This document shows, one piece after another, positions 1 to 64,000 of a DNA stretch of 64,000 bases. The stretch comes from Bacteroidaceae bacterium (GTDB lineage: Bacteria > Bacteroidota > Bacteroidia > Bacteroidales > Bacteroidaceae): the NCBI GenBank assembly GCA_017428785.1, contig JAFRQD010000062.1, positions 27,611 through 91,610 of the forward strand, in the 5' to 3' direction. Numbering within the stretch: the first letter of the stretch is position 1; each line of letters opens with the position of its first letter. The notes beneath the pieces were generated by a model. The model ran no database searches. It was not told the DNA's origin and was given only the letters and a program-made list of their open reading frames with translations. The position numbers were made by a program, and so were the translations under genes.

Positions 1-501
1 AATGATGCCGTTCTCGGTGAGGAGCAGCATGGAGCACGAGCCCTTGATGAGCTTGTGGACTATCTCGATGCCGTCCACGAAGCTTTTGCCTTTTATAATA
101 AGGAGTGCCACGAGCTCCGTCGGGTTGATCTTGCCGCTGCTGAACTCGCTGAGGTGTCCGCCTTCGTCGAGCAGATGCTGCGCCAAGTCCTCCTGATTCG
201 TGATTTTCGCCACGGTGACTATCGCGAAACGCCCCAAGTGACTGTTCATAAGCATGGGTTGCGCATCGGTATCGCTGATGACGCCGATGCCCGACTTGCC
301 CTGGAACTTGTCGAGTTCCGGCTCGAATCGCGTGCGGAAATAGGTGCTTTCGAGGTTGTGGATGCTTCGCAGGAACTCGCCTGAGTCGCTCAGAGAGGCC
401 ATGCCTCCACGCTTTGTACCAAGATGCGATTGATAGTCTGTGCCATAAAAGAGGTCGTAAGCACACTTTTGCTTCTGAACCGTACCGAAGAATCCGCCCA
501 T
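1..501 (-). CDS. PurF-like amidophosphoribosyltransferase homologue, 5' part only
   Basis: The reading frame starts at ATG 501 and runs off the left edge after 167 codons, so only the N-terminal glutamine-amidotransferase (Ntn) domain is seen. The protein begins MGGFFGTV, followed by YGTDYQSHLGTKRGG, IHNLESTYFRTRFE and GIGVISDTDAQP, a pattern known from the second PurF-like protein of Bacteroides species. A normal PurF has cysteine directly after the start Met as its glutaminase nucleophile; here Gly-Gly stands there, so the glutaminase half is probably inactive or uses free ammonia. A -7 element TACCTTTG lies at 591-598 on the same strand. Naming is by recalled family resemblance; the phosphoribosyltransferase domain is outside the window. 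Confidence 0.72.
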   Translation of the reverse strand, partial: MGGFFGTVQKQKCAYDLFYGTDYQSHLGTKRGGMASLSDSGEFLRSIHNLESTYFRTRFEPELDKFQGKSGIGVISDTDAQPMLMNSHLGRFAIVTVAKITNQEDLAQHLLDEGGHLSEFSSGKINPTELVALLIIKGKSFVDGIEIVHKLIKGSCSMLLLTENGII

Positions 502-590
502 AGCCTTAAGAGTTGAAAAGGTTAAAAGGTGAAAAGGCAAAGGTTGTTCGATAAGCCTTTCGCCATTTCCCCCCTTTTTTATTTCGGGTG

Positions 591-598
591 CAAAGGTA
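591..598 (-). promoter_or_regulatory. Bacteroidetes -7 promoter element (TACCTTTG)
   Basis: Minus-strand TACCTTTG about 90 bases upstream of the PurF-like start at 501. The interval 502-673 has no gene; it carries short A/G-rich strings (AAAAGGTGAAAAGG and its complement) that form an imperfect inverted repeat around the promoter. Confidence 0.6.
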
Positions 599-673
599 CG
601 GCAAAACGCACTTTTCTGCAAGTTTTCCCGTCCTTTTTTGTGTCACCTTTTCACCTTTTCACCATTTCACCTT

Positions 674-2893
674 TTATATAATGAGCTTGAAGTCGAGCTG
701 CTTTCGGTAGAGGTCTGCCCTTGCGACCTGTACTTTGACGCTGTCCCCGAGGTTGTACTGATGGTGATAACGGCGGCCTTTCAGGCAATAGTTGTTCTCG
801 TCGAAGTCATAGTAATCGCCCTCCAAGTCGCGGAGCGGTATCATGCCTTCGCACTTGTTCTCGTCTATCTCGACATAGAGACCGAACTCCGTGACGCCGG
901 AAATCGTGCCCTGGAAGGTCTCGCCCAAGTGGTCGTTCATGTACTCGACCTGCTTGTACTTGATGCTTGCCCTTTCAGCCGAGGCCGCGGTCTGTTCCAT
1001 GTCGCTGCAGTGCTCACAGTATTCCTCGTATTTATCCTGATTGACATTGCGCCCGCTTTCTGCATAACGAGTGAGAAGCCTGTGCACCATGAGGTCGGGA
1101 TAGCGGCGGATGGGGGAGGTGAAGTGTGTGTAGTAGTCGAACGCCAAGCCGTAGTGGCCGCAATTGAACGTGCTGTACTTGGCCTTCATCATCGCTCTGA
1201 GCGTAATCATCTCGATGACATTCTGTTCGCGCTTGCCTTTGACGTCGTCGAGGAGGCGATTGAGGTTGCGGCTTATCTCTGTCCTGTTGCCTGTTGTCTT
1301 CAGCCTGTGACCGAACTTCTTGACAAAGTCGGCGAGGTTCAAGAGCTTTTGCGGGTCTGGATTCTCGTGGATACGATAGGGCAGAACCTTAGGCTTGACG
1401 TTCTTCGGAACCTTGCCGATGCTCTCGGCCACCGTGCGGTTTGCGAGGAGCATGAACTCCTCGATGAGTTTGTTGGCGTCCTTCGCCACCTTGAAGTACA
1501 CGCCAGTCGGGTGTCCGTCGGCATCGATGTTGAAGCGCACCTCACACCTGTCGAAGTCAACTGCCCCGTTAGCGAAGCGTTTTTGACGCAGCATCTTTGC
1601 CATTTTATTCAATACAATAATTGGTTCGGCGAAGTCCTCTGCCGGTTTTGCCTCTTTGCAATCGGGAGCGGGCAACGGAGCGGAATCTCCAGGGGCGTTG
1701 TAATCCTCCTCGCTTGCCTCGTGATGGTCCTCGAGGACCTTCTGCACCTCTTCGTATGTAAAGCGCCGGTCGCTTCGCGTTACCGTGTGAGCCAGCTTCC
1801 AATCCTTCACCTCGGCCTTTTCGTTCATGTGGAAGATGACCGAATACGTCAGCTTGTCCTCGTCGGGGCGAAGCGAGCAGATGTAGTTGCAGAGGCGTTC
1901 CGGCAGCATCGGCACCGTGCGGTCCACGAGATAGACGCTCGTCGCGCGCTTGTACGCCTCCTTGTCGATGATAGAGCCCTCCTTGACGTAGTGGCTGACG
2001 TCGGCAATGTGGACGCCCACTTCCCACAGCCCTTTCTTGATTTCACGAAAGCTGAGGGCGTCGTCGAAGTCTTTTGCGTCGTACGGGTCGATGGTGAAGG
2101 TGAGCACATCTCGCATGTCGAGACGCCGACCGACCTCTTCCTCGGTGATGCCCGGCGTGAGCTTCTCGGCCGCTTTCTCCACGGCGGCAGGATAGACATA
2201 GGGCAGTCCGTACTCCGCCAGGATGGCGTGCATCTCGGCATTGTTCTCGCCGGTCTTGCCAAGTATGTCTATCACCTTGCCAATCGGGTTCTTCGCCTTG
2301 TCCGGCCATTCCACGATGCGGACCACGGCTTTGTCGCCCGTCTTGCCCTTCTTGAGGTATTCCGTCGGGATGAAGATATCGTTGGCAAGGGTTCTGTCCT
2401 CAGTCAGGAGATAGGCGTAACCCTTCTGCACCTGCAGGGTTCCCACGAAAGTCTTGTCGCTTCGCTTGATGATGTCGGTCACCGCAGCCTCGCGAACATG
2501 GTGTTTCCGTCGGGCAAGCAGCGTGACTTGCACGGTGTCGCCGTCCATCGCATGCTGGCTGTTTCGCTCTGCCACCAGTATGGGTTCGCCGCCGTCGGCA
2601 GGCTCGAACGTGTTCTTGCCATTGGCCTTTCGGTGGAAAATGCCGGTCATGACCTGCGAAGGCATGTTCAAAGTGTAGTACCCACGCGGCTGTTCCTTGA
2701 CGAAGTCGTCCATGAGAAGGCCTTCGAGCACATCGATGAGGAGCATCTTGGCTTGGCTCGTCCGCAAGTGAAGCTCCTTGCAGATGCTCTTCAAGGGAAA
2801 CGTGACGGCTGGGTTCTCCTGGAAAAAGTCAATAACTACCCTTTCTAAATCGGTCTTGCGCAGTCCTCTGCTGCCTGTTTTCTTCTTGCCCAT
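674..2893 (-). CDS. rnr: ribonuclease R (RNB-family 3'-5' exoribonuclease)
   Basis: The 739-residue protein has the RNase R layout: an N-terminal winged-helix stretch (about residues 10-75), cold-shock/OB domains, the RNB catalytic domain with the metal-site signature DPYDAKDFDDALS near residue 270 and HYGLAFDYYTHFTSPIRRYPD late in the domain, then a C-terminal S1 domain (about 640-725). It degrades structured RNA processively from the 3' end and in many bacteria cooperates with trans-translation; ssrA lies further along in this window. Length and motif order are normal. A TAAATTTG -7 element sits at 2911-2918 on the minus strand, so the leader is very short. The gene stands alone. A long frame on the opposite strand is a coding-bias shadow. 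Confidence 0.95.
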   Translation of the reverse strand: MGKKKTGSRGLRKTDLERVVIDFFQENPAVTFPLKSICKELHLRTSQAKMLLIDVLEGLLMDDFVKEQPRGYYTLNMPSQVMTGIFHRKANGKNTFEPADGGEPILVAERNSQHAMDGDTVQVTLLARRKHHVREAAVTDIIKRSDKTFVGTLQVQKGYAYLLTEDRTLANDIFIPTEYLKKGKTGDKAVVRIVEWPDKAKNPIGKVIDILGKTGENNAEMHAILAEYGLPYVYPAAVEKAAEKLTPGITEEEVGRRLDMRDVLTFTIDPYDAKDFDDALSFREIKKGLWEVGVHIADVSHYVKEGSIIDKEAYKRATSVYLVDRTVPMLPERLCNYICSLRPDEDKLTYSVIFHMNEKAEVKDWKLAHTVTRSDRRFTYEEVQKVLEDHHEASEEDYNAPGDSAPLPAPDCKEAKPAEDFAEPIIVLNKMAKMLRQKRFANGAVDFDRCEVRFNIDADGHPTGVYFKVAKDANKLIEEFMLLANRTVAESIGKVPKNVKPKVLPYRIHENPDPQKLLNLADFVKKFGHRLKTTGNRTEISRNLNRLLDDVKGKREQNVIEMITLRAMMKAKYSTFNCGHYGLAFDYYTHFTSPIRRYPDLMVHRLLTRYAESGRNVNQDKYEEYCEHCSDMEQTAASAERASIKYKQVEYMNDHLGETFQGTISGVTEFGLYVEIDENKCEGMIPLRDLEGDYYDFDENNYCLKGRRYHHQYNLGDSVKVQVARADLYRKQLDFKLII

Positions 2894-2910
2894 AATACAA
2901 ATGTTTTGGG

Positions 2911-2918
2911 CAAATTTA
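2911..2918 (-). promoter_or_regulatory. -7 promoter element for rnr (TAAATTTG)
   Basis: Minus-strand TAAATTTG 18-25 bases upstream of the rnr start at 2893, implying a leader of only around ten nucleotides. Confidence 0.5.
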
Positions 2919-2980
2919 CGAAAAAATCATGATATGTGCGTAATTTCGTGCAGGAAAATTACAAAATAACGCGTGTTTGT

Positions 2981-3120
2981 CGACTCAACTTTGCACAGAG
3001 CGATACTCAACATCGCAGGCGGCGTTCGTTGATTTATCATGATGCAGCAATTGAATCATCATGATGCAGCAATTGATTTATCATGATGCAGCAATGAACT
3101 TAACCTGCCAAGTTGAGTCG
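2981..3120. repeat. 11-bp inverted repeat framing a palindromic repeat array
   Basis: CGACTCAACTT at 2981-2991 is exactly complementary to AAGTTGAGTCG at 3110-3120. Between them lies the 22-bp repeat array at 3024-3099. The surrounding gene-free interval 2894-3303 otherwise holds the rnr promoter, an A/T-rich stretch and the fabG promoter; I see no gene in it. Confidence 0.6.
3024..3099. repeat. Array of ~22-bp imperfect palindromes (ATCATGAT core), three units
   Basis: Three units of TTGATTTATCATGATGCAGC type, bounded by GTTCGTTG on the left and GCAATGAAC on the right. The same family recurs at 16218-16271 and 31731-31825. Each unit is an imperfect palindrome around ATCATGAT. There are no variable spacers, so this is not a CRISPR array. 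Confidence 0.8.
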
Positions 3121-3258
3121 CCAGGCATGTGGAGGCAGGTAGGCAAGCATGCGGAAACAGCCGTCGCGGAATGCTCCCTTATATAATATAATAATGTATA
3201 AAAGGCGATTGACCCTATAATTTTCAATAATGCATTTTTAATTTTCAATTTATTGTCG

Positions 3259-3266
3259 TACCTTTG
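3259..3266 (+). promoter_or_regulatory. -7 promoter element for the fabG-like operon (TACCTTTG)
   Basis: TACCTTTGCAG 38 bases before the ATG at 3304, preceded by an A/T-rich tract containing the common 'aattttcaattta' string. Confidence 0.7.
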
Positions 3267-3303
3267 CAGCCGCAAACCACATTAAGCAAGAAACGACAAG
3301 GCT

Positions 3304-4035
3304 ATGAAATATGCTTTAGTTACTGGCGGATCTCGCGGACTTGGACGTGCCGTCTGCCTCAAGTTGGCCGCCCAGGGGCTGCCCGTCATTATCAATTATC
3401 AGAGCAATCAGGCTGCTGCGGAAGCCGTCAAGGCTGAGATAGAGGCCGCAGGCGGTACGGCGGAGCTGATGCCCTTCAACGTGGCAGACGAGCAGGACGT
3501 TGACCGCGCCTTCGAGGCTTGGACGGAGGCTCATCCCGAGGACTACATCGCGTACCTCGTCAACAATGCCGGCATCCGCCGAGACGGCATGATGTTCATG
3601 ATGCCGACGGAAGACTGGAAGGCCGTACTCAGCACGTCGCTCGACGGATTTTATTATGTCACGCGTCGCTGTCTGCCAGCCATGCTTCGCAGGAAACACG
3701 GGGGTCGAATCGTGAACATGACTTCGTTGTCGGGCCTCAAAGGCTTGCCCGGTCAGACGAACTACAGCGCAGCAAAGGCCGCTCTCATCGGTGCGACGAA
3801 GGCTCTGGCACTCGAGGCAGCCGCTCGCGACGTGACAGTCAACGCCGTTGCTCCTGGTTTCATCGAGACCGACATGACCAAAGACCTGCCGGTTGACGAG
3901 CTGAAGCAGCAGATTCCTATGGGCAGGTTCGGTCGTCCGGAAGAGGTGGCCGACTTGGTCTGCTTCCTCCTCTCCGACGCAGCCTCTTACATAACGGGTG
4001 AGGTGATATCGATAAACGGGGGATTATACACATAA
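3304..4035 (+). CDS. 3-oxoacyl-ACP reductase (FabG-like SDR)
   Basis: A 243-residue classical short-chain dehydrogenase: the N-terminal TGGSRGLGRAV cofactor loop, NNAG near residue 82, Ser in NMTSLSG, and the catalytic YSAAKAA pair. It would reduce a 3-oxoacyl-ACP to the 3-hydroxy form with NAD(P)H in the cytoplasm. It is the first gene of a plus-strand set with two hotdog dehydratases and a thioesterase. Those four functions match ApeQ, ApeP, ApeK and ApeI of aryl-polyene clusters, so a role in a polyene or other specialised acyl chain is more likely than core fatty-acid synthesis. That role is inferred from context only. No ketosynthase or acyl carrier protein is present nearby. Confidence 0.85.
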   Translation: MKYALVTGGSRGLGRAVCLKLAAQGLPVIINYQSNQAAAEAVKAEIEAAGGTAELMPFNVADEQDVDRAFEAWTEAHPEDYIAYLVNNAGIRRDGMMFMMPTEDWKAVLSTSLDGFYYVTRRCLPAMLRRKHGGRIVNMTSLSGLKGLPGQTNYSAAKAALIGATKALALEAAARDVTVNAVAPGFIETDMTKDLPVDELKQQIPMGRFGRPEEVADLVCFLLSDAASYITGEVISINGGLYT

Positions 4036-4036
4036 A

Positions 4037-4122
4037 GGAGCAAGGGGCAAGGTGCAAGGAGCAAGAGAAATGCCTTGAGATGCAGTGACTATCCTCTTGC
4101 CCCTTGCTCCTTGCTCCTCGCC
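4037..4122. repeat. Long imperfect inverted repeat (ggagcaaggggcaagg / complement)
   Basis: The strings at 4037-4066 (GGAGCAAGGGGCAAGG...) and 4095-4122 (CTTGCCCCTTGCTCC...) are complementary and could form a hairpin between the reductase and the next gene. It has no T-run, so it is more likely a dispersed repeat or an mRNA-processing hairpin than a terminator. Confidence 0.65.
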
Positions 4123-4141
4123 CCCAATAAAAAGACGACTC

Positions 4142-4573
4142 ATGTTTAGAGATATAGACATACTCGAACTCCTGCCGCAGAGGCCGCCGTTTGTGATGGT
4201 GGACCACTTGGAGGATTACAGCGAGACACAGACCACTTGCTCCCTCACCGTTCGTCCCGACAATGTGTTCTGTGAGAACGGCGAACTGGCAGCTGCAGGT
4301 CTCATCGAACACATCGCGCAGACTTGTGCCGCACGGCTCGGCTACTACAACAAGTACATACTGAAGACGGGCGTCCGCCTCGGGTTCATCGGCGAAGTGA
4401 AGGACCTCGACATCGTCCGCCTGCCTCGCGAAGGCGAGACCCTCTGCACGACAATCGTGGTCATGCAGGAGATATTCGACGTCACCCTCGTCAGCGCCGA
4501 AGTGCGAGTAGGCGAGGAGGTGATAGCCACCACACGCCTGAAGATAGCTCAGGGACAACAGAGTTCAGAATAA
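4142..4573 (+). CDS. hotdog-fold 3-hydroxyacyl-ACP dehydratase (ApeP/FabZ-like)
   Basis: I start this 143-residue protein at ATG 4142 (MFRDIDILELLPQRPPFVMV) because the open frame before it is only hairpin repeat. LLPQRPPFVMVDH and AAGLIEHIAQT are typical of the small FabZ/FabA-like dehydratases found in aryl-polyene loci; the pattern suggests a single hotdog domain with the helix carrying AGLIEHIAQTCAA. It would dehydrate 3-hydroxyacyl thioesters to enoyl thioesters. It follows the FabG-like gene and precedes a thioesterase on the same strand. The exact substrate cannot be told from the sequence. Confidence 0.7.
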   Translation: MFRDIDILELLPQRPPFVMVDHLEDYSETQTTCSLTVRPDNVFCENGELAAAGLIEHIAQTCAARLGYYNKYILKTGVRLGFIGEVKDLDIVRLPREGETLCTTIVVMQEIFDVTLVSAEVRVGEEVIATTRLKIAQGQQSSE

Positions 4574-4598
4574 GACAACACGATGAGATTGATAAAAA

Positions 4599-4679
4599 AC
4601 AACGGATTACACGGATTATACGGATGGGCTATGCTCCCGATAATAAAGCCTAATCCGTAAAATCTGTGTAATCCGTTGT
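4599..4679. repeat. Inverted repeat ACAACGGATTACACGGATTA / complement
   Basis: The left arm (4599-4625) and right arm (4651-4679, TCCGTAAAATCTGTGTAATCCGTTGT type) are near-complementary and would form a long hairpin between two genes of the hotdog set. It resembles a dispersed intergenic repeat and lacks a T-run. Confidence 0.7.
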
Positions 4680-4694
4680 GAGAGATAAAATAAT

Positions 4695-5150
4695 ATGGTA
4701 GTTAATGATATGCATGAAAACGTGTTGCGTTTCTCGCGGGAATTCGAGGTTCGCTTCAGCGAAGTGGACATCATGGGCGTCGTATGGCACGGAGCCTACC
4801 CGCTCTATCTGGAAGATGCGCGTGAGGCGTGGGGCCATCACTACGGCCTCTGCTACGACGATTACCTGAAGAACAATGTCTTCGCGCCTATCGTCGATAT
4901 GGACATACGCTATCATCGTCCCATCTTCTACTCGACCCGCCCCCGCATCGACATCGTCTATCGGTACACTCCAGCCGCCAAGATTGTCTTCGACTACGAG
5001 ATACGCGACACGAAGGACGATGCTCTGCTCACCTCCGCACGCACCATTCAGGCCTTTACCGACCAGCAGTATCAGCTCATCCTCGAGAATCCGGAGTTTT
5101 ATCTCAAATGGAAACGCTTACACTTTAAAGAAGATGAAGTTACAAGATAA
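4695..5150 (+). CDS. acyl-CoA/ACP thioesterase, 4HBT (YbgC-like) family
   Basis: The 151-residue single hotdog protein carries RFSEVDIMGVVWHGAYPLYLEDARE, the 4-hydroxybenzoyl-CoA thioesterase signature with the catalytic Asp in SEVD. It should release an acyl chain from CoA or a carrier protein. ATG 4695 is used; a second in-frame ATG at 4710 is possible. Its 3' end overlaps the next dehydratase gene by 17 bases, so the two are translationally coupled. In aryl-polyene clusters the equivalent gene is apeK; that equivalence here is inferred from neighbours. Confidence 0.8.
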   Translation: MVVNDMHENVLRFSREFEVRFSEVDIMGVVWHGAYPLYLEDAREAWGHHYGLCYDDYLKNNVFAPIVDMDIRYHRPIFYSTRPRIDIVYRYTPAAKIVFDYEIRDTKDDALLTSARTIQAFTDQQYQLILENPEFYLKWKRLHFKEDEVTR

Positions 5151-5502
5151 CCTGTTTACAATCCTCTCGCAGCAGGAAGCGGAAGGCCTCGCAACCTTCC
5201 ATCTCCGCATACATCCCGAGTGGCCCATCTACAAGGCGCACTTCCCGGGACACCCCATCACGCCTGGCGTCTGCATCGTCCAGATGGTGCAGGAACTGCT
5301 CGGGCTCGCCTTGCATCGCGACGTCACACTTCGCAAGGCAAAGAACGTCAAGTATCTCGCCATCATCTCGCCAGAAGAAGTGGCCGAGCTGACCGTCTCT
5401 TTCACCAAGATAGAGGAGCAGGAAGACGGCAGCCTCAAGGTTCATGCACAAGTGGCAGCAGGCGAAACCATCTACACCAAGCTGTCGGCAACCTTCGCGT
5501 AA
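5134..5502 (+). CDS. hotdog-fold dehydratase (ApeI/FabZ-like)
   Basis: The 122-residue protein begins at ATG 5134 inside the end of the thioesterase gene. IYKAHFPGHPITPGVCIVQ is the FabZ/ApeI active-site region with its catalytic His, followed by QMVQELL on the central helix. It is expected to dehydrate 3-hydroxyacyl thioesters. Two dehydratases of different subtype beside a reductase and a thioesterase is the hallmark of the tailoring half of aryl-polyene loci. It is the last gene of the unit and is followed by a strong bidirectional terminator. Confidence 0.75.
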   Translation: MKLQDNLFTILSQQEAEGLATFHLRIHPEWPIYKAHFPGHPITPGVCIVQMVQELLGLALHRDVTLRKAKNVKYLAIISPEEVAELTVSFTKIEEQEDGSLKVHAQVAAGETIYTKLSATFA

Positions 5503-5544
5503 CCTGTTATTTATAGTAACGAGAGTCGCTTTTGTAACAATAGC

Positions 5545-5583
5545 AACAGCCCCCTGCAGTTTGTTCTGCAAGGGGCTGTTTCC
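5545..5583. terminator. bidirectional terminator
   Basis: AACAGCCCCCTGCAG...CTGCAAGGGGCTGTT forms a strong stem with T-rich flank on the plus side and A-rich flank on the other. It lies between the converging dehydratase gene and the CobW-family gene and can end both. Confidence 0.85.
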
Positions 5584-5636
5584 TTTATGGTTGAGATTGC
5601 TTGCCGCTGTGGCCTGTTGCGCTGACAATTGACGGC

Positions 5637-6869
5637 TTATTCAGCGAGGCACGCGTCGAGCAGCGTGGAGATGGCCTCCTTGTCGAGATGCTGGCCGATG
5701 AACACCAGCTTCTGCATCCTGTCACCATACGTGTCGTCCCAGTCGCGGCGCAGATTGGGGTCGCGCTGCTTCATCATCTCCAGCTCGGCTGCAGGCATCG
5801 TGGCATACCATTGCCCCACGTTCTGCAACTTCACCTGCTTGCCGGCCTGCTCGAACAGGTAGCAGATGTCCTCTTCGCCTTTGAAGTAGCAGATGCCCTT
5901 TGCCCTGATGATGCCTTTCGGCCAGAGACGAGCCACGAATTGGTCAAACTCGCTGAGCCGCATAGGCTGTCGGCGATACCAGACAAACGTGCCGATGCCG
6001 TACTCCTCGGCTTCGCCCTCATCGTGGTCATGATGGTGATGATGGTGATGCTCGTGGTCGTCATGGTGCTCTTCGTGTTCGAGGTGATGATGTTCGTGCT
6101 CGTGCTCGTCGTCATCATCATCGTCGTGATCGTCGTGATGTTGTTCCAACTCGGCAATCCATGTTGCGCTTGTCGCCACCTTCTCATAGTCGAAGAGGTT
6201 GGTGTTCAGCAGCTTGTCGAGCTCCACATCACCGTAGTTGCACTCGATTATCTGTGCCTTCTTCTGTATGCCGCGCACAATCTGACGGATGCGCTCCAGC
6301 TCGTGTGGCTCCACGTCGGCAGCCTTGTTGAGCAAGACGATGTTGCAGAACTCTATCTGCTGAATGACGAGGTTCTCGATGTCCTCTTCGTCGATGTCCT
6401 TCTTGGTGAGGTCCGAGCCGCAATTGAACTCGTCCTTCAGCCTCAGGGCGTCCACCACGGTGACGATGCAATCGACGTATGGGAGGCCGTTCTTCGTGAC
6501 TTCCGGAGCCATTCTGGCCATCGAGCAAATCGTCTGGGCGATAGGCTCCGGTTCGCAGATGCCGCTGGCCTCGATGACGATGTAGTCGAACTTCTTCAAC
6601 GCGATGATGTCGTAAAGCTGCTGCACCAAGTCCATCTTGAGCGTGCAGCAGATGCAACCGTTCTGCAGGGCGACCAGGCTGTCGTCCTGACTCCCGACGA
6701 TTCCGCCCTTCTGGATGAGGTCGGCATCGATGTTCACCTCTCCTATATCGTTAACTATCACGGCAAATCGTATGCCTTTGCGGTTAGAGAGAATGCGGTT
6801 CAGCAGCGTCGTCTTGCCGCTCCCCAGGTAGCCTGTGAGCAGCAGAACAGGGATATCATATTTCATCAT
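5637..6869 (-). CDS. CobW/COG0523-family GTPase with His-rich metal-binding stretch
   Basis: The 410-residue protein starts TGYLGSGKTTLLNRIL (P-loop) and has the family CXCC motif in GCICCTLK near residue 73. A stretch at about residues 246-290 is almost entirely His, Asp and Glu, and a CobW C-terminal domain follows. COG0523 proteins are cytoplasmic GTPase metallochaperones that deliver zinc or another metal to client enzymes; the His-rich loop fits metal storage or sensing. No metal-regulated repressor gene or obvious operator is visible nearby, so the metal is unknown. The gene is monocistronic, with its own -7 element at 6899-6906 divergent from the next gene. Confidence 0.88.
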   Translation of the reverse strand: MMKYDIPVLLLTGYLGSGKTTLLNRILSNRKGIRFAVIVNDIGEVNIDADLIQKGGIVGSQDDSLVALQNGCICCTLKMDLVQQLYDIIALKKFDYIVIEASGICEPEPIAQTICSMARMAPEVTKNGLPYVDCIVTVVDALRLKDEFNCGSDLTKKDIDEEDIENLVIQQIEFCNIVLLNKAADVEPHELERIRQIVRGIQKKAQIIECNYGDVELDKLLNTNLFDYEKVATSATWIAELEQHHDDHDDDDDDEHEHEHHHLEHEEHHDDHEHHHHHHHDHDEGEAEEYGIGTFVWYRRQPMRLSEFDQFVARLWPKGIIRAKGICYFKGEEDICYLFEQAGKQVKLQNVGQWYATMPAAELEMMKQRDPNLRRDWDDTYGDRMQKLVFIGQHLDKEAISTLLDACLAE

Positions 6870-6898
6870 AGTGTTTGTCTGTTTGTGTTTAGCGCCTG

Positions 6899-6906
6899 CA
6901 AAGTTA
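6899..6906 (-). promoter_or_regulatory. -7 promoter element for the CobW-family gene (TAACTTTG)
   Basis: Minus-strand TAACTTTG 30 bases before the start codon at 6869; it is the left half of a divergent promoter region. Confidence 0.65.
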
Positions 6907-6979
6907 TGAAATAATTATGAAATACGCGAAATAAGGCATGTTTTTATTGATAATCTATTGCGAATTGCAAAGAAAGTGT

Positions 6980-6987
6980 TAACTTTG
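6980..6987 (+). promoter_or_regulatory. -7 promoter element for the glutaminase-like gene (TAACTTTG)
   Basis: TAACTTTG 39 bases before ATG 7026, right half of the divergent region 6870-7025. Confidence 0.65.
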
Positions 6988-7025
6988 CCGCCACTTAGCT
7001 ACAAATGAGATAAATAAACAAGAAC

Positions 7026-10000
7026 ATGCGCAAAACATTACTCGTGCTCGCTGCCTTCGTCGCAGCCATTTTCATGCAGGCTCAGACGTCTGACTATTTC
7101 GTGCCTTACAAGCAGGTAACACTCCGTCTGCCCAGCGTTCCCTTGCTGGTCAACGACCCTTACTTCTCTTTCTGGTCGCCGTACAACCATCTATATGATG
7201 GAACCGTCAAGCATTGGGACAATCAGCAGAAAGCTATGGACGGCTTGCTTCGCGTTGATGGCAAGGTCTATCGCTTCATGGGGGCACAGCGCTCCACGAA
7301 GCTCCTTCCCATTGCTCCTATGGGCAACAGGGGCGGCTATCGTGCCAGAGTAAGGACAAGCCTGTCGTCTTCAATGACGGATACCTGGATGAACCTCGAC
7401 TTCAACGACACCAACTGGCAGTTCCAGTCAGGCCCTTGGGGAACAAAAGGCGATTACCCTTATGTCCAAACGGAATGGGGGAACAGCGCTGACCGCTACA
7501 TCCGCCGCCATATCACGCTTACGGCAGAGGACATAAGGGGCGACCTGTGGCTTATCTATTCCCACGACGACAAATGCGAGGCATACATCAACGGTGTGCG
7601 GGTTGTGAATGTGACCGAAGAGAAATGGAATCAGAACGTAAAGCTTCACCTGACGGGTGCGGCCAGGGCAGCTCTCGTGGAGGGCGACAATGTGATTGCC
7701 TATCATGTACACAACTCTAAGGGCGGTGCCTTGGCAGACATCGGTCTCTACAAGAACGAGCTCGGCTTCCATCCCGGATACGAGGCCATCCCTGGTGCGG
7801 CAATGGCCGACGAAGCCCCTTGGGAGGCAAAGGTGAAGACGACTTCTGTCAGCGGCACAGTCTGGGCAAGGGAAACCTTCGACGACTCTTCCTGGGAGAC
7901 AGAGCAGGGCGCGTTCGGCACTCCGAATGAATATCCCAATGTCAATACCAGCTGGACGGCAACGGGCAGCGACTATTACATCCGTCGCCGCATTACACTT
8001 ACGGCAGAGGACTTGCAGAAAGAACTCACGCTCATTTATTCTCACGACGATGTATGCCAGGCCTACATCAATGGCCGCCGCATAGTCAACACAGGGAACA
8101 CTTGGGTGCAGAACGTCGTCTATAAGCTTACCGCGAATGACAAGGCGGTGCTCCACGAAGGCGAGAATGTCATTGCCTACCATGTCCACAATACGACGGG
8201 CGGAGCCTTGGCAGACATCGGCCTCTATTACAGCACCAACACCGAAACGCCGGCTGTGCAGACGGCTTGCGATGTGCTGCCTACAAGCACCTACTATACC
8301 TTTACATGCGGCCCTGTCGACCTCGATGTGGTCTTCACGGCGCCTTTCCTCATGGACGACATCGAGCTGATGTCCACACCCATCAACTTCATCTCCTATC
8401 AGGTGCGTAGCAACGACGAGCAGGAGCACAATGTGCAGTTCTACTATGGCACGACGCCAGAGCTGACGGTGGACAACAACCTCCAGGCTACCGTCTCCAC
8501 TATCGAAAGTGACAATGACGGGCGCCGTTACATCAAGAGCGGCAGCAGGGACCAGAAGGTGCTTGGCAAGGCCGGCGACGGCATCACCATCGACTGGGGT
8601 TACCTCTACCTGCCCGACGTGAATGGCTCGATAGCTGTTGCAGACCAAGGCCTTACCGCCTCCACCTTCGCTTCCACGGGAGCGCTGCCCGAGAGCACAT
8701 TGCCTTTCGCCAGTTCCGATGAAGGCGAGATGCCGCAGCTCTCTTATGTGCACGACTTCGGCACCGTCAGCCAAGCCAGCAGCTACATGATGTTCGGCTA
8801 TGATGAGGTTAAAGACATACGATACATGGATGTTGACTACAAAGGCTATTGGGCTCGCAACGGCAAGACCATCCAGCAGGCATTTGCCGAGTTCCAGCAG
8901 AGCTACGACGATATCATGACGCGCTGCAGGGTTCAGGACCAGATTATCTACGACGACGGACTTGCCGCCGGCAATGTCAAGTATGCCGAGCTTCTCTGCG
9001 CATCCTACCGACACTGCATCGCTGCGCACAAGATATTCGAGGACAACAAGGGCAACCTCCTCTTCTTCTCGAAGGAGAACAACTCGAACGGCTGCGTCAA
9101 CACCGTGGACCTCACATACCCCTCGGCTCCGCTCTTCCTGCTCTATAACACAGACCTGATGAAGGGCATGTGCACCTCTATCCTCGACTACTGCGAGAGC
9201 GACCGCTGGGGCTTCGACTTCGCTGCCCACGACCTCGGCACCTATCCGCACGCCAACAACCAGGTGTATGCCATCCGCTTCCCGGGCGCTGGCGGCGACT
9301 TCGGCGGCAATATGCCTATCGAAGAGAGTGCGAACATCGTCATCCTGGCAGCTGCCATATCAGACATCGACGGGAACACGGAGTGGGCTGACCGCTACTG
9401 GGCAACGCTCACCAAATGGACCAACTACCTCGTGGAGAACGGACAAGACCCCGAGAACCAGCTCTGCACCGACGACTTCAGTGGCCACCTCGCCCACAAC
9501 GCCAACCTCGCAGTCAAGGCCATCATGGGTGTGGCTGGCTATGCCAAACTCTGTTGGCTGAGGGGCGACCAGGAAGGCTACACCTCCTTCTTGGCGAAGG
9601 CAAAGGAAATGGCCTCCAACTGGGTAAGGCTTGCCAAGGAAGGCTCCCACTTTAAGCTTGCTTACGACAAGCCGGGCACCTGGAGCCAGAAGTACAACAT
9701 GGTGTGGGACAAGGCTTGGAATACAGGCGTCTTCTCCGACCTGGTCAAGACCCAGGAGTTCAATTATTATGTGAGCAGCGATAACAATCTTCTCAAAACA
9801 TACGGTCTTCCTCTCGACAGCCGCTCCAGCTATACCAAGAGCGACTGGGAGATGTGGACGGCAGCAATGGCAAACACCAATCTCCGCTTCCTCACCATCT
9901 CCGATCTCGTATGGAAGTATGTCAACGAGACGCCCTCCCGCGTGCCTCTCTCCGACTGGTACTATACCGACGGCAACGGCGGCATGGCAGGCTTCCGTGC

Positions 10001-10220
10001 CCGCAGCGTAGTAGGCGGCCACTGGATGAAAGTCTATGTGGATAAGAAGCTGAGCGGCGAGATAGGCACCTCCATCGCCCCCATCCAGGCTCAGGAAGAA
10101 ACCAATGGCCAATGGTCGACATTCAGCGGCCAGTGGTACAACCTCAGCGGCCAGAAAACAGAGGCTCCCGCACAGCGCGGAATCTACATCCAGAACGGCA
10201 AAAAGAAGGTCGTCAGGTAG
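7026..10220 (+). CDS. secreted glutaminase-A-like protein (DUF4964/DUF5127/DUF4965) with two inserted beta-domains
   Basis: The 1064-residue precursor has a signal peptide (MRKTLLVLAAFVAAIFMQAQ). The N-terminal segment LPSVPLLVNDPYFSFWSP (residues 36-53), the middle region DVVFTAPFLMDDIELMSTPINFISY (about 437-461), and the (alpha/alpha)-type region YAELLCASYRHCIAAHK...DLGTYPHANNQVY (about 650-980) match the DUF4964-DUF5127-DUF4965 layout of fungal GtaA-like glutaminases and their many Bacteroidetes homologues. Unusually, residues ~105-245 and ~275-405 are two copies of a beta-domain, each with YIRR-ITLTAEDL, IYSHDD-C-AYING and GGALADIGLY, inserted after DUF4964. The C-terminus RGIYIQNGKKKVVR is a short secretion or sorting tail shared with neighbours. 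True substrate unknown. Confidence 0.8.
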   Translation: MRKTLLVLAAFVAAIFMQAQTSDYFVPYKQVTLRLPSVPLLVNDPYFSFWSPYNHLYDGTVKHWDNQQKAMDGLLRVDGKVYRFMGAQRSTKLLPIAPMGNRGGYRARVRTSLSSSMTDTWMNLDFNDTNWQFQSGPWGTKGDYPYVQTEWGNSADRYIRRHITLTAEDIRGDLWLIYSHDDKCEAYINGVRVVNVTEEKWNQNVKLHLTGAARAALVEGDNVIAYHVHNSKGGALADIGLYKNELGFHPGYEAIPGAAMADEAPWEAKVKTTSVSGTVWARETFDDSSWETEQGAFGTPNEYPNVNTSWTATGSDYYIRRRITLTAEDLQKELTLIYSHDDVCQAYINGRRIVNTGNTWVQNVVYKLTANDKAVLHEGENVIAYHVHNTTGGALADIGLYYSTNTETPAVQTACDVLPTSTYYTFTCGPVDLDVVFTAPFLMDDIELMSTPINFISYQVRSNDEQEHNVQFYYGTTPELTVDNNLQATVSTIESDNDGRRYIKSGSRDQKVLGKAGDGITIDWGYLYLPDVNGSIAVADQGLTASTFASTGALPESTLPFASSDEGEMPQLSYVHDFGTVSQASSYMMFGYDEVKDIRYMDVDYKGYWARNGKTIQQAFAEFQQSYDDIMTRCRVQDQIIYDDGLAAGNVKYAELLCASYRHCIAAHKIFEDNKGNLLFFSKENNSNGCVNTVDLTYPSAPLFLLYNTDLMKGMCTSILDYCESDRWGFDFAAHDLGTYPHANNQVYAIRFPGAGGDFGGNMPIEESANIVILAAAISDIDGNTEWADRYWATLTKWTNYLVENGQDPENQLCTDDFSGHLAHNANLAVKAIMGVAGYAKLCWLRGDQEGYTSFLAKAKEMASNWVRLAKEGSHFKLAYDKPGTWSQKYNMVWDKAWNTGVFSDLVKTQEFNYYVSSDNNLLKTYGLPLDSRSSYTKSDWEMWTAAMANTNLRFLTISDLVWKYVNETPSRVPLSDWYYTDGNGGMAGFRARSVVGGHWMKVYVDKKLSGEIGTSIAPIQAQEETNGQWSTFSGQWYNLSGQKTEAPAQRGIYIQNGKKKVVR

Positions 10221-10225
10221 GCCCT

Positions 10226-10315
10226 GAAAACGCCGCGTGCGGCGATGGCAAATTCCGCGTGCGGCGTTGCCCATTTCCGCGTGCGGCGTTGGCCATCGCC
10301 GCACGCGGCGTTTTC
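10226..10315. repeat. GC-rich hairpin array, copy 1
   Basis: Four GCCGC-N2-GCGGC mini-hairpins spaced about 20 bases apart. The outer arms GAAAACGCCGCGTGCGGCG and CGCCGCACGCGGCGTTTTC are perfectly complementary (the identity extends to 24 bases). It begins five bases after the glutaminase-like stop codon. The same family occurs at 26101, 39067, 44607, 49121, 54978 and 63427. Confidence 0.85.
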
Positions 10316-10336
10316 AACCCCCTTTAGGAGCATAAA

Positions 10337-10367
10337 ACAAGGTCCCTCGCAGGGCCTTGTTTTTCTT
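10337..10367 (+). terminator. rho-independent terminator after the glutaminase-like gene
   Basis: ACAAGGTCCCTCGCAGGGCCTTGT stem followed by TTTTTCTTTTG. It lies downstream of the hairpin array, so the array would be transcribed with the gene. Confidence 0.8.
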
Positions 10368-10455
10368 TTGTTTTTGTTGAGACACTCTCAGTGCTTTTTT
10401 GTGAATTTTAGCAACATTTTATAACAGATTTTTTCGTTTATATATATAAATTATG

Positions 10456-10463
10456 TATATTTG
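10456..10463 (+). promoter_or_regulatory. -7 promoter element (TATATTTG) for the 1667-residue surface protein
   Basis: TATATTTG about 85 bases before ATG 10548 in an A/T-rich tract. The gene-free interval 10221-10547 holds only the hairpin array, a terminator and this promoter. Confidence 0.55.
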
Positions 10464-10547
10464 TAGTCGATTAGGTGCAAAAGGCATATAATTGTCCCGA
10501 CAAAACATATTCAATTAACTCAATTATAAACCTTAAATCAAAACGAG

Positions 10548-13500
10548 ATGAAAAAACAAAAACTATTAACATTGCTCGCCGCGGTGCTTATGTTGCTGGG
10601 CGTGCAAAGCGTTAATGCCGTTACGCTACAGGTGGTGGACGGCACTAATGGTGGCAGTATTGCTCGTCTGGTTGACGGCAATAACGGCACCAAGTGGGAA
10701 GGCGGATTCGGTAGCGGTCAGTTCGTCATCCTGAAGAATGCCGCTAACTTGCCTGTCATTCCCGCCAATTACACGATTGTGACGGGTAATGACAATGCAA
10801 GTTGGAACGGTCGTGGCTGGAAGGCATGGAAGATTTACGGTGCCAACTTTGCTTACGATGCTGCTGCCGCACGCGACGCAGAGGATTGGGTATTGCTCGA
10901 CCAGAAGAGTAACATCACACAGGACATCGTTCCTGACGTGAACAGCCAGCCGTTTGACTTCAACTTCTCTGAAGCTGTCACAAAGGGCTATGTTTACTTC
11001 AAGATTGAGGTTCTCGAACTGCAAGGCGCTGGCTACATGCAGATGTGTGAGTTCATCCTCAACGGTTGCACAGTAGATGCTTCCTTCTCAGATGTACTGA
11101 ACAGCTATGATCCTACAGGCTCAGACGCCGACCTCGTCAATGCTTACGCTGCAGGCAAGGCTGCCCTCGCAGCTGCTTCGACTCAAGAAGAAACCGAAGC
11201 AGCAATGGCCACTATGTCAGCCTTGCGCCAGGAGATGGAGACCATTAAAAGCGGCAGATTCGTCGCTCTCAGCTGGGCAGCCGGTGCATGGGGCGACGGT
11301 CCTGGCTCCAACTTGGTCGACAAGAAGGAAAGTACAAAGTGGGGCGGCAACTTCCAAGGCTCGGACCCACAGTACGTCATCTTCCGTGGCCAGTCCATGC
11401 AGCCCTTCTTCTACAAGCTCGTGACTGGTAACGACACAGCAACCAGCACAGGCCGTAACTGGAAGACTTGGAAAGTCTTTGGCGGCAACTTCGCTTCAGA
11501 AGCCGAAGCTACAAGGGATGCTGAAGGCTGGGTAGTTCTCGACGACAGACAGGATGTGAATGAAGAATACCTGCCCATGAAGAACTTCTATCCCGCCACA
11601 TTCGACTTCAATCAGGGTGTAAGCACCGCTTATACCTATTATAAGGTAGAGGTTTACGCACCTCATAATGGCAACCAGCATCAGATGTCTGAGATGTATC
11701 TCTGCACACAGGAAGAGTTCGAGGCCATTCGTGCTCCTTATGTGGCAGAGTTCGAAGAATTCGCTGCTGGCTTAGGTGACTTGGCTGTTGAGCCTTCACT
11801 TGAGAGCGACAAGGAAACCTTCGCAACACTCTTTGCAGAACTGAAGACCACATCCGACGCAGTTCGTCTGACTCAGATATATAATCAGCTGATTCCTTTG
11901 AAGGAGAATCTCACAGAGTCTGCTGCATTCTTGGCTGGCGGCTACCGTGCTCTTGATGGTAATGTAGGCTCAGCTACTTCTGGTGAAGGCTTTGCTAAAC
12001 TGTTAGACGGAACCAGCAGCACCAAGTGGTGCGGCACTATCCCCGAAGGCGGTGCTTACGTCATCTTCAAGAAGTACGCCGGCACTGGGCTCGCTCAATA
12101 TATGATGATTACAGGTAACGATACCGGTAATGGTGGCGGTGCCCGTAACTGGAAGAGCTGGAAGATTTACGGCGCATCATTTGATGCTGATGCCGATGCC
12201 ACCCGCAATGCTACAGCGTGGACACTCATTGACCAGAAGGCAAACATCGGCCAGGACCTCCTGCCTGCAGCTAACTACGCTCCCGCTTACTTCAACTTCA
12301 GCGAGACATGGTCGGGCTATACACACTTCAAGATTGAACTGGAATCATGCTACAACGGCACACTCCAGCAGATGGCTGAGTTCAAGATGCTTTCAGACGA
12401 AGCCTATGCAGCAGAGCGTCAGGCAATGATTGATGAGCTGACAGCAGCAGCCACCGCAGTTTTGGCAGGCGCAGGCATTGAAGTTCCCGCTACACTGATG
12501 CAAAAGCTGATGGCTGCTACTCCGGTTGCCGCATTGATGAACGCTCCCGCAAGCGAGTTGCTTCCCAAGTACAACGCAGCGCTGAACTTTATCAACACAG
12601 GCTTGCTGGCCTTGGCAGCTACTGCTGTTCCCGCCCAAGCCGACGGCATTTATCAGATTGCCAATGCTATGCAGCTGGTTTACTTCGCCGAGAAGGTGAA
12701 CAGCGGCGAGGCTGATGCCGATGCCGTATTGGTTGCAGACATTGACCTCGCAGATGTCAGCCCGTATGAATGGTCGGCCATCGGTACACCCGATGTTGCC
12801 TACTCTGGTTCCTTCGACGGCCAAGGTCATGCTATCACAAACTTCGAAGGCACAACACCGGTAGCTACTGGTAAGTTTGGTCTCTTCGGCAATGTCAACG
12901 AAGCTACCATCGAGAACTTCAGCATCGCCGGTAGCCTGACAGTTCCTGCAGGCGCATTAAATGGCTCTGGCGTTGTCGGTTGGGCTCAAAGCAGTACTAT
13001 CTCCAATATCTACTCAACTCTCGTTATTGAAGTAGGCGGCGATGATGCAAGGCATGTCGCTGGTGTACTTGGTTCTGCTCAGAAGGGTGCCAACACCATC
13101 ACGAACTGTACATTTGCCGGTTCTATTACTGTTGCAGATGGCAGCCACGACTGCTTCGCTGGCATCGTGGGTTATATGTCATCAGATAAGATTGAGAATT
13201 GTGTTAACCTTGGCACCATTGACTTCTATGATAAGGGTTGCAACGCAGGCGGTATCACAGGTTACATCAACAATGAAGGCCCAACTGTTGCTAATTGCTT
13301 GAACGTAGGTGCAGTTACATACAGAGGTGAAGGTACACCAACTTATAGCGGTGCCATCGTAGGCAGACTCAAAAAGGATGTTCCTAATATTAAGAACAAC
13401 TACTGGCTTGAGGGCAGCGCCGTTGCTTCATGTGGTGAGAAGGCTCTGGCATCTCCTGCAGTTACATCTGTTACAGCCGAGCAGCTTGCAAGCGGTGAGG

Positions 13501-15551
13501 TTGCTTATCTGTTGAATGGCAAGACGAGCGATGGCGACCTGGCTTGGTTCCAGACATTGGATGAGCCGAAGGTTTACTTGGCCGAGCAGTATGTCGCTAC
13601 CATCAACGGCTCGCAAAAGGCTCCGAGGACTGCCGACGTTACTTTGAGCGAGAATGGCGACGGCACCTACACCTTCATGCTTACAGACTTAGTTATCAGC
13701 GTGATGGGCCAGGAGCTCACAGTAGGCGACATCAGCCTCGATGGCGTTGTTGTCAATGACGACGGCACATTCTCAAAGGAAGGTACATACGATGTTCCTA
13801 ACGAGAACATTCCTAGTGAGTACGCTATGTTGAAACCTTACTTCAAGAACCTTCCTTACACACTCAGTGGCAAGGTTAACAATGACAAGCTTTATGCAGT
13901 TATTGACATCACGCTCAATATTGTTGTCACAGGTACCACCTATGCTATCAATGTTGTGGCAGGCGTGGACGACTTCGAAGCTGTTGCTCCGGCTCTCACA
14001 AGCGATCTGTATCCTGTGCTCGACGCAACTCATGGCATCGTTTATCCGGTAGGACAAGTGCACTGCGACGGCACTCCCTATGAGGATGTGACTTATTCCA
14101 ATAATCCTGCAGAATCGACGCAGGACGATCATAACTTCGTGGATGGCTTCTGCACCTATTGCGGTGCATGCATCATGACACCTAACGAAGACGGCATCTA
14201 CGAGATTGGCACAGCAGAGGAACTTGTTATGTTCGCTCAGATAGTCAATAAGGGCGCATACGATGCAGACGCAATCCTTACTGCCGATATCGACATGACC
14301 GATGCTGACATCACCAAGTTCCCCATCGGAAGCATTACTGATGCCACAGCCGGACGCTATGTGGGCACCTTCGACGGTCAGTTCCACAAGCTCTCGAACT
14401 TCAAGCTCGTCAATCCTTCCGCTCCGAAGAACTACGGCATGTTCAATACGACCACTGGCGTTGTGCTCAAGAACTTCTGGCTCGATTCGTCATGCGAGAT
14501 TGAGGGTACTGAGGTAGTCAGCCTCATTGGTCGTCACGATGGCGGCGGCACCTTCGAGTGCATTGGCAACTTTGCAAATGTAACAGGTAAGAACAATAAC
14601 ATCGGCGGTCTCTTCGGCGGCGTCTTTGGCAATTCATCAAGCATAAAGCAAGTAACCATAACGGACTGCTTCTCTGCCGGCAAGGTTACCTCTACCAACA
14701 CTTCTGTAACGAACCACTTGGACTGCGGTGCATTGAGCGGCTGGTTCAACAATGTCAATGTAACCCTTACCAACTTCTGGACAATTGCTGAAGTAGTAAA
14801 CTACAGGGACGAGGCAAGATACATCATTCGCTGCGGTAATGGTGCAACCTTCACTGCTGACAACTGCTACAGCCTGTATTATGCAGAGAATCTGACTAAG
14901 GCCACCTTCTCTCCTGTCACAGAGGAACAGGTTCAGAGCGGTGAGCTTACTTACATGCTCGGCAGCGTATGGCGCCAGACCATCGGAACAGACCAGACTC
15001 CTGTGCTCGATCCTGCTCACGGCATCGTGAACAAGATTACCGAGGCCGGCTATGCCACTCAGTATATTGCCGACACCGACGTCACCATTCCTGAAGGCGT
15101 TCAGGCATTCACCGGTGAAATAGAAAGCACATGGCTGAAGCTGAATGCACTCGACGGTGTCATCGCAGCTGGCGAGCCCGTTGTCCTGAAGGGTGCTGCA
15201 GGCTTCTACAGCTTCATTCCCACCACAGGCGCCACAAAGGTTGAAGGCAACGTCCTGAAGGGTGCTGACGAGGATATTCCCGCCGAAGGCCTGTATGTTC
15301 TCGCTAAGCCCGATGAAGCATCTCCAATCGGCTTCTATCTGGCAGACAGCGGCACCATCAAGGCTGGTAAGGCTTATCTCGAGGATGCTTCCGGCGTCAA
15401 GGCCTTCTTCTTCGAAGGCGACGAAGCTACTGGCATCGCCAATGTCGGAAATGCTGTCGAGGACGGCCTCATCTACAACCTCGCCGGTCAGCGCGTCGGC
15501 AAGATGCAAAAGGGCATCAACATCGTGAACGGCAAGAAGGTGCTTTATTAA
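10548..15551 (+). CDS. large secreted modular protein: three discoidin-like repeats, GLUG-type repeats, calycin-like domain, sorting tail
   Basis: The 1667-residue precursor has a signal peptide ending near VQSVNA. Three related units of about 150 residues (about 26-175, 237-395, 462-610) share TGND, R-WK-WK-(I/V)-(Y/F)-G, DAE-W and a closing Q-M-E segment, and look like F5/8C-type carbohydrate-binding modules. Residues ~695-1000 are a GLUG-like beta-solenoid with DADAVLVADIDL and YSGSFDGQGHAITNF. About 1010-1150 resembles a calycin-like domain (SENGDGTYTFMLTDLVIS). A second GLUG block follows at ~1205-1480 (GRYVGTFDGQFHKLSNFKL). The end is YNLAGQRVGKMQKGINIVN-GKK, a sorting-type tail. Probably a cell-surface glycan-binding or adhesive protein; no catalytic domain is recognised. 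A hairpin and a small gene follow directly. Confidence 0.78.
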   Translation: MKKQKLLTLLAAVLMLLGVQSVNAVTLQVVDGTNGGSIARLVDGNNGTKWEGGFGSGQFVILKNAANLPVIPANYTIVTGNDNASWNGRGWKAWKIYGANFAYDAAAARDAEDWVLLDQKSNITQDIVPDVNSQPFDFNFSEAVTKGYVYFKIEVLELQGAGYMQMCEFILNGCTVDASFSDVLNSYDPTGSDADLVNAYAAGKAALAAASTQEETEAAMATMSALRQEMETIKSGRFVALSWAAGAWGDGPGSNLVDKKESTKWGGNFQGSDPQYVIFRGQSMQPFFYKLVTGNDTATSTGRNWKTWKVFGGNFASEAEATRDAEGWVVLDDRQDVNEEYLPMKNFYPATFDFNQGVSTAYTYYKVEVYAPHNGNQHQMSEMYLCTQEEFEAIRAPYVAEFEEFAAGLGDLAVEPSLESDKETFATLFAELKTTSDAVRLTQIYNQLIPLKENLTESAAFLAGGYRALDGNVGSATSGEGFAKLLDGTSSTKWCGTIPEGGAYVIFKKYAGTGLAQYMMITGNDTGNGGGARNWKSWKIYGASFDADADATRNATAWTLIDQKANIGQDLLPAANYAPAYFNFSETWSGYTHFKIELESCYNGTLQQMAEFKMLSDEAYAAERQAMIDELTAAATAVLAGAGIEVPATLMQKLMAATPVAALMNAPASELLPKYNAALNFINTGLLALAATAVPAQADGIYQIANAMQLVYFAEKVNSGEADADAVLVADIDLADVSPYEWSAIGTPDVAYSGSFDGQGHAITNFEGTTPVATGKFGLFGNVNEATIENFSIAGSLTVPAGALNGSGVVGWAQSSTISNIYSTLVIEVGGDDARHVAGVLGSAQKGANTITNCTFAGSITVADGSHDCFAGIVGYMSSDKIENCVNLGTIDFYDKGCNAGGITGYINNEGPTVANCLNVGAVTYRGEGTPTYSGAIVGRLKKDVPNIKNNYWLEGSAVASCGEKALASPAVTSVTAEQLASGEVAYLLNGKTSDGDLAWFQTLDEPKVYLAEQYVATINGSQKAPRTADVTLSENGDGTYTFMLTDLVISVMGQELTVGDISLDGVVVNDDGTFSKEGTYDVPNENIPSEYAMLKPYFKNLPYTLSGKVNNDKLYAVIDITLNIVVTGTTYAINVVAGVDDFEAVAPALTSDLYPVLDATHGIVYPVGQVHCDGTPYEDVTYSNNPAESTQDDHNFVDGFCTYCGACIMTPNEDGIYEIGTAEELVMFAQIVNKGAYDADAILTADIDMTDADITKFPIGSITDATAGRYVGTFDGQFHKLSNFKLVNPSAPKNYGMFNTTTGVVLKNFWLDSSCEIEGTEVVSLIGRHDGGGTFECIGNFANVTGKNNNIGGLFGGVFGNSSSIKQVTITDCFSAGKVTSTNTSVTNHLDCGALSGWFNNVNVTLTNFWTIAEVVNYRDEARYIIRCGNGATFTADNCYSLYYAENLTKATFSPVTEEQVQSGELTYMLGSVWRQTIGTDQTPVLDPAHGIVNKITEAGYATQYIADTDVTIPEGVQAFTGEIESTWLKLNALDGVIAAGEPVVLKGAAGFYSFIPTTGATKVEGNVLKGADEDIPAEGLYVLAKPDEASPIGFYLADSGTIKAGKAYLEDASGVKAFFFEGDEATGIANVGNAVEDGLIYNLAGQRVGKMQKGINIVNGKKVLY

Positions 15552-15558
15552 AAGTCAG

Positions 15559-15584
15559 GCTTCCTCCTCTTCGGGGGAGGAAGC
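15559..15584 (+). other. intercistronic hairpin between the large surface protein and the 50-codon gene
   Basis: GCTTCCTCC TCTTC GGGGGAGGAAGC forms a strong stem eight bases after the stop codon but is followed by ATATATAATAATG rather than a T-run. It could be a weak terminator or an RNA-stability element allowing different expression of the small downstream gene. Confidence 0.6.
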
Positions 15585-15627
15585 TATATATAATAATGTA
15601 ATAACAAATAATTAAACATATAAGACT

Positions 15628-15780
15628 ATGAGATACATTGCACCTGCAATTAAGATTGAAGAAGCTCAGGCAGCTCAGATGCTTGCCGAGAGCCTGCCCA
15701 TCATTAGCGGCACAACCGTCAGTGGAGACAAGACATTGGCTAACGAGGACAACGCCTGGGACATCTGGGGCGAAGAATAA
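15628..15780 (+). CDS. 50-residue acidic small protein ending in WDIWGEE
   Basis: ATG 15628 opens a 50-codon frame: MRYIAPAIKIEEAQAAQMLA, then ESLPIISGTTVSG, then an acidic tail DNAWDIWGEE. It is too short for most gene finders. The start K/R-Y-I-x-P-x-I-x-(I/V)-E and the Trp-rich acidic end resemble a family of very short Prevotella/Bacteroides proteins that I recall only as hypothetical. A strong terminator directly follows, supporting a real transcript end. No signal peptide is seen. Layout (basic conserved N-terminus, variable middle, GTTVSG segment) resembles a leader-core peptide precursor, but no maturation enzyme lies nearby, so function is unknown. Confidence 0.7.
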   Translation: MRYIAPAIKIEEAQAAQMLAESLPIISGTTVSGDKTLANEDNAWDIWGEE

Positions 15781-15801
15781 TATTCCTTGAATCAACAGAA
15801 A

Positions 15802-15837
15802 AAGGCAACTCTCTCATGGGGAGTTGCCTTTTTTTGT
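15802..15837 (+). terminator. strong terminator after the 50-codon gene
   Basis: AAGGCAACTC-TCTCATGG-GGAGTTGCCTT followed by seven T residues. Confidence 0.9.
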
Positions 15838-15875
15838 TGCCGTCCGATGGAAACGTCCACAGCCGTTTTTTCACC

Positions 15876-16080
15876 CCACCCCTCGCTTCGCTCGTCCCCT
15901 CCCCTTAACTGGGAGGGGAGTTGAAAGCGGTCTCCCCATCCCTTCTGGTAAGCACTCTCCGCTGTTGTGAAGCGGCCTCCCCATCCCTTCTGGTAGGCAC
16001 TCTCCGCTCTTTGGGGTAAGGGAAGTTGGCATCCCAGCTCCCCTCCCATTTAAGGGGAGGGGTAGGGGTGGGGTATGCTG
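15876..16080. repeat. cluster of GGGGAGGGG-type palindromic repeats
   Basis: This part of the gene-free interval 15781-16294 contains CACCCCACCCCTCGCTTCGC with CCCTCCCCTT/GGGAGGGGAG arms. Two direct copies of CTCCCCATCCCTTCTGGTA (about 15932 and 15980) follow, then CTCCCCTCCCATTTAAGGGG...GGGGTGGGGTA at about 16039-16076. Related copies occur at 25909-25972 and twice in 63786-64000. I find no gene here. Confidence 0.75.
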
Positions 16081-16217
16081 GGAAAGGGCGTGGAGCCGGG
16101 GAGAGTCAATGCTCTCCGCACCATGTTGGAGGAGTGGCCGAAGGTCGCAGCAATGCCTTTTTCCATGTGCCTGCCGGCTCTGCTTCCCCTGCTTCGTTGC
16201 CAAACATGCCACGCGAT

Positions 16218-16271
16218 GTTCGTTGCTGCATCATGAATAATCAATTGCTGCATCATGATGAATCAACGAAC
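16218..16271. repeat. ~22-bp palindrome array, two units, with GTTCGTTG/CAACGAAC ends
   Basis: Two TTGCTGCATCATGAT units bounded by perfectly complementary GTTCGTTG (16218-16225) and CAACGAAC (16264-16271). Same family as 3024-3099 and 31731-31825. Confidence 0.8.
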
Positions 16272-16294
16272 GCCGCTGCAGGGGTTGGGCGTTT

Positions 16295-16750
16295 CTACCG
16301 GTCGAACCTGATGCCGACCTCTGTGATGTTGGGGATTACCTCGTTTGTCATGAGGTGATGGATGCGGACGGAGCCGCTCTGCCCCTTCTGCATGTGGAGG
16401 GGGAGCTGCTGTGTCTCGTACTGATAATGATTGACGCCTTTGGTGAGGGCATAGCCTTCGGCATCGGTCAGGGGATAGCGGACCGTGTCGCATCGATAGG
16501 CGTGGGGTGCATCGAGGCATTGCTCAATGGCGAGCACTATGTTGCGGATGCCGATGCCTGCAGTCGTGCGAAGTCCGATGAAGAGTGTGCCGTCGATGTC
16601 CGCCTCGGCTTCCGGCAGGAGGAAACGAACGGTGTCGCGCCTCTCCCAACCCTCGGCGGGCAACGGCTTGTAGCTGTGCAAGAGCGTACCCCTGTTGTTG
16701 CAGGCAGCGAGAAGCAAGCCTAGAGCGAGCCAGAAATTGCGATGCGTCAT
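16295..16750 (-). CDS. gldH: gliding-motility lipoprotein GldH
   Basis: The 151-residue lipoprotein has the lipobox LLLAAC (Cys about residue 17) and then LLHSYKPLPAEGWERRDTVRF, the recognisable GldH start (short motif W-R-D-T-V-F). GldH is associated with the Bacteroidetes gliding/type IX secretion apparatus and is kept in non-gliding gut species. The start overlaps the stop of the PSP1-type gene by four bases. The order polymerase delta-prime, PSP1, gldH is common in Bacteroidales. It supports a type IX secretion route for the secreted proteins in this window, though only this accessory component is present here. Confidence 0.82.
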   Translation of the reverse strand: MTHRNFWLALGLLLAACNNRGTLLHSYKPLPAEGWERRDTVRFLLPEAEADIDGTLFIGLRTTAGIGIRNIVLAIEQCLDAPHAYRCDTVRYPLTDAEGYALTKGVNHYQYETQQLPLHMQKGQSGSVRIHHLMTNEVIPNITEVGIRFDR

Positions 16751-17865
16751 TCGGTATGGCTGTCGCCGCGACGCTGTTTGTTGCGGTTCTTTTTCTTGCG
16801 CTTCTTCTTGTCGAAGCGGTTGAGGTCTTCCTGCGTGGCGAGGTCAACGGGGCGCTCGGGCTCTTTGTGCCCGCCTTCTTCGAGTGCGACGGGTTTCTCG
16901 CCGCGCTGGTTCATCTCGATGACGGCTTTTGCCCGCTCGGCATTGATGGTGACGAGGTTGGCGGCGTTGCGCTTGTCGGTGGAGTAGGTCACTTGTCCCG
17001 ACAGGATGTCTGCCTTGAAGAGGAAGTATTCGGAGTCCTGCGTGTAGAGTATTGTGTCGCGGGGCGGCAGCTTGCGTGAGGCCTCCACATACTGGTCCAC
17101 CTCATAGTTCATGCAGCATTTCAGCTTGGCGCACTGCCCTGCAAGCTTCTGCGGGTTGAGGCTCAGGTCCTGGAAGCGAGCGGCTCCTGTGCCCACACTC
17201 TGGAAGTTCTTCATCCATCCGGCACAGCAAAGCTCGCGTCCGCAGGGCCCGAAGCCGCCGATGCGACCTGCTTCCTGGCGCGCTCCTATCTGCTTCATCT
17301 CGATGCGAACGTGGAAAACGTCGGCCAGCACCTTGATGAGCTGGCGGAAGTCAACGCGGCCGTCGGCTATGTAATAGAAGATGGCCTTGTTGCCGTCGCC
17401 CTGATACTCCACGTCGCCAATCTTCATCTCGAGGCCCAGGTCCTTGGCTATCTGACGGCTCTGTATCATCGTGTCGTGCTCGCGGGCCTTTGCCTCGGCA
17501 TAGCGTTCCATATCGGTCTCCCGAGCCAGTCGATAGACCTTGCGTATCTCCTCGTTGGGCTTCAGGTTGGCATGCTTCATCTGCAATGGCACGAGCTTTC
17601 CCGTGAGGGACACCACGCCGATGTCGTGCCCCGGGTTCGACTCGACGGCCACGATGTCGCCCTTCTTGAGCGGCAGGTTGTCGCAGTTGTGGAAGTATGC
17701 CTTGCGGGTGTTCTTGAACTGCACCTCTACGAGGTCGGTCACCTCACTGTTGCCGGGAACATCGGCCAGATAGTCATAGGTGTTGAGCTGGGCGTAGTGC
17801 CCTGTATTGGCGCTTTGGGCAGCGAATCCATGTCCGCCTTCGCCACTTTGGTATTGCTTATCCAT
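16747..17865 (-). CDS. PSP1 C-terminal-domain protein (RicT/YaaT-like)
   Basis: The 372-residue protein contains the PSP1 region with Cys-rich motifs GPCGRELCCAGWMKNF and QCAKLKCCMNYE (about residues 205-255), the cysteines that bind an iron-sulfur cluster in Bacillus RicT. In Bacillus RicT works with RicA and RicF in mRNA processing and phosphorelay; no RicA/F homologue is seen here, so the partner is unknown. The C-terminus (about 335-372) is a lysine/arginine-rich tail typical of Bacteroidetes members. It is translationally coupled to gldH and sits downstream of holB. Confidence 0.85.
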   Translation of the reverse strand: MDKQYQSGEGGHGFAAQSANTGHYAQLNTYDYLADVPGNSEVTDLVEVQFKNTRKAYFHNCDNLPLKKGDIVAVESNPGHDIGVVSLTGKLVPLQMKHANLKPNEEIRKVYRLARETDMERYAEAKAREHDTMIQSRQIAKDLGLEMKIGDVEYQGDGNKAIFYYIADGRVDFRQLIKVLADVFHVRIEMKQIGARQEAGRIGGFGPCGRELCCAGWMKNFQSVGTGAARFQDLSLNPQKLAGQCAKLKCCMNYEVDQYVEASRKLPPRDTILYTQDSEYFLFKADILSGQVTYSTDKRNAANLVTINAERAKAVIEMNQRGEKPVALEEGGHKEPERPVDLATQEDLNRFDKKKRKKKNRNKQRRGDSHTE

Positions 17866-17883
17866 TGTCGTCGTTCCATTAAG

Positions 17884-18040
17884 AATTAAAAGGGAAGAAT
17901 CAAGAATCGATTCCTGCCACGGGTATGGGAACCGTTTTTTGTAATCCTTCTTTCTTAACTCCTCATTCTTGATTCTTAACTCTTAACTCTTAATTCTTAT
18001 CTCTTAACTCTTAATTCTTAATTCTTAACTCTTAACTCTT
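17884..18040. repeat. tandem TTAATTCTTAACTC-type A/T-rich repeats
   Basis: Between holB and the PSP1 gene, and slightly into the holB 3' end, run many copies of TTAATTCTTAACTC. Similar low-complexity strings occur in many spacers of this window. No terminator is seen, so read-through is possible. Confidence 0.75.
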
Positions 18041-19166
18041 AATTCTGCTTCAGCAGTACAATCATTTTCAGTGCGAGGTCGAAGAAAACCATTCGTGCGC
18101 TGACGTTCTGTGCGATGTCGCGGGCCGCGTCGCTCAGCTCGTTCATGATGCCGACAACGTTGCGCTCGCCTATGAACGGCGCAAAGCGTGTGCTGAAGTT
18201 CTCCTCCTCACGACCGAGGAAGTTTATCTTGGGTTGGTGGAAGTTGTAGATGAAGTTCTCGCGCAGTTGCTGCTGGAAGTAGTCGAGCATTCGCTTCTGG
18301 CGTTCCCTGCCGAGCTCGGCCACGGCGAGCGACCACGCCTGCATCTCCTTGATGCGACGGGCATAGCTGTGGCGCATCAGTTGCACGAAGAGGTCGAAGA
18401 ACAGCTGCTGCTCCGAGTCGCGCTGCATGCGTTTCAGCGCCTCGGTGTAGCTGCCCTGGGCGATGTGTGCCAGCAGGTTCGCATCGTCCGGCTGCATGTC
18501 GTGGCGCTCTTGCAAGGCTTGGCTGACAACCTCTTCCGGCAGGGCCGGCACATTGATGCGCTGCACACGGCTCTGTATGGTGCCGAGCACGAGGTCGGGC
18601 TCTTGGCTGACCAGCAGGAAATGCGTGCCGACAGGAGGCTCCTCGATGAGCTTCAGGAGCTTGTTGCCCGTCTGCTCGTTCATGCGCTCCGGCAGCCAGA
18701 TGACCACCACCTTGCGTCCGCCTTGACTCGACTTCAGGGCAAGCTTCCTCTGCAGGCTGTCGCTCTCCTGCACATAGATGACTATCTGCTGGTTCTCTGC
18801 CCCGATGTCCTCCAGCCAGTCCTCGATGTCGAAATATGCAGAGCGGCTTATCTGGTCGCGCCATTCCTGCAGGAAGTCATCGGAGACAGGCTTGTCGCTG
18901 CTCTTGCCCTTATATATAGGAAAGGAGAAATGCAGGTCGGGATGCGTCCATAGGGAAGACATCCGGCAGTCGGAGCACACGCCGCAAGCACCTTCCTCGG
19001 TAGGATGCTGGCAGAGCAGCATCTGTGCAAAGGCAAGCGCCAGCGGCAACTTGCCCGCACCTTTCGGTCCGCAGAACATGATGGCATGCGGTAACTTGTT
19101 CTCGTTGAGAAGCCTACGAAGGTGCAGCTTCACATCTTCCTGTCCTATGATGTCGTCGAACGTCAC
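18039..19166 (-). CDS. holB: DNA polymerase III delta-prime-type clamp-loader subunit
   Basis: The 375-residue AAA+ protein opens with FDDIIGQEDVKLHLRRLL. Its P-loop GPKGAGKLPLA lacks the usual Ser/Thr after Lys, as in non-hydrolysing delta-prime subunits, and it has a four-Cys zinc module (LCQHPTEEGACGVCSDC). The LLKLIEEPP motif near residue 170 is the sensor/SRC-region signature of delta-prime/tau. It acts in the clamp loader that places beta clamps on DNA. Start at ATG 19166, with a TACCTTTG -7 element at 19210-19217. It probably heads an operon with the PSP1 gene and gldH. Confidence 0.85.
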   Translation of the reverse strand: MTFDDIIGQEDVKLHLRRLLNENKLPHAIMFCGPKGAGKLPLALAFAQMLLCQHPTEEGACGVCSDCRMSSLWTHPDLHFSFPIYKGKSSDKPVSDDFLQEWRDQISRSAYFDIEDWLEDIGAENQQIVIYVQESDSLQRKLALKSSQGGRKVVVIWLPERMNEQTGNKLLKLIEEPPVGTHFLLVSQEPDLVLGTIQSRVQRINVPALPEEVVSQALQERHDMQPDDANLLAHIAQGSYTEALKRMQRDSEQQLFFDLFVQLMRHSYARRIKEMQAWSLAVAELGRERQKRMLDYFQQQLRENFIYNFHQPKINFLGREEENFSTRFAPFIGERNVVGIMNELSDAARDIAQNVSARMVFFDLALKMIVLLKQN

Positions 19167-19209
19167 CTCTTGTTTAACATTTAATCACTTGCCTTTAGCC
19201 ATTTGTTTG

Positions 19210-19217
19210 CAAAGGTA
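19210..19217 (-). promoter_or_regulatory. -7 promoter element for holB (TACCTTTG)
   Basis: Minus-strand TACCTTTG 44 bases before the holB start; divergent to the ugd promoter at 19262. Confidence 0.65.
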
Positions 19218-19261
19218 CAAAGTTTTTTTGGATTAGAGCTTAGAGATTAGGGATTATTTCG

Positions 19262-19269
19262 TATCTTTG
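19262..19269 (+). promoter_or_regulatory. -7 promoter element for ugd (TATCTTTG)
   Basis: TATCTTTGCACAG about 95 bases before the ugd start. The leader 19300-19360 is a tandem AAATGGTAAAT(C/G) repeat carrying several out-of-context ATGs. Confidence 0.65.
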
Positions 19270-19362
19270 CACAGAAAAAGGTAAGAATAAAAGCTAATAG
19301 TAAATGGCGAATGCCAAATCGTTAAATGGTAAATGGTAAATCGTTAAATGGTAAATGATAAG

Positions 19363-20706
19363 ATGAGAGACTTTAGTGATCTTAAAATAGCAGTGGCAGG
19401 CACGGGCTATGTAGGCTTGTCCATCGCCACGCTGCTCAGCCAGCATCATGAGGTGACGGCTGTGGACGTGATTCCCGAGAAGGTAGAGAAGATAAACAAC
19501 CGCATCTCGCCCATCCAGGACGAATACATCGAGAAGTATCTTGCTGAGAAGAAGCTGAACCTGAAGGCCACGCTCGACGGTGCCGCTGCCTACCGGGATG
19601 CCGACTTCGTTGTCATCGCCGCTCCAACAAACTACGACCCGGTGAAGAACTTCTTCGACACGCACCACATCGAAGATGTCATCAATCTGGTCATCTCGGT
19701 CAACCCCGATGCCGTGATGGTCATCAAAAGCACCATCCCCGTCGGCTATTGCCGTAGCCTCTATGCAAAGTATGCCCTGACGTTCCTCTACAAGCCCGAG
19801 CTGAAAGGCAAGAAGTTCAATCTGCTCTTCTCTCCTGAGTTCCTCCGCGAGAGCAAGGCGCTCTACGACAACCTCTACCCCTCGCGCATCATTGTCGGTT
19901 ACCCCAAGATTCTCGAGATAAGCGACAGCAACTTCACAGAGGAGAATGCTGCCATCACAGCCATCGGCAACCCCGATGCCAAGCTGTATGCTGAGACTTT
20001 TGCCAAGCTCCTGCAGGAAGGCGCTGAGAAGGAGAACATCGACACACTCTTCATGGGCATGAAGGAGGCAGAGGCCGTCAAACTCTTTGCCAACACCTAC
20101 CTCGCCCTGCGCGTCAGCTACTTCAACGAGCTCGACACGTACGCAGAGGTGAAGGGCCTCGACCCGAAGGCCATCATCCGCGGCGTCGGCCTCGACCCGC
20201 GTATCGGCACGCACTACAACAACCCTTCCTTCGGCTACGGCGGCTACTGCTTGCCGAAGGACACCAAGCAGCTGCTCGCTAACTACCGCGACGTGCCGCA
20301 GCAGATGATGACGGCCATCGTGGAGAGCAACCGCACCCGCAAGGACTACATCGCCGACGCCGTGCTCCGCATGGCAGGCTACTACAGCGAGAATGCCCAG
20401 TGGGACAGCCAGAGCGAGCGCAACTGCGTCATCGGCGTCTTCCGCCTCACCATGAAGTCGGGCAGCGACAACTTCCGTCAGTCGGCCATACAAGGCATCA
20501 TGAAGCGCATCAAGGCAAAGGGCGCAGAGGTCATCATCTACGAACCCACGCTGCAGGACGGCGAGAGCTTCTTCGGCTCGCGCGTCGTGAACGACCTCGA
20601 GGCCTTCAAGAAGCAGTCGCAGGCCATCGTGGCCAACCGCTATGAGTCTGTCCTCGACGACGTCCGCGACAAGGTCTATACCCGCGACATCTTCGGCTGC
20701 GACTAA
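19363..20706 (+). CDS. ugd: UDP-glucose 6-dehydrogenase
   Basis: I choose ATG 19363 ([20 protein letters not shown], 447 residues) because the in-frame ATG at 19348 lies inside the AAATGGTAAAT repeat. GTGYVGLS is the NAD-binding loop, PAPTNYD-like [14 protein letters not shown] and KSTIPVGY are family motifs, and the catalytic cysteine is in [15 protein letters not shown] near residue 296. The enzyme oxidises UDP-glucose to UDP-glucuronate for capsule or exopolysaccharide. It belongs to the compact E. coli-Ugd-like clade. No other polysaccharide genes adjoin it. A terminator follows. Confidence 0.9.
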
Positions 20707-20738
20707 GCGAGCCACACATTATTATATTATATATAACA

Positions 20739-20778
20739 AATCAGGGAGCAACACAACATTGCTCCCTGATTCGCTTTT
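20739..20778. terminator. bidirectional terminator between ugd and the Cys-rich protein gene
   Basis: AATCAGGGAGCA...TGCTCCCTGATT stem with T-rich right flank (TCGCTTTTAG) and A/T-rich left flank, between converging genes. Confidence 0.8.
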
Positions 20779-20789
20779 AGTAGGGTGAA

Positions 20790-23700
20790 CTATTTAACCA
20801 AGATCTTCTTGCCGCCCTTGATGTAGATGCCAGATTGCTTCACAGCCTCGAGCTTGCGCCCAGAGAGGTCGTAGATGGCGTCATCGTCGTTATTGTCCTT
20901 TATCTCGTCGATGCCTGTAATGCGATCGTAAACCATGAGGATTTCCTTCAATGTCGAGCCTTCGGGACCGAAGACAATCGTGTATTCTCTTAACGTGTTC
21001 AGCCTGCCGGTGGACATCTGCAACATCATTATGGGCTGGCCGGTGGGTGTTCCCTGAATGCCTTCTATCTGTCCTCTGGCGAGGAGAATTCCATTGATTG
21101 TCCCTATATCCAGAGCCGTGGTACTTGGCATATCGTAGATGACAGAACCGTCGTTGAAGTCATACACATTGACACCAGGAACGTTGATGCCCAATAGCTT
21201 AGTGTTCCCCTGAACGAAGGTAAATGAGCTAAAGCTGACGTCCACCTTGCCGCCACCTTCTGCCGCCGGCTTTATCTTCAGCGTATTTGCCACAGGGTCG
21301 GTAACTTGCTTTTCCCCCGTCCGGTCTAAATAGATCTGCCAGAGGTTGCCGGCAAACTCCTGCTCTCCGATAACCGTCAGCTGATAGTAAACCTTCTCGG
21401 ACTTATAGTATCTGTCGCCTTCGAAGTTCGCATAGATCTTCACATCGCCGCCAGACAGAGGCGTCACTTCGCCAGTCTCGGGATTGACGGTTGCCACGCT
21501 GTTGTCCGAAGAAGTCCACTTGACCTTCACATTTGCTATTGTGTGATTAGCCCTCGGTGTAGGCGACATGAATTTCTTACCGGGACGGGTTATGTACACC
21601 TTGTTCGGCAAAAGCAGGTTGAGAGTTCCCTTGTTGAACTTGATGGTGTAGGTGATGCTGGGAGCCGTGATGTTTTCAGAGCTAATCTGGCCTTCTCCCG
21701 TGTTGACTAGATCTACGCCTACCACCTCTTGCTCGCCAGCCATCATCCAATCCAGGTCCTTCGTTGGCTTGATGGTTACCCTCATGCCGATTACACTTAT
21801 GCTGGAACAGCCAAGTTCCCAGTCAGAGGCTTTCTGAATGCTTGTTATCGGGTTGCGTCCCACGGAGGTGAAGGTGACGGTCTGCGGTGCGATGGGCTTG
21901 CCATAGGTGTATTCGAAGACGAGTTTCGTCTTGTCGGCTTTGAGGCGATAGTCGGGACCGGAGTAGTCTGTTACGCGCGTTTCCTTGTGACTTTCATCAC
22001 GTGCACAGACACGCTGCTCCATTCCCTTCACTCTTGTAGTGGCTTCGCGGATGACTGTCCATTCGCCCCAGTCGTGGCCGAGACGCTCGAGTTTATGGCC
22101 TTTGTCTGTCATCTCTCCACAGTGGTCGCAGTATCTGTCGCCATAGTAACCATCGGATGTGCAGGTCTCTTCGCGTTCGTTCTCCCAATGACTGTTGTAG
22201 TTGATTACGCTGCCAGTTCTGGTGTCATAGTATCCATGCGCAACAGGTATTGCCTTGCCCCTGACGCTCAGATTGCAACGGGTGCAGATAAAGTCGCCAC
22301 TATAGCCGCGAGCAGAAGTGTCAGTTACTTTACCAACACCGGCAATGTAATTGGTACAATAAACTGTCTGTTTTGTTCCTGGTACAGGTGTATTGGACAG
22401 AACATGACCCAGAGGAGCGATGGGCTGGCCGGGAATAGTTACCTTTCCGCAATCCAGGCAGACGCGGTCACGCTTATGTCCGTAGAGGGTACAGGTGGGA
22501 TTCATCTGGTCATTCCAGCCTTCTCTGGTGTGGTGGCATTCTTCAACTTCGGCGACTACGGTAGCAGGACCGTTAGGCATTACGAATGTGGTAGTCTGAG
22601 CAGTCGGATTACTAAATACTGTGCGTGGGACTGTAATCCAGCTATTGCCATAAGGAATGTCGCTACTTCCATCCCAGCTAACCAGGTCGTGCCACTTCTT
22701 CAGTTTCACGGGGTATGGGTAGCTGTCGTCGCCATTACCATACTGGGCGGCAATGGGGTCATAAGTAATCGTGACTGTCTCGCCTGGACGGGCATAGAAC
22801 TTGTCGGCCGTTGCGCCAATCATAAGGATGGGATAGGTGCCATTGGGGAAGGTCTTATACTCACTGTAGAAACAGGTGACGCACTGCCGCGACATGGCTC
22901 CTGGATTATCCGATGTCGGAGTGCCTTTCACAGACCAGAACATCCAGGCGTGGTTCTCGTTCCTCACAGCATCGCAGGATTTGCAGCGGAAGAAGTGGTA
23001 GTCGCTGTAGCGGCCCCAATACTTGGAGTTGGGTTCGCGAGCCTTACCGCTCTGCTGTATCCACATATTATTGTCGTTGAGCGTATACCATACGTGGGTG
23101 TGAGGCAGCTTGTCGATCTTCTCGGTCTTCGTCATGCCACACTTGGTGCATGTAATCTCCTTCTGACCAGGATGCTTCTCGGTGGCAGGCTGTGTCACTA
23201 CGGTTTTGTCCCAAAGGTGGGCTTCGCGGGTGGCTGGGCTCAGCACGCCGCACTTGCAGGCGAACCAGTGCTCTGTGTTGTTGTAGCGAGGTTGGTCATA
23301 CTTATGCGTGTGTCCGGGCTCAACCTTTGGAATGACGGTCTGCTTCTTGTTGAGGCAGTCCTGGCATTTCTGTTCGTACAAGCCTGTTTGGGTGTCTGTG
23401 GCAGGACGAATGAGTGTCCATTCTCCAAAGCGGTGCTTCGAGTTGGACTTCACTTCCTCGCAGCCGTCACCATTGCAATGATAGCTGTGCGTTCCGTCAC
23501 CATTGTCCATATACCAGCCATACACATGCTGAGCATTCTGCTTGGCGCGTCTTGTCGTCACGCTGCCCTTGTCGTTGGTGATGACGCAATAGTACTCATA
23601 TGTATCATAGCAGGAGCAACCGAAAACAAAAACAGTCAATCTGTTAGTCGTTGCACCGCTAATCTCATCCTTGCCGCTGATATCGTAATAAAACGAATCT

Positions 23701-25583
23701 CCTTGCTTGTCCACTAACTTCGTTGGAGTAGATGAGCGTATAAGTCTGTACCATTGATAAGTCAGGTTCTTGCCTCCTGCCTTCACGGTATAGGTGGCAT
23801 AGCGTGGCACCTCGTTGTAGGCTATGTCGCTCGTCTTGCCCTCGTAGTCCTTGGGCTGGTCGATGATGTAGGGCGAGCCGTCTTCGGGTATGGGAACATA
23901 AGGTATGGAGACTGTTCCTGTGAACTGCTCGCAGACGGCGCAGTACACGTTGGCTGTGCCGTTCAAGTGCATAAGGGGATTGGGCTCGCTCACGGTAACG
24001 GTCTGTCCTTCGGTGTGGATGGCTTTGTTGACGGCAGCGCCGCAGTCCTCGCAGACCTTCCAGTGAGCCTTGCCGTCGCTCTCCCATTCGCTGCTAATGC
24101 TGTTGTGAGCGCAGTCGGCATTGTGGTTGCACTTCTCCAGGCATTGCTCGTCTTCGTAGCACCAGTGCTCGGCAAAGTCTTCGCTCTCCACGCAGAAGTC
24201 GTGGTCGCAACCCATCGACGAGGTGTTGGCACCGCAGCAATCGTTGCAGAGCTCGCAATATTCGCAGCGGTCGAAGCCTTCGTAGCAGTCGCCGCATTGC
24301 TGGCAGATGAAGTGGTCGGAGTCGTCCTCGAAGGAACTGTCGTCGGGGCAGTAGCCGTGTTCGCAATGGTAACCGTCGGCACAATCCTCGCACTTGCCGC
24401 AAAACTCGCAGAGTTCGTCGGGCTCGAAGCAGTTGCCGCAGTCGGAGCAGAGATGCTCGTCCCATTCGCTGCTCTCGAGACATATTTCATGCTCGCAATG
24501 ATAGTCTTGCTGGCAATCTTCGCAGAGCATGCAGTCCGGGCATTCCGTGTCCTCGGGGCAGGTTCCGCACTCGGGACAGGCATGCTCTTCGTAGTCGCCC
24601 GACAGGAGGCAATAGCCGTGCGTGCACCCCGAATCTTCAGATTTTTCGTTGCAGCATTCTTCGCAAAGGCCACAATCATCGCAAATCTCTTTGCCGGAGG
24701 CTTCTACGCAATCGCCGCACTCACCGCATATCCAATCGTTGTCTTCGCAGCAGTGGATGCAGTGTTCGCCGTCTTGCAGGCACCATTGTATATTGTTGCC
24801 GTAGCCGAAGCAGAAGTCACATTCGGGACAATGATTCTCGTCCATATAGCATCCTTCGCAGAGGCCGCACTCGGAACATATCTCCTGGTCGCAGTTGTGG
24901 CACTCGGGGCAGTGGATGCCGTCCTCGCCGAGGTCTCCCTCGAGGCATAAACCGCAGATGTTGTGCTCCATGCAGGCGTTCTCGGCCAGATAGGTCTCCT
25001 CGCCGGCCACAACCATGCAGCCGCCACAGTTCTCGCATTGCACTTCGGAGCAGTCTGTGCAATGCCAAACGACCATGTCGGTACAGCCGCACTCCTTTGC
25101 ACCGCTTCTGAAAGCCAGGGTACAATAGTTACAGAACATCTCGGGATACTGGGCCATCAAACTCTCCCAACAGGAATCACACGTGCGGAATCCGAGGCCT
25201 AAATCGTAGCTCTCATCGTCGTCCAAACAGGCTCCGCAGTCGGCACAGTGATGGCGGGTATAGCATTCGTCGTTGCCATTTTCGCTGCAATAGCCGCATT
25301 CTTCGCAGAAGTTTTCCATCAGATTGTTCTCGATGTCACTCCAGATATCCGATGCATACTCTGTAAACGGGTCATAATCTTGTTCTTCGCCATAGCGGGC
25401 TCCGCACTCCTCACAGGCAAAGCACAGATACACCGTTCCTTCCCCGTCGGCATAGGACTCGTGAACCCAGTAGTCGTCGGGTGTCCAGGCAAAGGCCATG
25501 CCCGTATGCAGGAGCAGCAGCGTCAGAATAGCGAGGATGCTCCTCCCTGGCGGCATCCAGCGCTTAGCAGTTGTCGTTTTCAT
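20790..25583 (-). CDS. very large secreted cysteine-rich protein with CxxC repeats, Ig-like domain and sorting tail
   Basis: The 1597-residue precursor has a signal peptide ending near GMAFAW. By hand count residues ~53-500 hold about 80 cysteines, mostly CxxC pairs, in an acidic background. Between about 310 and 500 a unit of some 45 residues repeats: C-x2-H-x2-C, then H-x-C-x2-C-G-x-C, then C-x2-C-x2-C-x2-C. Residues ~500-1270 have spaced HWxxCxxCG-like modules (AHWKVCEDCGAAVNKAIHT, HWFACKCGVLS, HKETRVTD) known from gut surface proteins. A Big_2-like Ig domain follows (KVKWTSSDNSVATVNPETG, about 1380-1450). It ends YDLSGRKLEAVKQSGIYIKG-GKK, a sorting-type tail. Multiple exported metal sites or disulfides are implied; function unknown. 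Promoter TATCTTTG at 25702-25709. Confidence 0.75.
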   Translation of the reverse strand: MKTTTAKRWMPPGRSILAILTLLLLHTGMAFAWTPDDYWVHESYADGEGTVYLCFACEECGARYGEEQDYDPFTEYASDIWSDIENNLMENFCEECGYCSENGNDECYTRHHCADCGACLDDDESYDLGLGFRTCDSCWESLMAQYPEMFCNYCTLAFRSGAKECGCTDMVVWHCTDCSEVQCENCGGCMVVAGEETYLAENACMEHNICGLCLEGDLGEDGIHCPECHNCDQEICSECGLCEGCYMDENHCPECDFCFGYGNNIQWCLQDGEHCIHCCEDNDWICGECGDCVEASGKEICDDCGLCEECCNEKSEDSGCTHGYCLLSGDYEEHACPECGTCPEDTECPDCMLCEDCQQDYHCEHEICLESSEWDEHLCSDCGNCFEPDELCEFCGKCEDCADGYHCEHGYCPDDSSFEDDSDHFICQQCGDCYEGFDRCEYCELCNDCCGANTSSMGCDHDFCVESEDFAEHWCYEDEQCLEKCNHNADCAHNSISSEWESDGKAHWKVCEDCGAAVNKAIHTEGQTVTVSEPNPLMHLNGTANVYCAVCEQFTGTVSIPYVPIPEDGSPYIIDQPKDYEGKTSDIAYNEVPRYATYTVKAGGKNLTYQWYRLIRSSTPTKLVDKQGDSFYYDISGKDEISGATTNRLTVFVFGCSCYDTYEYYCVITNDKGSVTTRRAKQNAQHVYGWYMDNGDGTHSYHCNGDGCEEVKSNSKHRFGEWTLIRPATDTQTGLYEQKCQDCLNKKQTVIPKVEPGHTHKYDQPRYNNTEHWFACKCGVLSPATREAHLWDKTVVTQPATEKHPGQKEITCTKCGMTKTEKIDKLPHTHVWYTLNDNNMWIQQSGKAREPNSKYWGRYSDYHFFRCKSCDAVRNENHAWMFWSVKGTPTSDNPGAMSRQCVTCFYSEYKTFPNGTYPILMIGATADKFYARPGETVTITYDPIAAQYGNGDDSYPYPVKLKKWHDLVSWDGSSDIPYGNSWITVPRTVFSNPTAQTTTFVMPNGPATVVAEVEECHHTREGWNDQMNPTCTLYGHKRDRVCLDCGKVTIPGQPIAPLGHVLSNTPVPGTKQTVYCTNYIAGVGKVTDTSARGYSGDFICTRCNLSVRGKAIPVAHGYYDTRTGSVINYNSHWENEREETCTSDGYYGDRYCDHCGEMTDKGHKLERLGHDWGEWTVIREATTRVKGMEQRVCARDESHKETRVTDYSGPDYRLKADKTKLVFEYTYGKPIAPQTVTFTSVGRNPITSIQKASDWELGCSSISVIGMRVTIKPTKDLDWMMAGEQEVVGVDLVNTGEGQISSENITAPSITYTIKFNKGTLNLLLPNKVYITRPGKKFMSPTPRANHTIANVKVKWTSSDNSVATVNPETGEVTPLSGGDVKIYANFEGDRYYKSEKVYYQLTVIGEQEFAGNLWQIYLDRTGEKQVTDPVANTLKIKPAAEGGGKVDVSFSSFTFVQGNTKLLGINVPGVNVYDFNDGSVIYDMPSTTALDIGTINGILLARGQIEGIQGTPTGQPIMMLQMSTGRLNTLREYTIVFGPEGSTLKEILMVYDRITGIDEIKDNNDDDAIYDLSGRKLEAVKQSGIYIKGGKKILVK

Positions 25584-25701
25584 AGCTGTATAAGTTTAGG
25601 GGTTATATGTAAGTGAATTTGTGGGTTAGCGTGTAGGAATAGAAGCATGGGAAGGGCGATGTGGTTATTCTTGCCACAGCCTTTATAAGTGTTTCTGCTT
25701 G

Positions 25702-25709
25702 CAAAGATA
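25702..25709 (-). promoter_or_regulatory. -7 promoter element for the Cys-rich protein gene (TATCTTTG)
   Basis: Minus-strand TATCTTTG about 120 bases before the start at 25583, giving a leader of roughly 110 nucleotides. Confidence 0.6.
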
Positions 25710-25874
25710 AACAAAAATGTTAATTTTTCCTTGTTTGATTGAAAAAAAGTGAATGGTTTCTGCTGTAAAACACAGAAAGGACTACAGGGAAAGGGTTATT
25801 TAACCGTTAAATTCTTATTATTGGTGTCTGCGGAAACGGCTTGCAGGGCTCTGCATATCCCATCTCGGCCCTCG

Positions 25875-26035
25875 GTCACTCCTTTCCTTAAGGGCGGAGA
25901 GCACAACTTCCCTTACTCCCCTCCCATTCCCAAAAGGGGAGGGGCAGAGCGAAGCGAGGGGTGGGGTGAAAGATACCCCACTTTTGCATACCCCAACCAT
26001 GCCTCTCTTCTTTATAGGGAGGGGAGTTGGAATGC
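25875..26035. repeat. GGGGAGGGG-type palindromic repeats
   Basis: This part of the gene-free interval 25584-26208 carries CTCCCCTCCCATTCCCAAAA, then GGGGAGGGGCAGAGCGAAGC and GGGGTGGGGTGAAA, an inverted copy of the block at 15878. A second palindrome ends in GGGAGGGGAGTTGGAATGC. I see no gene; short open frames here are repeat translations. Confidence 0.75.
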
Positions 26036-26100
26036 AAATCGCGTATCTGTTTGTGGATGAGTGTCTTATGTGGACCTTTCGGATGCCGTATGGGGAGCCT

Positions 26101-26190
26101 GAAAACGCCGCGTGCGGCGTTGGCAATTTCCGCGTGCGGCGATGGCAATCCCCGCGTGCGGCGTTGGCCATTTCCGCAGGCGGCGTTTTC
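26101..26190. repeat. GC-rich hairpin array, copy 2
   Basis: Four units: GAAAACGCCGCGTGCGGCG first and GCAGGCGGCGTTTTC last, with the linkers TTGGCAATTTC, ATGGCAATCCC and TTGGCCATTTC between the GCGG cores. It lies just beyond the stop of the CotH-family gene that ends at 26209, as copy 1 lies beyond its gene. Confidence 0.85.
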
Positions 26191-26208
26191 AAACCCTCTG
26201 TAGGGGGG

Positions 26209-28194
26209 TTATTTCACCAGCACTTTTTGTGTATTTCCGTTGATGCTGATGATGTGGATTCCCGATTTCAGCAGCGGCCCTTCTTCCCCGCTGATGCCCT
26301 GTGCTTCGAGTCTTCCTTGTGTGGAGAAGACATAGTAGGGCGTGCCTCCCGGAATGCCGCTGATGAAGATGCGACGCCCCCAGACATGTATCTCTGCCCT
26401 CGACCATTGCTCATTGACCGTAGGCCGTTGGCTCGTGGCGAAGGCTTCCTCGTTGTATTTCAGCTTGTTGTCCATCCATGCGATGCGTCGCTCCAAGTAG
26501 TCCTTGACGTTCTGCACCTCGGCTTCGTAGCTGCCCCATAGCTTCGGGTTCTGATGGACCTTCTTGTTCATGATGGGCCATCGGATGAAATTGAGCCTTT
26601 GCGACTCCATCAGCTCGTTTGCCATGCTGTCGACATAAGCCTGCAATTCCCTGACGTTGATGCCGTTGAAGTAGCGGACATTCGCCCACATCTCTTGCAG
26701 CGCGGCTGCTGCGCTATAGTCTGATATCAGCATGCGGTCCACCAGAGTCTTGAAGTTGCCCGCATAGGAGCCTTTGGTGCGATAGATGTAGTCCGAGAGG
26801 TTGCAGATGGGGTAGGTGCGGTCGTCGTTCTCGAAGGCGAGGTCGAAGTCCCAGACAGGCTCCACGAAAAACTGCGTCTCGTAGCGGTCCTTGTACATGT
26901 AGGTGCTCCAGTAGGTGTCGGTGTTGCCGGAGAATTCTCCAACGATGAAATGCCTCAGGAAGCTTGGCATGTTGAGGTATTGCCGATAGCCCCGCTCTGG
27001 GTCTTTCCAGTAGCTCTTGTAGAGCGTGTTCTCGAAGGCGCCGTAGTATTGCTTGATGTAGTTGAACTGCAGCGACAGGATGTCGTCGGCGTCGGGGTAC
27101 TTGACGGTGACCGGCGTGTTGCGGTTGGAGGTGAAGTGCTTGGGCTCTCTCGAGGCGTAGGCATCAATCTCAATGAGGTAGCCGCCGGTGAGCATGTCGC
27201 CCTCCGTGCAGGTGCTGTCCATCTCGTAGATGTCCACGCGGTGCGGGCGGATGTCGATGGCGTCGCAGAACTGGTAGCAGCCCTTGTACTCGCCGTTCAT
27301 GAAGACATCGACAGGCTGGCAGTATGGCGTGAAGCCGATGCCCACGCGCTTGCTTATCTCGAATGCCAGGCAGTTGCGCAGCAAGGTCTTGTCGCCATAG
27401 TTGTTGATGAGCGTCCATTTCCTCGCTAGGGCTTTTGCGTTGAGAGGGCGGCGCTTCTCGCTGAACTTGATGCGATAAGGCTTCTTGGGGTGCGTCATCG
27501 AGTTGTTGCCTCTGAGGCGCGACGTGCCGTCCTGCTCGAGGATGGTCTTGCCGTCGTTCGAGATGATGCTGATGTTCGACTCAAGTTCGTTGACCTTGTC
27601 GACAGGATCGCTGCCCGATGCGGTGTGTATGACGACTGTCGGCAGGTTCGTTACCTGGTAGAACTGGCTGTCGTCGCCTGTCGAGTCGTACCCCCAGAAC
27701 TCCAGCTCCGCCATCGTGCTGCGCGTGCCTTCGATGCCTTTGTAGCGGACATAGCGGAAGGCCCGCGAGACATTCACGTCGGTGTATGTCATCTCCCAGG
27801 AAGGCGCCTCCTCCTTTATCATGAAGAGAGGCAGGGCGTCGGAGAAGTCGGGCTGGTTGGCGCCTTCAAAGAGGCCGAGCAAAGTGCGATCGGGGCCATT
27901 GCTGCGCGTGCTTGCGGCAAAGCCAATCCTCGTGATGATGTATGTGTTCCCGAGGTCGAGCCCCACCCAGCCACCGCTCGTAGAGGACGCAGCGAAGTAG
28001 GTCGTAAGGTCTCCGTCGAACGCCCATGGACCGATGTTCACGGTGGAAGAACTGCCGCCGGTGCTGTAGTTGTAGCCTTTCGGCGTGCCAATGACCGTGC
28101 CCGTCAGCTTGTGTCCTAACGGGAAGGCAGGCAGGCTGACAAGAAGGAGGAGGAAAAAGAAGAGCCCTCTGTTAGTATGTGATCTCTTGTGCAT
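26209..28194 (-). CDS. secreted CotH-kinase-family protein with N-terminal discoidin-like domain
   Basis: I start at ATG 28194 (MHKRSHTNRGLFFFLLLLVS), which gives a clean signal peptide and 661 residues; an upstream ATG at 28224 would add ten residues. Residues ~30-180 are F5/8C-like (AFDGDLTTYFAAS, WVGLDLGNTYIITRIGFA). The CotH domain follows from about 185: SRLRGNNSMTHPKKPYRIKF, KWTLINNYGDKTLLRN, VDVFMNGEYKGCYQ, and VEPVWDFDLAFENDD. CotH proteins are atypical kinases that phosphorylate secreted proteins in spore formers; the substrate in Bacteroidales is unknown. The C-terminus ends with a short sorting-like tail (SGIHIISINGNTQKVLVK). The start overlaps the GH43 gene by 23 bases, indicating coupled translation. 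Confidence 0.85.
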   Translation of the reverse strand: MHKRSHTNRGLFFFLLLLVSLPAFPLGHKLTGTVIGTPKGYNYSTGGSSSTVNIGPWAFDGDLTTYFAASSTSGGWVGLDLGNTYIITRIGFAASTRSNGPDRTLLGLFEGANQPDFSDALPLFMIKEEAPSWEMTYTDVNVSRAFRYVRYKGIEGTRSTMAELEFWGYDSTGDDSQFYQVTNLPTVVIHTASGSDPVDKVNELESNISIISNDGKTILEQDGTSRLRGNNSMTHPKKPYRIKFSEKRRPLNAKALARKWTLINNYGDKTLLRNCLAFEISKRVGIGFTPYCQPVDVFMNGEYKGCYQFCDAIDIRPHRVDIYEMDSTCTEGDMLTGGYLIEIDAYASREPKHFTSNRNTPVTVKYPDADDILSLQFNYIKQYYGAFENTLYKSYWKDPERGYRQYLNMPSFLRHFIVGEFSGNTDTYWSTYMYKDRYETQFFVEPVWDFDLAFENDDRTYPICNLSDYIYRTKGSYAGNFKTLVDRMLISDYSAAAALQEMWANVRYFNGINVRELQAYVDSMANELMESQRLNFIRWPIMNKKVHQNPKLWGSYEAEVQNVKDYLERRIAWMDNKLKYNEEAFATSQRPTVNEQWSRAEIHVWGRRIFISGIPGGTPYYVFSTQGRLEAQGISGEEGPLLKSGIHIISINGNTQKVLVK

Positions 28195-29281
28195 CAGTCG
28201 TTGGTCCCTCGACCGTGAGGACACCGTTCTCGTCGATGTTGATCTTGTCCATCAGGACGACGCGTTCTCCCGGATTGCTTGTCATGCGACCGTGATAGAC
28301 GCAGTAGCGATTGCCATCGGGCATCGTAATCACCATGTTGTGGCCTGTGCCCATCACCTTGCCGCCGCGGCTCACGTTCTCCTGCAGCACAGGATTGTTC
28401 TCTGCCTTCGTGAAGGGACCGAGTGGGTTGTCGGCTGTGGCATAACCTACTGCATAGTACTGTCCGCCATAGTGGTTCGCGCTATACATTATATAATATG
28501 TGTCGCCTTCGCGGAAGAGGTAGCTGCCTTCCGTCCAGCGGCGGTTCACCTCGCCATGCGTGGCGCTGCGGCTCTCCCATTCGCTCTGCTTGTCTTCAAG
28601 TTCTGTAGGCGGACAGAGCAGCAGCACAGGCTCTCCGATGACGCCACTGAAGTCGGGCTTCAGCTCGACGCCATAGACCCAGCTCTCCTCTATCTCCTGG
28701 AAGTTGCCGGCCTGGCGCAGGCTGTCTGCTATCTCGCTCTCCACGGCATGCTTATAGCAGCAGCGGCTGAAGTAGAGATAGCACTTGCCAGTCTTGTCGT
28801 CGAAGTAAACATTGGCATCGATGATGGGATAGGGGGGATTGAAGACAGGGCGGTCGTAGAGGTCCTTGAAGGGGCCTGCAGGAGAATCGCTGACGGCCAC
28901 ACCGATCTTGAAGTTCTCGCCTTCGTGCGTCGGGTTCTCTCTGTAGTTGGAACTATAGAAGAGATAGTACTTGCCACCACGCTCGTAAACCTCCGGCGCC
29001 CAAAAGCAGTCGAGGTTCCACTGGTTGGGGCTGCCGCCTTTATACACTTGTCCGCACGAGTCCCACTCTACGAGGTCGTCGCTCACAAAGGCTTCGAAGC
29101 CGTCGCCGAGCGAAGTGCCGTACATGTAGTAACGCCCGTCGCTGGCATGCAGCAGGAAGGGGTCGCCGAACTTCAGCGGGATGGGGTTCGTCACGGTGCT
29201 TGTCTTCATCTCGGCCTCCTTGCCAGTATTGCAAGCGAGGAAGCATAGGCACAGAAGGGCCATTAAGAGTTTAGAGTTCAT
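28172..29281 (-). CDS. GH43-type glycosidase lipoprotein
   Basis: The 369-residue protein begins with a lipoprotein signal peptide and lipobox CFLAC (Cys about residue 17). Five-bladed beta-propeller motifs of GH43/62 enzymes are seen: PLKFGDPFLLHASDGRYYMY (catalytic-base Asp region), CFWAPEVYERGGKYYLFYSS, PIIDANVYFDDKTGKCYLYF (pKa-modulating Asp), RRWTEGSYLFREGDTYYIMY (proton-donor Glu) and GTGHNMV. It should act on arabinan or xylan-type chains at the cell surface; linkage cannot be deduced. It overlaps the downstream CotH gene and follows a gamma-carbonic-anhydrase gene by 21 bases, so all may be one transcript. Confidence 0.88.
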   Translation of the reverse strand: MNSKLLMALLCLCFLACNTGKEAEMKTSTVTNPIPLKFGDPFLLHASDGRYYMYGTSLGDGFEAFVSDDLVEWDSCGQVYKGGSPNQWNLDCFWAPEVYERGGKYYLFYSSNYRENPTHEGENFKIGVAVSDSPAGPFKDLYDRPVFNPPYPIIDANVYFDDKTGKCYLYFSRCCYKHAVESEIADSLRQAGNFQEIEESWVYGVELKPDFSGVIGEPVLLLCPPTELEDKQSEWESRSATHGEVNRRWTEGSYLFREGDTYYIMYSANHYGGQYYAVGYATADNPLGPFTKAENNPVLQENVSRGGKVMGTGHNMVITMPDGNRYCVYHGRMTSNPGERVVLMDKINIDENGVLTVEGPTTDAQEITY

Positions 29282-29302
29282 AGTTTAGGGTTAAGAGTTA
29301 TC

Positions 29303-29881
29303 CTAGATTGGTTTATAGTCTTCGCTGGTTGTCACTGTTTGCGTGTTCCTTGGGTCGCTGTCGGCTTCGCGGAACCAGTCGCTGTATTCGATGTAGTGGC
29401 GTGCGTAGGTCTTGTTCAGGGCTTGAGCCTGCTCGGCGTCAACCTTCTTGATGAATTTGGCAGGCACGCCGCCCCAGAGCTCGCCGTCGCCTATCTGTGT
29501 GTTGCTGAGCACGAGCGCTCCTGCTGCTACGATGGCGCCTTTGCCCACCACGGCGTGGTCGAGCACCGTTGCGCCCATGCCGACGAGCGCTCCGTCCTGC
29601 ACTTCGCAGCCATGCAGGGTGACGCAGTGGCCGATGGTCACGTCGTCGCCCAGGATGCAAGGCGCTTTGCCGTTGAGCGTATGGATGCACGAGTTGTCCT
29701 GGATGTTCGTGCGGTTTCCTATCTTGACGAAATGTACGTCGCCTCGCACGACGGCGTTGAACCAGACGGTGCAGTCGTCGCCCATCTCCACATCGCCCAC
29801 TATCACGGCGCCTTCGCTGAAGTAACAGTGCTTGCCGAATCGGGGAGCGGGCATCCCCTTGAGTGTTTTGATTATTGCCAT
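29303..29881 (-). CDS. gamma-class carbonic anhydrase family protein (YrdA-like)
   Basis: ATG 29881 (MAIIKTLKGMPAPRFGKHCY) gives 192 residues and leaves an 18-base gap after the M24 gene; an upstream ATG would overlap that gene. Left-handed beta-helix hexapeptides run through residues 20-150 (VGDVEMGDDCTVWFNAVVRG, NRTNIQDNSCIHTL), with zinc-ligand histidines in CIHTL and TIGHCVTLHGCEV. Many proteins of this family bind zinc but have weak or unproven carbonic anhydrase activity. Cytoplasmic. Co-directional with the M24 peptidase upstream and GH43 downstream. Confidence 0.85.
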   Translation of the reverse strand: MAIIKTLKGMPAPRFGKHCYFSEGAVIVGDVEMGDDCTVWFNAVVRGDVHFVKIGNRTNIQDNSCIHTLNGKAPCILGDDVTIGHCVTLHGCEVQDGALVGMGATVLDHAVVGKGAIVAAGALVLSNTQIGDGELWGGVPAKFIKKVDAEQAQALNKTYARHYIEYSDWFREADSDPRNTQTVTTSEDYKPI

Positions 29882-29898
29882 AGATGTTGATGATTTTG

Positions 29899-31716
29899 TT
29901 ATATATGTTGCGATGGCATCGCAACACACTGAACCTTGAGCCACTGGCTGTCTTCTTTATTAAGAAGAGGAGAGAGAGCGTCATATACCTTCTTGTGATA
30001 TGCTTCGAGGTAGGCTATCTCTTCCGGCGTCATCATGTCCCAGAGGACGGGGGTGAGGTCGATGGGGCAGAGCGTGAGCGGTTCGAGACGCAGGAAGCGG
30101 CCGAACTCTGTTTCGCCGCCGTCGATGATGAGCATCGTGTTCTCGATGCGCACGCCATGCTTGCCTTGGCGATAGATGCCGGGCTCGTTGGTGACCGTCA
30201 TGCCTGCATGCAGCGGGGCGGGCTTCCATGTGTGGCGAATCTGATGAGGCCCTTCGTGGACGCACAGATACGAGCCGACGCCGTGCCCGGTGCCGTGTCC
30301 GTAGTTGATGCCGTGCTGCCACATCGCATAGCGAGCCAGCGCGTCTATCTGCGTGCCGCTGATGCCGTCGGGGAACCTGGTGAGCGCCAAGCGTATGTGT
30401 CCCTTGAGCACCAAGGTGTAGTCGAGTCGTTCCTCGTCCGTCAGCGGACCGAGCGCGATAGTTCGTGTGATGTCGGTCGTGCCGTCCTGGTACTGAGCGC
30501 CGCTGTCCAGCAGCAGCAAGCCTTTGGGCTCGAGCACGACGTCCGACTCCGGAGTGGCTTCGTAGTGGACGATGGCGCCATGCGGTCCGTAGGCGGCAAT
30601 CGTGTCGAACGAGAGGCCTCGGTACAGGTCTTGCTCTGCCCTCAAAGCCGTCAGCTTCCTGTCGATGCTGAGTTCTGTCTCCTTTCCTGCTTCTACGGCT
30701 GGCTTCAACCAACGCAGGAACTTCACCATCGCCACGCCGTCGCGAATCATCGCCCTGCGGAAACCAGCTATCTCGGCAGGGTTCTTGACCGACTTCAAAG
30801 ACCCTACCAAACCTCCCCTTAAAGGGGAGGCTTTCTGAGCCTTGTCCTCTCCCTTTAAGGGAGAGATAGAGAGGGTCTGGATTTCTCCGTATGGTTTTAC
30901 CCTTACACCTATTCTTTTTAGGTAGTCCTTTACGCTGTCGTCGAGCTTTTCGCTGTCGATGAAGAGCGTCACCTCGTCCTGAGTGAGCAGGACATAGCTG
31001 ACGAAAACGGGGTTGCAATGTACGTCGGAGCCTCGCATGTTGAGGAGCCAGGCTATTTCATCCAGTTGGGAGATGAGGATGCTGTCGGCGTTCTGCTCGC
31101 AAAGCGCCTGCCGCACGCGCTCTATCTTGCTTTCGGCCGACTCTCCGGCGAACTCCAAAGGCTGAATCTCCACCTTGTTCTTGGGGATAGGCGGGCGGTC
31201 TGTCCAGAGCTCTTCGGCAGGGTCGAGGTCCGTCCTGAGCAGGATGCCGGCCTTGCCCAACGCAGACCTCAGCTCCTCTATCTCGGCTGGCGTAAAGACT
31301 TCACCGTCCACTCCGACCGTGTTATTATTGAAGATTGAAGATTGAAGATTGAGGTCACAGCCTTCCGCCTCCTTTTCAATTTTCAATTTTCCATTTTCAA
31401 TTTGGTCTGTAAGCCAAGTGGTGATGGAAGGTGTCTCCGGCAGTCCGTCCTTCATGAGCGTGAAGGGTGTGCCTTCGAGCTGCTGGGCGGCGGCGATGAA
31501 ATAACGGCTGTCTGTCCAAAGCGCTGCGTCGGAGAGGGTGACGACGGCGGTTCCGGCACTTCCGTCGAAGCCCGAAATCCACTTCCGCGTCTGCCAATGC
31601 TCGGGCACATACTCGCCCTGATGCGGGTCCGTGCTTGGGAAGATGAAGGCACTCAGGCCGTTCCGTTGCAAATAGTCGCGTAGTGCGTTAACTCTTTCAG
31701 CGATGTGTGTTGCCAT
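29899..31716 (-). CDS. M24-family Xaa-Pro aminopeptidase with two repeat-derived in-frame insertions
   Basis: The 605-residue cytosolic aminopeptidase P-like enzyme has two creatinase N-terminal-like domains and a C-terminal pita-bread domain. The metal ligands are DSGAQYQDGTTDITRT, HGTGHGVGSYLCVHEGP, TNEPGIY and RIENTML. Residues ~105-133 (IENGKLKIEKEAEG...) are the translation of an AATTGAAAATTG-type repeat, and residues ~279-306 (SISPLKGEDKAQKASPLRGG) are the translation of a TCCCCTTAAAGGGGA palindrome. Both sit in surface-loop-like positions of the N-terminal domains and keep the frame. The core catalytic motifs are intact, so the enzyme is probably active. It removes N-terminal residues ahead of proline. 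Confidence 0.88.
   Translation of the reverse strand: MATHIAERVNALRDYLQRNGLSAFIFPSTDPHQGEYVPEHWQTRKWISGFDGSAGTAVVTLSDAALWTDSRYFIAAAQQLEGTPFTLMKDGLPETPSITTWLTDQIENGKLKIEKEAEGCDLNLQSSIFNNNTVGVDGEVFTPAEIEELRSALGKAGILLRTDLDPAEELWTDRPPIPKNKVEIQPLEFAGESAESKIERVRQALCEQNADSILISQLDEIAWLLNMRGSDVHCNPVFVSYVLLTQDEVTLFIDSEKLDDSVKDYLKRIGVRVKPYGEIQTLSISPLKGEDKAQKASPLRGGLVGSLKSVKNPAEIAGFRRAMIRDGVAMVKFLRWLKPAVEAGKETELSIDRKLTALRAEQDLYRGLSFDTIAAYGPHGAIVHYEATPESDVVLEPKGLLLLDSGAQYQDGTTDITRTIALGPLTDEERLDYTLVLKGHIRLALTRFPDGISGTQIDALARYAMWQHGINYGHGTGHGVGSYLCVHEGPHQIRHTWKPAPLHAGMTVTNEPGIYRQGKHGVRIENTMLIIDGGETEFGRFLRLEPLTLCPIDLTPVLWDMMTPEEIAYLEAYHKKVYDALSPLLNKEDSQWLKVQCVAMPSQHI
30799..30882. repeat. palindromic repeat inside the M24 peptidase gene (insertion 2)
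   Basis: ACCTCCCCTTAAAGGGGAGG and CTCTCCCTTTAAGGGAGAG lie between outer arms AGACCCT and AGGGTCT. The block is the same class as the intergenic GGGGAGGGG repeats, sits within the coding region, and is read in frame. Confidence 0.8.
31318..31404. repeat. A/T-rich repeat inside the M24 peptidase gene (insertion 1)
   Basis: TTGAAGATTGAAGATTGAAG and TTTTCAATTTTCAATTTTCC are strings found otherwise only in spacers of this window (for example near 3230 and 55150). Here they are read in frame as ENGKLKIEK and NLQSSIFNNN. Confidence 0.8.
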
Positions 31717-31730
31717 ACTTAGCGTGTTAT

Positions 31731-31825
31731 GTTCGTTGCTGCATCATGATAAATCAATTGCTGCATCATGATAAATCAATTGCTGCATCATGATAAATCA
31801 ATTGCTGCATCATGATAAATCAATC
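31731..31825. repeat. ~22-bp palindrome array, four near-identical units
   Basis: Four tandem copies of TTGCTGCATCATGATAAATC, starting with GTTCGTTG, fill the gap between the M24 gene start and the end of the channel::CotH gene. This is the longest and most regular array of the family. Confidence 0.85.
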
Positions 31826-34800
31826 AACTCCCCCTGCGGTGTTGTGTGACGGGGAAGGCGAACTTGCGTCCTCCCTTGATGTAAATGCCGTGAGACGGCG
31901 TGCCGAGGATGCGGCGGCCGCTGAGGTCGTACCATTCATCGTCAGGCCGTTTCCCGTCTGCCAACTGGTCGGGGATGCCGACGGGATTGTCGTTGCGGTA
32001 TGAGTCTCCGTAGTACCAGACGGGCTGATGCCTGTTGTCGGGCACGGGATAGCTGTCCTCGTCGAGTGTCTGGAACCAGGCCTGCTTCCCATCCGTCCTG
32101 CCGGCATTGAGCTCGTAGCACAGCTTCCCGCTTCGCATGTCGTAGTAGTCGGTGCTTTTTGCATCGGCAGACACCTGGGCGTTCCAATCCGTGTAGTAGT
32201 ATGTGTCGAGGACAATGGCTTTGCTGTTGTTGCGGCAGAGGATGTCGCCGCCGTTCGAGCTGATGTTCATGCTGCCCTTCATGAGGCAGTTTGATATGAA
32301 TCCTGTCGCCGTAGCCCAGCCCACGAGTCCTCCGCAGCAATCTACTGCGTTGCCGTTTATGCTGCCGGCGAAGATGCAATCCTGCAGCACGCCGATGCCA
32401 TCAGCCTCGCTGAAGAGGCCGGTCAGCCCGCCGTGAGTGCCGTCGCCGCTGATGGTGCCGTTGATGTCGATGTAGCTCTGGCATCGGAGCAGCGTGCCGC
32501 CCAGCAGTTCGGCAGCAAGGCCGGCAAACTTCTGGCTTGTGGTTATCGTGCCACGCACAATGAGGTCTTGCACCGTTCCCGACAGGTGGCAGAAGAGTCC
32601 GGCATAGTCCGCATTTCGAACCAGCGCGATGGTGATGGTGTGGCCGGCGCCGTCGAAGGTCCCGCTATAAGTCTTGCTTTGTCCGATCATCGTGGAGGGA
32701 TAGGCGGTGAAGTCAATGTCGTCGGTCAACACACCGCAGATGTCCGTATATCCCTGGTCTATCAGGTGTGCGAACTGATTGAGCATTTCTGCCGAAGCAA
32801 TCATGTAGTATCCGCGTTCGTCGCGTGGCAAGTATTCCAACTTGATGCGTCCGCAGTACTGACAGATGCCGTTCAGGAAGTTGTGCTCGTCCTGCATGTT
32901 GAGCGACGCGTCGTTGGTGAAGTCGCCGATGGTGGTGTAGGGCGTGCCGTCGCAATGTACGTGGGAGAAGCAATAGACAGTCTTGTGCGTCGTGTCGGGC
33001 ACGGGAGAAATGTCTGTGCCGAGTGTCTGCCTCCACGATGTACTGCCCGGCTGACAGCCTTCCAGCATGAAGCAGGCCTCGCCGTACATCACCTGGTTCT
33101 CTGTCAGAATGGTGACATCGCCGCATGCATTCGAGGCGTCCCAGTTCCCCAGGAAGTAGTTGTTCGTGGATGTGACATTGTTGCTGTTGCGAGCCAGCAG
33201 GTCGCTGCCGCTGGTGCTGACTGTGAAGTTGCTCGTGATGAGGCAGTTCGAGATGTTGGTCGAGCCGCTTGCCCATCCCGATACGCCTCCGCAACAGTTC
33301 GTTCTCGTGCCGGTTATGCTGCCGCTGATGAGGCAGTCGCGGACAATGGTCCCAGTGTTCGAGATGCCCATTATGCCGCCGTGTGTGCCGTCGCCGTTAA
33401 TCGAACTGACAATCTTCACACGGCTCTGGCACCGCTCTATCGTGGCATTCTCTGTCTGTGCCGCTATGCCGCCGGCATACTTGTCGGATGTCGTGATAGT
33501 GCCTTCCGTGATGAGGTCGTGCACATAGCCGGAGAGGTAGCGGAACAGACCGGCATATTGCTCCGTCCGGCTCTGGTTCAACTTGATTTTGTGCCCTGCT
33601 CCGTCGAACTCTCCCTTGTAGTAACTGCCGTTGCCTATCATGGTGTTCCGATAGGAAGAGAAGTCGATGTCGGCCTTCAGCACAGCGCCGAGCGATACTT
33701 GCCCCGAGTTGACGCGATTGGCGAACTCAGCCAAGTCGGCCGCCGAAGCAATCTCCATAACCTCCTGCTCCTCGCCGCTTGTGTCGTTGTTGATGAATCT
33801 GTCGAGCCACGCGACACGGTTCTCCACGTACTCCTTCATCCATCCCACCTCGACTTCATACGAACCTCCGGCTCGCGGATTGACCTGTATCAGTTGGTCC
33901 AATATGGGCCACCGCATAAAGTTCAGGCGTTGGGATTGCATCATCTCTGCCGCCATCGAGTCGATGTATGCGGTGAGACTCTCGGCGGTAATGCCCAAGT
34001 GCTCTCGCGCATCGTTCCACATCGCCGCCATCGAGTCGCGAAGAGCTTTGTCGGAGAACAGCCTTTTGAGCAATGCCCGCGAGTTCCCTGCGCCGCCACG
34101 GGCAAGGGAAAGGAAGTCCCCGAGGTCGTTCGTCGGGAAGTTTCGGTAGTCGTTGTCGAAAGCATTGTCAAAGTCCCAGACAGGTCCGACACGGAATAAG
34201 TCCTCGTTTCGCTCTTTCGTCAGATAGCAACTCCAGAAGGCATCGGGATTGCCAGCCAGCTCTTCTGTCAGGAAGTACTGCAGAAAGCTCCTCTCGTCGA
34301 GTCGTGAGCGGAAGCCCAACACAGGGTCGTCGAAGTTGGATGCCAGTATCTTCGCCTCCATCAGGTTGAACTCGCGACGGATATACGCCGCCTGTTCTGT
34401 CACAATCTCATCGTCGCTCGGGCTCTTGATGGTAATGGGATTGCCTGCCGCACTTGTGAACCATGAGGCTTCATTGCTGGCGTAGCCGTCAAGCTCAAGC
34501 AGGTAGCCACCCGTCAGCGCCTCGCCTTCGGTGTCGGAAGGCTGCATCTCCCAGATATCGATGCGGTTCCTGTCAACAGACAACTGGTCGGTCAGTTGGT
34601 AACAACCGCGGTATTCACCGTTGACTATGACGTCCACCGGTTCGCTCCACGGCACGTAGTCCATCCCCATTCGACGCGCTATCTCGAATGCCACGAGGTT
34701 GTGCATCAGGGTTTTGTCGTCGTAGTTGTTGATGAGCGTCCATTTCTTGGCTTTCGCCGGCGAACGCATATCAGAGTTCCTGAAGATGCGGTGTGACTCG

Positions 34801-36383
34801 GTGAACTTGATGCGGTAAGGCTTCTTGGGGTGCGCCATCGAGGCATTGCCGCGGAGTCGCGATGTGCCGCTCTCTTCCTGAATCATCGTGCCGTCAGCAT
34901 ATATGAAGGTGAAGGACGAGGCGATTTCGTTCACCTTGTCGTAGGGCTCCACATTGTCGACGGTATGAAAAGAGACGGTTGGCAGGTTGGTCACCTGATA
35001 GAAGCGTGTGTCGTCGCCTTCGCCAGCATGCCCATAAAACGCAACTTCCGCTATGTTGCACCGAGCGTCGGCAGGACCGACATAGCGCACATAACGGAAG
35101 CCTCGCGACACATTCACATCGGCATAACTCATGCTGCCAATCGTGCCTTCTTGGTCTATTAAATAAAGTGGGACACCGTCCAGGAAGTTCGGGTCGTTAG
35201 CCCCTTCAAAGAGAGCCAGAAGCATTCGCCTCGGCCCAAGGCCATCGTTGCGAGGCGACCAGCCGACACGGGTGATGACGTGCGGCTCTCCAAGGTCCAG
35301 CCCGACCCAAGTCCTGCTTCGTTCGTAGGAAGCAAAGAAGGTGTTGAGGTCGCCGTCGAAGGCATCGGCCGCTGTATTGACGATCGTGCTGGCTTGCCCT
35401 GTGGAGTAGTCAACGCTTACGGCTGTGCCAATCACCGTTCCTGAAAGCAGTTTGTCCTGAGCGCTCAGCGTGAAGCAGGGCATCAGCAAGAGCAGAATCA
35501 GGGCCAGCGGCGACTTTGTGTTTATCAGATTCTTGTTTGTGTCTTGCTTCAAGCCACAGAAAGGACAGAAGTGTGCGTCGAAGGGTAGGGGAGAGCCGCA
35601 TTCGGGGCATAGCTCTTTCTTGTGTTGGACTTTGTGGTCATGCACCATCTGTGCACTCACGATACCCGTCGGCACAGCCATGATGGTGTAGCCCATCAGC
35701 ATGACTATGGCAGAAAGTACGCGGCCGAGGAACGTGGCAGGAGCGATGTCCCCGTAGCCAACTGTCGTCATCGTCACGACGGCCCAGTAGATGCTGGTCG
35801 GTATGTCGGTGAACGGCGTGTTGGGAATGCTGCCTTCCACCATATACATCAGCGTCCCCATACTGATGACCATGATGACCATGAAGAGGAAAAAGACGCC
35901 AATCTTCGGGGCGCTGATGATGATGGAACGCATCAGGAGGTCGCCTTCCTGAAGGAAGCTGAAGAGCTTGAACACGCGGAAGACACGGATGAGGCGGAAG
36001 GTGCGCACCACCATAAGGTAGCGAACAGGGCCGAAGACCCATCCGATGTAGAGCGGCAGCGTGCTGAGCAAGTCAATGATACCAAAGAAGCTGAAGGCAT
36101 AATCGCGTGGCTTGTCGGAGCAGTAAAGGCGGCAAAGGTACTCGAGGGTAAAGAAGAATGTGAAGACATACTCCAATACGGTGAACACCAGCTTTGCCTT
36201 GGGCGGCATGCCCTGCAAGCTTTCCAATATGACAATCAGTATGCTTGCGACAATGCTGCAGAGCAACGCGACATCGAAAGCCTTCCCAAGCGGTGTGTCG
36301 CTTTGGAAGATAATGACGCGCAGCTTCTTTCGCAATGCCTCATTATGCATGGCTTTCTGCCACAGCCTCCGTATCGTGTTCAT
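31824..36383 (-). CDS. fusion of a voltage-gated-type ion channel with a secreted CotH-kinase/GLUG protein
   Basis: One open frame of 1519 codons. Residues 1-245 are a complete six-helix channel with an Arg-rich S4 (VVRTFRLIRVFRVFKLF) and the K+ selectivity filter TVGYGD at 207-212. Residues 259-277 are a zinc ribbon (CPECG...CPFCG), the usual end of such channels. Residues ~291-308 then form a second hydrophobic signal-peptide-like segment (SPLALILLLLMPCFTLSAQ). A full CotH protein follows: F5/8C-like domain (~315-450), CotH motifs SRLRGNASMAHPKKPYRIKF, KWTLINNYDDKTL, GPVWDFDNAF (~505-745), and two GLUG-type blocks (~860-1480). The CotH part parallels the protein at 26209-28194 from its signal peptide onward. 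The tail HGIYIKGGRKF is extended by AFPVTQHRRGS. The gene lies 6 bases after nagA. Frame error is the main alternative. Confidence 0.82.
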   Translation of the reverse strand: MNTIRRLWQKAMHNEALRKKLRVIIFQSDTPLGKAFDVALLCSIVASILIVILESLQGMPPKAKLVFTVLEYVFTFFFTLEYLCRLYCSDKPRDYAFSFFGIIDLLSTLPLYIGWVFGPVRYLMVVRTFRLIRVFRVFKLFSFLQEGDLLMRSIIISAPKIGVFFLFMVIMVISMGTLMYMVEGSIPNTPFTDIPTSIYWAVVTMTTVGYGDIAPATFLGRVLSAIVMLMGYTIMAVPTGIVSAQMVHDHKVQHKKELCPECGSPLPFDAHFCPFCGLKQDTNKNLINTKSPLALILLLLMPCFTLSAQDKLLSGTVIGTAVSVDYSTGQASTIVNTAADAFDGDLNTFFASYERSRTWVGLDLGEPHVITRVGWSPRNDGLGPRRMLLALFEGANDPNFLDGVPLYLIDQEGTIGSMSYADVNVSRGFRYVRYVGPADARCNIAEVAFYGHAGEGDDTRFYQVTNLPTVSFHTVDNVEPYDKVNEIASSFTFIYADGTMIQEESGTSRLRGNASMAHPKKPYRIKFTESHRIFRNSDMRSPAKAKKWTLINNYDDKTLMHNLVAFEIARRMGMDYVPWSEPVDVIVNGEYRGCYQLTDQLSVDRNRIDIWEMQPSDTEGEALTGGYLLELDGYASNEASWFTSAAGNPITIKSPSDDEIVTEQAAYIRREFNLMEAKILASNFDDPVLGFRSRLDERSFLQYFLTEELAGNPDAFWSCYLTKERNEDLFRVGPVWDFDNAFDNDYRNFPTNDLGDFLSLARGGAGNSRALLKRLFSDKALRDSMAAMWNDAREHLGITAESLTAYIDSMAAEMMQSQRLNFMRWPILDQLIQVNPRAGGSYEVEVGWMKEYVENRVAWLDRFINNDTSGEEQEVMEIASAADLAEFANRVNSGQVSLGAVLKADIDFSSYRNTMIGNGSYYKGEFDGAGHKIKLNQSRTEQYAGLFRYLSGYVHDLITEGTITTSDKYAGGIAAQTENATIERCQSRVKIVSSINGDGTHGGIMGISNTGTIVRDCLISGSITGTRTNCCGGVSGWASGSTNISNCLITSNFTVSTSGSDLLARNSNNVTSTNNYFLGNWDASNACGDVTILTENQVMYGEACFMLEGCQPGSTSWRQTLGTDISPVPDTTHKTVYCFSHVHCDGTPYTTIGDFTNDASLNMQDEHNFLNGICQYCGRIKLEYLPRDERGYYMIASAEMLNQFAHLIDQGYTDICGVLTDDIDFTAYPSTMIGQSKTYSGTFDGAGHTITIALVRNADYAGLFCHLSGTVQDLIVRGTITTSQKFAGLAAELLGGTLLRCQSYIDINGTISGDGTHGGLTGLFSEADGIGVLQDCIFAGSINGNAVDCCGGLVGWATATGFISNCLMKGSMNISSNGGDILCRNNSKAIVLDTYYYTDWNAQVSADAKSTDYYDMRSGKLCYELNAGRTDGKQAWFQTLDEDSYPVPDNRHQPVWYYGDSYRNDNPVGIPDQLADGKRPDDEWYDLSGRRILGTPSHGIYIKGGRKFAFPVTQHRRGS

Positions 36384-36389
36384 AAACTA

Positions 36390-37553
36390 TTAGAAGAGTG
36401 TGTTCTCGATTATCGTGCCCATCTGCCAGACGCAGCGAACCTTGAGCTTCTCGTCGAGGATGAGCACGTCGGCATCCTTGCCGCGAGCCAATGCACCCTT
36501 ACGTCCGAAGACGCCCATGATGTGTGCCGGTGTTTCGCTTGCCATGCGGACGGCGTCCTCGAGAGGCACTTCCGCTTGCTGTACCATGGTGCGGACAAGG
36601 CGGTCGGTTGTTGCGATGGAGCCGGCGAGGGCGCTGCGGTCGGAGAGCTTTGCCACTCCGTCCTCGACGATGACGCGCTCGTCGAATGCCTTTGCGTCAG
36701 GTCCTGCGGCAGCCACAGCCAAGGCGTCGGTGATGAGTGCCATGCGCTCAACGCCCTTAATCTTGTATGCCATGCGGAGGATGGTGGGCGGCACATGGAT
36801 GCCGTCGGCAATGCATTCTATGGTCATGTCGTCGATGAGGTAGACGCTCTCGACTGTGCCTTCGTATTTGTACCCCATCTTGTTGTGGAAGCCAGGCATC
36901 GCGTTGTAGAAGTGTGTGACATGTGTGAAGCCTGCTTCGAATGCGGCCTTCACGTCGTCGTATTCTGCGTTGGTGTGTGCAATGCTTGGCAGGATGCCTT
37001 TCTCTGCGCAGTAGCGTCCGAACTGCAATGCTCCTGGAAGCTCAGGTGCAGCGTCCCAGCGTGTCAGGCAATCCGAGTGTTCCACGATGGGGATGTACTC
37101 GTTGGGGTCTGGGTTCTTTATCCATTCCGGCATCTGTGCCCCAGCCTTGTTGGGACTGAGGTAGTGGCCTTCGAGGTGCAGGCCGAGGATTGGGGAGTCC
37201 TTCTCCTGCATAAGGCTGTTGCAGGTCTGCACTGCCTTCTCGATCATGGGCACAGTGCTGCTTGAGAGTGTCGGGAAGATGCTGGTCGTGCCATGCTTGG
37301 CGTGAGCTGCCACAGCCACCTTGAAGGCTTCGGGAGTGCCTTCCTGGAAGTCTCTGCCGCCGCCGCCGTGAACATGTATGTCGATGAATCCGGGCACGAC
37401 ATACATGCCTTTGGCGTCGATGAGGTCTGCTCCGATGACGGCCAGGTCACAGTTCGTCACCTCAAGTATCTTGTTGTCTCGCAGAATGATGCTGCCGTTC
37501 TTGAGCCATCCTTGGGGCGTCAGGATTTTGGCATTGATGATTTGTGTTAGCAT
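36390..37553 (-). CDS. nagA: N-acetylglucosamine-6-phosphate deacetylase
   Basis: The 387-residue amidohydrolase has PGFIDIHVHGGGGRDF (metal-binding HxH), HLEGHYLSP (Glu ligand), AHTNAEYDDVKAAFEAGFTH and THFYNAMPG (His ligands), and ITDALAVAAAG (catalytic Asp). It deacetylates GlcNAc-6-phosphate in the cytoplasm, feeding amino-sugar catabolism or recycling. It is followed six bases later by the channel::CotH gene and preceded by glmM on the same strand, so amino-sugar metabolism links the first two. No clear -7 element is seen in the 59-base gap to glmM. Confidence 0.9.
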   Translation of the reverse strand: MLTQIINAKILTPQGWLKNGSIILRDNKILEVTNCDLAVIGADLIDAKGMYVVPGFIDIHVHGGGGRDFQEGTPEAFKVAVAAHAKHGTTSIFPTLSSSTVPMIEKAVQTCNSLMQEKDSPILGLHLEGHYLSPNKAGAQMPEWIKNPDPNEYIPIVEHSDCLTRWDAAPELPGALQFGRYCAEKGILPSIAHTNAEYDDVKAAFEAGFTHVTHFYNAMPGFHNKMGYKYEGTVESVYLIDDMTIECIADGIHVPPTILRMAYKIKGVERMALITDALAVAAAGPDAKAFDERVIVEDGVAKLSDRSALAGSIATTDRLVRTMVQQAEVPLEDAVRMASETPAHIMGVFGRKGALARGKDADVLILDEKLKVRCVWQMGTIIENTLF

Positions 37554-37612
37554 AGTTGTTAGGTTACTTTATGTTATAACGTTATGACGAAATGCCGTGA
37601 TGACGATATGTT

Positions 37613-38998
37613 TTATACCATACTGTACACCACATCCATGATCTTCTTGCCAATTGCGTCGGCGGCCTCCATGGTGCTGGCTTCGCTATAGACGCGGACG
37701 ATGGGTTCTGTGTTGCTCTTGCGGAGGTGCACCCACTTGTCGGGGAAGTCTATCTTCACGCCGTCGATGTCGTTCACCTCTTCGTTGGAGTACATTTCCT
37801 TGACCTTCTTCAGGATGGCATCCACGTCTGTCTCGGGAGTGAGGTCGATGCGGTTCTTGGCGATGAAGTAGGGAGGATAGGTGGCACGCAGTTGGCTTGC
37901 CGTCATTCCCTTCTTTGCGAGGTAGGTGAGGATGAGTGCGATGCCCACCAGAGCGTCGCGTCCGTAGTGGGCTGCAGGGTAGATGACGCCGCCGTTGCCT
38001 TCGCCGCCGATGACTGCATTCGTCTCCTTCATCTTTGTCACCACATTGACTTCGCCCACGGCGGCAGCGTTGTACTCGCATCCATACTTGCGAGTTACAT
38101 CGCGAAGGGCACGGGTGGAGCTGAGATTGCTGACCGTATTGCCCGGCGTGTGCTGCAGGATGTAGTCGGCAACGGTGACGAGTGTGTATTCCTCTCCGTA
38201 CATTGTTCCGTCTTCGCAGAAGAGGGCCAGGCGGTCCACGTCGGGGTCAACGACGAACGCAATGTCGTGTCCGCCCTTTTGCATCAGGGCTTTTATGTCG
38301 GCGAGGTTCTTCTCGAGATGTTCCGGGTTATGCTGGAAGTCGCCGGTCGGCTCGGTGAAGAGACCTGTGACGGTCTTCACGCCGAGTTGCTCGAGCAGTT
38401 TGGGCAGGATGACGCCGCCTACGCTGTTGACGCTGTCGAATGCCACGCGGAAGTTCGCCTTCCTGATGGCTTCCACATCCACGAGGTCGAGGCCGAGCAC
38501 GAGGTCGATGTGCTTCTGGTCGTAGGTGTTGTCCTCGCGGTAAGACCCGAGGTGGTCCACGTCGGCATACTCAAAGTCCTCGGCTTCTGCGATGCGCAGC
38601 ACTTCGTTTCCTTCCTCTTTGTTGAGGAACTCGCCGCGGGCGTTGAGCAGTTTCAGCGCGTTCCACATGCGTGGGTTATGGCTGGCGGTAATGATGATGC
38701 CGCCGCATGCGCCTTCCATCGTGACTGCTACTTCTGTGGTGGGCGTTGTGGCGAGACCGATGTTGACTACGTCGAAGCCCATTCCCATGAGCGTTCCGCA
38801 GACCACATTCTTCACCATGGGTCCGGAGATGCGGGCATCTCTGCCCACCACAATCTTGTTGCTCTTCACCGTTGTCGTGCGGCGGATGAGTGTTGCGTAG
38901 GCAGATGTGAATTTCACGATGTCGAGAGGATTGAGCGTATCACCTGCTCTTCCTCCGATGGTTCCTCTGATTCCAGAGATAGATTTGATAAGTGTCAT
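37613..38998 (-). CDS. glmM: phosphoglucosamine mutase / phosphohexomutase
   Basis: The 461-residue alpha-D-phosphohexomutase has the N-terminal SISGIRGTIGG, the active-site phosphoserine loop TASHNPRMWNALK (about residue 104), the metal-binding DPDVDRLAL (about 247), the sugar-binding GGEGNGGVIYP and the phosphate-binding RKSNTEPIVRVYSE near the C-terminus. GGEGNGG and overall length fit GlmM of Bacteroidetes, which interconverts glucosamine-6- and -1-phosphate for UDP-GlcNAc synthesis; phosphomannomutase activity cannot be excluded. It sits directly upstream of nagA. Confidence 0.85.
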   Translation of the reverse strand: MTLIKSISGIRGTIGGRAGDTLNPLDIVKFTSAYATLIRRTTTVKSNKIVVGRDARISGPMVKNVVCGTLMGMGFDVVNIGLATTPTTEVAVTMEGACGGIIITASHNPRMWNALKLLNARGEFLNKEEGNEVLRIAEAEDFEYADVDHLGSYREDNTYDQKHIDLVLGLDLVDVEAIRKANFRVAFDSVNSVGGVILPKLLEQLGVKTVTGLFTEPTGDFQHNPEHLEKNLADIKALMQKGGHDIAFVVDPDVDRLALFCEDGTMYGEEYTLVTVADYILQHTPGNTVSNLSSTRALRDVTRKYGCEYNAAAVGEVNVVTKMKETNAVIGGEGNGGVIYPAAHYGRDALVGIALILTYLAKKGMTASQLRATYPPYFIAKNRIDLTPETDVDAILKKVKEMYSNEEVNDIDGVKIDFPDKWVHLRKSNTEPIVRVYSEASTMEAADAIGKKIMDVVYSMV

Positions 38999-39066
38999 AA
39001 CTGTTTGCTATTTAGTGATTTACCATATACTGCACGGGTGCTTTCCAACCCCCTTGTGAGGCGCCT

Positions 39067-39156
39067 GAAAACGCCGCCTGCGGGGATTGCCAACGCCGCA
39101 CGCGGAATTGCCCATCGCCGCACGCGGGGATTGCCATCGCCGCACGCGGCGTTTTC
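39067..39156. repeat. GC-rich hairpin array, copy 3
   Basis: GAAAACGCCGCCTGCGGGG ... CGCCGCACGCGGCGTTTTC, four units with ATTGCC(A/C) linkers, between glmM (start 38998) and the GH43 gene end at 39164. Like copies 1 and 2 it directly abuts the 3' end of a gene for a secreted protein. Confidence 0.85.
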
Positions 39157-39163
39157 AACCCCC

Positions 39164-40135
39164 TCACAGGGGCTTTCCTCCTTCCACGTATGGCCACCCC
39201 TCATCGTCCCATTTTATCGGGGAAATGAAGAGCGGTCGGCTGGCTGGTCTTCTGCTTCCTTGCACATGGCAATGGTAGAAGATATATTCGTTGCCGTCCT
39301 TAGCCTTGAAGATTTCTCCACAATGCCCGGGTCCGTAGAACTTGTCGCCTTCGTCGCTATGAAGCACGGTGGTGCCAAAGCCTTCCTTCATGGGACGGCC
39401 CTCTCTGTCGAAGAAATCGTCGGTGAGTTTCTTTGCACGACCCACTTTCAGCTGGTAGGTGTGGTCGCCGAAAAAGCCGGAACTGACGAAGAGATACCAG
39501 TACTTGCCGTGTTTGTGCAGGTACGAGCCCTCGAACACCTTCGAGCGACTGGGGTTTTCCTCAACCTTCAGGCCTGCCACATGCTCGTATTTGGCTCCTT
39601 TCTTCAGCGAAAGACCGTCCTTGGCAAGCTCTACGCGATGTATGCCGCCCACCGAACCGAAGAAGAGCCACACTTTCCCCGTCTTGGGGTCGGTGACGAC
39701 CTCGGGGTCGATGGTGTCGTGAATGCCCGTCTCCTTGCCGCTCGTGATGATGTCCACAATGTGGAACAGGCCAGGGGCAATCTCCTGAAAGACCCCGATG
39801 TTGCTGTCTTCCGCACTGTTGTAGAGGGTGAGATACAGGTTTCGTTTGCCTGCGACCGTCGCCACATCAGGCGCCCAGTAGCGTTCGCTAATGTTTTGCA
39901 TTATGCCCCAGGACTCGAGGTCGATTGGCGGCACATCGTTCCTCTCCCAGTGAAACAGGTCGTCGGAGACGAGAGAGCGGGTAGGATTGGTGGCAAGACA
40001 GTGATAGCGGCCGTCCTCGCCCAGCCAAATCGTAGGGTCCGGCCAGTCGCCAGGCCACACGGGATTTTTGAAATTCTGTGCCATAGCTGTGCACGACCAC
40101 AGAATTGTCAGCAAAAGTGATAGATTGCGAAACAT
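39164..40135 (-). CDS. secreted GH43-type glycosidase
   Basis: ATG 40135 (MFRNLSLLLTILWSCTAMAQ) gives a signal peptide and 323 residues; the open frame upstream crosses the promoter at 40172-40179 and is not used. GH43 motifs: NPVWPGDWPDPTIWLGEDGRY (catalytic-base Asp), RYWAPDVATVAGKRNLYLTL, HDTIDPEVVTDPKTGKVWLF (Asp), and SKVFEGSYLHKHGKYWYLF (proton-donor Glu), then YGPGHCGE. The substrate is probably an arabinose- or xylose-containing chain. Monocistronic, divergent from the GH31 gene. Confidence 0.85.
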   Translation of the reverse strand: MFRNLSLLLTILWSCTAMAQNFKNPVWPGDWPDPTIWLGEDGRYHCLATNPTRSLVSDDLFHWERNDVPPIDLESWGIMQNISERYWAPDVATVAGKRNLYLTLYNSAEDSNIGVFQEIAPGLFHIVDIITSGKETGIHDTIDPEVVTDPKTGKVWLFFGSVGGIHRVELAKDGLSLKKGAKYEHVAGLKVEENPSRSKVFEGSYLHKHGKYWYLFVSSGFFGDHTYQLKVGRAKKLTDDFFDREGRPMKEGFGTTVLHSDEGDKFYGPGHCGEIFKAKDGNEYIFYHCHVQGSRRPASRPLFISPIKWDDEGWPYVEGGKPL

Positions 40136-40171
40136 AGTTTTTCTATACCTTATTATATATATAATTAGGCG

Positions 40172-40179
40172 CAAAGTTA
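40172..40179 (-). promoter_or_regulatory. -7 promoter element for the GH43 gene (TAACTTTG)
   Basis: Minus-strand TAACTTTG 37 bases before the start at 40135. Confidence 0.65.
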
Positions 40180-40295
40180 CGGATTTCCTTTGAATTCTGC
40201 AAGGGAAATGATGGAAAATAGCAGGCGCGGGGCCATTAGACGCAAGGAAAAGTGTTTTTGTGCACATAATTTTTGCCAGTTATGCGGGAAAAGTG

Positions 40296-40303
40296 TAACT
40301 TTG
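40296..40303 (+). promoter_or_regulatory. -7 promoter element for the GH31 operon (TAACTTTG)
   Basis: TAACTTTGCAGG 31 bases before ATG 40334. Confidence 0.7.
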
Positions 40304-40333
40304 CAGGCAAATAAAGCAAAGAACATATCCTGT

Positions 40334-42670
40334 ATGAAGAACAAGTTTCACCTTTCATTCTTTCATTTTCTCATTCTTTCATTCTGCCTGTCGGCTTTGC
40401 CTGTGAGTGCAGCAGACGAGCTGAATCCGGTGGCAGACCCCGCCGCGGTGGTCACTTCGGGCAATGCACGCTTCACGGTTCTCACGAGCCAGATGATTCG
40501 CATCCAGTACAGCCAGACCGCCCAGTTTGAGGACAGAGCCACTTTCGCCATTGTGAACCGACACCTGCCGGTGCCCGAGTTTACGACCGAAACATCCGAC
40601 GGCTACCTTTACATCCGCACGGAAGACCTCACGCTCCGCTATAAGGAGGGCAGCGCCTTCAGTCCTTCCGACAAGAAGCCCGACAACCTCATGGTCACTT
40701 TCCTGCTCAACGGAAGAAACGTCACCTGGTATCCCGGCAAAGACGACTCGATGAATCTGCTCGGAACGAACCGCACGCTCGACACCGCTTGGGGCGACAA
40801 TGCCCGCAACAAACTGGAGAAAGGCCTCCTCTCACGTGCCGGATGGAGCATCATCGACGAGAGTCCTTCCACACTCAGGGGTGATGGAAGTACTACTTAC
40901 GCCTACGAACCTAAGGAAGACGGCATTACATGGTGGGCAAATCCGCTCGATAAAACCGCCATCGACTGGTACTTCCTCGGTTATGGCCACGAGTATAAGA
41001 AGTGCATTCAGGACTATACAAAGGTCGGCGGCCGCGTGCCTCTGCCCCCGAAATACATCCTTGGGTACTGGTACAGCCGCTATTGGGCTTACACAGATGA
41101 GCAGTTTAAAGAGATTGTTCAGGACGTCGAATCAAACGACATTCCGATGGACGTGCTCATCATGGACATGGATTGGCACAAGAGTGGATGGACAGGATGG
41201 AGCTGGAACACGAATCTTATCGAGAATCCTCAGCAGCTGATTAGCTATTTCCATCAGCATGGCTTGAAGACTGCCCTCAACCTGCACCCCTCCGACGGCG
41301 TAGGAACTCATGAGGATTACTATTCGACTATGGCAAACGCCTTGAAGGATAGGACGAGGCAGACCCTGAAGTGGAAGGTCGAGGACTATGACTACATGAA
41401 AGCCCTCTTCAAGTATGTCATCCGACCTCACGAGCGAGAAGGCGTCGACTTCTGGTGGTTGGACTGGCAGCAAGCACTCACCGTAGGCAAACACGGTCAG
41501 GAGAAGAACTACACGCTGGCAGAAGGCTCGGAAACCCTGGGCGAGACTTTCTGGTGCAACCACACGTTCTTCGAGGACATGCAGAAGAACCGCCCGACGC
41601 TCAGACCAGTCATCTATCACCGGTGGGGCGGGCTCGGTTCGCACAGATACCCAATCTGCTTCTCTGGCGACACATGGGCCGCCTGGTCAACACTCGGGTA
41701 TGAAATCTTCTTTACAAGTAATGCGAGCAACGTCCTCTATGCCTATTGGGGCCATGACCTCGGGGGACATCAGGGCGGCAACAACGATCCGGAGCTCCTC
41801 CTCCGCTGGTTGCAGTTCGGTGCTTACACGCCAATCTTCCGCACACATGCCACAAACGACCGCAAACTGGAACGCCGCATCTGGAAGTACAGCAACTTTA
41901 CCCAGCTCCGCGAGGCTGTCCGCCTGCGCTACAAGCTGTTCCCTTATCTCTATACTGCCGCACGGGAAACCTATGACACGGGCATTGGCATGAACCGCCC
42001 TCTCTATTATGATTACCCGGAAGACGGCAATGCCTACCTCTACGAGGACGAGTACATGTTCGGCGGCGACATGCTTGTGGCTCCTATCTACACGCCTCAG
42101 CGGGAAGGCAAGAGCATGCGGAAAATATGGCTGCCGGAGGGCAAGTGGTGGGATGCCTCGTACTTCCGCCTGATGGACGGCCAGCAGACTTTCATCTGCG
42201 CCTTTACGCTCGACCAGTTCCCCGTCTATTATCGTGCGGGCAGCGTCATCCCCTTCTATCCGGTGCGTCGTACAGTTGTCAACGACCCAGGCGAGATTAT
42301 CCTCAAGGTTGTGCCAGGAGGAAACGGCTCGGGCAAGTTCTATGAGGACAAGGGCGAAGGCCAGGAGTATAAGGGCGATGCCTGGACGATGACGACCTTC
42401 GTGCAGAAACGTACCGAGAGCGATGTCACACTGACCATCGGCGGCCGTGAAGGCAGCTTCGAAAGCATGCCGACGGAAAGGAAGTGGACGGTAGAGTTCC
42501 TCGGAACGCCCGCCTCTTTCATTCGCGAAGGCATCACTGTCAACGGCAACCCTGTAGAAGAATCGGACGTCGCATACGATGCCGAGACGGGAACCCTTAC
42601 AGTCACCGTCAGCACGAGCGACCTGTCCGCACCCATCACCATCAATGTTCCACTTGGCCAAATAGCATAA
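40334..42670 (+). CDS. secreted GH31-family alpha-glycosidase
   Basis: ATG 40334 gives a signal peptide (MKNKFHLSFFHFLILSFCLS) and 778 residues; the longer frame starts upstream of the promoter. An N-terminal galactose-mutarotase-like domain precedes the (beta/alpha)8 barrel: ILGYWYSRYWAYTDEQ, DVLIMDMDWHKSGWTGW, nucleophile Asp in DFWWLDWQQA (about residue 378), acid/base Asp in CFSGDTWAAW (about 442), and GHDLGGHQGG. A C-terminal beta-domain follows. GH31 enzymes cleave alpha-glucosides or alpha-xylosides. The WWLDWQQ subtype suggests an alpha-glucosidase, but linkage is not determined. It is four bases upstream of a secreted protein gene and co-transcribed with it. Confidence 0.9.
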   Translation: MKNKFHLSFFHFLILSFCLSALPVSAADELNPVADPAAVVTSGNARFTVLTSQMIRIQYSQTAQFEDRATFAIVNRHLPVPEFTTETSDGYLYIRTEDLTLRYKEGSAFSPSDKKPDNLMVTFLLNGRNVTWYPGKDDSMNLLGTNRTLDTAWGDNARNKLEKGLLSRAGWSIIDESPSTLRGDGSTTYAYEPKEDGITWWANPLDKTAIDWYFLGYGHEYKKCIQDYTKVGGRVPLPPKYILGYWYSRYWAYTDEQFKEIVQDVESNDIPMDVLIMDMDWHKSGWTGWSWNTNLIENPQQLISYFHQHGLKTALNLHPSDGVGTHEDYYSTMANALKDRTRQTLKWKVEDYDYMKALFKYVIRPHEREGVDFWWLDWQQALTVGKHGQEKNYTLAEGSETLGETFWCNHTFFEDMQKNRPTLRPVIYHRWGGLGSHRYPICFSGDTWAAWSTLGYEIFFTSNASNVLYAYWGHDLGGHQGGNNDPELLLRWLQFGAYTPIFRTHATNDRKLERRIWKYSNFTQLREAVRLRYKLFPYLYTAARETYDTGIGMNRPLYYDYPEDGNAYLYEDEYMFGGDMLVAPIYTPQREGKSMRKIWLPEGKWWDASYFRLMDGQQTFICAFTLDQFPVYYRAGSVIPFYPVRRTVVNDPGEIILKVVPGGNGSGKFYEDKGEGQEYKGDAWTMTTFVQKRTESDVTLTIGGREGSFESMPTERKWTVEFLGTPASFIREGITVNGNPVEESDVAYDAETGTLTVTVSTSDLSAPITINVPLGQIA

Positions 42671-42674
42671 CACA

Positions 42675-43682
42675 ATGAGACACATTATATATATTATAGT
42701 ATTGCTTGCAGCGGTCAGTGCCTCTGCACAGACACCGGCACGCCTTTACGTTCGCGGCTCGGCAGTGCCTGGCGGCGTGCAACAGCTGACGAAGTTCTCG
42801 ACGAATGTCAGCGGACGTTATACTTTCAAGTTCCACGGCAAGCTGCTCCCCGGCACCCTTTTTATCACGACGACTGACACACCGAGGATCACATCCTACT
42901 ACTATGCCCCAAACCTTGTGGACACCGACATCGTGACGGACAAGGCTGGCTATACTCAGAAGCGCGACAGCGTGGGAGCAGAGTGGGCGGTGCTCTTCGA
43001 GGCAGATAACTACCGCTTCACCGTCGACATCGCCAACAAGCAAGTCACTGGCGAACTCTTTACCCGATGGTACGAGGCATGGATTTGTGGCGGTTGCGTA
43101 GAGGACGAACAGGGAAAAGGCACTGACAGAGAAGGCAGTTGGCAGATTTCGGCCGGCAAGCAGATGGTGCAGGATCCGCATGACCCTAATGTCTTCGAGT
43201 GGACAGGACTGTTGGCGAACTACACATTCAACGATGAGCCTAAGCGATTCAAGATAAACGGACAGTACGGATGGAGCCCCAAAGTCCTGCATCCCTTCAC
43301 ACAAGACGCCTCAATACTGACAGCCAAGCAGGTATGGTACAACGGCTCGGAAGACTATAAGTGGGTGATAAATAAGAATGGCTATTATCGCATCAAGATA
43401 AATGTCTTTGAGGAAACCATCGAGGGCAAGTACCTGGGGACAGAGCTTCCCGACGGCATCCGCCTGACACCCGAAGCAGAGGCGGACATCAGCGTCGCAG
43501 GGCGTTCGATAACGCTTCGCTCGGAGAAAGTGATGACGGTGCGCCTCTTCTCGCTCGACGGCACCCAGCATGCCGCAGCTTCCGGTTCGGATGTCACCAT
43601 CACGGCACCCGCCGCAGGCATCTACATCCTGACGGCAACGGACGGAAAGCACGGCACAACGAGGAAGATTGTTGTGAAATGA
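42675..43682 (+). CDS. secreted protein of unknown function with sorting-type tail (SusE/SusF-like glycan-binding?)
   Basis: The 335-residue precursor has a signal peptide (MRHIIYIIVLLAAVSASAQ) and begins four bases after the GH31 stop. LYVRGSAVPGGVQQLTKF and RFKINGQYGWSPKVLHPF, with a central WYEAWICGGC segment, resemble the small beta-domains of SusE/SusF-type starch-binding proteins, but no lipobox is present. Residues ~270-335 form an Ig-like sorting domain ending AAGIYILTATDGKHGTTRK, typical of type IX secretion cargo. It may bind the glycan that the GH31 enzyme attacks; this is inferred from co-transcription only. Confidence 0.6.
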   Translation: MRHIIYIIVLLAAVSASAQTPARLYVRGSAVPGGVQQLTKFSTNVSGRYTFKFHGKLLPGTLFITTTDTPRITSYYYAPNLVDTDIVTDKAGYTQKRDSVGAEWAVLFEADNYRFTVDIANKQVTGELFTRWYEAWICGGCVEDEQGKGTDREGSWQISAGKQMVQDPHDPNVFEWTGLLANYTFNDEPKRFKINGQYGWSPKVLHPFTQDASILTAKQVWYNGSEDYKWVINKNGYYRIKINVFEETIEGKYLGTELPDGIRLTPEAEADISVAGRSITLRSEKVMTVRLFSLDGTQHAAASGSDVTITAPAAGIYILTATDGKHGTTRKIVVK

Positions 43683-43768
43683 GCCTGTTTCAACACGTTT
43701 TTCTGACAAAAAGAGCAAGTCGGGAAATAATTTTTAATTTTTAATTTTTGATTTTTAATTATTTGTCG

Positions 43769-43776
43769 TACCTTTG
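43769..43776 (+). promoter_or_regulatory. -7 promoter element for ssrA (TACCTTTG)
   Basis: TACCTTTGCAG 27 bases before the tmRNA 5' end, preceded by a TTTTTAATTTTTAATTTTTG tract. Confidence 0.7.
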
Positions 43777-43803
43777 CAGTCCATTTGAAAAGACACTCAC
43801 AAC

Positions 43804-44204
43804 GGGGCTGACTGGATTTGACAGCAGGCTGAGGTGTTGTGTAAGCACGCAGAGAGCTGGTTGTCCCTCTCTATAATCTCTGACTTCCGAAAGTTTAATT
43901 GGCGCAAACAACTACGCTCTCGCTGCCTAACCGAAGCACAGTAGGTTACTGGCCTTATCTCGGCACCAGGTGCTGAGACGAGACATCGCTCAAAAGCTGT
44001 TGTTCCGAAGCGTTTGATCAAGCGGTGCTAAAAAATCGGGAATAGTCGTGGGAGACGTCTCTATCCCGCGGCGAAACTCATAGAGACTAAGGTATCGGTT
44101 GGTGGTCCAGGTCTTGCCGGTGCACGAAAACGAAGGCTGGAATAAGCGTGTAGAAAGCACAGGACGTCCCTGTTTGGACGAGGGTTCAATCCCCTCCAGC
44201 TCCA
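43804..44204 (+). ncRNA. ssrA: transfer-messenger RNA (tmRNA)
   Basis: The 5' end GGGGCTGACTGGATTTGACA pairs through GGGGCTG with the 3' CAGCTCC. The 3' part has GGACGAGGGTTCAATCCCCTCC, the T-arm-like end. The tag frame starts at 43901 with GGC and reads GANNYALAA followed by TAA at 43928-43930, a standard Bacteroidetes tag. The 3' CCA is not encoded (CTA follows the discriminator A at 44204). It rescues stalled ribosomes and tags their products for proteolysis. A 23-base copy of its 3' end lies 153 bases further on. Confidence 0.96.
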
Positions 44205-44209
44205 CTAAC
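44187..44209 (+). repeat. direct repeat, first copy (ssrA 3' end; att-like)
   Basis: CAATCCCCTCCAGCTCCACT followed by AAC; identical to 44340-44362. Confidence 0.85.
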
Positions 44210-44339
44210 GTTTCGCCCTCCGAGGATTTCACCCTCGCGAGGGTTGACTATTGTCGAGCTAAAGCTTCTTGCGCTCTGCTTTTAGCAGATGCTCAGGCGG
44301 CAAGCCGGACTTTCGTTTCACTCAAGCGGCAAGCCGGAG

Positions 44340-44362
44340 CAATCCCCTCCAGCTCCACTAAC
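44340..44362 (+). repeat. direct repeat, second copy (orphan ssrA 3' fragment; att-like)
   Basis: This 23-base perfect copy of the ssrA 3' end lies outside the tmRNA. The 130 bases between the copies contain two GCGGCAAGCCGGA strings and no gene. Such duplications mark old integrations at ssrA. Confidence 0.8.
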
Positions 44363-44375
44363 ATTCCTTTTGTTC

Positions 44376-44403
44376 GGTCGGATTTGTAATCCGGCCGTTT
44401 TTT
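44376..44403 (+). terminator. terminator downstream of ssrA
   Basis: GGTCGGATTTGTAATCCGGCC stem followed by GTTTTTTAT; it lies just after the second direct repeat. Confidence 0.75.
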
Positions 44404-44575
44404 ATGATGGGATTTGTAATCCCTCTATTCCCCTTTTCTCGCAGGACAAAGGGCAATACAAAATGTCATCGGATTGCTCATCCGTCAGGATGCAGACATT
44501 CCCGCTATTTGCCGTTTTGTCGCCATTTTGCCCGATTTGCTTTCTTTTTGCTATTATTGCACACATCGTAAGGTG

Positions 44576-44957
44576 CCGGAAAACGGGACGAGACATGCCT
44601 CGTTTGCCAACGCCGCCTGCGGAAATTGCCAACGCCGCCTGCGGAAATGGCCAACGCCGCACGCGATGTTTGCAATCGCCGCACGCTGCGTTTGAAATTA
44701 CCCCCTGCAGCGTTTGTGGAATTCTCACGCCAAAAAGTGTGCAAAAACAGCCGAAAACTACATGTTTTGCAAGGTGCGCTTTGCAAAACGGCACTTTGGA
44801 ATGAATGATGCACGATGAAGCGTGAAAAATTGCCGCTTGTGTTTCAGGCAGTTACGTAATTTTCGCTTTTTAAGCGCTTCTTTTTGAAAAAGGGTACAAA
44901 AGTGCCGGCGAGAGCATTTTAAGCGATTCTCGCGAGTCTGTGAAAAATGCGGGTGTA
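44576..44957. repeat. composite intergenic element, copy A (contains hairpin array copy 4)
   Basis: The order here is CCGGAAAACGGGACGAGACA, CGTTTGCCAACGCCGCCTGC units (GC-rich hairpins, about 44607-44712), a GTGTGCAAAAACAG region, a TTGCAAAACGGCACTTTGGA region, and a 70-base block at 44867-44938 (TTTTAAGCGCTTCTTTTTGA ... AGCGATTCTCGCGAGTC). The same order occurs at 54935-55305. It accounts for most of the gene-free interval 44405-45134. Open frames here are translations of the repeats. Confidence 0.8.
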
Positions 44958-45089
44958 AGCAGAACGGGCTTTTTTGTGACATTTTGTAAAATTGAGCAGG
45001 GCGGCTCGTCATGGCTGGTTTCCGATCCGACATCGTAGAATATGTTGCACTTTTTTCGCCTTTTCCTTGCTTCGTGGCACAAAAAAACT

Positions 45090-45097
45090 TAACTTTG
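45090..45097 (+). promoter_or_regulatory. -7 promoter element for the serine hydrolase gene (TAACTTTG)
   Basis: TAACTTTGCGC 38 bases before ATG 45135. Confidence 0.65.
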
Positions 45098-45134
45098 CGC
45101 TTGAATAGTGGTAAATTCCAATACATTATTTATT

Positions 45135-46352
45135 ATGAAGAAACTGTTTTTCCTAATGCTGGTCATGTTTTGCGTGAGTGCAAGCGGCCAGAAGAAAGTC
45201 ATCGATTCGAAAACGAATTTTGCGCGCGAGGCGTTGCAACCTTACCTTGATAGCGGCGAGTTGCCTGGCGCAATCAGTATTTTCTATAACAACGGTGTGC
45301 AGGAGACGTGTTGCATCGGCTACGCGAATGTGGAGACGAAGCGCCCCATCAAGCTCGACAATGTGTTCATGCAATGCTCTCAGACAAAGGGTTTCTGCGG
45401 TGTGACCATCGCCAAACTGGTGGAGGAAGGCAAGCTCTCGCTCGACGACCCCGTGTCGAAGTATCTGCCTGAGTTCAACGAACTTTGGGTGCAGGACAGC
45501 AATAAGGACGGCATCAAGACGCTCCACAAGGCGAAGAACGTGCTGACGGTTCGCATGGTCCTCAACCACACCGGCGGTTTCCCCTTCGAGTGCAGTGCGA
45601 AGCGGAGCGACGTGCGTGGCGGCGGCTGGTCGGGCGGCGCTCCTCTCCGACAGGTGGCATCCATCGCGGCAGGTTCGCCCATCTCGTTCGAGCCAGGTAC
45701 GAAGGACCAGTACTCCAACACGGGTATCGACATCGGCGCCGCTATCGTGGAGGTTGTGACGGGCATGAAGTGGGAGAACTACCTGAAGAAAGAGGTGCTC
45801 GACCCGCTCGGGATGAAGAGCACTTGGTTCTGGCCGACCGACAAGCAACTGAAGACTCAGATTGAGATGTACGACGTGAAGGCAGGCCAAAAGGCAGTCT
45901 ATCGCCTCGAGAACGGCTGGGAACAGCGTCCGTACAACGACGGCCACGTCTTCGCTTCGGCAGGCGCAGGCCTCTGGACAACGGCAAACGACCAGCTGAA
46001 GTTCTATAAGATGCTGATGAACCTTGGCGTGGGCGACAACGGCGTCCGCATCCTCAAGGAAGAGACCGTGAAGTCTATCCTCGCCGTCACCACGAGGCCC
46101 GACAACCTCGGCGGCTATTCGCTGGGCCTCAATGCTCCGAAGAAGGACGGCGAGAACGAGTGGTTCGGCCACGGCGGCGCTTGGGGAACCAACTGCATGG
46201 TGAACTGGCACAAGAAGCAGCTCAAGCTGTGGGTTGTGCAGGTCAATGGAGGCCAGCCCTGGAGCGGCGCCATGAACGAGGCTGCCAACAAGTTCTTCTC
46301 CCAGACCATAGACACATCCGGCATCGACGCATACACCGGAAGGACGAAGTAA
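45135..46352 (+). CDS. secreted serine hydrolase, beta-lactamase (class C/esterase) family
   Basis: ATG 45135 (MKKLFFLMLVMFCVSASGQK) gives a signal peptide and 405 residues; the upstream ATG overlaps the promoter-to-leader region. The three active-site elements of the serine beta-lactamase fold are present: S-Q-T-K in FMQCSQTKGFCG (about residue 82), Y-S-N in DQYSNTGIDIG (about 195), and H-G-G in WFGHGGAWGTN replacing K-T-G. This pattern fits esterase or D-aminopeptidase-like members more than true beta-lactamases. Substrate unknown. It lies upstream of the SpoU gene without an evident terminator; a CCTCTCCC/GGAGGAGA repeat fills the spacer. Confidence 0.83.
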   Translation: MKKLFFLMLVMFCVSASGQKKVIDSKTNFAREALQPYLDSGELPGAISIFYNNGVQETCCIGYANVETKRPIKLDNVFMQCSQTKGFCGVTIAKLVEEGKLSLDDPVSKYLPEFNELWVQDSNKDGIKTLHKAKNVLTVRMVLNHTGGFPFECSAKRSDVRGGGWSGGAPLRQVASIAAGSPISFEPGTKDQYSNTGIDIGAAIVEVVTGMKWENYLKKEVLDPLGMKSTWFWPTDKQLKTQIEMYDVKAGQKAVYRLENGWEQRPYNDGHVFASAGAGLWTTANDQLKFYKMLMNLGVGDNGVRILKEETVKSILAVTTRPDNLGGYSLGLNAPKKDGENEWFGHGGAWGTNCMVNWHKKQLKLWVVQVNGGQPWSGAMNEAANKFFSQTIDTSGIDAYTGRTK

Positions 46353-46448
46353 AGCCCCCTCTCCCGACCTCTCCCCCGAGGAGGAGATGAGAAAGGCAAT
46401 GGTCAATGTTGACTTCGTCGAGCTTAAGCTTCAATAGTTTAGTGATTA

Positions 46449-47342
46449 ATGATAACGAGTACGCAGAATCCGCGCATCAAGCACCTGTTGCTGCTTCAGC
46501 AGAAGTCGGCGCAGAGAAGAGCCGACGGCCTGTTCGTCGTGGAAGGCCGCCGCGAGGTGGAACATTGTCTGGCGGCAGGTTTCCGGCTTCGCACGGTGTT
46601 TGTCTGTGAGGCGATAAGCCCCCCTCCAAACCTCCCCCAGCAGCCTCCCCTGTCCCCTCCAAAGGAGGGGGGAACCGTCGCGGCAAGTCACCCCTCCTTT
46701 GGAGGGTTTGGGGATGGCTCTTTCTCTCCTCCTTTGGAGGGGACGGGGGAGGCTGTCGAGGTCGTCGCCGTCAGCCCCAATGTCTATGAGCGCATCGCCT
46801 ATCGAGGCGGGACAGAGGGCATTGTGGCTGTCGTAGAGGCCAGACAGACTGCCCTCAGCGAGCTGAAGCTCTCGCCGTCGCCGCTCATAGTGGTTCTCGA
46901 AAGCGTGGAAAAGCCCGGCAACCTCGGGGCTGTCCTTCGCAGCGCCGATGCTGCAGGAGCCGATGCAGTTGTGGTTTGCGACCCCCTCACCGACCTCTAC
47001 AACCCCAACCTCATCCGTTCGGCAGTCGGTGCGCTGTTCACGGTTCCCTGCGTTGCCTGCAGTACCGAGGACTGCATAGCATTCTTCAAGGAAAGGGGCA
47101 TACAGATACTTACCGCCCAACTGCAGGATTCAAGGCTCTACTACGACACGCCGATGACTGGCCCGACAGCCATTGTGATGGGGACTGAGGCGACGGGATT
47201 GACCGAACAATGGCGCAAAGCCGCCGACGCCCACATCCGCATTCCCATGCTCGGCCGTTTGGACTCGCTGAACGTCTCAGTCAGTGCCGCCATACTCCTC
47301 TTTGAGGCTGTCCGGCAACGGCAAACGGGATTTAAGGCATAA
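46449..47342 (+). CDS. SpoU/TrmH-family RNA 2'-O-methyltransferase with a repeat-derived insertion
   Basis: The 297-residue SPOUT enzyme begins ITSTQNPRIKHLLLLQQKSA with an RRADGLFVVEGRREVEHCL substrate-binding domain. The knotted methyltransferase domain carries VVLESVEKPGNLGAVLRSAD, IVMGTEATGL and RIPMLGRLDSLNVSVSAAIL. It should methylate a ribose in rRNA or tRNA using S-adenosylmethionine. Residues ~56-102 (SPPPNLPQQPPLSPPKEGG ... SPPLEGTGEA) are the in-frame translation of tandem CCCCTCCTTTGGAGGGG-type palindromes lying between the two domains, so the protein is about 45 residues longer than expected. The catalytic core is untouched. Confidence 0.88.
   Translation: MITSTQNPRIKHLLLLQQKSAQRRADGLFVVEGRREVEHCLAAGFRLRTVFVCEAISPPPNLPQQPPLSPPKEGGTVAASHPSFGGFGDGSFSPPLEGTGEAVEVVAVSPNVYERIAYRGGTEGIVAVVEARQTALSELKLSPSPLIVVLESVEKPGNLGAVLRSADAAGADAVVVCDPLTDLYNPNLIRSAVGALFTVPCVACSTEDCIAFFKERGIQILTAQLQDSRLYYDTPMTGPTAIVMGTEATGLTEQWRKAADAHIRIPMLGRLDSLNVSVSAAILLFEAVRQRQTGFKA
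46614..46755. repeat. palindromic repeats inside the SpoU methyltransferase gene
   Basis: CCCCTCCAAAGGAGGGG, CCCCTCCTTTGGAGGG and CTCCTCCTTTGGAGGGG lie within the coding frame between the substrate-binding and SPOUT domains. They resemble the GGGGAGGGG family in nearby spacers and encode Pro/Gly/Ser-rich residues. Confidence 0.85.
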
Positions 47343-47381
47343 TATTTGCCTTCAAATGCTTTGGGTTTATATAATTTTATG

Positions 47382-47389
47382 TATCTTTG
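47382..47389 (+). promoter_or_regulatory. -7 promoter element for the calpain-like protease gene (TATCTTTG)
   Basis: TATCTTTGTGCGG 38 bases before ATG 47427, with TTTG about 20 bases further upstream at the -33 position. Confidence 0.7.
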
Positions 47390-47426
47390 TGCGGAATATC
47401 AGCTAAAGGATAACTTAAACTTACAC

Positions 47427-49025
47427 ATGATGAAAGCAAAACGACTACTCAGCGCAGCATTTCTGATGCTGGCCTTCTGTGCAATTGCAACGGCGCAGAG
47501 GCGAATGGACATCGTGCTCAAGGACAGGACAATAACCTCCATCAACCTTGACGACATCAATTACATGGAGATAGCGGAGAGGCCAGGTGATAACGAGATA
47601 GACGGCATCTGGTATCTCGGCTGGAAGGTCACCAGCACTTCCACTACGAACAACAAAGGTGTGGAGGTTCTGATCTTCACTGCCAGCAGGATGAAATGGC
47701 TTACGAGCTCTTCGGAAACGGTCTACAACCTTACTTATGACGAGACGAGCCCCCTGTCGGGTTCTCTTATCACCGCAGTCGATAATGCCAGTGGCCTGCA
47801 AAGGAAGTATAAGATCTTTGCTAACGACGGTGAGGTGCTTGTGCTTTTATATAACACTACGAAGTACTATTTCTATAAGTCGCGTCAGGCGGCTATTGAT
47901 GCCTGGAAGCCCGAAAACGGTAATTACCTCACCCGTCAGCAGTATGCCACTAAGGAGGCTGTGTGGAATAGCAACATCAAGGGAGGCAATTCCCACTCCG
48001 ACAGCACTCCCATGGGCAAGCACTTCGAGAGATTCCGTGCCGCCACAGCCGACGACATTGCGTGGCTTGCCGATCCCAAAAACCAGCCGGACACAGCTTT
48101 TCATGGGATACATGGCAAGAAGTTCTTGACGAAGACCATTACCCTCTATCCGATGAGCAGCCAAACGCCTGTGCCTGCCGATGTCAACCAGCATGGCATC
48201 GGAGACTGCTGCATGTGCGCCGTCTTTGCTTCCTTCGCCTATATCTATCCCGCCTGGATTAAGTCCATCATCGAGAAGAACGGCAACAACTATACCGTAC
48301 ACATGTTCGATCCGAAGGGCAACCCGGTTGATGTCGTCGTGGACAACAAGATAATCTGTAACGAAGACGGCGGTGTCTATCAGGTTAGCGGCAAGAACGG
48401 CAAGTACAACTGGGCAACCATTATGGAGAAGGCGCTCATGAAATGGGAAAGCTGCTTCAGATGCAACGGGATTGGCGGCATCGGCACAGAGCATGCGGCT
48501 CCTCCCTTTACGGGCAATGGCGACAGCTATAGCTTCGACTGGGGCGACAGGCTCTACAATGCCGAGTATAAGATGATTGTGGACTATGCCCTGAGCAACG
48601 GCATGATCAGCGTCGGCGGTTTCCACGAGAGTGGTGTCCTCATGGGCCAACTGGAGAGTGTCACGGGACATGCCTTCACGGTGATGTATGCCGACGAGGG
48701 TGCCGACTACTTGTTTGTGATGCGCAATCCCTGGGGCAACGAACCGAGTGGCTCCACCGCCTCCAACAGGACCGACGGCAAGCTCAAGATACCCAACGAG
48801 CATGAGAAGCTGCGTCTCGTCGACTTCCGTCTTGTCTATCCCGGAGCGCAGATGGCTGAGTACAAGAAAGAGAATCTGGGAGGCTACACGCCGCCGCGCT
48901 TCAATGCGAAGTACGAAGACATGAATCCTTCGGATGAGATGCTGCGCATGTACAATGTGAAGAACTATGTTCCCGTCTTCCCGATAGAAGAGGAGGAGCA
49001 TGAACTGGTAACGCCCATGAAGTAG
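47427..49025 (+). CDS. secreted calpain-like (family C2) cysteine protease
   Basis: I take ATG 47427 (MMKAKRLLSAAFLMLAFCAI; ATG 47430 is equally good), giving 532 residues with a signal peptide ending near IATAQ. The upstream frame precedes the promoter. The calpain triad is visible: catalytic Cys in QHGIGDCCMCAVFASFAY (about residue 253), His in VTGHAFTVMYAD (about 411), and Asn in FVMRNPWGNEPSG (about 432). These match Q-x-L-G-D-C, G-H-A-Y and R-N-P-W-G of animal and bacterial calpains. The N-terminal ~200 residues are a small secreted-protein domain (MDIVLKDRTITSINLDDINY). No calcium-binding EF-hand is evident. Followed by a terminator. Confidence 0.82.
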   Translation: MMKAKRLLSAAFLMLAFCAIATAQRRMDIVLKDRTITSINLDDINYMEIAERPGDNEIDGIWYLGWKVTSTSTTNNKGVEVLIFTASRMKWLTSSSETVYNLTYDETSPLSGSLITAVDNASGLQRKYKIFANDGEVLVLLYNTTKYYFYKSRQAAIDAWKPENGNYLTRQQYATKEAVWNSNIKGGNSHSDSTPMGKHFERFRAATADDIAWLADPKNQPDTAFHGIHGKKFLTKTITLYPMSSQTPVPADVNQHGIGDCCMCAVFASFAYIYPAWIKSIIEKNGNNYTVHMFDPKGNPVDVVVDNKIICNEDGGVYQVSGKNGKYNWATIMEKALMKWESCFRCNGIGGIGTEHAAPPFTGNGDSYSFDWGDRLYNAEYKMIVDYALSNGMISVGGFHESGVLMGQLESVTGHAFTVMYADEGADYLFVMRNPWGNEPSGSTASNRTDGKLKIPNEHEKLRLVDFRLVYPGAQMAEYKKENLGGYTPPRFNAKYEDMNPSDEMLRMYNVKNYVPVFPIEEEEHELVTPMK

Positions 49026-49054
49026 AGGACGGAATCTTTTCACTCAGATAGCAA

Positions 49055-49100
49055 AGTCCCCTGTCGGCAGGCCTCAAACGCCCGTCGACAGGGGATTTTC
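49055..49100 (+). terminator. terminator after the calpain-like gene
   Basis: AGTCCCCTGTCG ... CGACAGGGGATTTTCTTTC stem with T-rich end. Confidence 0.8.
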
Positions 49101-49120
49101 TTTCTTCGCGCGGAGGCCCT

Positions 49121-49210
49121 GAAATCCCCGGCTGCGGCGTTGGCAATCCCCGGCTGCGGCGATGGCAATCCCCGCGTGCGGCGTTGGGCATCGCCGCAGC
49201 CGGCGTTTTC
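49121..49210. repeat. GC-rich hairpin array, copy 5
   Basis: Four units, CCCGGCTGCGGCG to CGCCGCAGCCGGCGTTTTC, with linkers TTGGCAATCCC and ATGGCAATCCC. It lies beyond the calpain gene terminator. With the terminator and the candidate small RNA it fills the gene-free interval 49026-49526. Confidence 0.85.
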
Positions 49211-49248
49211 AATGCCCCTTCAGGGCGTATTTTTCTTCGGAAAATGAC

Positions 49249-49379
49249 AAAAAAAAGAAGCGGTCCTCACGGATTGCTTCTCCAAAAACTAAAACTAACA
49301 ACTATTATTAACCTTCAAACAAATCTTTCTTACCTAAAACTATTGAATTAGCATGTTTATGTGCTTTGTTTTTCTTTTC
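49249..49379 (-). ncRNA. candidate small RNA of ~130 nt
   Basis: A minus-strand -7 element TACCTTTG at 49386-49393 is followed by about 100 A/T-rich bases without a usable frame (only MLIQ-stop). The stretch ends in an intrinsic terminator: GAAGC, loop containing TCCGTGAGGA, GCTTC, then eight T residues (49249-49280 read on the minus strand). Promoter plus terminator with no gene between indicates a free-standing transcript. I cannot assign it to a known RNA family. Confidence 0.5.
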
Positions 49380-49385
49380 GCACTG

Positions 49386-49393
49386 CAAAGGTA
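49386..49393 (-). promoter_or_regulatory. -7 promoter element (TACCTTTG) of the candidate small RNA
   Basis: Minus-strand TACCTTTGCAG that faces away from the PBP1A gene end and toward the terminator at 49249; no coding region follows. Confidence 0.55.
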
Positions 49394-49526
49394 CGGCAGA
49401 AATTTCATTCTGCAAGGAAAAAGGAAGAAAAAAGCACAGGAATACCAGTTTTGTTGATTTATATCAAGACATTTGCATTTTCTTGATGCAAAACAACACT
49501 ATTTTTGCCGAAAAAAGGTGATTTGG

Positions 49527-51872
49527 CTATAAACCATCGTCGATGTCGAAATCGAACTCGTCCACCTCTTCTTCCTCTTCATCGTCATCGCTATTTGCGG
49601 AAACGACATTGCAGGGGTCGAAGCCGGCGGGCACATCGAAGTCTTCCGACTGACTGTAGCCAAGACGACTGTCGGCATAGACTTTCTGGAGGAAGTAGGC
49701 TGCAATGGGTAGCGCTGAGTTTGCGCCTTGTCCGTATGCCATGCTGGCGAAGTGGACGTCGTGTTCGTCGCCGCCGACCCATGCGCCAAAGCTGAGTCTC
49801 GGCGTATAGCCCACGAACCAGCCGTCGCTGTTGTCGTTGGTGGTTCCCGTCTTGCCGCCCATCGGAGCCGTGATGTTGTAGCGGCGTCGCATGCGAGAGC
49901 CCGTGCCGGTGTCGACCACGCCTCTCATCATGATAATCATCTTGTAGGCCGTCTCCTCGGATATCACCTCTTTTACTCTCGGCTGGAACTGTGCAATCAC
50001 GTCGCCGTCGCTGTTCTCGATGCGGGTCACATAGAGAGGCGTGCGTCGCACACCCTTCTGGGGGAAGGCAGAGTAGGCTCCGACCATCTCGGCAAGCGAG
50101 ATGTCGCACGGGCCGAGACAGAGGGAAAGTGAAGGATGGATGTCCTGGTTCATTATGCCGAAGTCGTGCAGGAGCTTGACAAAGAGGTCGGGGCTGAGCT
50201 GATTGAGCAGATAAGCGGATATCCAGTTGTTACTGGTGGCCAATCCCCACTTCAGAGTCACCATCTCTCCATAGCGGGCCCGGCTGCCGTTGCGAGGCGT
50301 CCACGCTCCGCTTCCTTGCACATAATAGGTCTGCTGTACGTTGGGAGCCACATCGCAGGGCGACCATCCGCTCTCCATGGCCAGCGAATAGAGATAGGGC
50401 TTGATGGTAGAACCGACTTGGTTCTTGCCAAGCGTGCACATGTCATATTGGAAGTGGTTGTAGTCAACACCGCCGACATAAGCCTTCACATGTCCCGTCT
50501 CTGTTTCCATACACATGAAGCCTGTACGGAGGAAGGACTTATAGTATCGGATGCTGTCGAGCGGAGTCATGAGGGTGTCCTTGTCGCCTTTCAGCGTATA
50601 GACCGTCATTTCAATCTTCTTGTTGAAAGCTTCGTCTATCTCTGCATCGGTAAAGCCTGCCTTCTTCATGTCTGTGTAACGCGGGCTCTGCCGCTTGGCT
50701 CGAGCCAGGTCAGCCTTGGCCTTTTCGGAAGAGATGGCAGAGGCGTAAGGCGCGTTCCTGTTGTTGCGCTGCTCTTTGTCGAAGAGAGGCTGGAGCTCGC
50801 CGGTAACATGCTTGGCTACGGACTGCTCGGCATATTCCTGCATGCGGCTGTCGATGGTCGTGTAGACCTTCAGGCCGTCAGTATAGATATTGTAGGGACG
50901 CCCCTCCCGATTGTAGTTCTTGTTGCACCAGCCATAGATGGGGTCTTGCTCCCAGGCCAGCGAATCCTCGTAGTACTTTTGCTGTTGCCAGGAGGCGTAG
51001 TCACTGCGGACAGGCTTCTTTGCCATAAGGATCTGGCGAAGATAGTCGCGCAGATAGGTGGCATGCCCTTCTTTATGGCTGACGCGATGGAAGTTTAGCC
51101 CAAGGTCCCTTTCTCTGAGCTCTTCCCGCTGCTCCTCTGTCAGGAAGCCAGCCTTCTCCATCTGCAGCAGGACAGTGTTCCGACGGTCGATGCAACGCTC
51201 GGGACGGCGGACTGGGTTGAAGTAGCTCGGGTTCTTGCACATTCCGACAAGCAGAGCGCATTGGCATGTGTCGAGGGCTGCCGGCTCCTTGCCGAAGTAG
51301 GTCTGGGCAGCCGTTTTAATGCCGACAGCATTGTGGAGGAAGTCGAAGTAATTGAAGTACATGACGATGATTTCCTCTTTCGTGTAGAAGCGCTCCAGCT
51401 TGAGGGCAATCACCCATTCAATCGGCTTCTGCAGAAGGCGCTCCATCGTCGTGGCAGCCTTCTCGGAATAGAGTTGCTTGGCAAGCTGCTGCGTGATGGT
51501 GCTTCCGCCTCCTGCGCTCTTCTGCTGGAGCACGCCTCGCTTCACGATGGCTCGCATCAAGGCCATGAAGTCGATGCCATTGTGCTCGTAGAAGCGGACA
51601 TCCTCAGTCGCGATAAGCGCCTGGACAAGGGCCGGAGGCAGTTCGCCATAGTCGGCAAAGACACGGTTGGCACTGCTGTAGCTCCATGTCCCCAGCTGCT
51701 TCCCGTCGGCCGAGAAGACCTGAGTGGCAAACTTGTTGACGGGATTCTGCAATTGCTGGATGTCGGGCATGTAGCCGATGGCTCCGGTAAAGATACAGAA
51801 GAAGACGACGCCGATAGCAAGCGCTCCCAGTATGAAGCACATCCAAAGGAAACGGAAAAACTTCTTTCTCAT
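49527..51872 (-). CDS. mrcA: bifunctional penicillin-binding protein 1A (glycosyltransferase/transpeptidase)
   Basis: The 781-residue protein has an N-terminal membrane anchor (residues ~8-30). The GT51 domain carries [20 protein letters not shown] (catalytic Glu) and [18 protein letters not shown]. The transpeptidase domain has the three motifs: Ser-x-x-Lys in [13 protein letters not shown] (about residue 488), Ser-x-Asn in [10 protein letters not shown], and Lys-Thr-Gly in [14 protein letters not shown]. It polymerises and cross-links peptidoglycan in the periplasm. The C-terminal ~20 residues are a Glu/Asp-rich tail ([19 protein letters not shown]). Promoter TACCTTTG at 51895-51902. The Bacteroidales order often places this gene near gldH, but here it is about 33 kb away. 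Confidence 0.93.
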
Positions 51873-51894
51873 CAGAAATTTAGTTTTAAGACTA

Positions 51895-51902
51895 CAAAGG
51901 TA
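51895..51902 (-). promoter_or_regulatory. -7 promoter element for the PBP1A gene (TACCTTTG)
   Basis: Minus-strand TACCTTTG 23 bases before the start at 51872. Confidence 0.65.
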
Positions 51903-51997
51903 CGAAGAAAAAAGAGAATAAGAAAAGAAGAGAATAAGAAAATGAGGAAAATAGATAATAATTCTTCATTCTTCACTCTTTATTCTTCATTTATTCG

Positions 51998-52005
51998 TAT
52001 CTTTG
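51998..52005 (+). promoter_or_regulatory. -7 promoter element for pyrBI (TATCTTTG)
   Basis: TATCTTTGCAAC 21 bases before ATG 52026, so the leader is short; no attenuator or leader peptide is visible between promoter and gene. Confidence 0.7.
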
Positions 52006-52025
52006 CAACTGAAAACTGTAAAGCA

Positions 52026-52973
52026 ATGGAAAGTAGAAGCCTTGTAACCATAGCCAATCATTCGCGTGAGAAGATAGAGTACCTCATCAGGATGGCTCAG
52101 GAGTTCGAGAAGCATCCCAACCGCCGCCTCCTTGAGGGAAGGATTGTCGCCACATTGTTCTTTGAGCCCAGCACTCGCACGCGTCTCAGCTTCGAGACTG
52201 CGGCGAACCGTCTTGGCGCGAAGGTCATCGGGTTTGCCGACCCGAAGGTGACGAGCGGCACAAAGGGAGAGACCTTGAAGGACACAATCATGATGGTGTC
52301 GAACTACGCCGACATCATTGTGATGCGCCATTATCTGGAGGGAGCCGCGCAGTATGCCAGCGAAGTTTCGCCAGTTCCCATCGTCAATGCAGGCGACGGA
52401 GCGAACCAGCATCCCAGCCAGACGATGCTCGACCTCTATACCATCTATCAGACGCAGGGCACGCTGGAGAACCTCAACATCTACCTCGTGGGCGACCTCA
52501 AGTACGGACGCACTGTTCACAGCCTCCTGACGGCGATGCGCCACTTCAATCCGACCTTCCACTTCATTGCTCCCGACGAGCTCGCCATGCCCGAGCACTA
52601 CAAGATGTACTGCCGCGAGAAAGGCATCAAGTACGTTGAGCATCAGGACTTCGATGCCGACACCATTGCTGGCGCTGACATATTATATATGACGCGCGTG
52701 CAAAGGGAGCGCTTCACAGACCTCGACGAGTACGAACGCGTCAAGGACCGCTACCTGCTGAGCCGTGCTATGCTTTCCAAGGCAAAGCCCAACATGAAGA
52801 TTCTGCACCCGCTGCCTCGCGTCAACGAGATAGAGTACAGCATCGACGACACGCCCTATGCCTACTACTTCCAGCAGGCGCGCAACGGACTTTATGCCCG
52901 ACAGGCCATCCTTTGCGACACCCTCGGCATTACGCTCGACGACATAATCAACGACAAAACCATCATCTCATGA
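52026..52973 (+). CDS. pyrB: aspartate carbamoyltransferase catalytic subunit
   Basis: ATG 52026 ([20 protein letters not shown]) gives 315 residues and starts just after the promoter; the longer open frame is antisense to the PBP1A gene. Signatures: carbamoyl-phosphate loop [27 protein letters not shown] (aspartate and 80s regions), [14 protein letters not shown] and HPLPRVNEI. It joins carbamoyl phosphate and aspartate in the first committed step of pyrimidine synthesis. It overlaps pyrI by four bases (ATGA), so the holoenzyme subunits are translationally coupled. Confidence 0.96.
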
Positions 52974-53425
52974 AACGACAGGAACTGCAGGTGGCTGCCC
53001 TGGAGAACGGCACAGTCATCGACCACATACCCTCCGCCAAGCTCTTCGAAGTGATAAGCCTGCTCCACCTTGAGGAAGTGCGCTCGGCCGTTACAGTCGG
53101 CTACAACCTCAAGAGCAAGAAGATGGGGCACAAGAGCATCATCAAGATTGCCAACAAGTTCTTCTCCGACGACGAAATCAACCAGCTTTCCGTCGTGGCA
53201 CCTAATGTCACGCTCAGCATCATCCGTGGCTATGAGGTGGTGGAGAAGAAGGAGGTGAAGATGCCCGAGGAGCTGATAGGCATCGTCAAGTGCGACAACC
53301 ACAAGTGCATCACCAACAATGAGCCGATGCCGACGCGTTTCCACTTCCTCGGCAAGGAACGCGGCACCCTGCAGTGCCATTACTGCAACAGGGAAATAAG
53401 CCTGGCAGACGTTAAATTGGTATAA
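52970..53425 (+). CDS. pyrI: aspartate carbamoyltransferase regulatory subunit
   Basis: The 151-residue protein has the allosteric N-terminal domain ([20 protein letters not shown]) that binds nucleotides. The C-terminal zinc domain has ligands in [12 protein letters not shown] and [10 protein letters not shown] (four cysteines), which contact PyrB. Presence of PyrI implies feedback control by CTP/ATP as in the E. coli type enzyme. The start ATG overlaps the pyrB stop. Confidence 0.95.
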
Positions 53426-53508
53426 GGAGCCTCCTCCCATCCTCCCCGAGGGGAGGGGATAGTTAAGCAAACAAGTATTTAATTTAATTGTAAATAGTCT
53501 AATTGTAA

Positions 53509-54789
53509 ATGAATCAGGATTCAACCATCTTCTCCCTCATCAAGAAAGAGGACGAGAGACAGCGCAAGGGCATCGAGTTGATTGCCTCAGAGAATTATGT
53601 AAGCGACCAGGTTATGGCAGCCATGGGCTCTTGCCTGACCAACAAGTATGCTGAAGGCTATCCCGGCAAACGCTATTACGGCGGATGCCAAGTGGTGGAT
53701 GAGGTGGAGCAGCTTGCCATCGACCGCGTTTGTGAGTTGTTCGGGGCCGAGTACGCCAATGTGCAGCCTCACTCCGGAGCTCAGGCCAATGCCGCAGTCT
53801 TCCTGGCTTGCCTCAACCCCGGCGACACCTTCATGGGCCTGAACCTTGACCACGGCGGCCACCTCAGCCACGGCTCCCCGGTGAACACGAGCGGCATCAT
53901 CTACAAGCCCGTCGGCTACAACTTGAAGAGGGAGACGGGCCGTGTGGACTACGACGAGATGGAGCGGCTTGCCCTTGAGCACAAACCCAAGCTCATCATC
54001 GGCGGCGGCTCGGCATACAGCCGCGAGTGGGACTATAAGCGCATGCGTCAGATTGCCGACGAGGTGGGAGCCATCCTGATGATTGATATGGCGCATCCTG
54101 CCGGCCTCATTGCCGCAGGCCTCCTCGACAACCCTGTGAAGTACGCACACATCGTGACGAGCACGACGCACAAAACCCTTCGCGGCCCTCGCGGCGGCAT
54201 CATCCTCATGGGCAAGGACTTCGACAATCCCTGGGGCAAGACCACTCCCAAGGGCGAGATCAAGAAGATGTCGGCCCTGCTGAACAGCGCCGTCTTCCCT
54301 GGCATCCAGGGCGGTCCGCTGGAGCATGTCATCGCAGCCAAGGCCGTTGCCTTCGGCGAGGCTCTGCAGCCCGAGTTCAAGGAATGGGCAAAGCAGGTGA
54401 AGAAGAACGCCGCAGTTCTGGCCGACGAGCTCATCAAGCGCGGCTTCGACATCGTGAGCGGCGGCACGGACAACCACTCGATGCTTGTCGACCTGCGCTC
54501 TAAGTATCCCGACCTCACGGGCAAGGTTGCCGAGAAGGCGCTCGTAGCAGCCGACCTGACCGTCAACAAGAACATGGTGCCCTTCGACAGCCGCAGCGCC
54601 TTCCAGACCTCCGGCATCCGTCTCGGCACGCCGGCCATCACGACTCGCGGAGCCAAGGAAGACCTCATGGTCAAGATTGCCGAGTTCATCGAGCGCGTGC
54701 TGAATGCTCCCGAGGACGAGGCCGTCATCGCTCAGGTGCGCAGCGAAGTGAACGCCATCATGGAGAACTATCCCATCTTCGCATATTAA
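53509..54789 (+). CDS. glyA: serine hydroxymethyltransferase
   Basis: The 426-residue PLP enzyme shows [48 protein letters not shown], the PLP lysine in [15 protein letters not shown] (about residue 227) and [14 protein letters not shown]. It interconverts serine and glycine with tetrahydrofolate in the cytoplasm. The spacer 53426-53508 holds a CCTCCCC/GGGGAGGGG repeat and AATTGTAAAT strings but no clear -7 element, so it may be partly read through from pyrBI. A strong terminator follows. Confidence 0.97.
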
Positions 54790-54825
54790 GGACATTCGCC
54801 TGTAAAGAAGAATATCAAACGCATT

Positions 54826-54866
54826 GGCGGCGGGGTTGCATCGGTGCAGTCCCGCCGCCTTTTGTT
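54826..54866 (+). terminator. terminator after glyA
   Basis: GGCGGCGGGGTTGCA...CAGTCCCGCCGCC stem followed by TTTTGTTTG. Confidence 0.88.
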
Positions 54867-54934
54867 TGTCAGTATGACGATTGACATAATGTCGCTGAAT
54901 TTGGGCTTTTGCTTGCAATGTGTCAAAATTCCGT

Positions 54935-55305
54935 AGGGCGAAAAACTGGACGAAACACGCCCCGTTTGCCATTTCTACATGGGGCGATTGCCGACGCCGC
55001 ACGCGGGGATTGCCGACGCCGCACGCGGGGATTGTCAACGCCGCACGCGGGGATTGGAAATTCCCCATGCTATGATTGGCGAATTCGGGTGTCGAAAATG
55101 GTGATAAAACACGCAAAAACAGGCGATTTTGCCATGTGGAGATGGCATTTTGGAAATTGAAGATTGAAGATTGAAAAATGAGGGGTTGCGGCAACTGCTT
55201 GAAGGAGAGTATGTTCAGAAATCCTTTCGTTTTAAGCGCGTCTTTTTGAAAAAAGGTACAAAAGTGCCAGCGAGATGATTTTAAGCGATTCTCGCGAATC
55301 GCCCC
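54935..55305. repeat. composite intergenic element, copy B (contains hairpin array copy 6)
   Basis: GCGAAAAACTGGACGAAACA and CGTTTGCCATTTC lead into GACGCCGCACGCGGGGATTG units (about 54978-55075). An ACACGCAAAAACAGGCGATT region, an AATTGAAGATTG string, and the 70-base block at 55230-55300 (TTTTAAGCGCGTCTTTTTGA ... AGCGATTCTCGCGAATC) follow. Order and sequence parallel 44576-44957. It explains most of the gene-free interval 54867-55497; the remainder (55306-55455) shows nothing recognisable before the toxin-antitoxin promoter. Confidence 0.8.
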
Positions 55306-55461
55306 GAAATCGCAAAGTAAGCAAAATGCCGTATTTGCTTACAATTTGTCAAATGCGGTCTACTTATTGCCCGAGGGCTTGTCAAAGTCCCGCGATGTTC
55401 GAAATATGGCTTTATATCACATTTTTCTTGTTAACTTGCCCTATAATTAAAAATAATGTGT

Positions 55462-55469
55462 TATCTTTG
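55462..55469 (+). promoter_or_regulatory. -7 promoter element for the toxin-antitoxin pair (TATCTTTG)
   Basis: TATCTTTGCACG 29 bases before ATG 55498. Confidence 0.65.
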
Positions 55470-55497
55470 CACGCGAAATAGACTAAGGGAAAGGATT

Positions 55498-55713
55498 ATG
55501 GCAACGGTTGTAGAAAGAACTCCAAGGCGGATAACTGTCAGCTTAAGCCCCCAGCGTTGGAAAAGAATCCAGCAGTTGGAGAAAGCCGACAAACTGTCCA
55601 GAAACGCAGAGCGTACTCATTATCGTCATGAGGCACTTTGTGGAATTTTCCGTAACGATGCCACAGAACGCTCACTCGTAGAGGAATACCTTGGCGAGAA
55701 GTACAGAATCTAA
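55498..55713 (+). CDS. putative antitoxin of a PIN-type toxin-antitoxin pair
   Basis: The 71-residue protein (MATVVERTPRRITVSLSPQR start) has an N-terminal RRITVSLSPQRWKRIQQL segment resembling a ribbon-helix-helix DNA-binding unit, followed by an acidic C-terminal part (ERSLVEEYLGEKYRI) that could bind the toxin. A small basic-then-acidic protein directly ahead of a PIN-domain gene (13-base gap) is the usual VapB-like arrangement; the assignment rests mainly on that context. Promoter at 55462-55469. Confidence 0.6.
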   Translation: MATVVERTPRRITVSLSPQRWKRIQQLEKADKLSRNAERTHYRHEALCGIFRNDATERSLVEEYLGEKYRI

Positions 55714-55726
55714 TCTTCGCCAGACG

Positions 55727-56176
55727 ATGAAAGTATTTCTCGACACGAACATCTTCCTTGAATACTTCGAGCAACGGCGGGAATATGAGGCTGTTGGCAA
55801 GCTTCTCAATGCCATAGAAGAGAGACAACTGACTGGCGTCGTTTCCGTGGGGTGTGTCTATACGTTGGCCTATCTTATCCGTATGGAGTTAAAGCGTCAA
55901 GGCATTCATCGTCCGGAACAAACGGAACGTTTGCGCTCCTTGCTGGGTATAATTCTTCACTTGGTCAAGGCGGTAGGTGTAAATCATCAGCGGCTGAAGG
56001 CAGGAGTTGCCGATGTGTCGTTTGATGACGTGGAGGACAGCTTCCAGTACCAAAGCGCCTTGCAGGCCAAGTGCGATGCATTGGTTACAATCAACCTGCG
56101 TGACTATAGCGGTGCCGACGCGTCGAGAATAGAGGTCCTTTCGCCTGCCGAGTTCGTCGGCAAATACCTGCTATGA
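55727..56176 (+). CDS. PIN-domain toxin (VapC-like)
   Basis: The 149-residue protein starts MKVFLDTNIFLEYF, the first PIN-domain acidic motif, and has later acidic positions in VADVSFDDVEDSFQYQSALQ and CDALVTINLRDYSGAD, giving the Asp/Glu set for metal-dependent ribonuclease activity. The layout fits type II toxins that cleave RNA; the partner antitoxin is directly upstream. ATG 55727 is preferred over earlier codons in the antitoxin frame region. Confidence 0.82.
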   Translation: MKVFLDTNIFLEYFEQRREYEAVGKLLNAIEERQLTGVVSVGCVYTLAYLIRMELKRQGIHRPEQTERLRSLLGIILHLVKAVGVNHQRLKAGVADVSFDDVEDSFQYQSALQAKCDALVTINLRDYSGADASRIEVLSPAEFVGKYLL

Positions 56177-56206
56177 CAAGAGGTAAAGGTAAACAGTAAA
56201 TCGTAA

Positions 56207-56773
56207 ATGGCAATAGAAAAGACTCAGCAACAGTTCGAGAAGGTGATGGCCGAGTGCCGTGCGCTGTTCGTGAAGAAGCTCCACGACTACGGCGCAGCAT
56301 GGCGCATCCTGCGCCCCTCGTCGCTCACCGACCAGATATACATCAAAGCCAACCGCATCCGCAGCATCGAGATGAAGGGCGTGGCTTATGTGGACGAGGG
56401 CATCCGTCCGGAGTTCATCGGCATCGTGAACTACGCCATAATCGGCCTCATCCAGCTGGAGAAGGGCTTCAGCGAGAAACCCGACGACATGACGAAGGAG
56501 GAAGCTATCGACGCATACGACCGGCATGCGAACGAGGCGCTGCAACTGATGCTGCGCAAGAACCACGACTACGACGAGGCTTGGCGGGGAATGCGCATCA
56601 GCAGCTACACCGACCTCATCCTCATGAAAGTTTTCCGCACCAAGGAGATAGAGTCGCTTGGCGGCGACACCTTGGTCAGCGAAGGCGTTGACGCCAATTA
56701 CATAGACATGCTGAACTATGCTGTGTTTGGATTGATAAAGCTAACTTACGGTGAAGACGACCCTCAGGCATAA
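56207..56773 (+). CDS. DUF1599 protein (nucleotide modification associated)
   Basis: The 188-residue protein has an internal repeat: residues ~15-85 (FVKKLHDYGAAWRILRPSSL, IYIKANRIRSIE) and ~108-180 (LMLRKNHDYDEAWRGMRISS, ILMKVFRTKEIE). This repeated (K/N)-(L/H)-DYG/D-AWR pattern defines DUF1599, whose name reflects association with nucleotide modification; no reaction is established for the chromosomal Bacteroidales copy. It starts a conserved run with a DoxX-like gene, tpiA, SPOR protein and folE and overlaps the next gene by 23 bases. Confidence 0.85.
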   Translation: MAIEKTQQQFEKVMAECRALFVKKLHDYGAAWRILRPSSLTDQIYIKANRIRSIEMKGVAYVDEGIRPEFIGIVNYAIIGLIQLEKGFSEKPDDMTKEEAIDAYDRHANEALQLMLRKNHDYDEAWRGMRISSYTDLILMKVFRTKEIESLGGDTLVSEGVDANYIDMLNYAVFGLIKLTYGEDDPQA

Positions 56774-57890
56774 CCTTGCCCTTGCGGCGATGGGCGTGGT
56801 GCGGATGGTGCTTGCGCTGACGTACCTGTTCTCGGGTGCGGTGAAGCTCATCGACCCTCGCGGCACTCAGTACAAGATAGAAGACTACGGGGCAGCCTTC
56901 GGCATCACCAGCCTCTTGCCGGAAGGCGTGCCTCTGACGCTGGCCTGCATCCTGGCTGTCATCGAGTTCCTGATGGGCATCTATCTGTTCTTCGGCATCC
57001 GCAGGCGTCTGGCAGCGACTGTGTCGATATGCTTCCTGCTCGTAATGACGCCGCTGACGCTCTATCTGGCTCTCAGGAACCCCGTGTCGGACTGCGGCTG
57101 CTTCGGCGATGCTCTGGTGCTCAGCAACTGGCAGACCTTTGGCAAGAACGTCGTCCTGCTCGTCCTCTCTGTCCTCGCCTTACGCTATTATAAGCTGATG
57201 CCGCACTTCATCGGAAAGAAATACCAGTGGATGGTGGCGCTCTGTGCCCTTGTCTTCGCTGTCGTCTTTATGAGCTACAACCTATGGAAGTTGCCCGTCA
57301 TCGACTTCCGTCCCTATCACGTCGGCGCAGACATCCGAAAGGCCTGGATGGACGACCAGCAGAGCTACGGCCAGTTCATCACGACCTTTATCATGGAGAA
57401 GGACGGCGTCAGGAAGGAGTTCGCACTCGAGGACTATCCCGACAGCACTTGGACATTCATCGATTCGCATACCGTGGAGGTGGAATCCTCGAAGCGGACA
57501 GGGGTAGGGGACTTGTTCATTCAGGACGCAATGACAGGCGAAGACCTCACCGACCAAATCCTCTCCAGCGAAGGCTATACCTTCCTGCTCATCGCTCCCT
57601 ACCTCGAAAAGGCCAACGATGGCGTGATGGGCGAACTGCTTTCCCTCTACGACTACAGCCAAGAGGCCGGCTGCGAGTTCTATTGCCTCACCTCGAGTGG
57701 CGAAGAAGCTATCCTCAACTGGAAAGAGATGACAGGAGCCGAGTATCCTTTCTGCCACGCAGATGCGGTCGTGCTCAAGACCATGATACGCTCCAACCCG
57801 GGCCTCATGCTCCTGCACGACGGCAAAGTCGTGGGCAAATGGCCCTCCACAGACCTCCCTCATCCCAACGACCTCGAAATACCAGAATAA
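56751..57890 (+). CDS. DoxX/MauE-like membrane protein with C-terminal thioredoxin-like domain
   Basis: The 379-residue protein uses GTG 56751, inside the end of the DUF1599 gene. Four hydrophobic segments (residues ~10-30, ~60-82, ~88-108, ~125-145) carry LTYLFSGAVKLIDPRGTQYK and the cysteines NPVSDCGCFGDALVLSNW, the DoxX-like membrane core. A further helix (~160-180) leads to a C-terminal domain with a thioredoxin-like outline (TFLLIAPYLEKANDGV, CEFYCLTSSGEEAI) but no CxxC active site. The gene lies immediately upstream of tpiA in a layout typical of Bacteroidales. Likely an inner-membrane redox or quinone-linked protein; exact role unknown. Confidence 0.75.
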   Translation: MKTTLRHNLALAAMGVVRMVLALTYLFSGAVKLIDPRGTQYKIEDYGAAFGITSLLPEGVPLTLACILAVIEFLMGIYLFFGIRRRLAATVSICFLLVMTPLTLYLALRNPVSDCGCFGDALVLSNWQTFGKNVVLLVLSVLALRYYKLMPHFIGKKYQWMVALCALVFAVVFMSYNLWKLPVIDFRPYHVGADIRKAWMDDQQSYGQFITTFIMEKDGVRKEFALEDYPDSTWTFIDSHTVEVESSKRTGVGDLFIQDAMTGEDLTDQILSSEGYTFLLIAPYLEKANDGVMGELLSLYDYSQEAGCEFYCLTSSGEEAILNWKEMTGAEYPFCHADAVVLKTMIRSNPGLMLLHDGKVVGKWPSTDLPHPNDLEIPE

Positions 57891-57934
57891 CGTAATACCG
57901 AAATAACGTAATAACGAACTAAATCAAAACACTC

Positions 57935-58693
57935 ATGAGAAAGAAAATCGTAGCAGGCAACTGGAAAATGAACAAGACCCTGCAAGAAGGCGTAGCACTC
58001 GCCACCGAGCTTAAGAACATCCTGGCCGCTGAGAAGCCCAACTGCGAAGTCATCATCGGCACTCCCTTCATCCACCTCGCCACCCTGAGCGAGCTGCTGA
58101 AGGACAGCGTCATCGCCGTCAGCGCAGAGAACTGCGCCAACAAGGAAAGCGGTGCCTACACGGGCGAAGTAAGCGCAGCAATGGTGAAGAGCACCGGCGC
58201 AGAGTATGTCATCCTCGGCCACAGCGAGCGTCGCGAATACTACCACGAGACTCCCGAAATCCTCAAGGACAAGGTTGACCTCGCCCTCGCCAACGGCCTC
58301 AAGGTCATCTTCTGCATCGGCGAAAGCCTCGCTGAGCGTGAAGCAAACCAGCAGGAAGCAGTCTGCAAGGCAGAACTGGAAGGCAGCGTCTTCCACCTCT
58401 CCGCTGAACAATGGAAGAACATCGTGATTGCCTACGAACCCATCTGGGCCATCGGTACCGGCAAGACCGCAACAGCAGAACAGGCAGAGGAAATCCACGC
58501 TTACATCCGCAAGTGTGTGGCCGACGTGTACGGCGCTCAGGCAGCCGACGACACAACCATCCTCTATGGCGGTTCCTGCAAGGCAAGCAACGCTCCCGAA
58601 CTCTTCGGTAAGCCCGACATCGACGGCGGCCTCATTGGCGGCGCAAGCCTCAAGGCTCCCGACTTCAAGGGCATCATCGACGCCTGGAAGTAA
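57935..58693 (+). CDS. tpiA: triosephosphate isomerase
   Basis: The 252-residue TIM-barrel enzyme has the N-terminal [12 protein letters not shown] (catalytic Lys), [13 protein letters not shown] (electrophilic His), [17 protein letters not shown] (general-base Glu) and phosphate-loop [14 protein letters not shown]. It interconverts dihydroxyacetone phosphate and glyceraldehyde-3-phosphate. The 44-base gap upstream contains ACGTAATA(C/A)CG strings, and the gene is probably co-transcribed with the DoxX-like gene. Confidence 0.97.
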
Positions 58694-58760
58694 AAGCCTC
58701 TCCCGTCCCTCCCATAAAGGCAAGGAGAGAAAATGGTAAATTGTAAATGGTAAATTGTAA

Positions 58761-59276
58761 ATGAAGTACACCTTTGCCCTCGCCCTCTTGCTGAGCGCTA
58801 CGACTCTGAGCGCTCAGCAGACCTTTACCGAGAAACTGCAGGAAGTAGTTGAGTCGGCGGGCAGAATCGTCCTGCATCAGGATAAGTCCATCACAGACCT
58901 TGTGAACGGCGCATTGAAGTCGGGCTCCTCCAAGAAGAAGCAGGTTGACGGCTCAGAGCAAGACTCCATCGAAACGGCTCCTGCGGACAGCATCTTGCAT
59001 GGAATCAGAGTGAAGATGAACGGCTATCGCATTCAGGTGTACTTCGGCGACAATTCGCGAAAAGGTAAGGCTGAAGCGCGGGCTGCCGGCTTGCGCTTCA
59101 GGAATTACTTCCCCGGCCATTCTGTCTATGTGAGCTTTATCTCGCCTCATTGGTTGTGCAGAGTCGGTGACTTCCGAACAAACGAAGAGGCAAGAGAAAT
59201 GCTCCGGCAGATTCGTGAGATGGGCATCTTCCGCGAAGCCGTTATCGTGAAAAGTAAGATAAACGCTAGACTCTAA
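58761..59276 (+). CDS. secreted SPOR-domain protein
   Basis: The 171-residue precursor has a signal peptide ([20 protein letters not shown]) and a C-terminal SPOR-like region ([38 protein letters not shown]), which in other bacteria binds denuded glycan strands at division sites. In Bacteroidales this gene reproducibly sits between tpiA and folE. Its stop codon is two bases before the folE start. Confidence 0.85.
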
Positions 59277-59278
59277 GC

Positions 59279-59863
59279 ATGGAAGAACAGTATAAGCACG
59301 AACTAACCCCCACTCAAAAGCAAATCTCGGAACACATCCGCGCCATCCTCGACCTTCTTGGCGAGGACGCTCAGCGCGAAGGTCTCGTCAAGACGCCGAA
59401 GCGTGTGTCAAGGGCGATGACGTTCCTCACGCAAGGCTACGAGCAAGACCCTGTGGCCATACTCAACTCGGCCAAGTTCAACGAGGACTACAGGCAGATG
59501 GTCATCGTGCGGGACATCAATTTCTATTCTCTTTGCGAACACCACATGCTGCCTTTCTACGGGAAGGTGCACGTGGCATACATCCCGAACGGACAGGTCA
59601 CGGGTCTGAGCAAGATAGCCCGCGTGGTGGATTGCTTCTCGCATCGCCTCCAGATACAGGAGCGCATGACGAAGCAGATACGCGACTGCATCCAGGAGGC
59701 CTTGCAGCCCTTGGGTGTGATGGTTGTCGTCGAGGCTCAGCACATGTGCATGCAGATGCGAGGTGTGCAGAAGCAGGGTAGCATCACAACGACCAGCGAC
59801 TTCTGCGGCGCCTTCAATCAAGCCAAGACCCGCGAAGAGTTCCTGCAACTCATCAGGGCTTAG
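59279..59863 (+). CDS. folE: GTP cyclohydrolase I
   Basis: The 194-residue enzyme has [39 protein letters not shown] (zinc Cys and His ligands), [20 protein letters not shown] and [16 protein letters not shown] (second zinc Cys). It converts GTP to dihydroneopterin triphosphate for folate synthesis. The start follows the SPOR gene by two bases. Confidence 0.96.
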
Positions 59864-59916
59864 CTTTCAGAACACTCCGATCATTCAGAATACTCCGATT
59901 ACTCAGATAATTAACT

Positions 59917-61494
59917 ATGAAGAAACTCCTTTTAGGTGATGAGGCTGTAGCTCTTGGCGCCATCAATGCCGGACTGAGCGGCGTGTATGCTTACCCGGGG
60001 ACGCCGAGCACAGAAATCACCGAATACATACAGGGCCATCCCCTTGCCAAGGAACGCGGCATCCATTCGCGTTGGTGCACGAACGAGAAGACGGCGATGG
60101 AGGCTGCCCTCGGCATGTCGTATGCCGGCAAGAGGGCTTTGGTGTGCATGAAGCATGTAGGCATGAATGTGTGTGCCGACGCTTTCGTCAACAGTGCCAT
60201 TACGGGTGTGAAGGGCGGCCTGATAGTCCTTGCTGCCGACGACCCCTCGATGCACTCTTCCCAAAACGAGCAGGACTCGCGCTTCTACGCCAAGTTTGCG
60301 CTCGTGCCATGCCTCGAGCCCTCCAATCAGCAGGAGGCTTACGACATGATGGCTTACGGCTTCGACCTCTCCGAGCGGCTTGGCGAGCCCATCGTGCTGC
60401 GTGTCGTGACGCGCCTTGCGCACTCTCGTGCCGCGGTGGAAGTAACAGAGCCAAAGGCCGAGAAGCTCCTTTCGCCTGCGACCGACCAGTGGGTGCTCCT
60501 GCCAGGCATAGCGAGGAAGAAGTATGTGAAGCTCCTCGAGAAGCAAGACGCCATGAAGCAGGCTTCGGAAGAGAGTCCCTATAACAAGGTAGAGACCTCT
60601 GCCAGGAAGACAGGCATCCTGGCTTGCGGCATTGCATACAATTATGTGAAAGAGGCCGTCGGCAGCGATGCCAACCTCGTCAAGATATCGCAGTATCCGT
60701 TGCCGGAGGATAAGATAAAGGCCTTGGCAGCTAAGTGCGACGACCTTCTCGTCATCGAAGACGGGCAGCCCGTCGTGGAGGAGCTCGTCAAGGGCTTGCT
60801 CGGCGCTGGCTATCCTGTCAAGGGACGCCTGACGGGCGACCTGCCTCGCACGGGCGAACTGAATCCCGACAATGTGGCAAAGGCCTTAGGAAAAGCGACA
60901 GGAGCTGTGTTTGCTCCTGCCAAGAACATGGCCGCTCGTCCACCTCAGCTCTGTCAGGGCTGCGGCCACAGAGACGTCTATGCTGCCTTGAACCAAGTGC
61001 TTGCCGACTATCCCGAGCATCGTGTCTTCGGCGACATCGGCTGCTACACGCTTGGCGCACTGCCTCCCTTCCAAGCTCTTTCATCCTGTGTGGATATGGG
61101 CGCAAGCATCACGATGGCGAAGGGCGCTGCAGATGCAGGACTCTTCCCTGCCGTGGCCATCATCGGCGACTCCACCTTTACGCATAGTGGCATGACGGGC
61201 CTGCTGGATGCCGTCAACGACAAGGCCAACATTACCGTCATCATCTCCGACAATCTCACGACAGGCATGACGGGCGGACAGGACTCCGCAGGCACCAACA
61301 AGTACGAAGCCATCTGCCTCGGCCTTGGTGTCGAGCCGGAACATGTGCGTGTAGTCGTGCCTCTGCCGAAGAACATGCCAGAGATAACCCGCGTCATCAA
61401 GGAAGAAATAGAGTACAAAGGCGTCAGCGTCATCATCCCGAGAAGGGAATGCATCCAAACCTTTGCAAGACATGCAAGAGCCAAAAAGCACTAA
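59917..61494 (+). CDS. iorA: indolepyruvate ferredoxin oxidoreductase, alpha subunit (lacking the ferredoxin domain)
   Basis: The 525-residue protein opens GDEAVALGAINAGLSGVYAY, with PGTPSTEITEYIQ (pyrimidine-binding domain), RALVCMKHVGMNVCADAFVN, and the C-terminal thiamine-diphosphate domain with PPQLCQGCGHRDVYAALNQV, GDIGCYTLGALPPF and IIGDSTFTHSGMTGLLDAVN. It oxidatively decarboxylates indolepyruvate and related aryl 2-oxoacids to acyl-CoA. The archaeal and other homologues end in two [4Fe-4S] clusters; here the protein stops after IPRRECIQTFARHARAKKH with no cysteine cluster, so a separate electron carrier must be used. It is followed by iorB after five bases. Confidence 0.9.
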   Translation: MKKLLLGDEAVALGAINAGLSGVYAYPGTPSTEITEYIQGHPLAKERGIHSRWCTNEKTAMEAALGMSYAGKRALVCMKHVGMNVCADAFVNSAITGVKGGLIVLAADDPSMHSSQNEQDSRFYAKFALVPCLEPSNQQEAYDMMAYGFDLSERLGEPIVLRVVTRLAHSRAAVEVTEPKAEKLLSPATDQWVLLPGIARKKYVKLLEKQDAMKQASEESPYNKVETSARKTGILACGIAYNYVKEAVGSDANLVKISQYPLPEDKIKALAAKCDDLLVIEDGQPVVEELVKGLLGAGYPVKGRLTGDLPRTGELNPDNVAKALGKATGAVFAPAKNMAARPPQLCQGCGHRDVYAALNQVLADYPEHRVFGDIGCYTLGALPPFQALSSCVDMGASITMAKGAADAGLFPAVAIIGDSTFTHSGMTGLLDAVNDKANITVIISDNLTTGMTGGQDSAGTNKYEAICLGLGVEPEHVRVVVPLPKNMPEITRVIKEEIEYKGVSVIIPRRECIQTFARHARAKKH

Positions 61495-61499
61495 ACAGC

Positions 61500-62072
61500 A
61501 TGAAGAAAGACATTATATTATGCGGTGTGGGCGGACAAGGCATCCTCTCCATCGCGACCATTATAGGCGAGGCAGCCACGAAGGCGGGGCTCTTCCTGAA
61601 GCAGGCTGAGGTGCACGGCATGAGCCAGCGAGGCGGCGATGTGCAGTCGAACCTGCGCCTCTCTACGGAGCCCATCTGGAGCGACCTTATTGCCGAGGCA
61701 GGGGCAGACCTCATCATCTCTATGGAGCCGATGGAGGCCATGCGCTATCTGGGCTACCTGAGCAAAGAGGGTAGGATAGTGACGAGCTCAAAGCCCTTCG
61801 TCAATATCCCCAACTATCCTGATGAAGACGCCTTGCAGCAGGAACTCGACACCCTGCCCAGCATTAAGCTCGACATAGAGTCCGTGGCCAAGGACTGCGG
61901 CAATCCCCGCGGCGCCAACATGGTGCTGCTTGGCATGGCCGCTCCCTTCATCGGCATCCTCTCCGTCGAGAACCTACGCGAAGCCATTGCCACCGTGTTC
62001 TCCCGTAAGGGTGAACAAGTGGTGGAAGCCAACCTCAAGGCCTTTGATGCCGGCGTGAAGGCTGGAGCATAA
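61500..62072 (+). CDS. iorB: indolepyruvate oxidoreductase, beta subunit
   Basis: ATG 61500 (MKKDIILCGVGGQGILSIAT) gives 190 residues; the frame upstream belongs to iorA. GVGGQGILS and EVHGMSQRGGDVQSNLRLS are the signature of the gamma-domain of 2-oxoacid:ferredoxin oxidoreductases, which joins the IorA thiamine domain and completes the enzyme. It is five bases after iorA, with an aminotransferase gene next. Confidence 0.92.
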   Translation: MKKDIILCGVGGQGILSIATIIGEAATKAGLFLKQAEVHGMSQRGGDVQSNLRLSTEPIWSDLIAEAGADLIISMEPMEAMRYLGYLSKEGRIVTSSKPFVNIPNYPDEDALQQELDTLPSIKLDIESVAKDCGNPRGANMVLLGMAAPFIGILSVENLREAIATVFSRKGEQVVEANLKAFDAGVKAGA

Positions 62073-62093
62073 ATCACAATAAATAGAATAGTC

Positions 62094-63404
62094 GTGTTTG
62101 ACAGAGAACAAGTAAACAGCATCATCGACTCGATGGGCCTCGGAGACTTCTCCCAGGCCACCATCCGCGATATACAGGCCCTCTCGCGTGTCCTTGAAGA
62201 GAAGACTGGCGAGGAGGTCATCCATCTTGAAATGGGCGTGCCGGGTCTGCAGCCTTCCGAGATAGCCCTGAAGGCTGAGGCAGAGGCCTTGAAGAACGGT
62301 TGTGCCACGATTTATCCGCCCAATGGCGGCATACCTCGTGTGAAGCAGGCAGCCTCGGAGTTCGTGAAAGCCTTCATCGGAGTGGATATCAATCCCGAAG
62401 GCTGTGTGCCGACCACAGGAAGCATGCAGGGCACCTTCGCCACCTTTATGGCAATTCACCATGCGTTTGCCGGCACAAGGCAGGACACCGTGCTGCTCAT
62501 CCAGCCGGGCTTCCCGGTTCAGACCACGCAATGCGATGTGATAGGCCTGAAGCACCAAGCCCTCGACATCTATCACTACAGAGGGAATGACCTCATAGAG
62601 AAGCTTGAGGAAATCGTTTCCAAAGGCAACATCTGTGCGATTGTCTATTCAAATCCCAACAACCCGTCTTGGGTATGCTTTACCGAAGAAGAGCTGAAGG
62701 GCATGGGAAGCATTGCAACTAAGCACGACATCCTTATCCTGGAAGACCTCGCATACTTTGCGATGGACTTCCGTCGCGACCTCTCGCATCCCTACCAGCC
62801 GCCTTTCCAAGCCACCGTTGCACGCTATACAGACAACTATGTGCTGTGGGTTTCGGCGTCGAAGGCATTCTCGTATGCTGGTCAGCGCATCGGCGTGACT
62901 TGCATCTCCAATCAGCTTTTCCATCGCACCTTTGCCCCACTGAAGGACAAGTTTGGCGTCGGCACCTTTGGCGACTTCTTCGTCGGACGCCTCATGTACA
63001 CGCTTTCGAGCGGTACTACGCACTCCGTTCAGCATGCCATGTCGGCATTGATGGAGGCAGCGGTCAGGGGGGAATACAATTTCCTTGATGATGTGCGTGA
63101 GTATGGGCGTCGGGCCAAGTTCATGAAGGACGTGCTTCTGGCCAACGGCTTCTATCTCGTTTATGACAACGACATGGGAGCTCCCTTGGCAGACGGTTTC
63201 TACTTTACCGTTCAATATCCCGGCATGAGCGACCTTCGGCTGACTCGCGAACTCATGACCTACGGCATAGCCGTCTTCCCCCTCGATACGATGGGCTCTA
63301 CTCAGCAGGGCGTCCGCATCTGCACCTCGTTCTTCCGTCGCGAACAGGAGCCCCTGTTCGCCACTCGCATAGCCCAGTTCCATAAAGAGCACGCTTCGAA
63401 GTAG
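62094..63404 (+). CDS. PLP-dependent aminotransferase class I/II (probably aromatic)
   Basis: The 436-residue fold-type I enzyme starts at GTG 62094 (MFDREQVNSIIDSMGLGDFS). It carries EMGVPGLQPSEIALKAEAEA, YPPNGGIPRVKQAASEF, IVYSNPNNPSWVCFTEEEL (PLP Asn), LEDLAYFAMDFRRDL, the PLP lysine in SASKAFSYAGQRIG (about residue 263) and CTSFFRRE (carboxylate Arg region). It lies after iorAB and probably supplies their aryl 2-oxoacid by transaminating Phe, Tyr or Trp; this link is from neighbourhood. Last gene in the window. Confidence 0.83.
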   Translation: MFDREQVNSIIDSMGLGDFSQATIRDIQALSRVLEEKTGEEVIHLEMGVPGLQPSEIALKAEAEALKNGCATIYPPNGGIPRVKQAASEFVKAFIGVDINPEGCVPTTGSMQGTFATFMAIHHAFAGTRQDTVLLIQPGFPVQTTQCDVIGLKHQALDIYHYRGNDLIEKLEEIVSKGNICAIVYSNPNNPSWVCFTEEELKGMGSIATKHDILILEDLAYFAMDFRRDLSHPYQPPFQATVARYTDNYVLWVSASKAFSYAGQRIGVTCISNQLFHRTFAPLKDKFGVGTFGDFFVGRLMYTLSSGTTHSVQHAMSALMEAAVRGEYNFLDDVREYGRRAKFMKDVLLANGFYLVYDNDMGAPLADGFYFTVQYPGMSDLRLTRELMTYGIAVFPLDTMGSTQQGVRICTSFFRREQEPLFATRIAQFHKEHASK

Positions 63405-63426
63405 GACACGCCATTGACCAGAAACT

Positions 63427-63603
63427 AAAACGCCGCATGCGGAGACTTGAATCTCTTCATGCGGCGTTTTCTGTTTCCCCATGCGGCGTTTTGCGTATCT
63501 CTATACAGCGTTTTCCATTTCTCTATACAGCGTTTCCCGTTTCCCCATGCGGCGCTTTCCATTTTTCCATGCGTCTTTTCCTGTTTCCCCATGCGGCGTT
63601 AAA
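63427..63603. repeat. degenerate GC-rich hairpin array, copy 7
   Basis: AAAACGCCGCATGCGGAG...CATGCGGCGTTTT, then about seven further CATGCGGCGTTTTC / CTATACAGCGTTTTCC units with 'ttccccatgcggcg' and 'tctctatacagcg' variants. It fills the first part of the gene-free tail 63405-64000. A partial unit recurs at 63877-63910. Confidence 0.8.
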
Positions 63604-63674
63604 AGCCTGGAAGGCTTTACTTTGAGTATCCGGTGGGCGAAGCCCCCGGTATCAGCGGATATAATACTTTCTTC

Positions 63675-63723
63675 TGCCTGGAAGGCAGTACAAAGAACCG
63701 CCCCTGGTACTGCCTTCCAGGCA
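63675..63723. repeat. inverted repeat TGCCTGGAAGGCAGTA / TACTGCCTTCCAGGCA
   Basis: A perfect 16-base stem around 17 bases. Nearby strings AAAGCCTGGAAGGCTTT and GAGGGCTTTGCCCTC are similar short palindromes. The region contains no gene. Confidence 0.75.
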
Positions 63724-63785
63724 GGATTTGGAAAGTGGTCTCTATGTTCTGTCCGAGGGCTTTGCCCTCGGTTACATCAAAGTAT

Positions 63786-63868
63786 AGCCTTTCAGGCTTA
63801 ACTCCCCTCCCATTCCATGAAGGGGAGGGGCAGGGGTGGGGTAGAAATCCAGGCTGTTTTCCCTGAAC
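63786..63868 (+). repeat. 83-base direct repeat, first copy
   Basis: AGCCTTTCAGGCTTAACTCC, then GGGGAGGGGCAGGGGTGGGG, ending GGCTGTTTTCCCTGAAC. Nearly identical to 63918-64000; the first half is a GGGGAGGGG palindrome. Confidence 0.85.
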
Positions 63869-63917
63869 ACCAATAATGCGGCGTTTTCTGTTTCTCTATG
63901 CTCTGTGCGGTGTTGAA

Positions 63918-64000
63918 AGCCTTTCAGGCTTAACTCCCCTCCCATTCCTTGAAGGGGAGGGGCAGGGGTGGGGTAGAAATCCAGACCGTTTTCCCTGAAC
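63918..64000 (+). repeat. 83-base direct repeat, second copy (reaches window end)
   Basis: Differs from 63786-63868 at only a few positions (for example GACCG for GGCTG near the end). Confidence 0.85.

Follow-up and report, generated by a model that had tools for sequence, protein, structure and literature searches.

To our knowledge, few bacterial polyproteins depend on an internal signal peptide. In Bradyrhizobium, FbcH is a cytochrome b/cytochrome c1 polyprotein whose internal signal peptide is cut by signal peptidase; its cleavage is proven, and the products are both subunits of one complex. The gene described here lies in a 64,000-nucleotide stretch of a Bacteroidaceae genome, the whole of which is called the window. 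This gene is comparable to an FbcH-like polyprotein, since a membrane protein and a putatively exported protein share one frame with an internal signal peptide. However, its pair is a channel and a kinase without known joint function, and here we infer the cleavage. The separate parts also have described relatives. The PDB matches of the channel half are Kv channels, and Kv4.2 and KvAP (1orq), matched at 1.6e-25 (the best E value) and 1.4e-19, likewise have an S4 ladder, a TVGYGD filter and six helices, whereas the window channel differs by its zinc-ribbon-like end and by the exported protein after it. In contrast to CBM62 of Clostridium thermocellum Xyl5A (2yb7, 2yg0), the CBM62-like domain of the window protein is attached to a kinase and not to a xylanase. 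The Bacillus spore-coat kinase CotH (PDB 5jd9/5jda; PMC7821199) shares about 15% identity with the window kinase domain, which, unlike it, follows a predicted signal peptide and a CBM62-like domain and is joined to a channel.

The fused gene is an unbroken frame of 1519 codons with an ATG start (31824-36383, stop included; minus strand, as for all its parts and flanks) that passes through the joint without a stop, as an earlier note on this DNA had claimed. A NagA-like gene (36390-37553) lies directly upstream, 6 bases before the channel ATG, and an aminopeptidase-P-like (PepP) gene (29899-31716) is the downstream neighbour, both named by eye. Residues 1-258 (35610-36383) correspond to a six-helix channel, in which Pfam recognizes Ion_trans at 34-246 (1.8e-31) and Ion_trans_2 at 168-245 (2.1e-14), and residues 259-277 (35553-35609) to a zinc-ribbon-like cytoplasmic end. 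The S4 ladder consists of R127, R130, R133, R136 and K139. A pattern check found the TVGYGD filter, the S4 arginine ladder and the four ribbon cysteines in the window protein and in all 22 fused relatives described below, and in the alignment the columns of filter and ladder, the sequence hallmarks of a voltage-gated K+ channel, are invariant in 23/23, as are Cys259, Cys262, Cys273 and Cys276. The channel and its filter are as the earlier note had read them; for the zinc-ribbon end that it also named, the zinc-ribbon models (about 254-279) stay below the Pfam cut-offs. By sequence, the channel half is of the voltage-gated K+ type, with K+ selectivity and voltage dependence predicted. In another genus, the same channel family occurs with a C-terminal NUDIX domain instead of a zinc ribbon (L135:815-2176 in G265, also in G207 and G291; Pfam 2.2e-12), an arrangement that resembles TRPM2; it is present in 3 of 19 genomes at 99-100% identity, while six more match in the NUDIX part alone and one in the channel alone.

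In the kinase half, a CBM62-like domain (residues about 328-458; 35010-35402) precedes the CotH kinase domain (residues 509-860; 33804-34859). The former matches CBM62 in sequence and fold and is predicted to be of the galactose-binding type; the F5/8C Pfam model falls below its cut-off in the window protein. The latter has the CotH kinase fold and matches Pfam CotH (PF08757) at 8.5e-40, with 137.7 bits against a curated cut-off of 23.8. The kinase motifs N-x-D and W-D-F-D, 23 residues apart, were found in 21 of 23 fused proteins by pattern and in the remaining two by eye; L048 and L049 have Ser instead of the Gly of the strict pattern, and the aspartates are present by eye. Asp714 and Asp737 lie in these two motifs and probably correspond to D228 and D251 of Bacillus subtilis CotH, because the second aspartate stretch was aligned to 5jd9 and the 23-residue spacing is equal; the B. 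subtilis mutants are described as inactive (PMC7821199). The window domain therefore appears to hold both catalytic aspartates, and kinase activity is predicted. The C-terminal repeat region (31827-33773) looks GLUG-like by eye, but no Pfam family is reported there at E <= 0.01, so that of the CotH/GLUG protein proposed earlier only the CotH part is supported by Pfam. A paralogue at 26209-28194 does have a signal-like segment of its own at its start (by eye), as the earlier note had pointed out, but the nearest separate relatives are elsewhere: CotH-region identity to the window protein is 49% for the paralogue versus 64-65% for the stand-alone orthologues. The CotH family is expanded in this genome, with six matches at E <= 1e-40, the fused gene, the paralogue (as 26209-28224) and those on contigs C23, C29, C42 and C50 included. 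In addition, the window encodes a secreted-looking protein of 1597 residues with a very long cysteine-rich CxxC stretch (20790-25583, minus strand).

To assess conservation, we searched 139 genomes of the genus with residues 1-480, which span the joint. Some match was found in 105 of these, and in 23 (own genome included) the match is full-length or begins at residue 3, in a single frame with no stop; among the matches listed, the remaining genomes match only one half or the other. In a contig scan that gave 70 loci, the match crosses the joint at 22, which lie in the same 22 genomes and are no second set. The fusion is real and conserved, and the order channel, signal segment and CotH is common to all 23 genomes. 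Sources of the fused relatives include yak, water buffalo, sheep and roe deer. Among the matches listed for 399 genomes of the family, five are full-length, all from the same genus, and no description of a CotH-channel fusion was found in the literature searched, judged by title. In G085 and G073, the channel also lies in a long open frame, but there the frame extends upstream, and a fusion was rejected in both. At L047, L055 and L041, the matches to the repeat region and to PepP share 26 bases at the end of the fused gene.

As far as contigs and matches reach, and with genes named by eye, the locus has the order GH31, GH43, PMM, NagA, channel (with the kinase half where present), PepP, a carbonic-anhydrase-like gene and GH43. 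At L052, L053, L054, L056 and L091, the channel has its own stop and a tail that is not hydrophobic and is followed by PepP, the kinase half being absent there; the best CotH match in these draft genomes has 54-56% identity in four, and the fifth has none at 1e-40. In a tree of PMM, NagA and channel, these five loci fall among the fused ones, which takes at least three changes. These relatives suggest that the channel can do without the kinase half. The tails at L052, L053 and L056 end near 'P-A/E-Q-D-x-T-I-K', perhaps what is left of an Ala-Gln-Asp joint from which the kinase half was lost.

The kinase half also occurs alone. A stand-alone-kinase query at E <= 1e-200 matched 30 of the 139 genus genomes once each, namely the 23 with the fusion and seven without. 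In these seven, the frame extends only 38-82 codons upstream of the match, with an ATG before a signal-like segment and no channel. One orthologue (L136:3637-7365 in G123) has F5/8C-type and CotH domains, similar repeats by eye, its own ATG and signal peptide and 65% identity to the window kinase half, in a locus different from that of the fused gene: it lies between serine dehydratase-like and amidophosphoribosyltransferase-like genes (named by eye), and its downstream neighbour is the same at L137. The separate halves that the earlier note had wanted sought in related genomes thus both exist as genes of their own. Its proposal of stop-codon loss between neighbours is not supported, given that the fusion recurs in 23/139 genomes and that the next matched neighbour of the bare channel is PepP-like, not CotH; no separate CotH match was found directly beside the channel at 60 loci (L033-L092, some ending at contig ends).

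The two trees disagree on the order in which stand-alone and fused forms arose. In the CotH tree, stand-alone copies fall within the fused clade (AU p 0.0171, 0.00581 and 0.0179, in post hoc tests with distant outgroups), whereas in the tree of PMM, NagA and channel, made by a quick method, seven loci form the sister group of the fused clade. Three of these belong to genomes carrying a stand-alone kinase (L062 in G020, L067 in G035 and L073 in G123), L061 to a genome without a stand-alone kinase match (G071), and the further members are L063, L066 and L071. A single fusion, in the ancestor of the fused clade, would be compatible with the neighbouring-gene tree. A different CotH-repeat gene is found upstream of PMM at L061, L062, L063, L066, L067, L071, L073 and L075 (~1.6-4.4 kb), with matches ending about 3.6 kb before the unfused channel.

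The joint itself was compared by aligning all 23 members. After the invariant cysteine set come 26-43 codons to the presumed cut, with a hydrophobic core at the end in 23/23. In the window protein, this stretch includes a variable linker or signal n-region (residues 281-292; 35508-35543) and the h- and c-region of the putative signal peptide (residues 293-308; 35460-35507), and the presumed signal peptidase I cut falls after Ala308, between window bases 35460 and 35459. At position -1, 22 members have Ala and one has Gly; +1 is Gln in 18 (window protein included), Glu in four and Lys in one, and +2 is Asp in 20, whereas position -2 is the most variable printed column (entropy 3.00, compared with 0.26 at -1); Leu (8/23) or Met (1/23) at -3 would be tolerated, though less than ideal. 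This pattern fits signal peptidase I and the Q-rule of its Bacteroidetes form, as described in PMC5837995 and PMC10653852: the core, a small residue at -1 (Ala or Gly in 23/23) and Gln at +1 are what a Q-rule substrate has. Judged by composition and conservation, the second hydrophobic segment appears to be an intact signal peptide, and the topology that the earlier note had suggested, with this segment carrying the kinase outward, remains plausible. In all seven stand-alone orthologues, +1 is Glu or Asp (by eye). A structure model across the joint, with a mean pLDDT of 49.5, is too poor for use. The genome has a Peptidase_S26 gene and three M28-family matches, and one M28 frame, with a lipoprotein-like start by eye, could encode a glutaminyl cyclase.

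Because the joint has a conserved export-and-cut signal, both proteins are most likely made as one chain and then cut. We consider it probable, with good confidence, that the gene encodes a natural polyprotein giving a voltage-gated K+-type channel and a secreted CBM62-CotH kinase. In this scheme, the ribosome would make the six-helix channel, which would be inserted co-translationally with its C-terminal zinc ribbon remaining in the cytoplasm; the internal signal peptide would then re-engage the Sec machinery, so that the CBM62-CotH-repeat protein leaves the cytoplasm, and a cut by signal peptidase I after Ala308 would leave the channel with a hydrophobic tail and set free the kinase, whose N-terminal Gln could cyclise to pyroglutamate. 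The substrates of the kinase are plausibly surface proteins near galactose-containing glycans. If the polyprotein is cut apart, the link is therefore biosynthetic, not a lasting tether.

The alternative that survives best, though we regard it as unlikely, is that the joint stays uncut as a seventh membrane helix, so that each channel subunit would permanently bear an extracytoplasmic glycan-binding kinase, which could monitor or alter the surface of the cell close to the channel. The conserved continuous frame and a plausible N-in/C-out orientation agree with this, as do the five joints without Gln at +1 and the uncharged runs, which span 10-20 residues across the 23 joints; longer runs alone would not exclude a membrane anchor. 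However, anchoring alone needs neither the Ala at -1, kept amid variable neighbours, nor the Gln at +1, and five relatives hold the channel without the kinase. The in-frame fusion behind the earlier claim of a channel physically tied to an exported kinase is present, but a lasting tie is less likely because the Ala|Gln cut-site pattern is conserved. Should the chain stay whole at least in part, for which we see a small chance, the state of the channel would be physically coupled to surface phosphorylation, with the kinase on the outer side of the membrane.

It is more doubtful still that the kinase is mainly produced from an internal start near the joint, the fused reading being incidental. 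The TTG in CGLKQ, proposed earlier as such a start, is TTG in 13 of the 23 members and ATG in two, other ATG, GTG or TTG codons lie inside the stretch in most members, and all seven stand-alone orthologues have an ATG just before the signal peptide. However, the CGL position has no start codon in the other eight, and L023 and L024 have no ATG, GTG or TTG between ribbon and cut site, so no internal start codon is conserved among the 23 joints. Moreover, the frame is kept although the length of the stretch varies; when its first 26 codons are read in the +1 frame, a stop occurs in 22/23, and in the +2 frame in 8/23.

Selection bears on a further alternative, compatible with cleavage, in which the two halves were once joined and the kinase half is now decaying as a passenger. 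Its absence from five relatives nested among the fused ones would agree with decay, as would the short length of two fused members (L047, 1203 aa; L055, 1195 aa). Pairwise dS is often high (median 1.34; 40 of 253 pairs not computable), and dN/dS values, taken from the 42 of 253 pairs with dS < 1, are therefore rough: 0.10 for the channel, 0.05 for the ribbon, 0.41 for both linker and signal, 0.13 for the start of the mature kinase protein, 0.09 for CBM62 and 0.14 for the kinase domain. On these estimates, channel and kinase domain appear to be under purifying selection while the joint drifts; the low values for CBM62 and kinase domain and the paired aspartates in 23/23 make a decaying passenger improbable.

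An assembly or sequencing artefact, conceivable for a draft genome in 71 contigs and an estimated 84% complete, is rejected as practically negligible, since independent assemblies show the same joint: it occurs in 22 other genomes (79-89% identity to residues 1-480 of the fused protein) with isolate prefixes of several projects.

The preferred polyprotein reading predicts an N-terminal pyroglutamate on the kinase, and the five relatives with only the channel at the locus and the seven genomes with the kinase half unfused offer natural comparisons. Annotation should not take such frames for single, receptor-like proteins. Should there be a reason for co-producing the pair, membrane potential would be linked to phosphorylation outside the cytoplasm in Bacteroidales of the gut and rumen.
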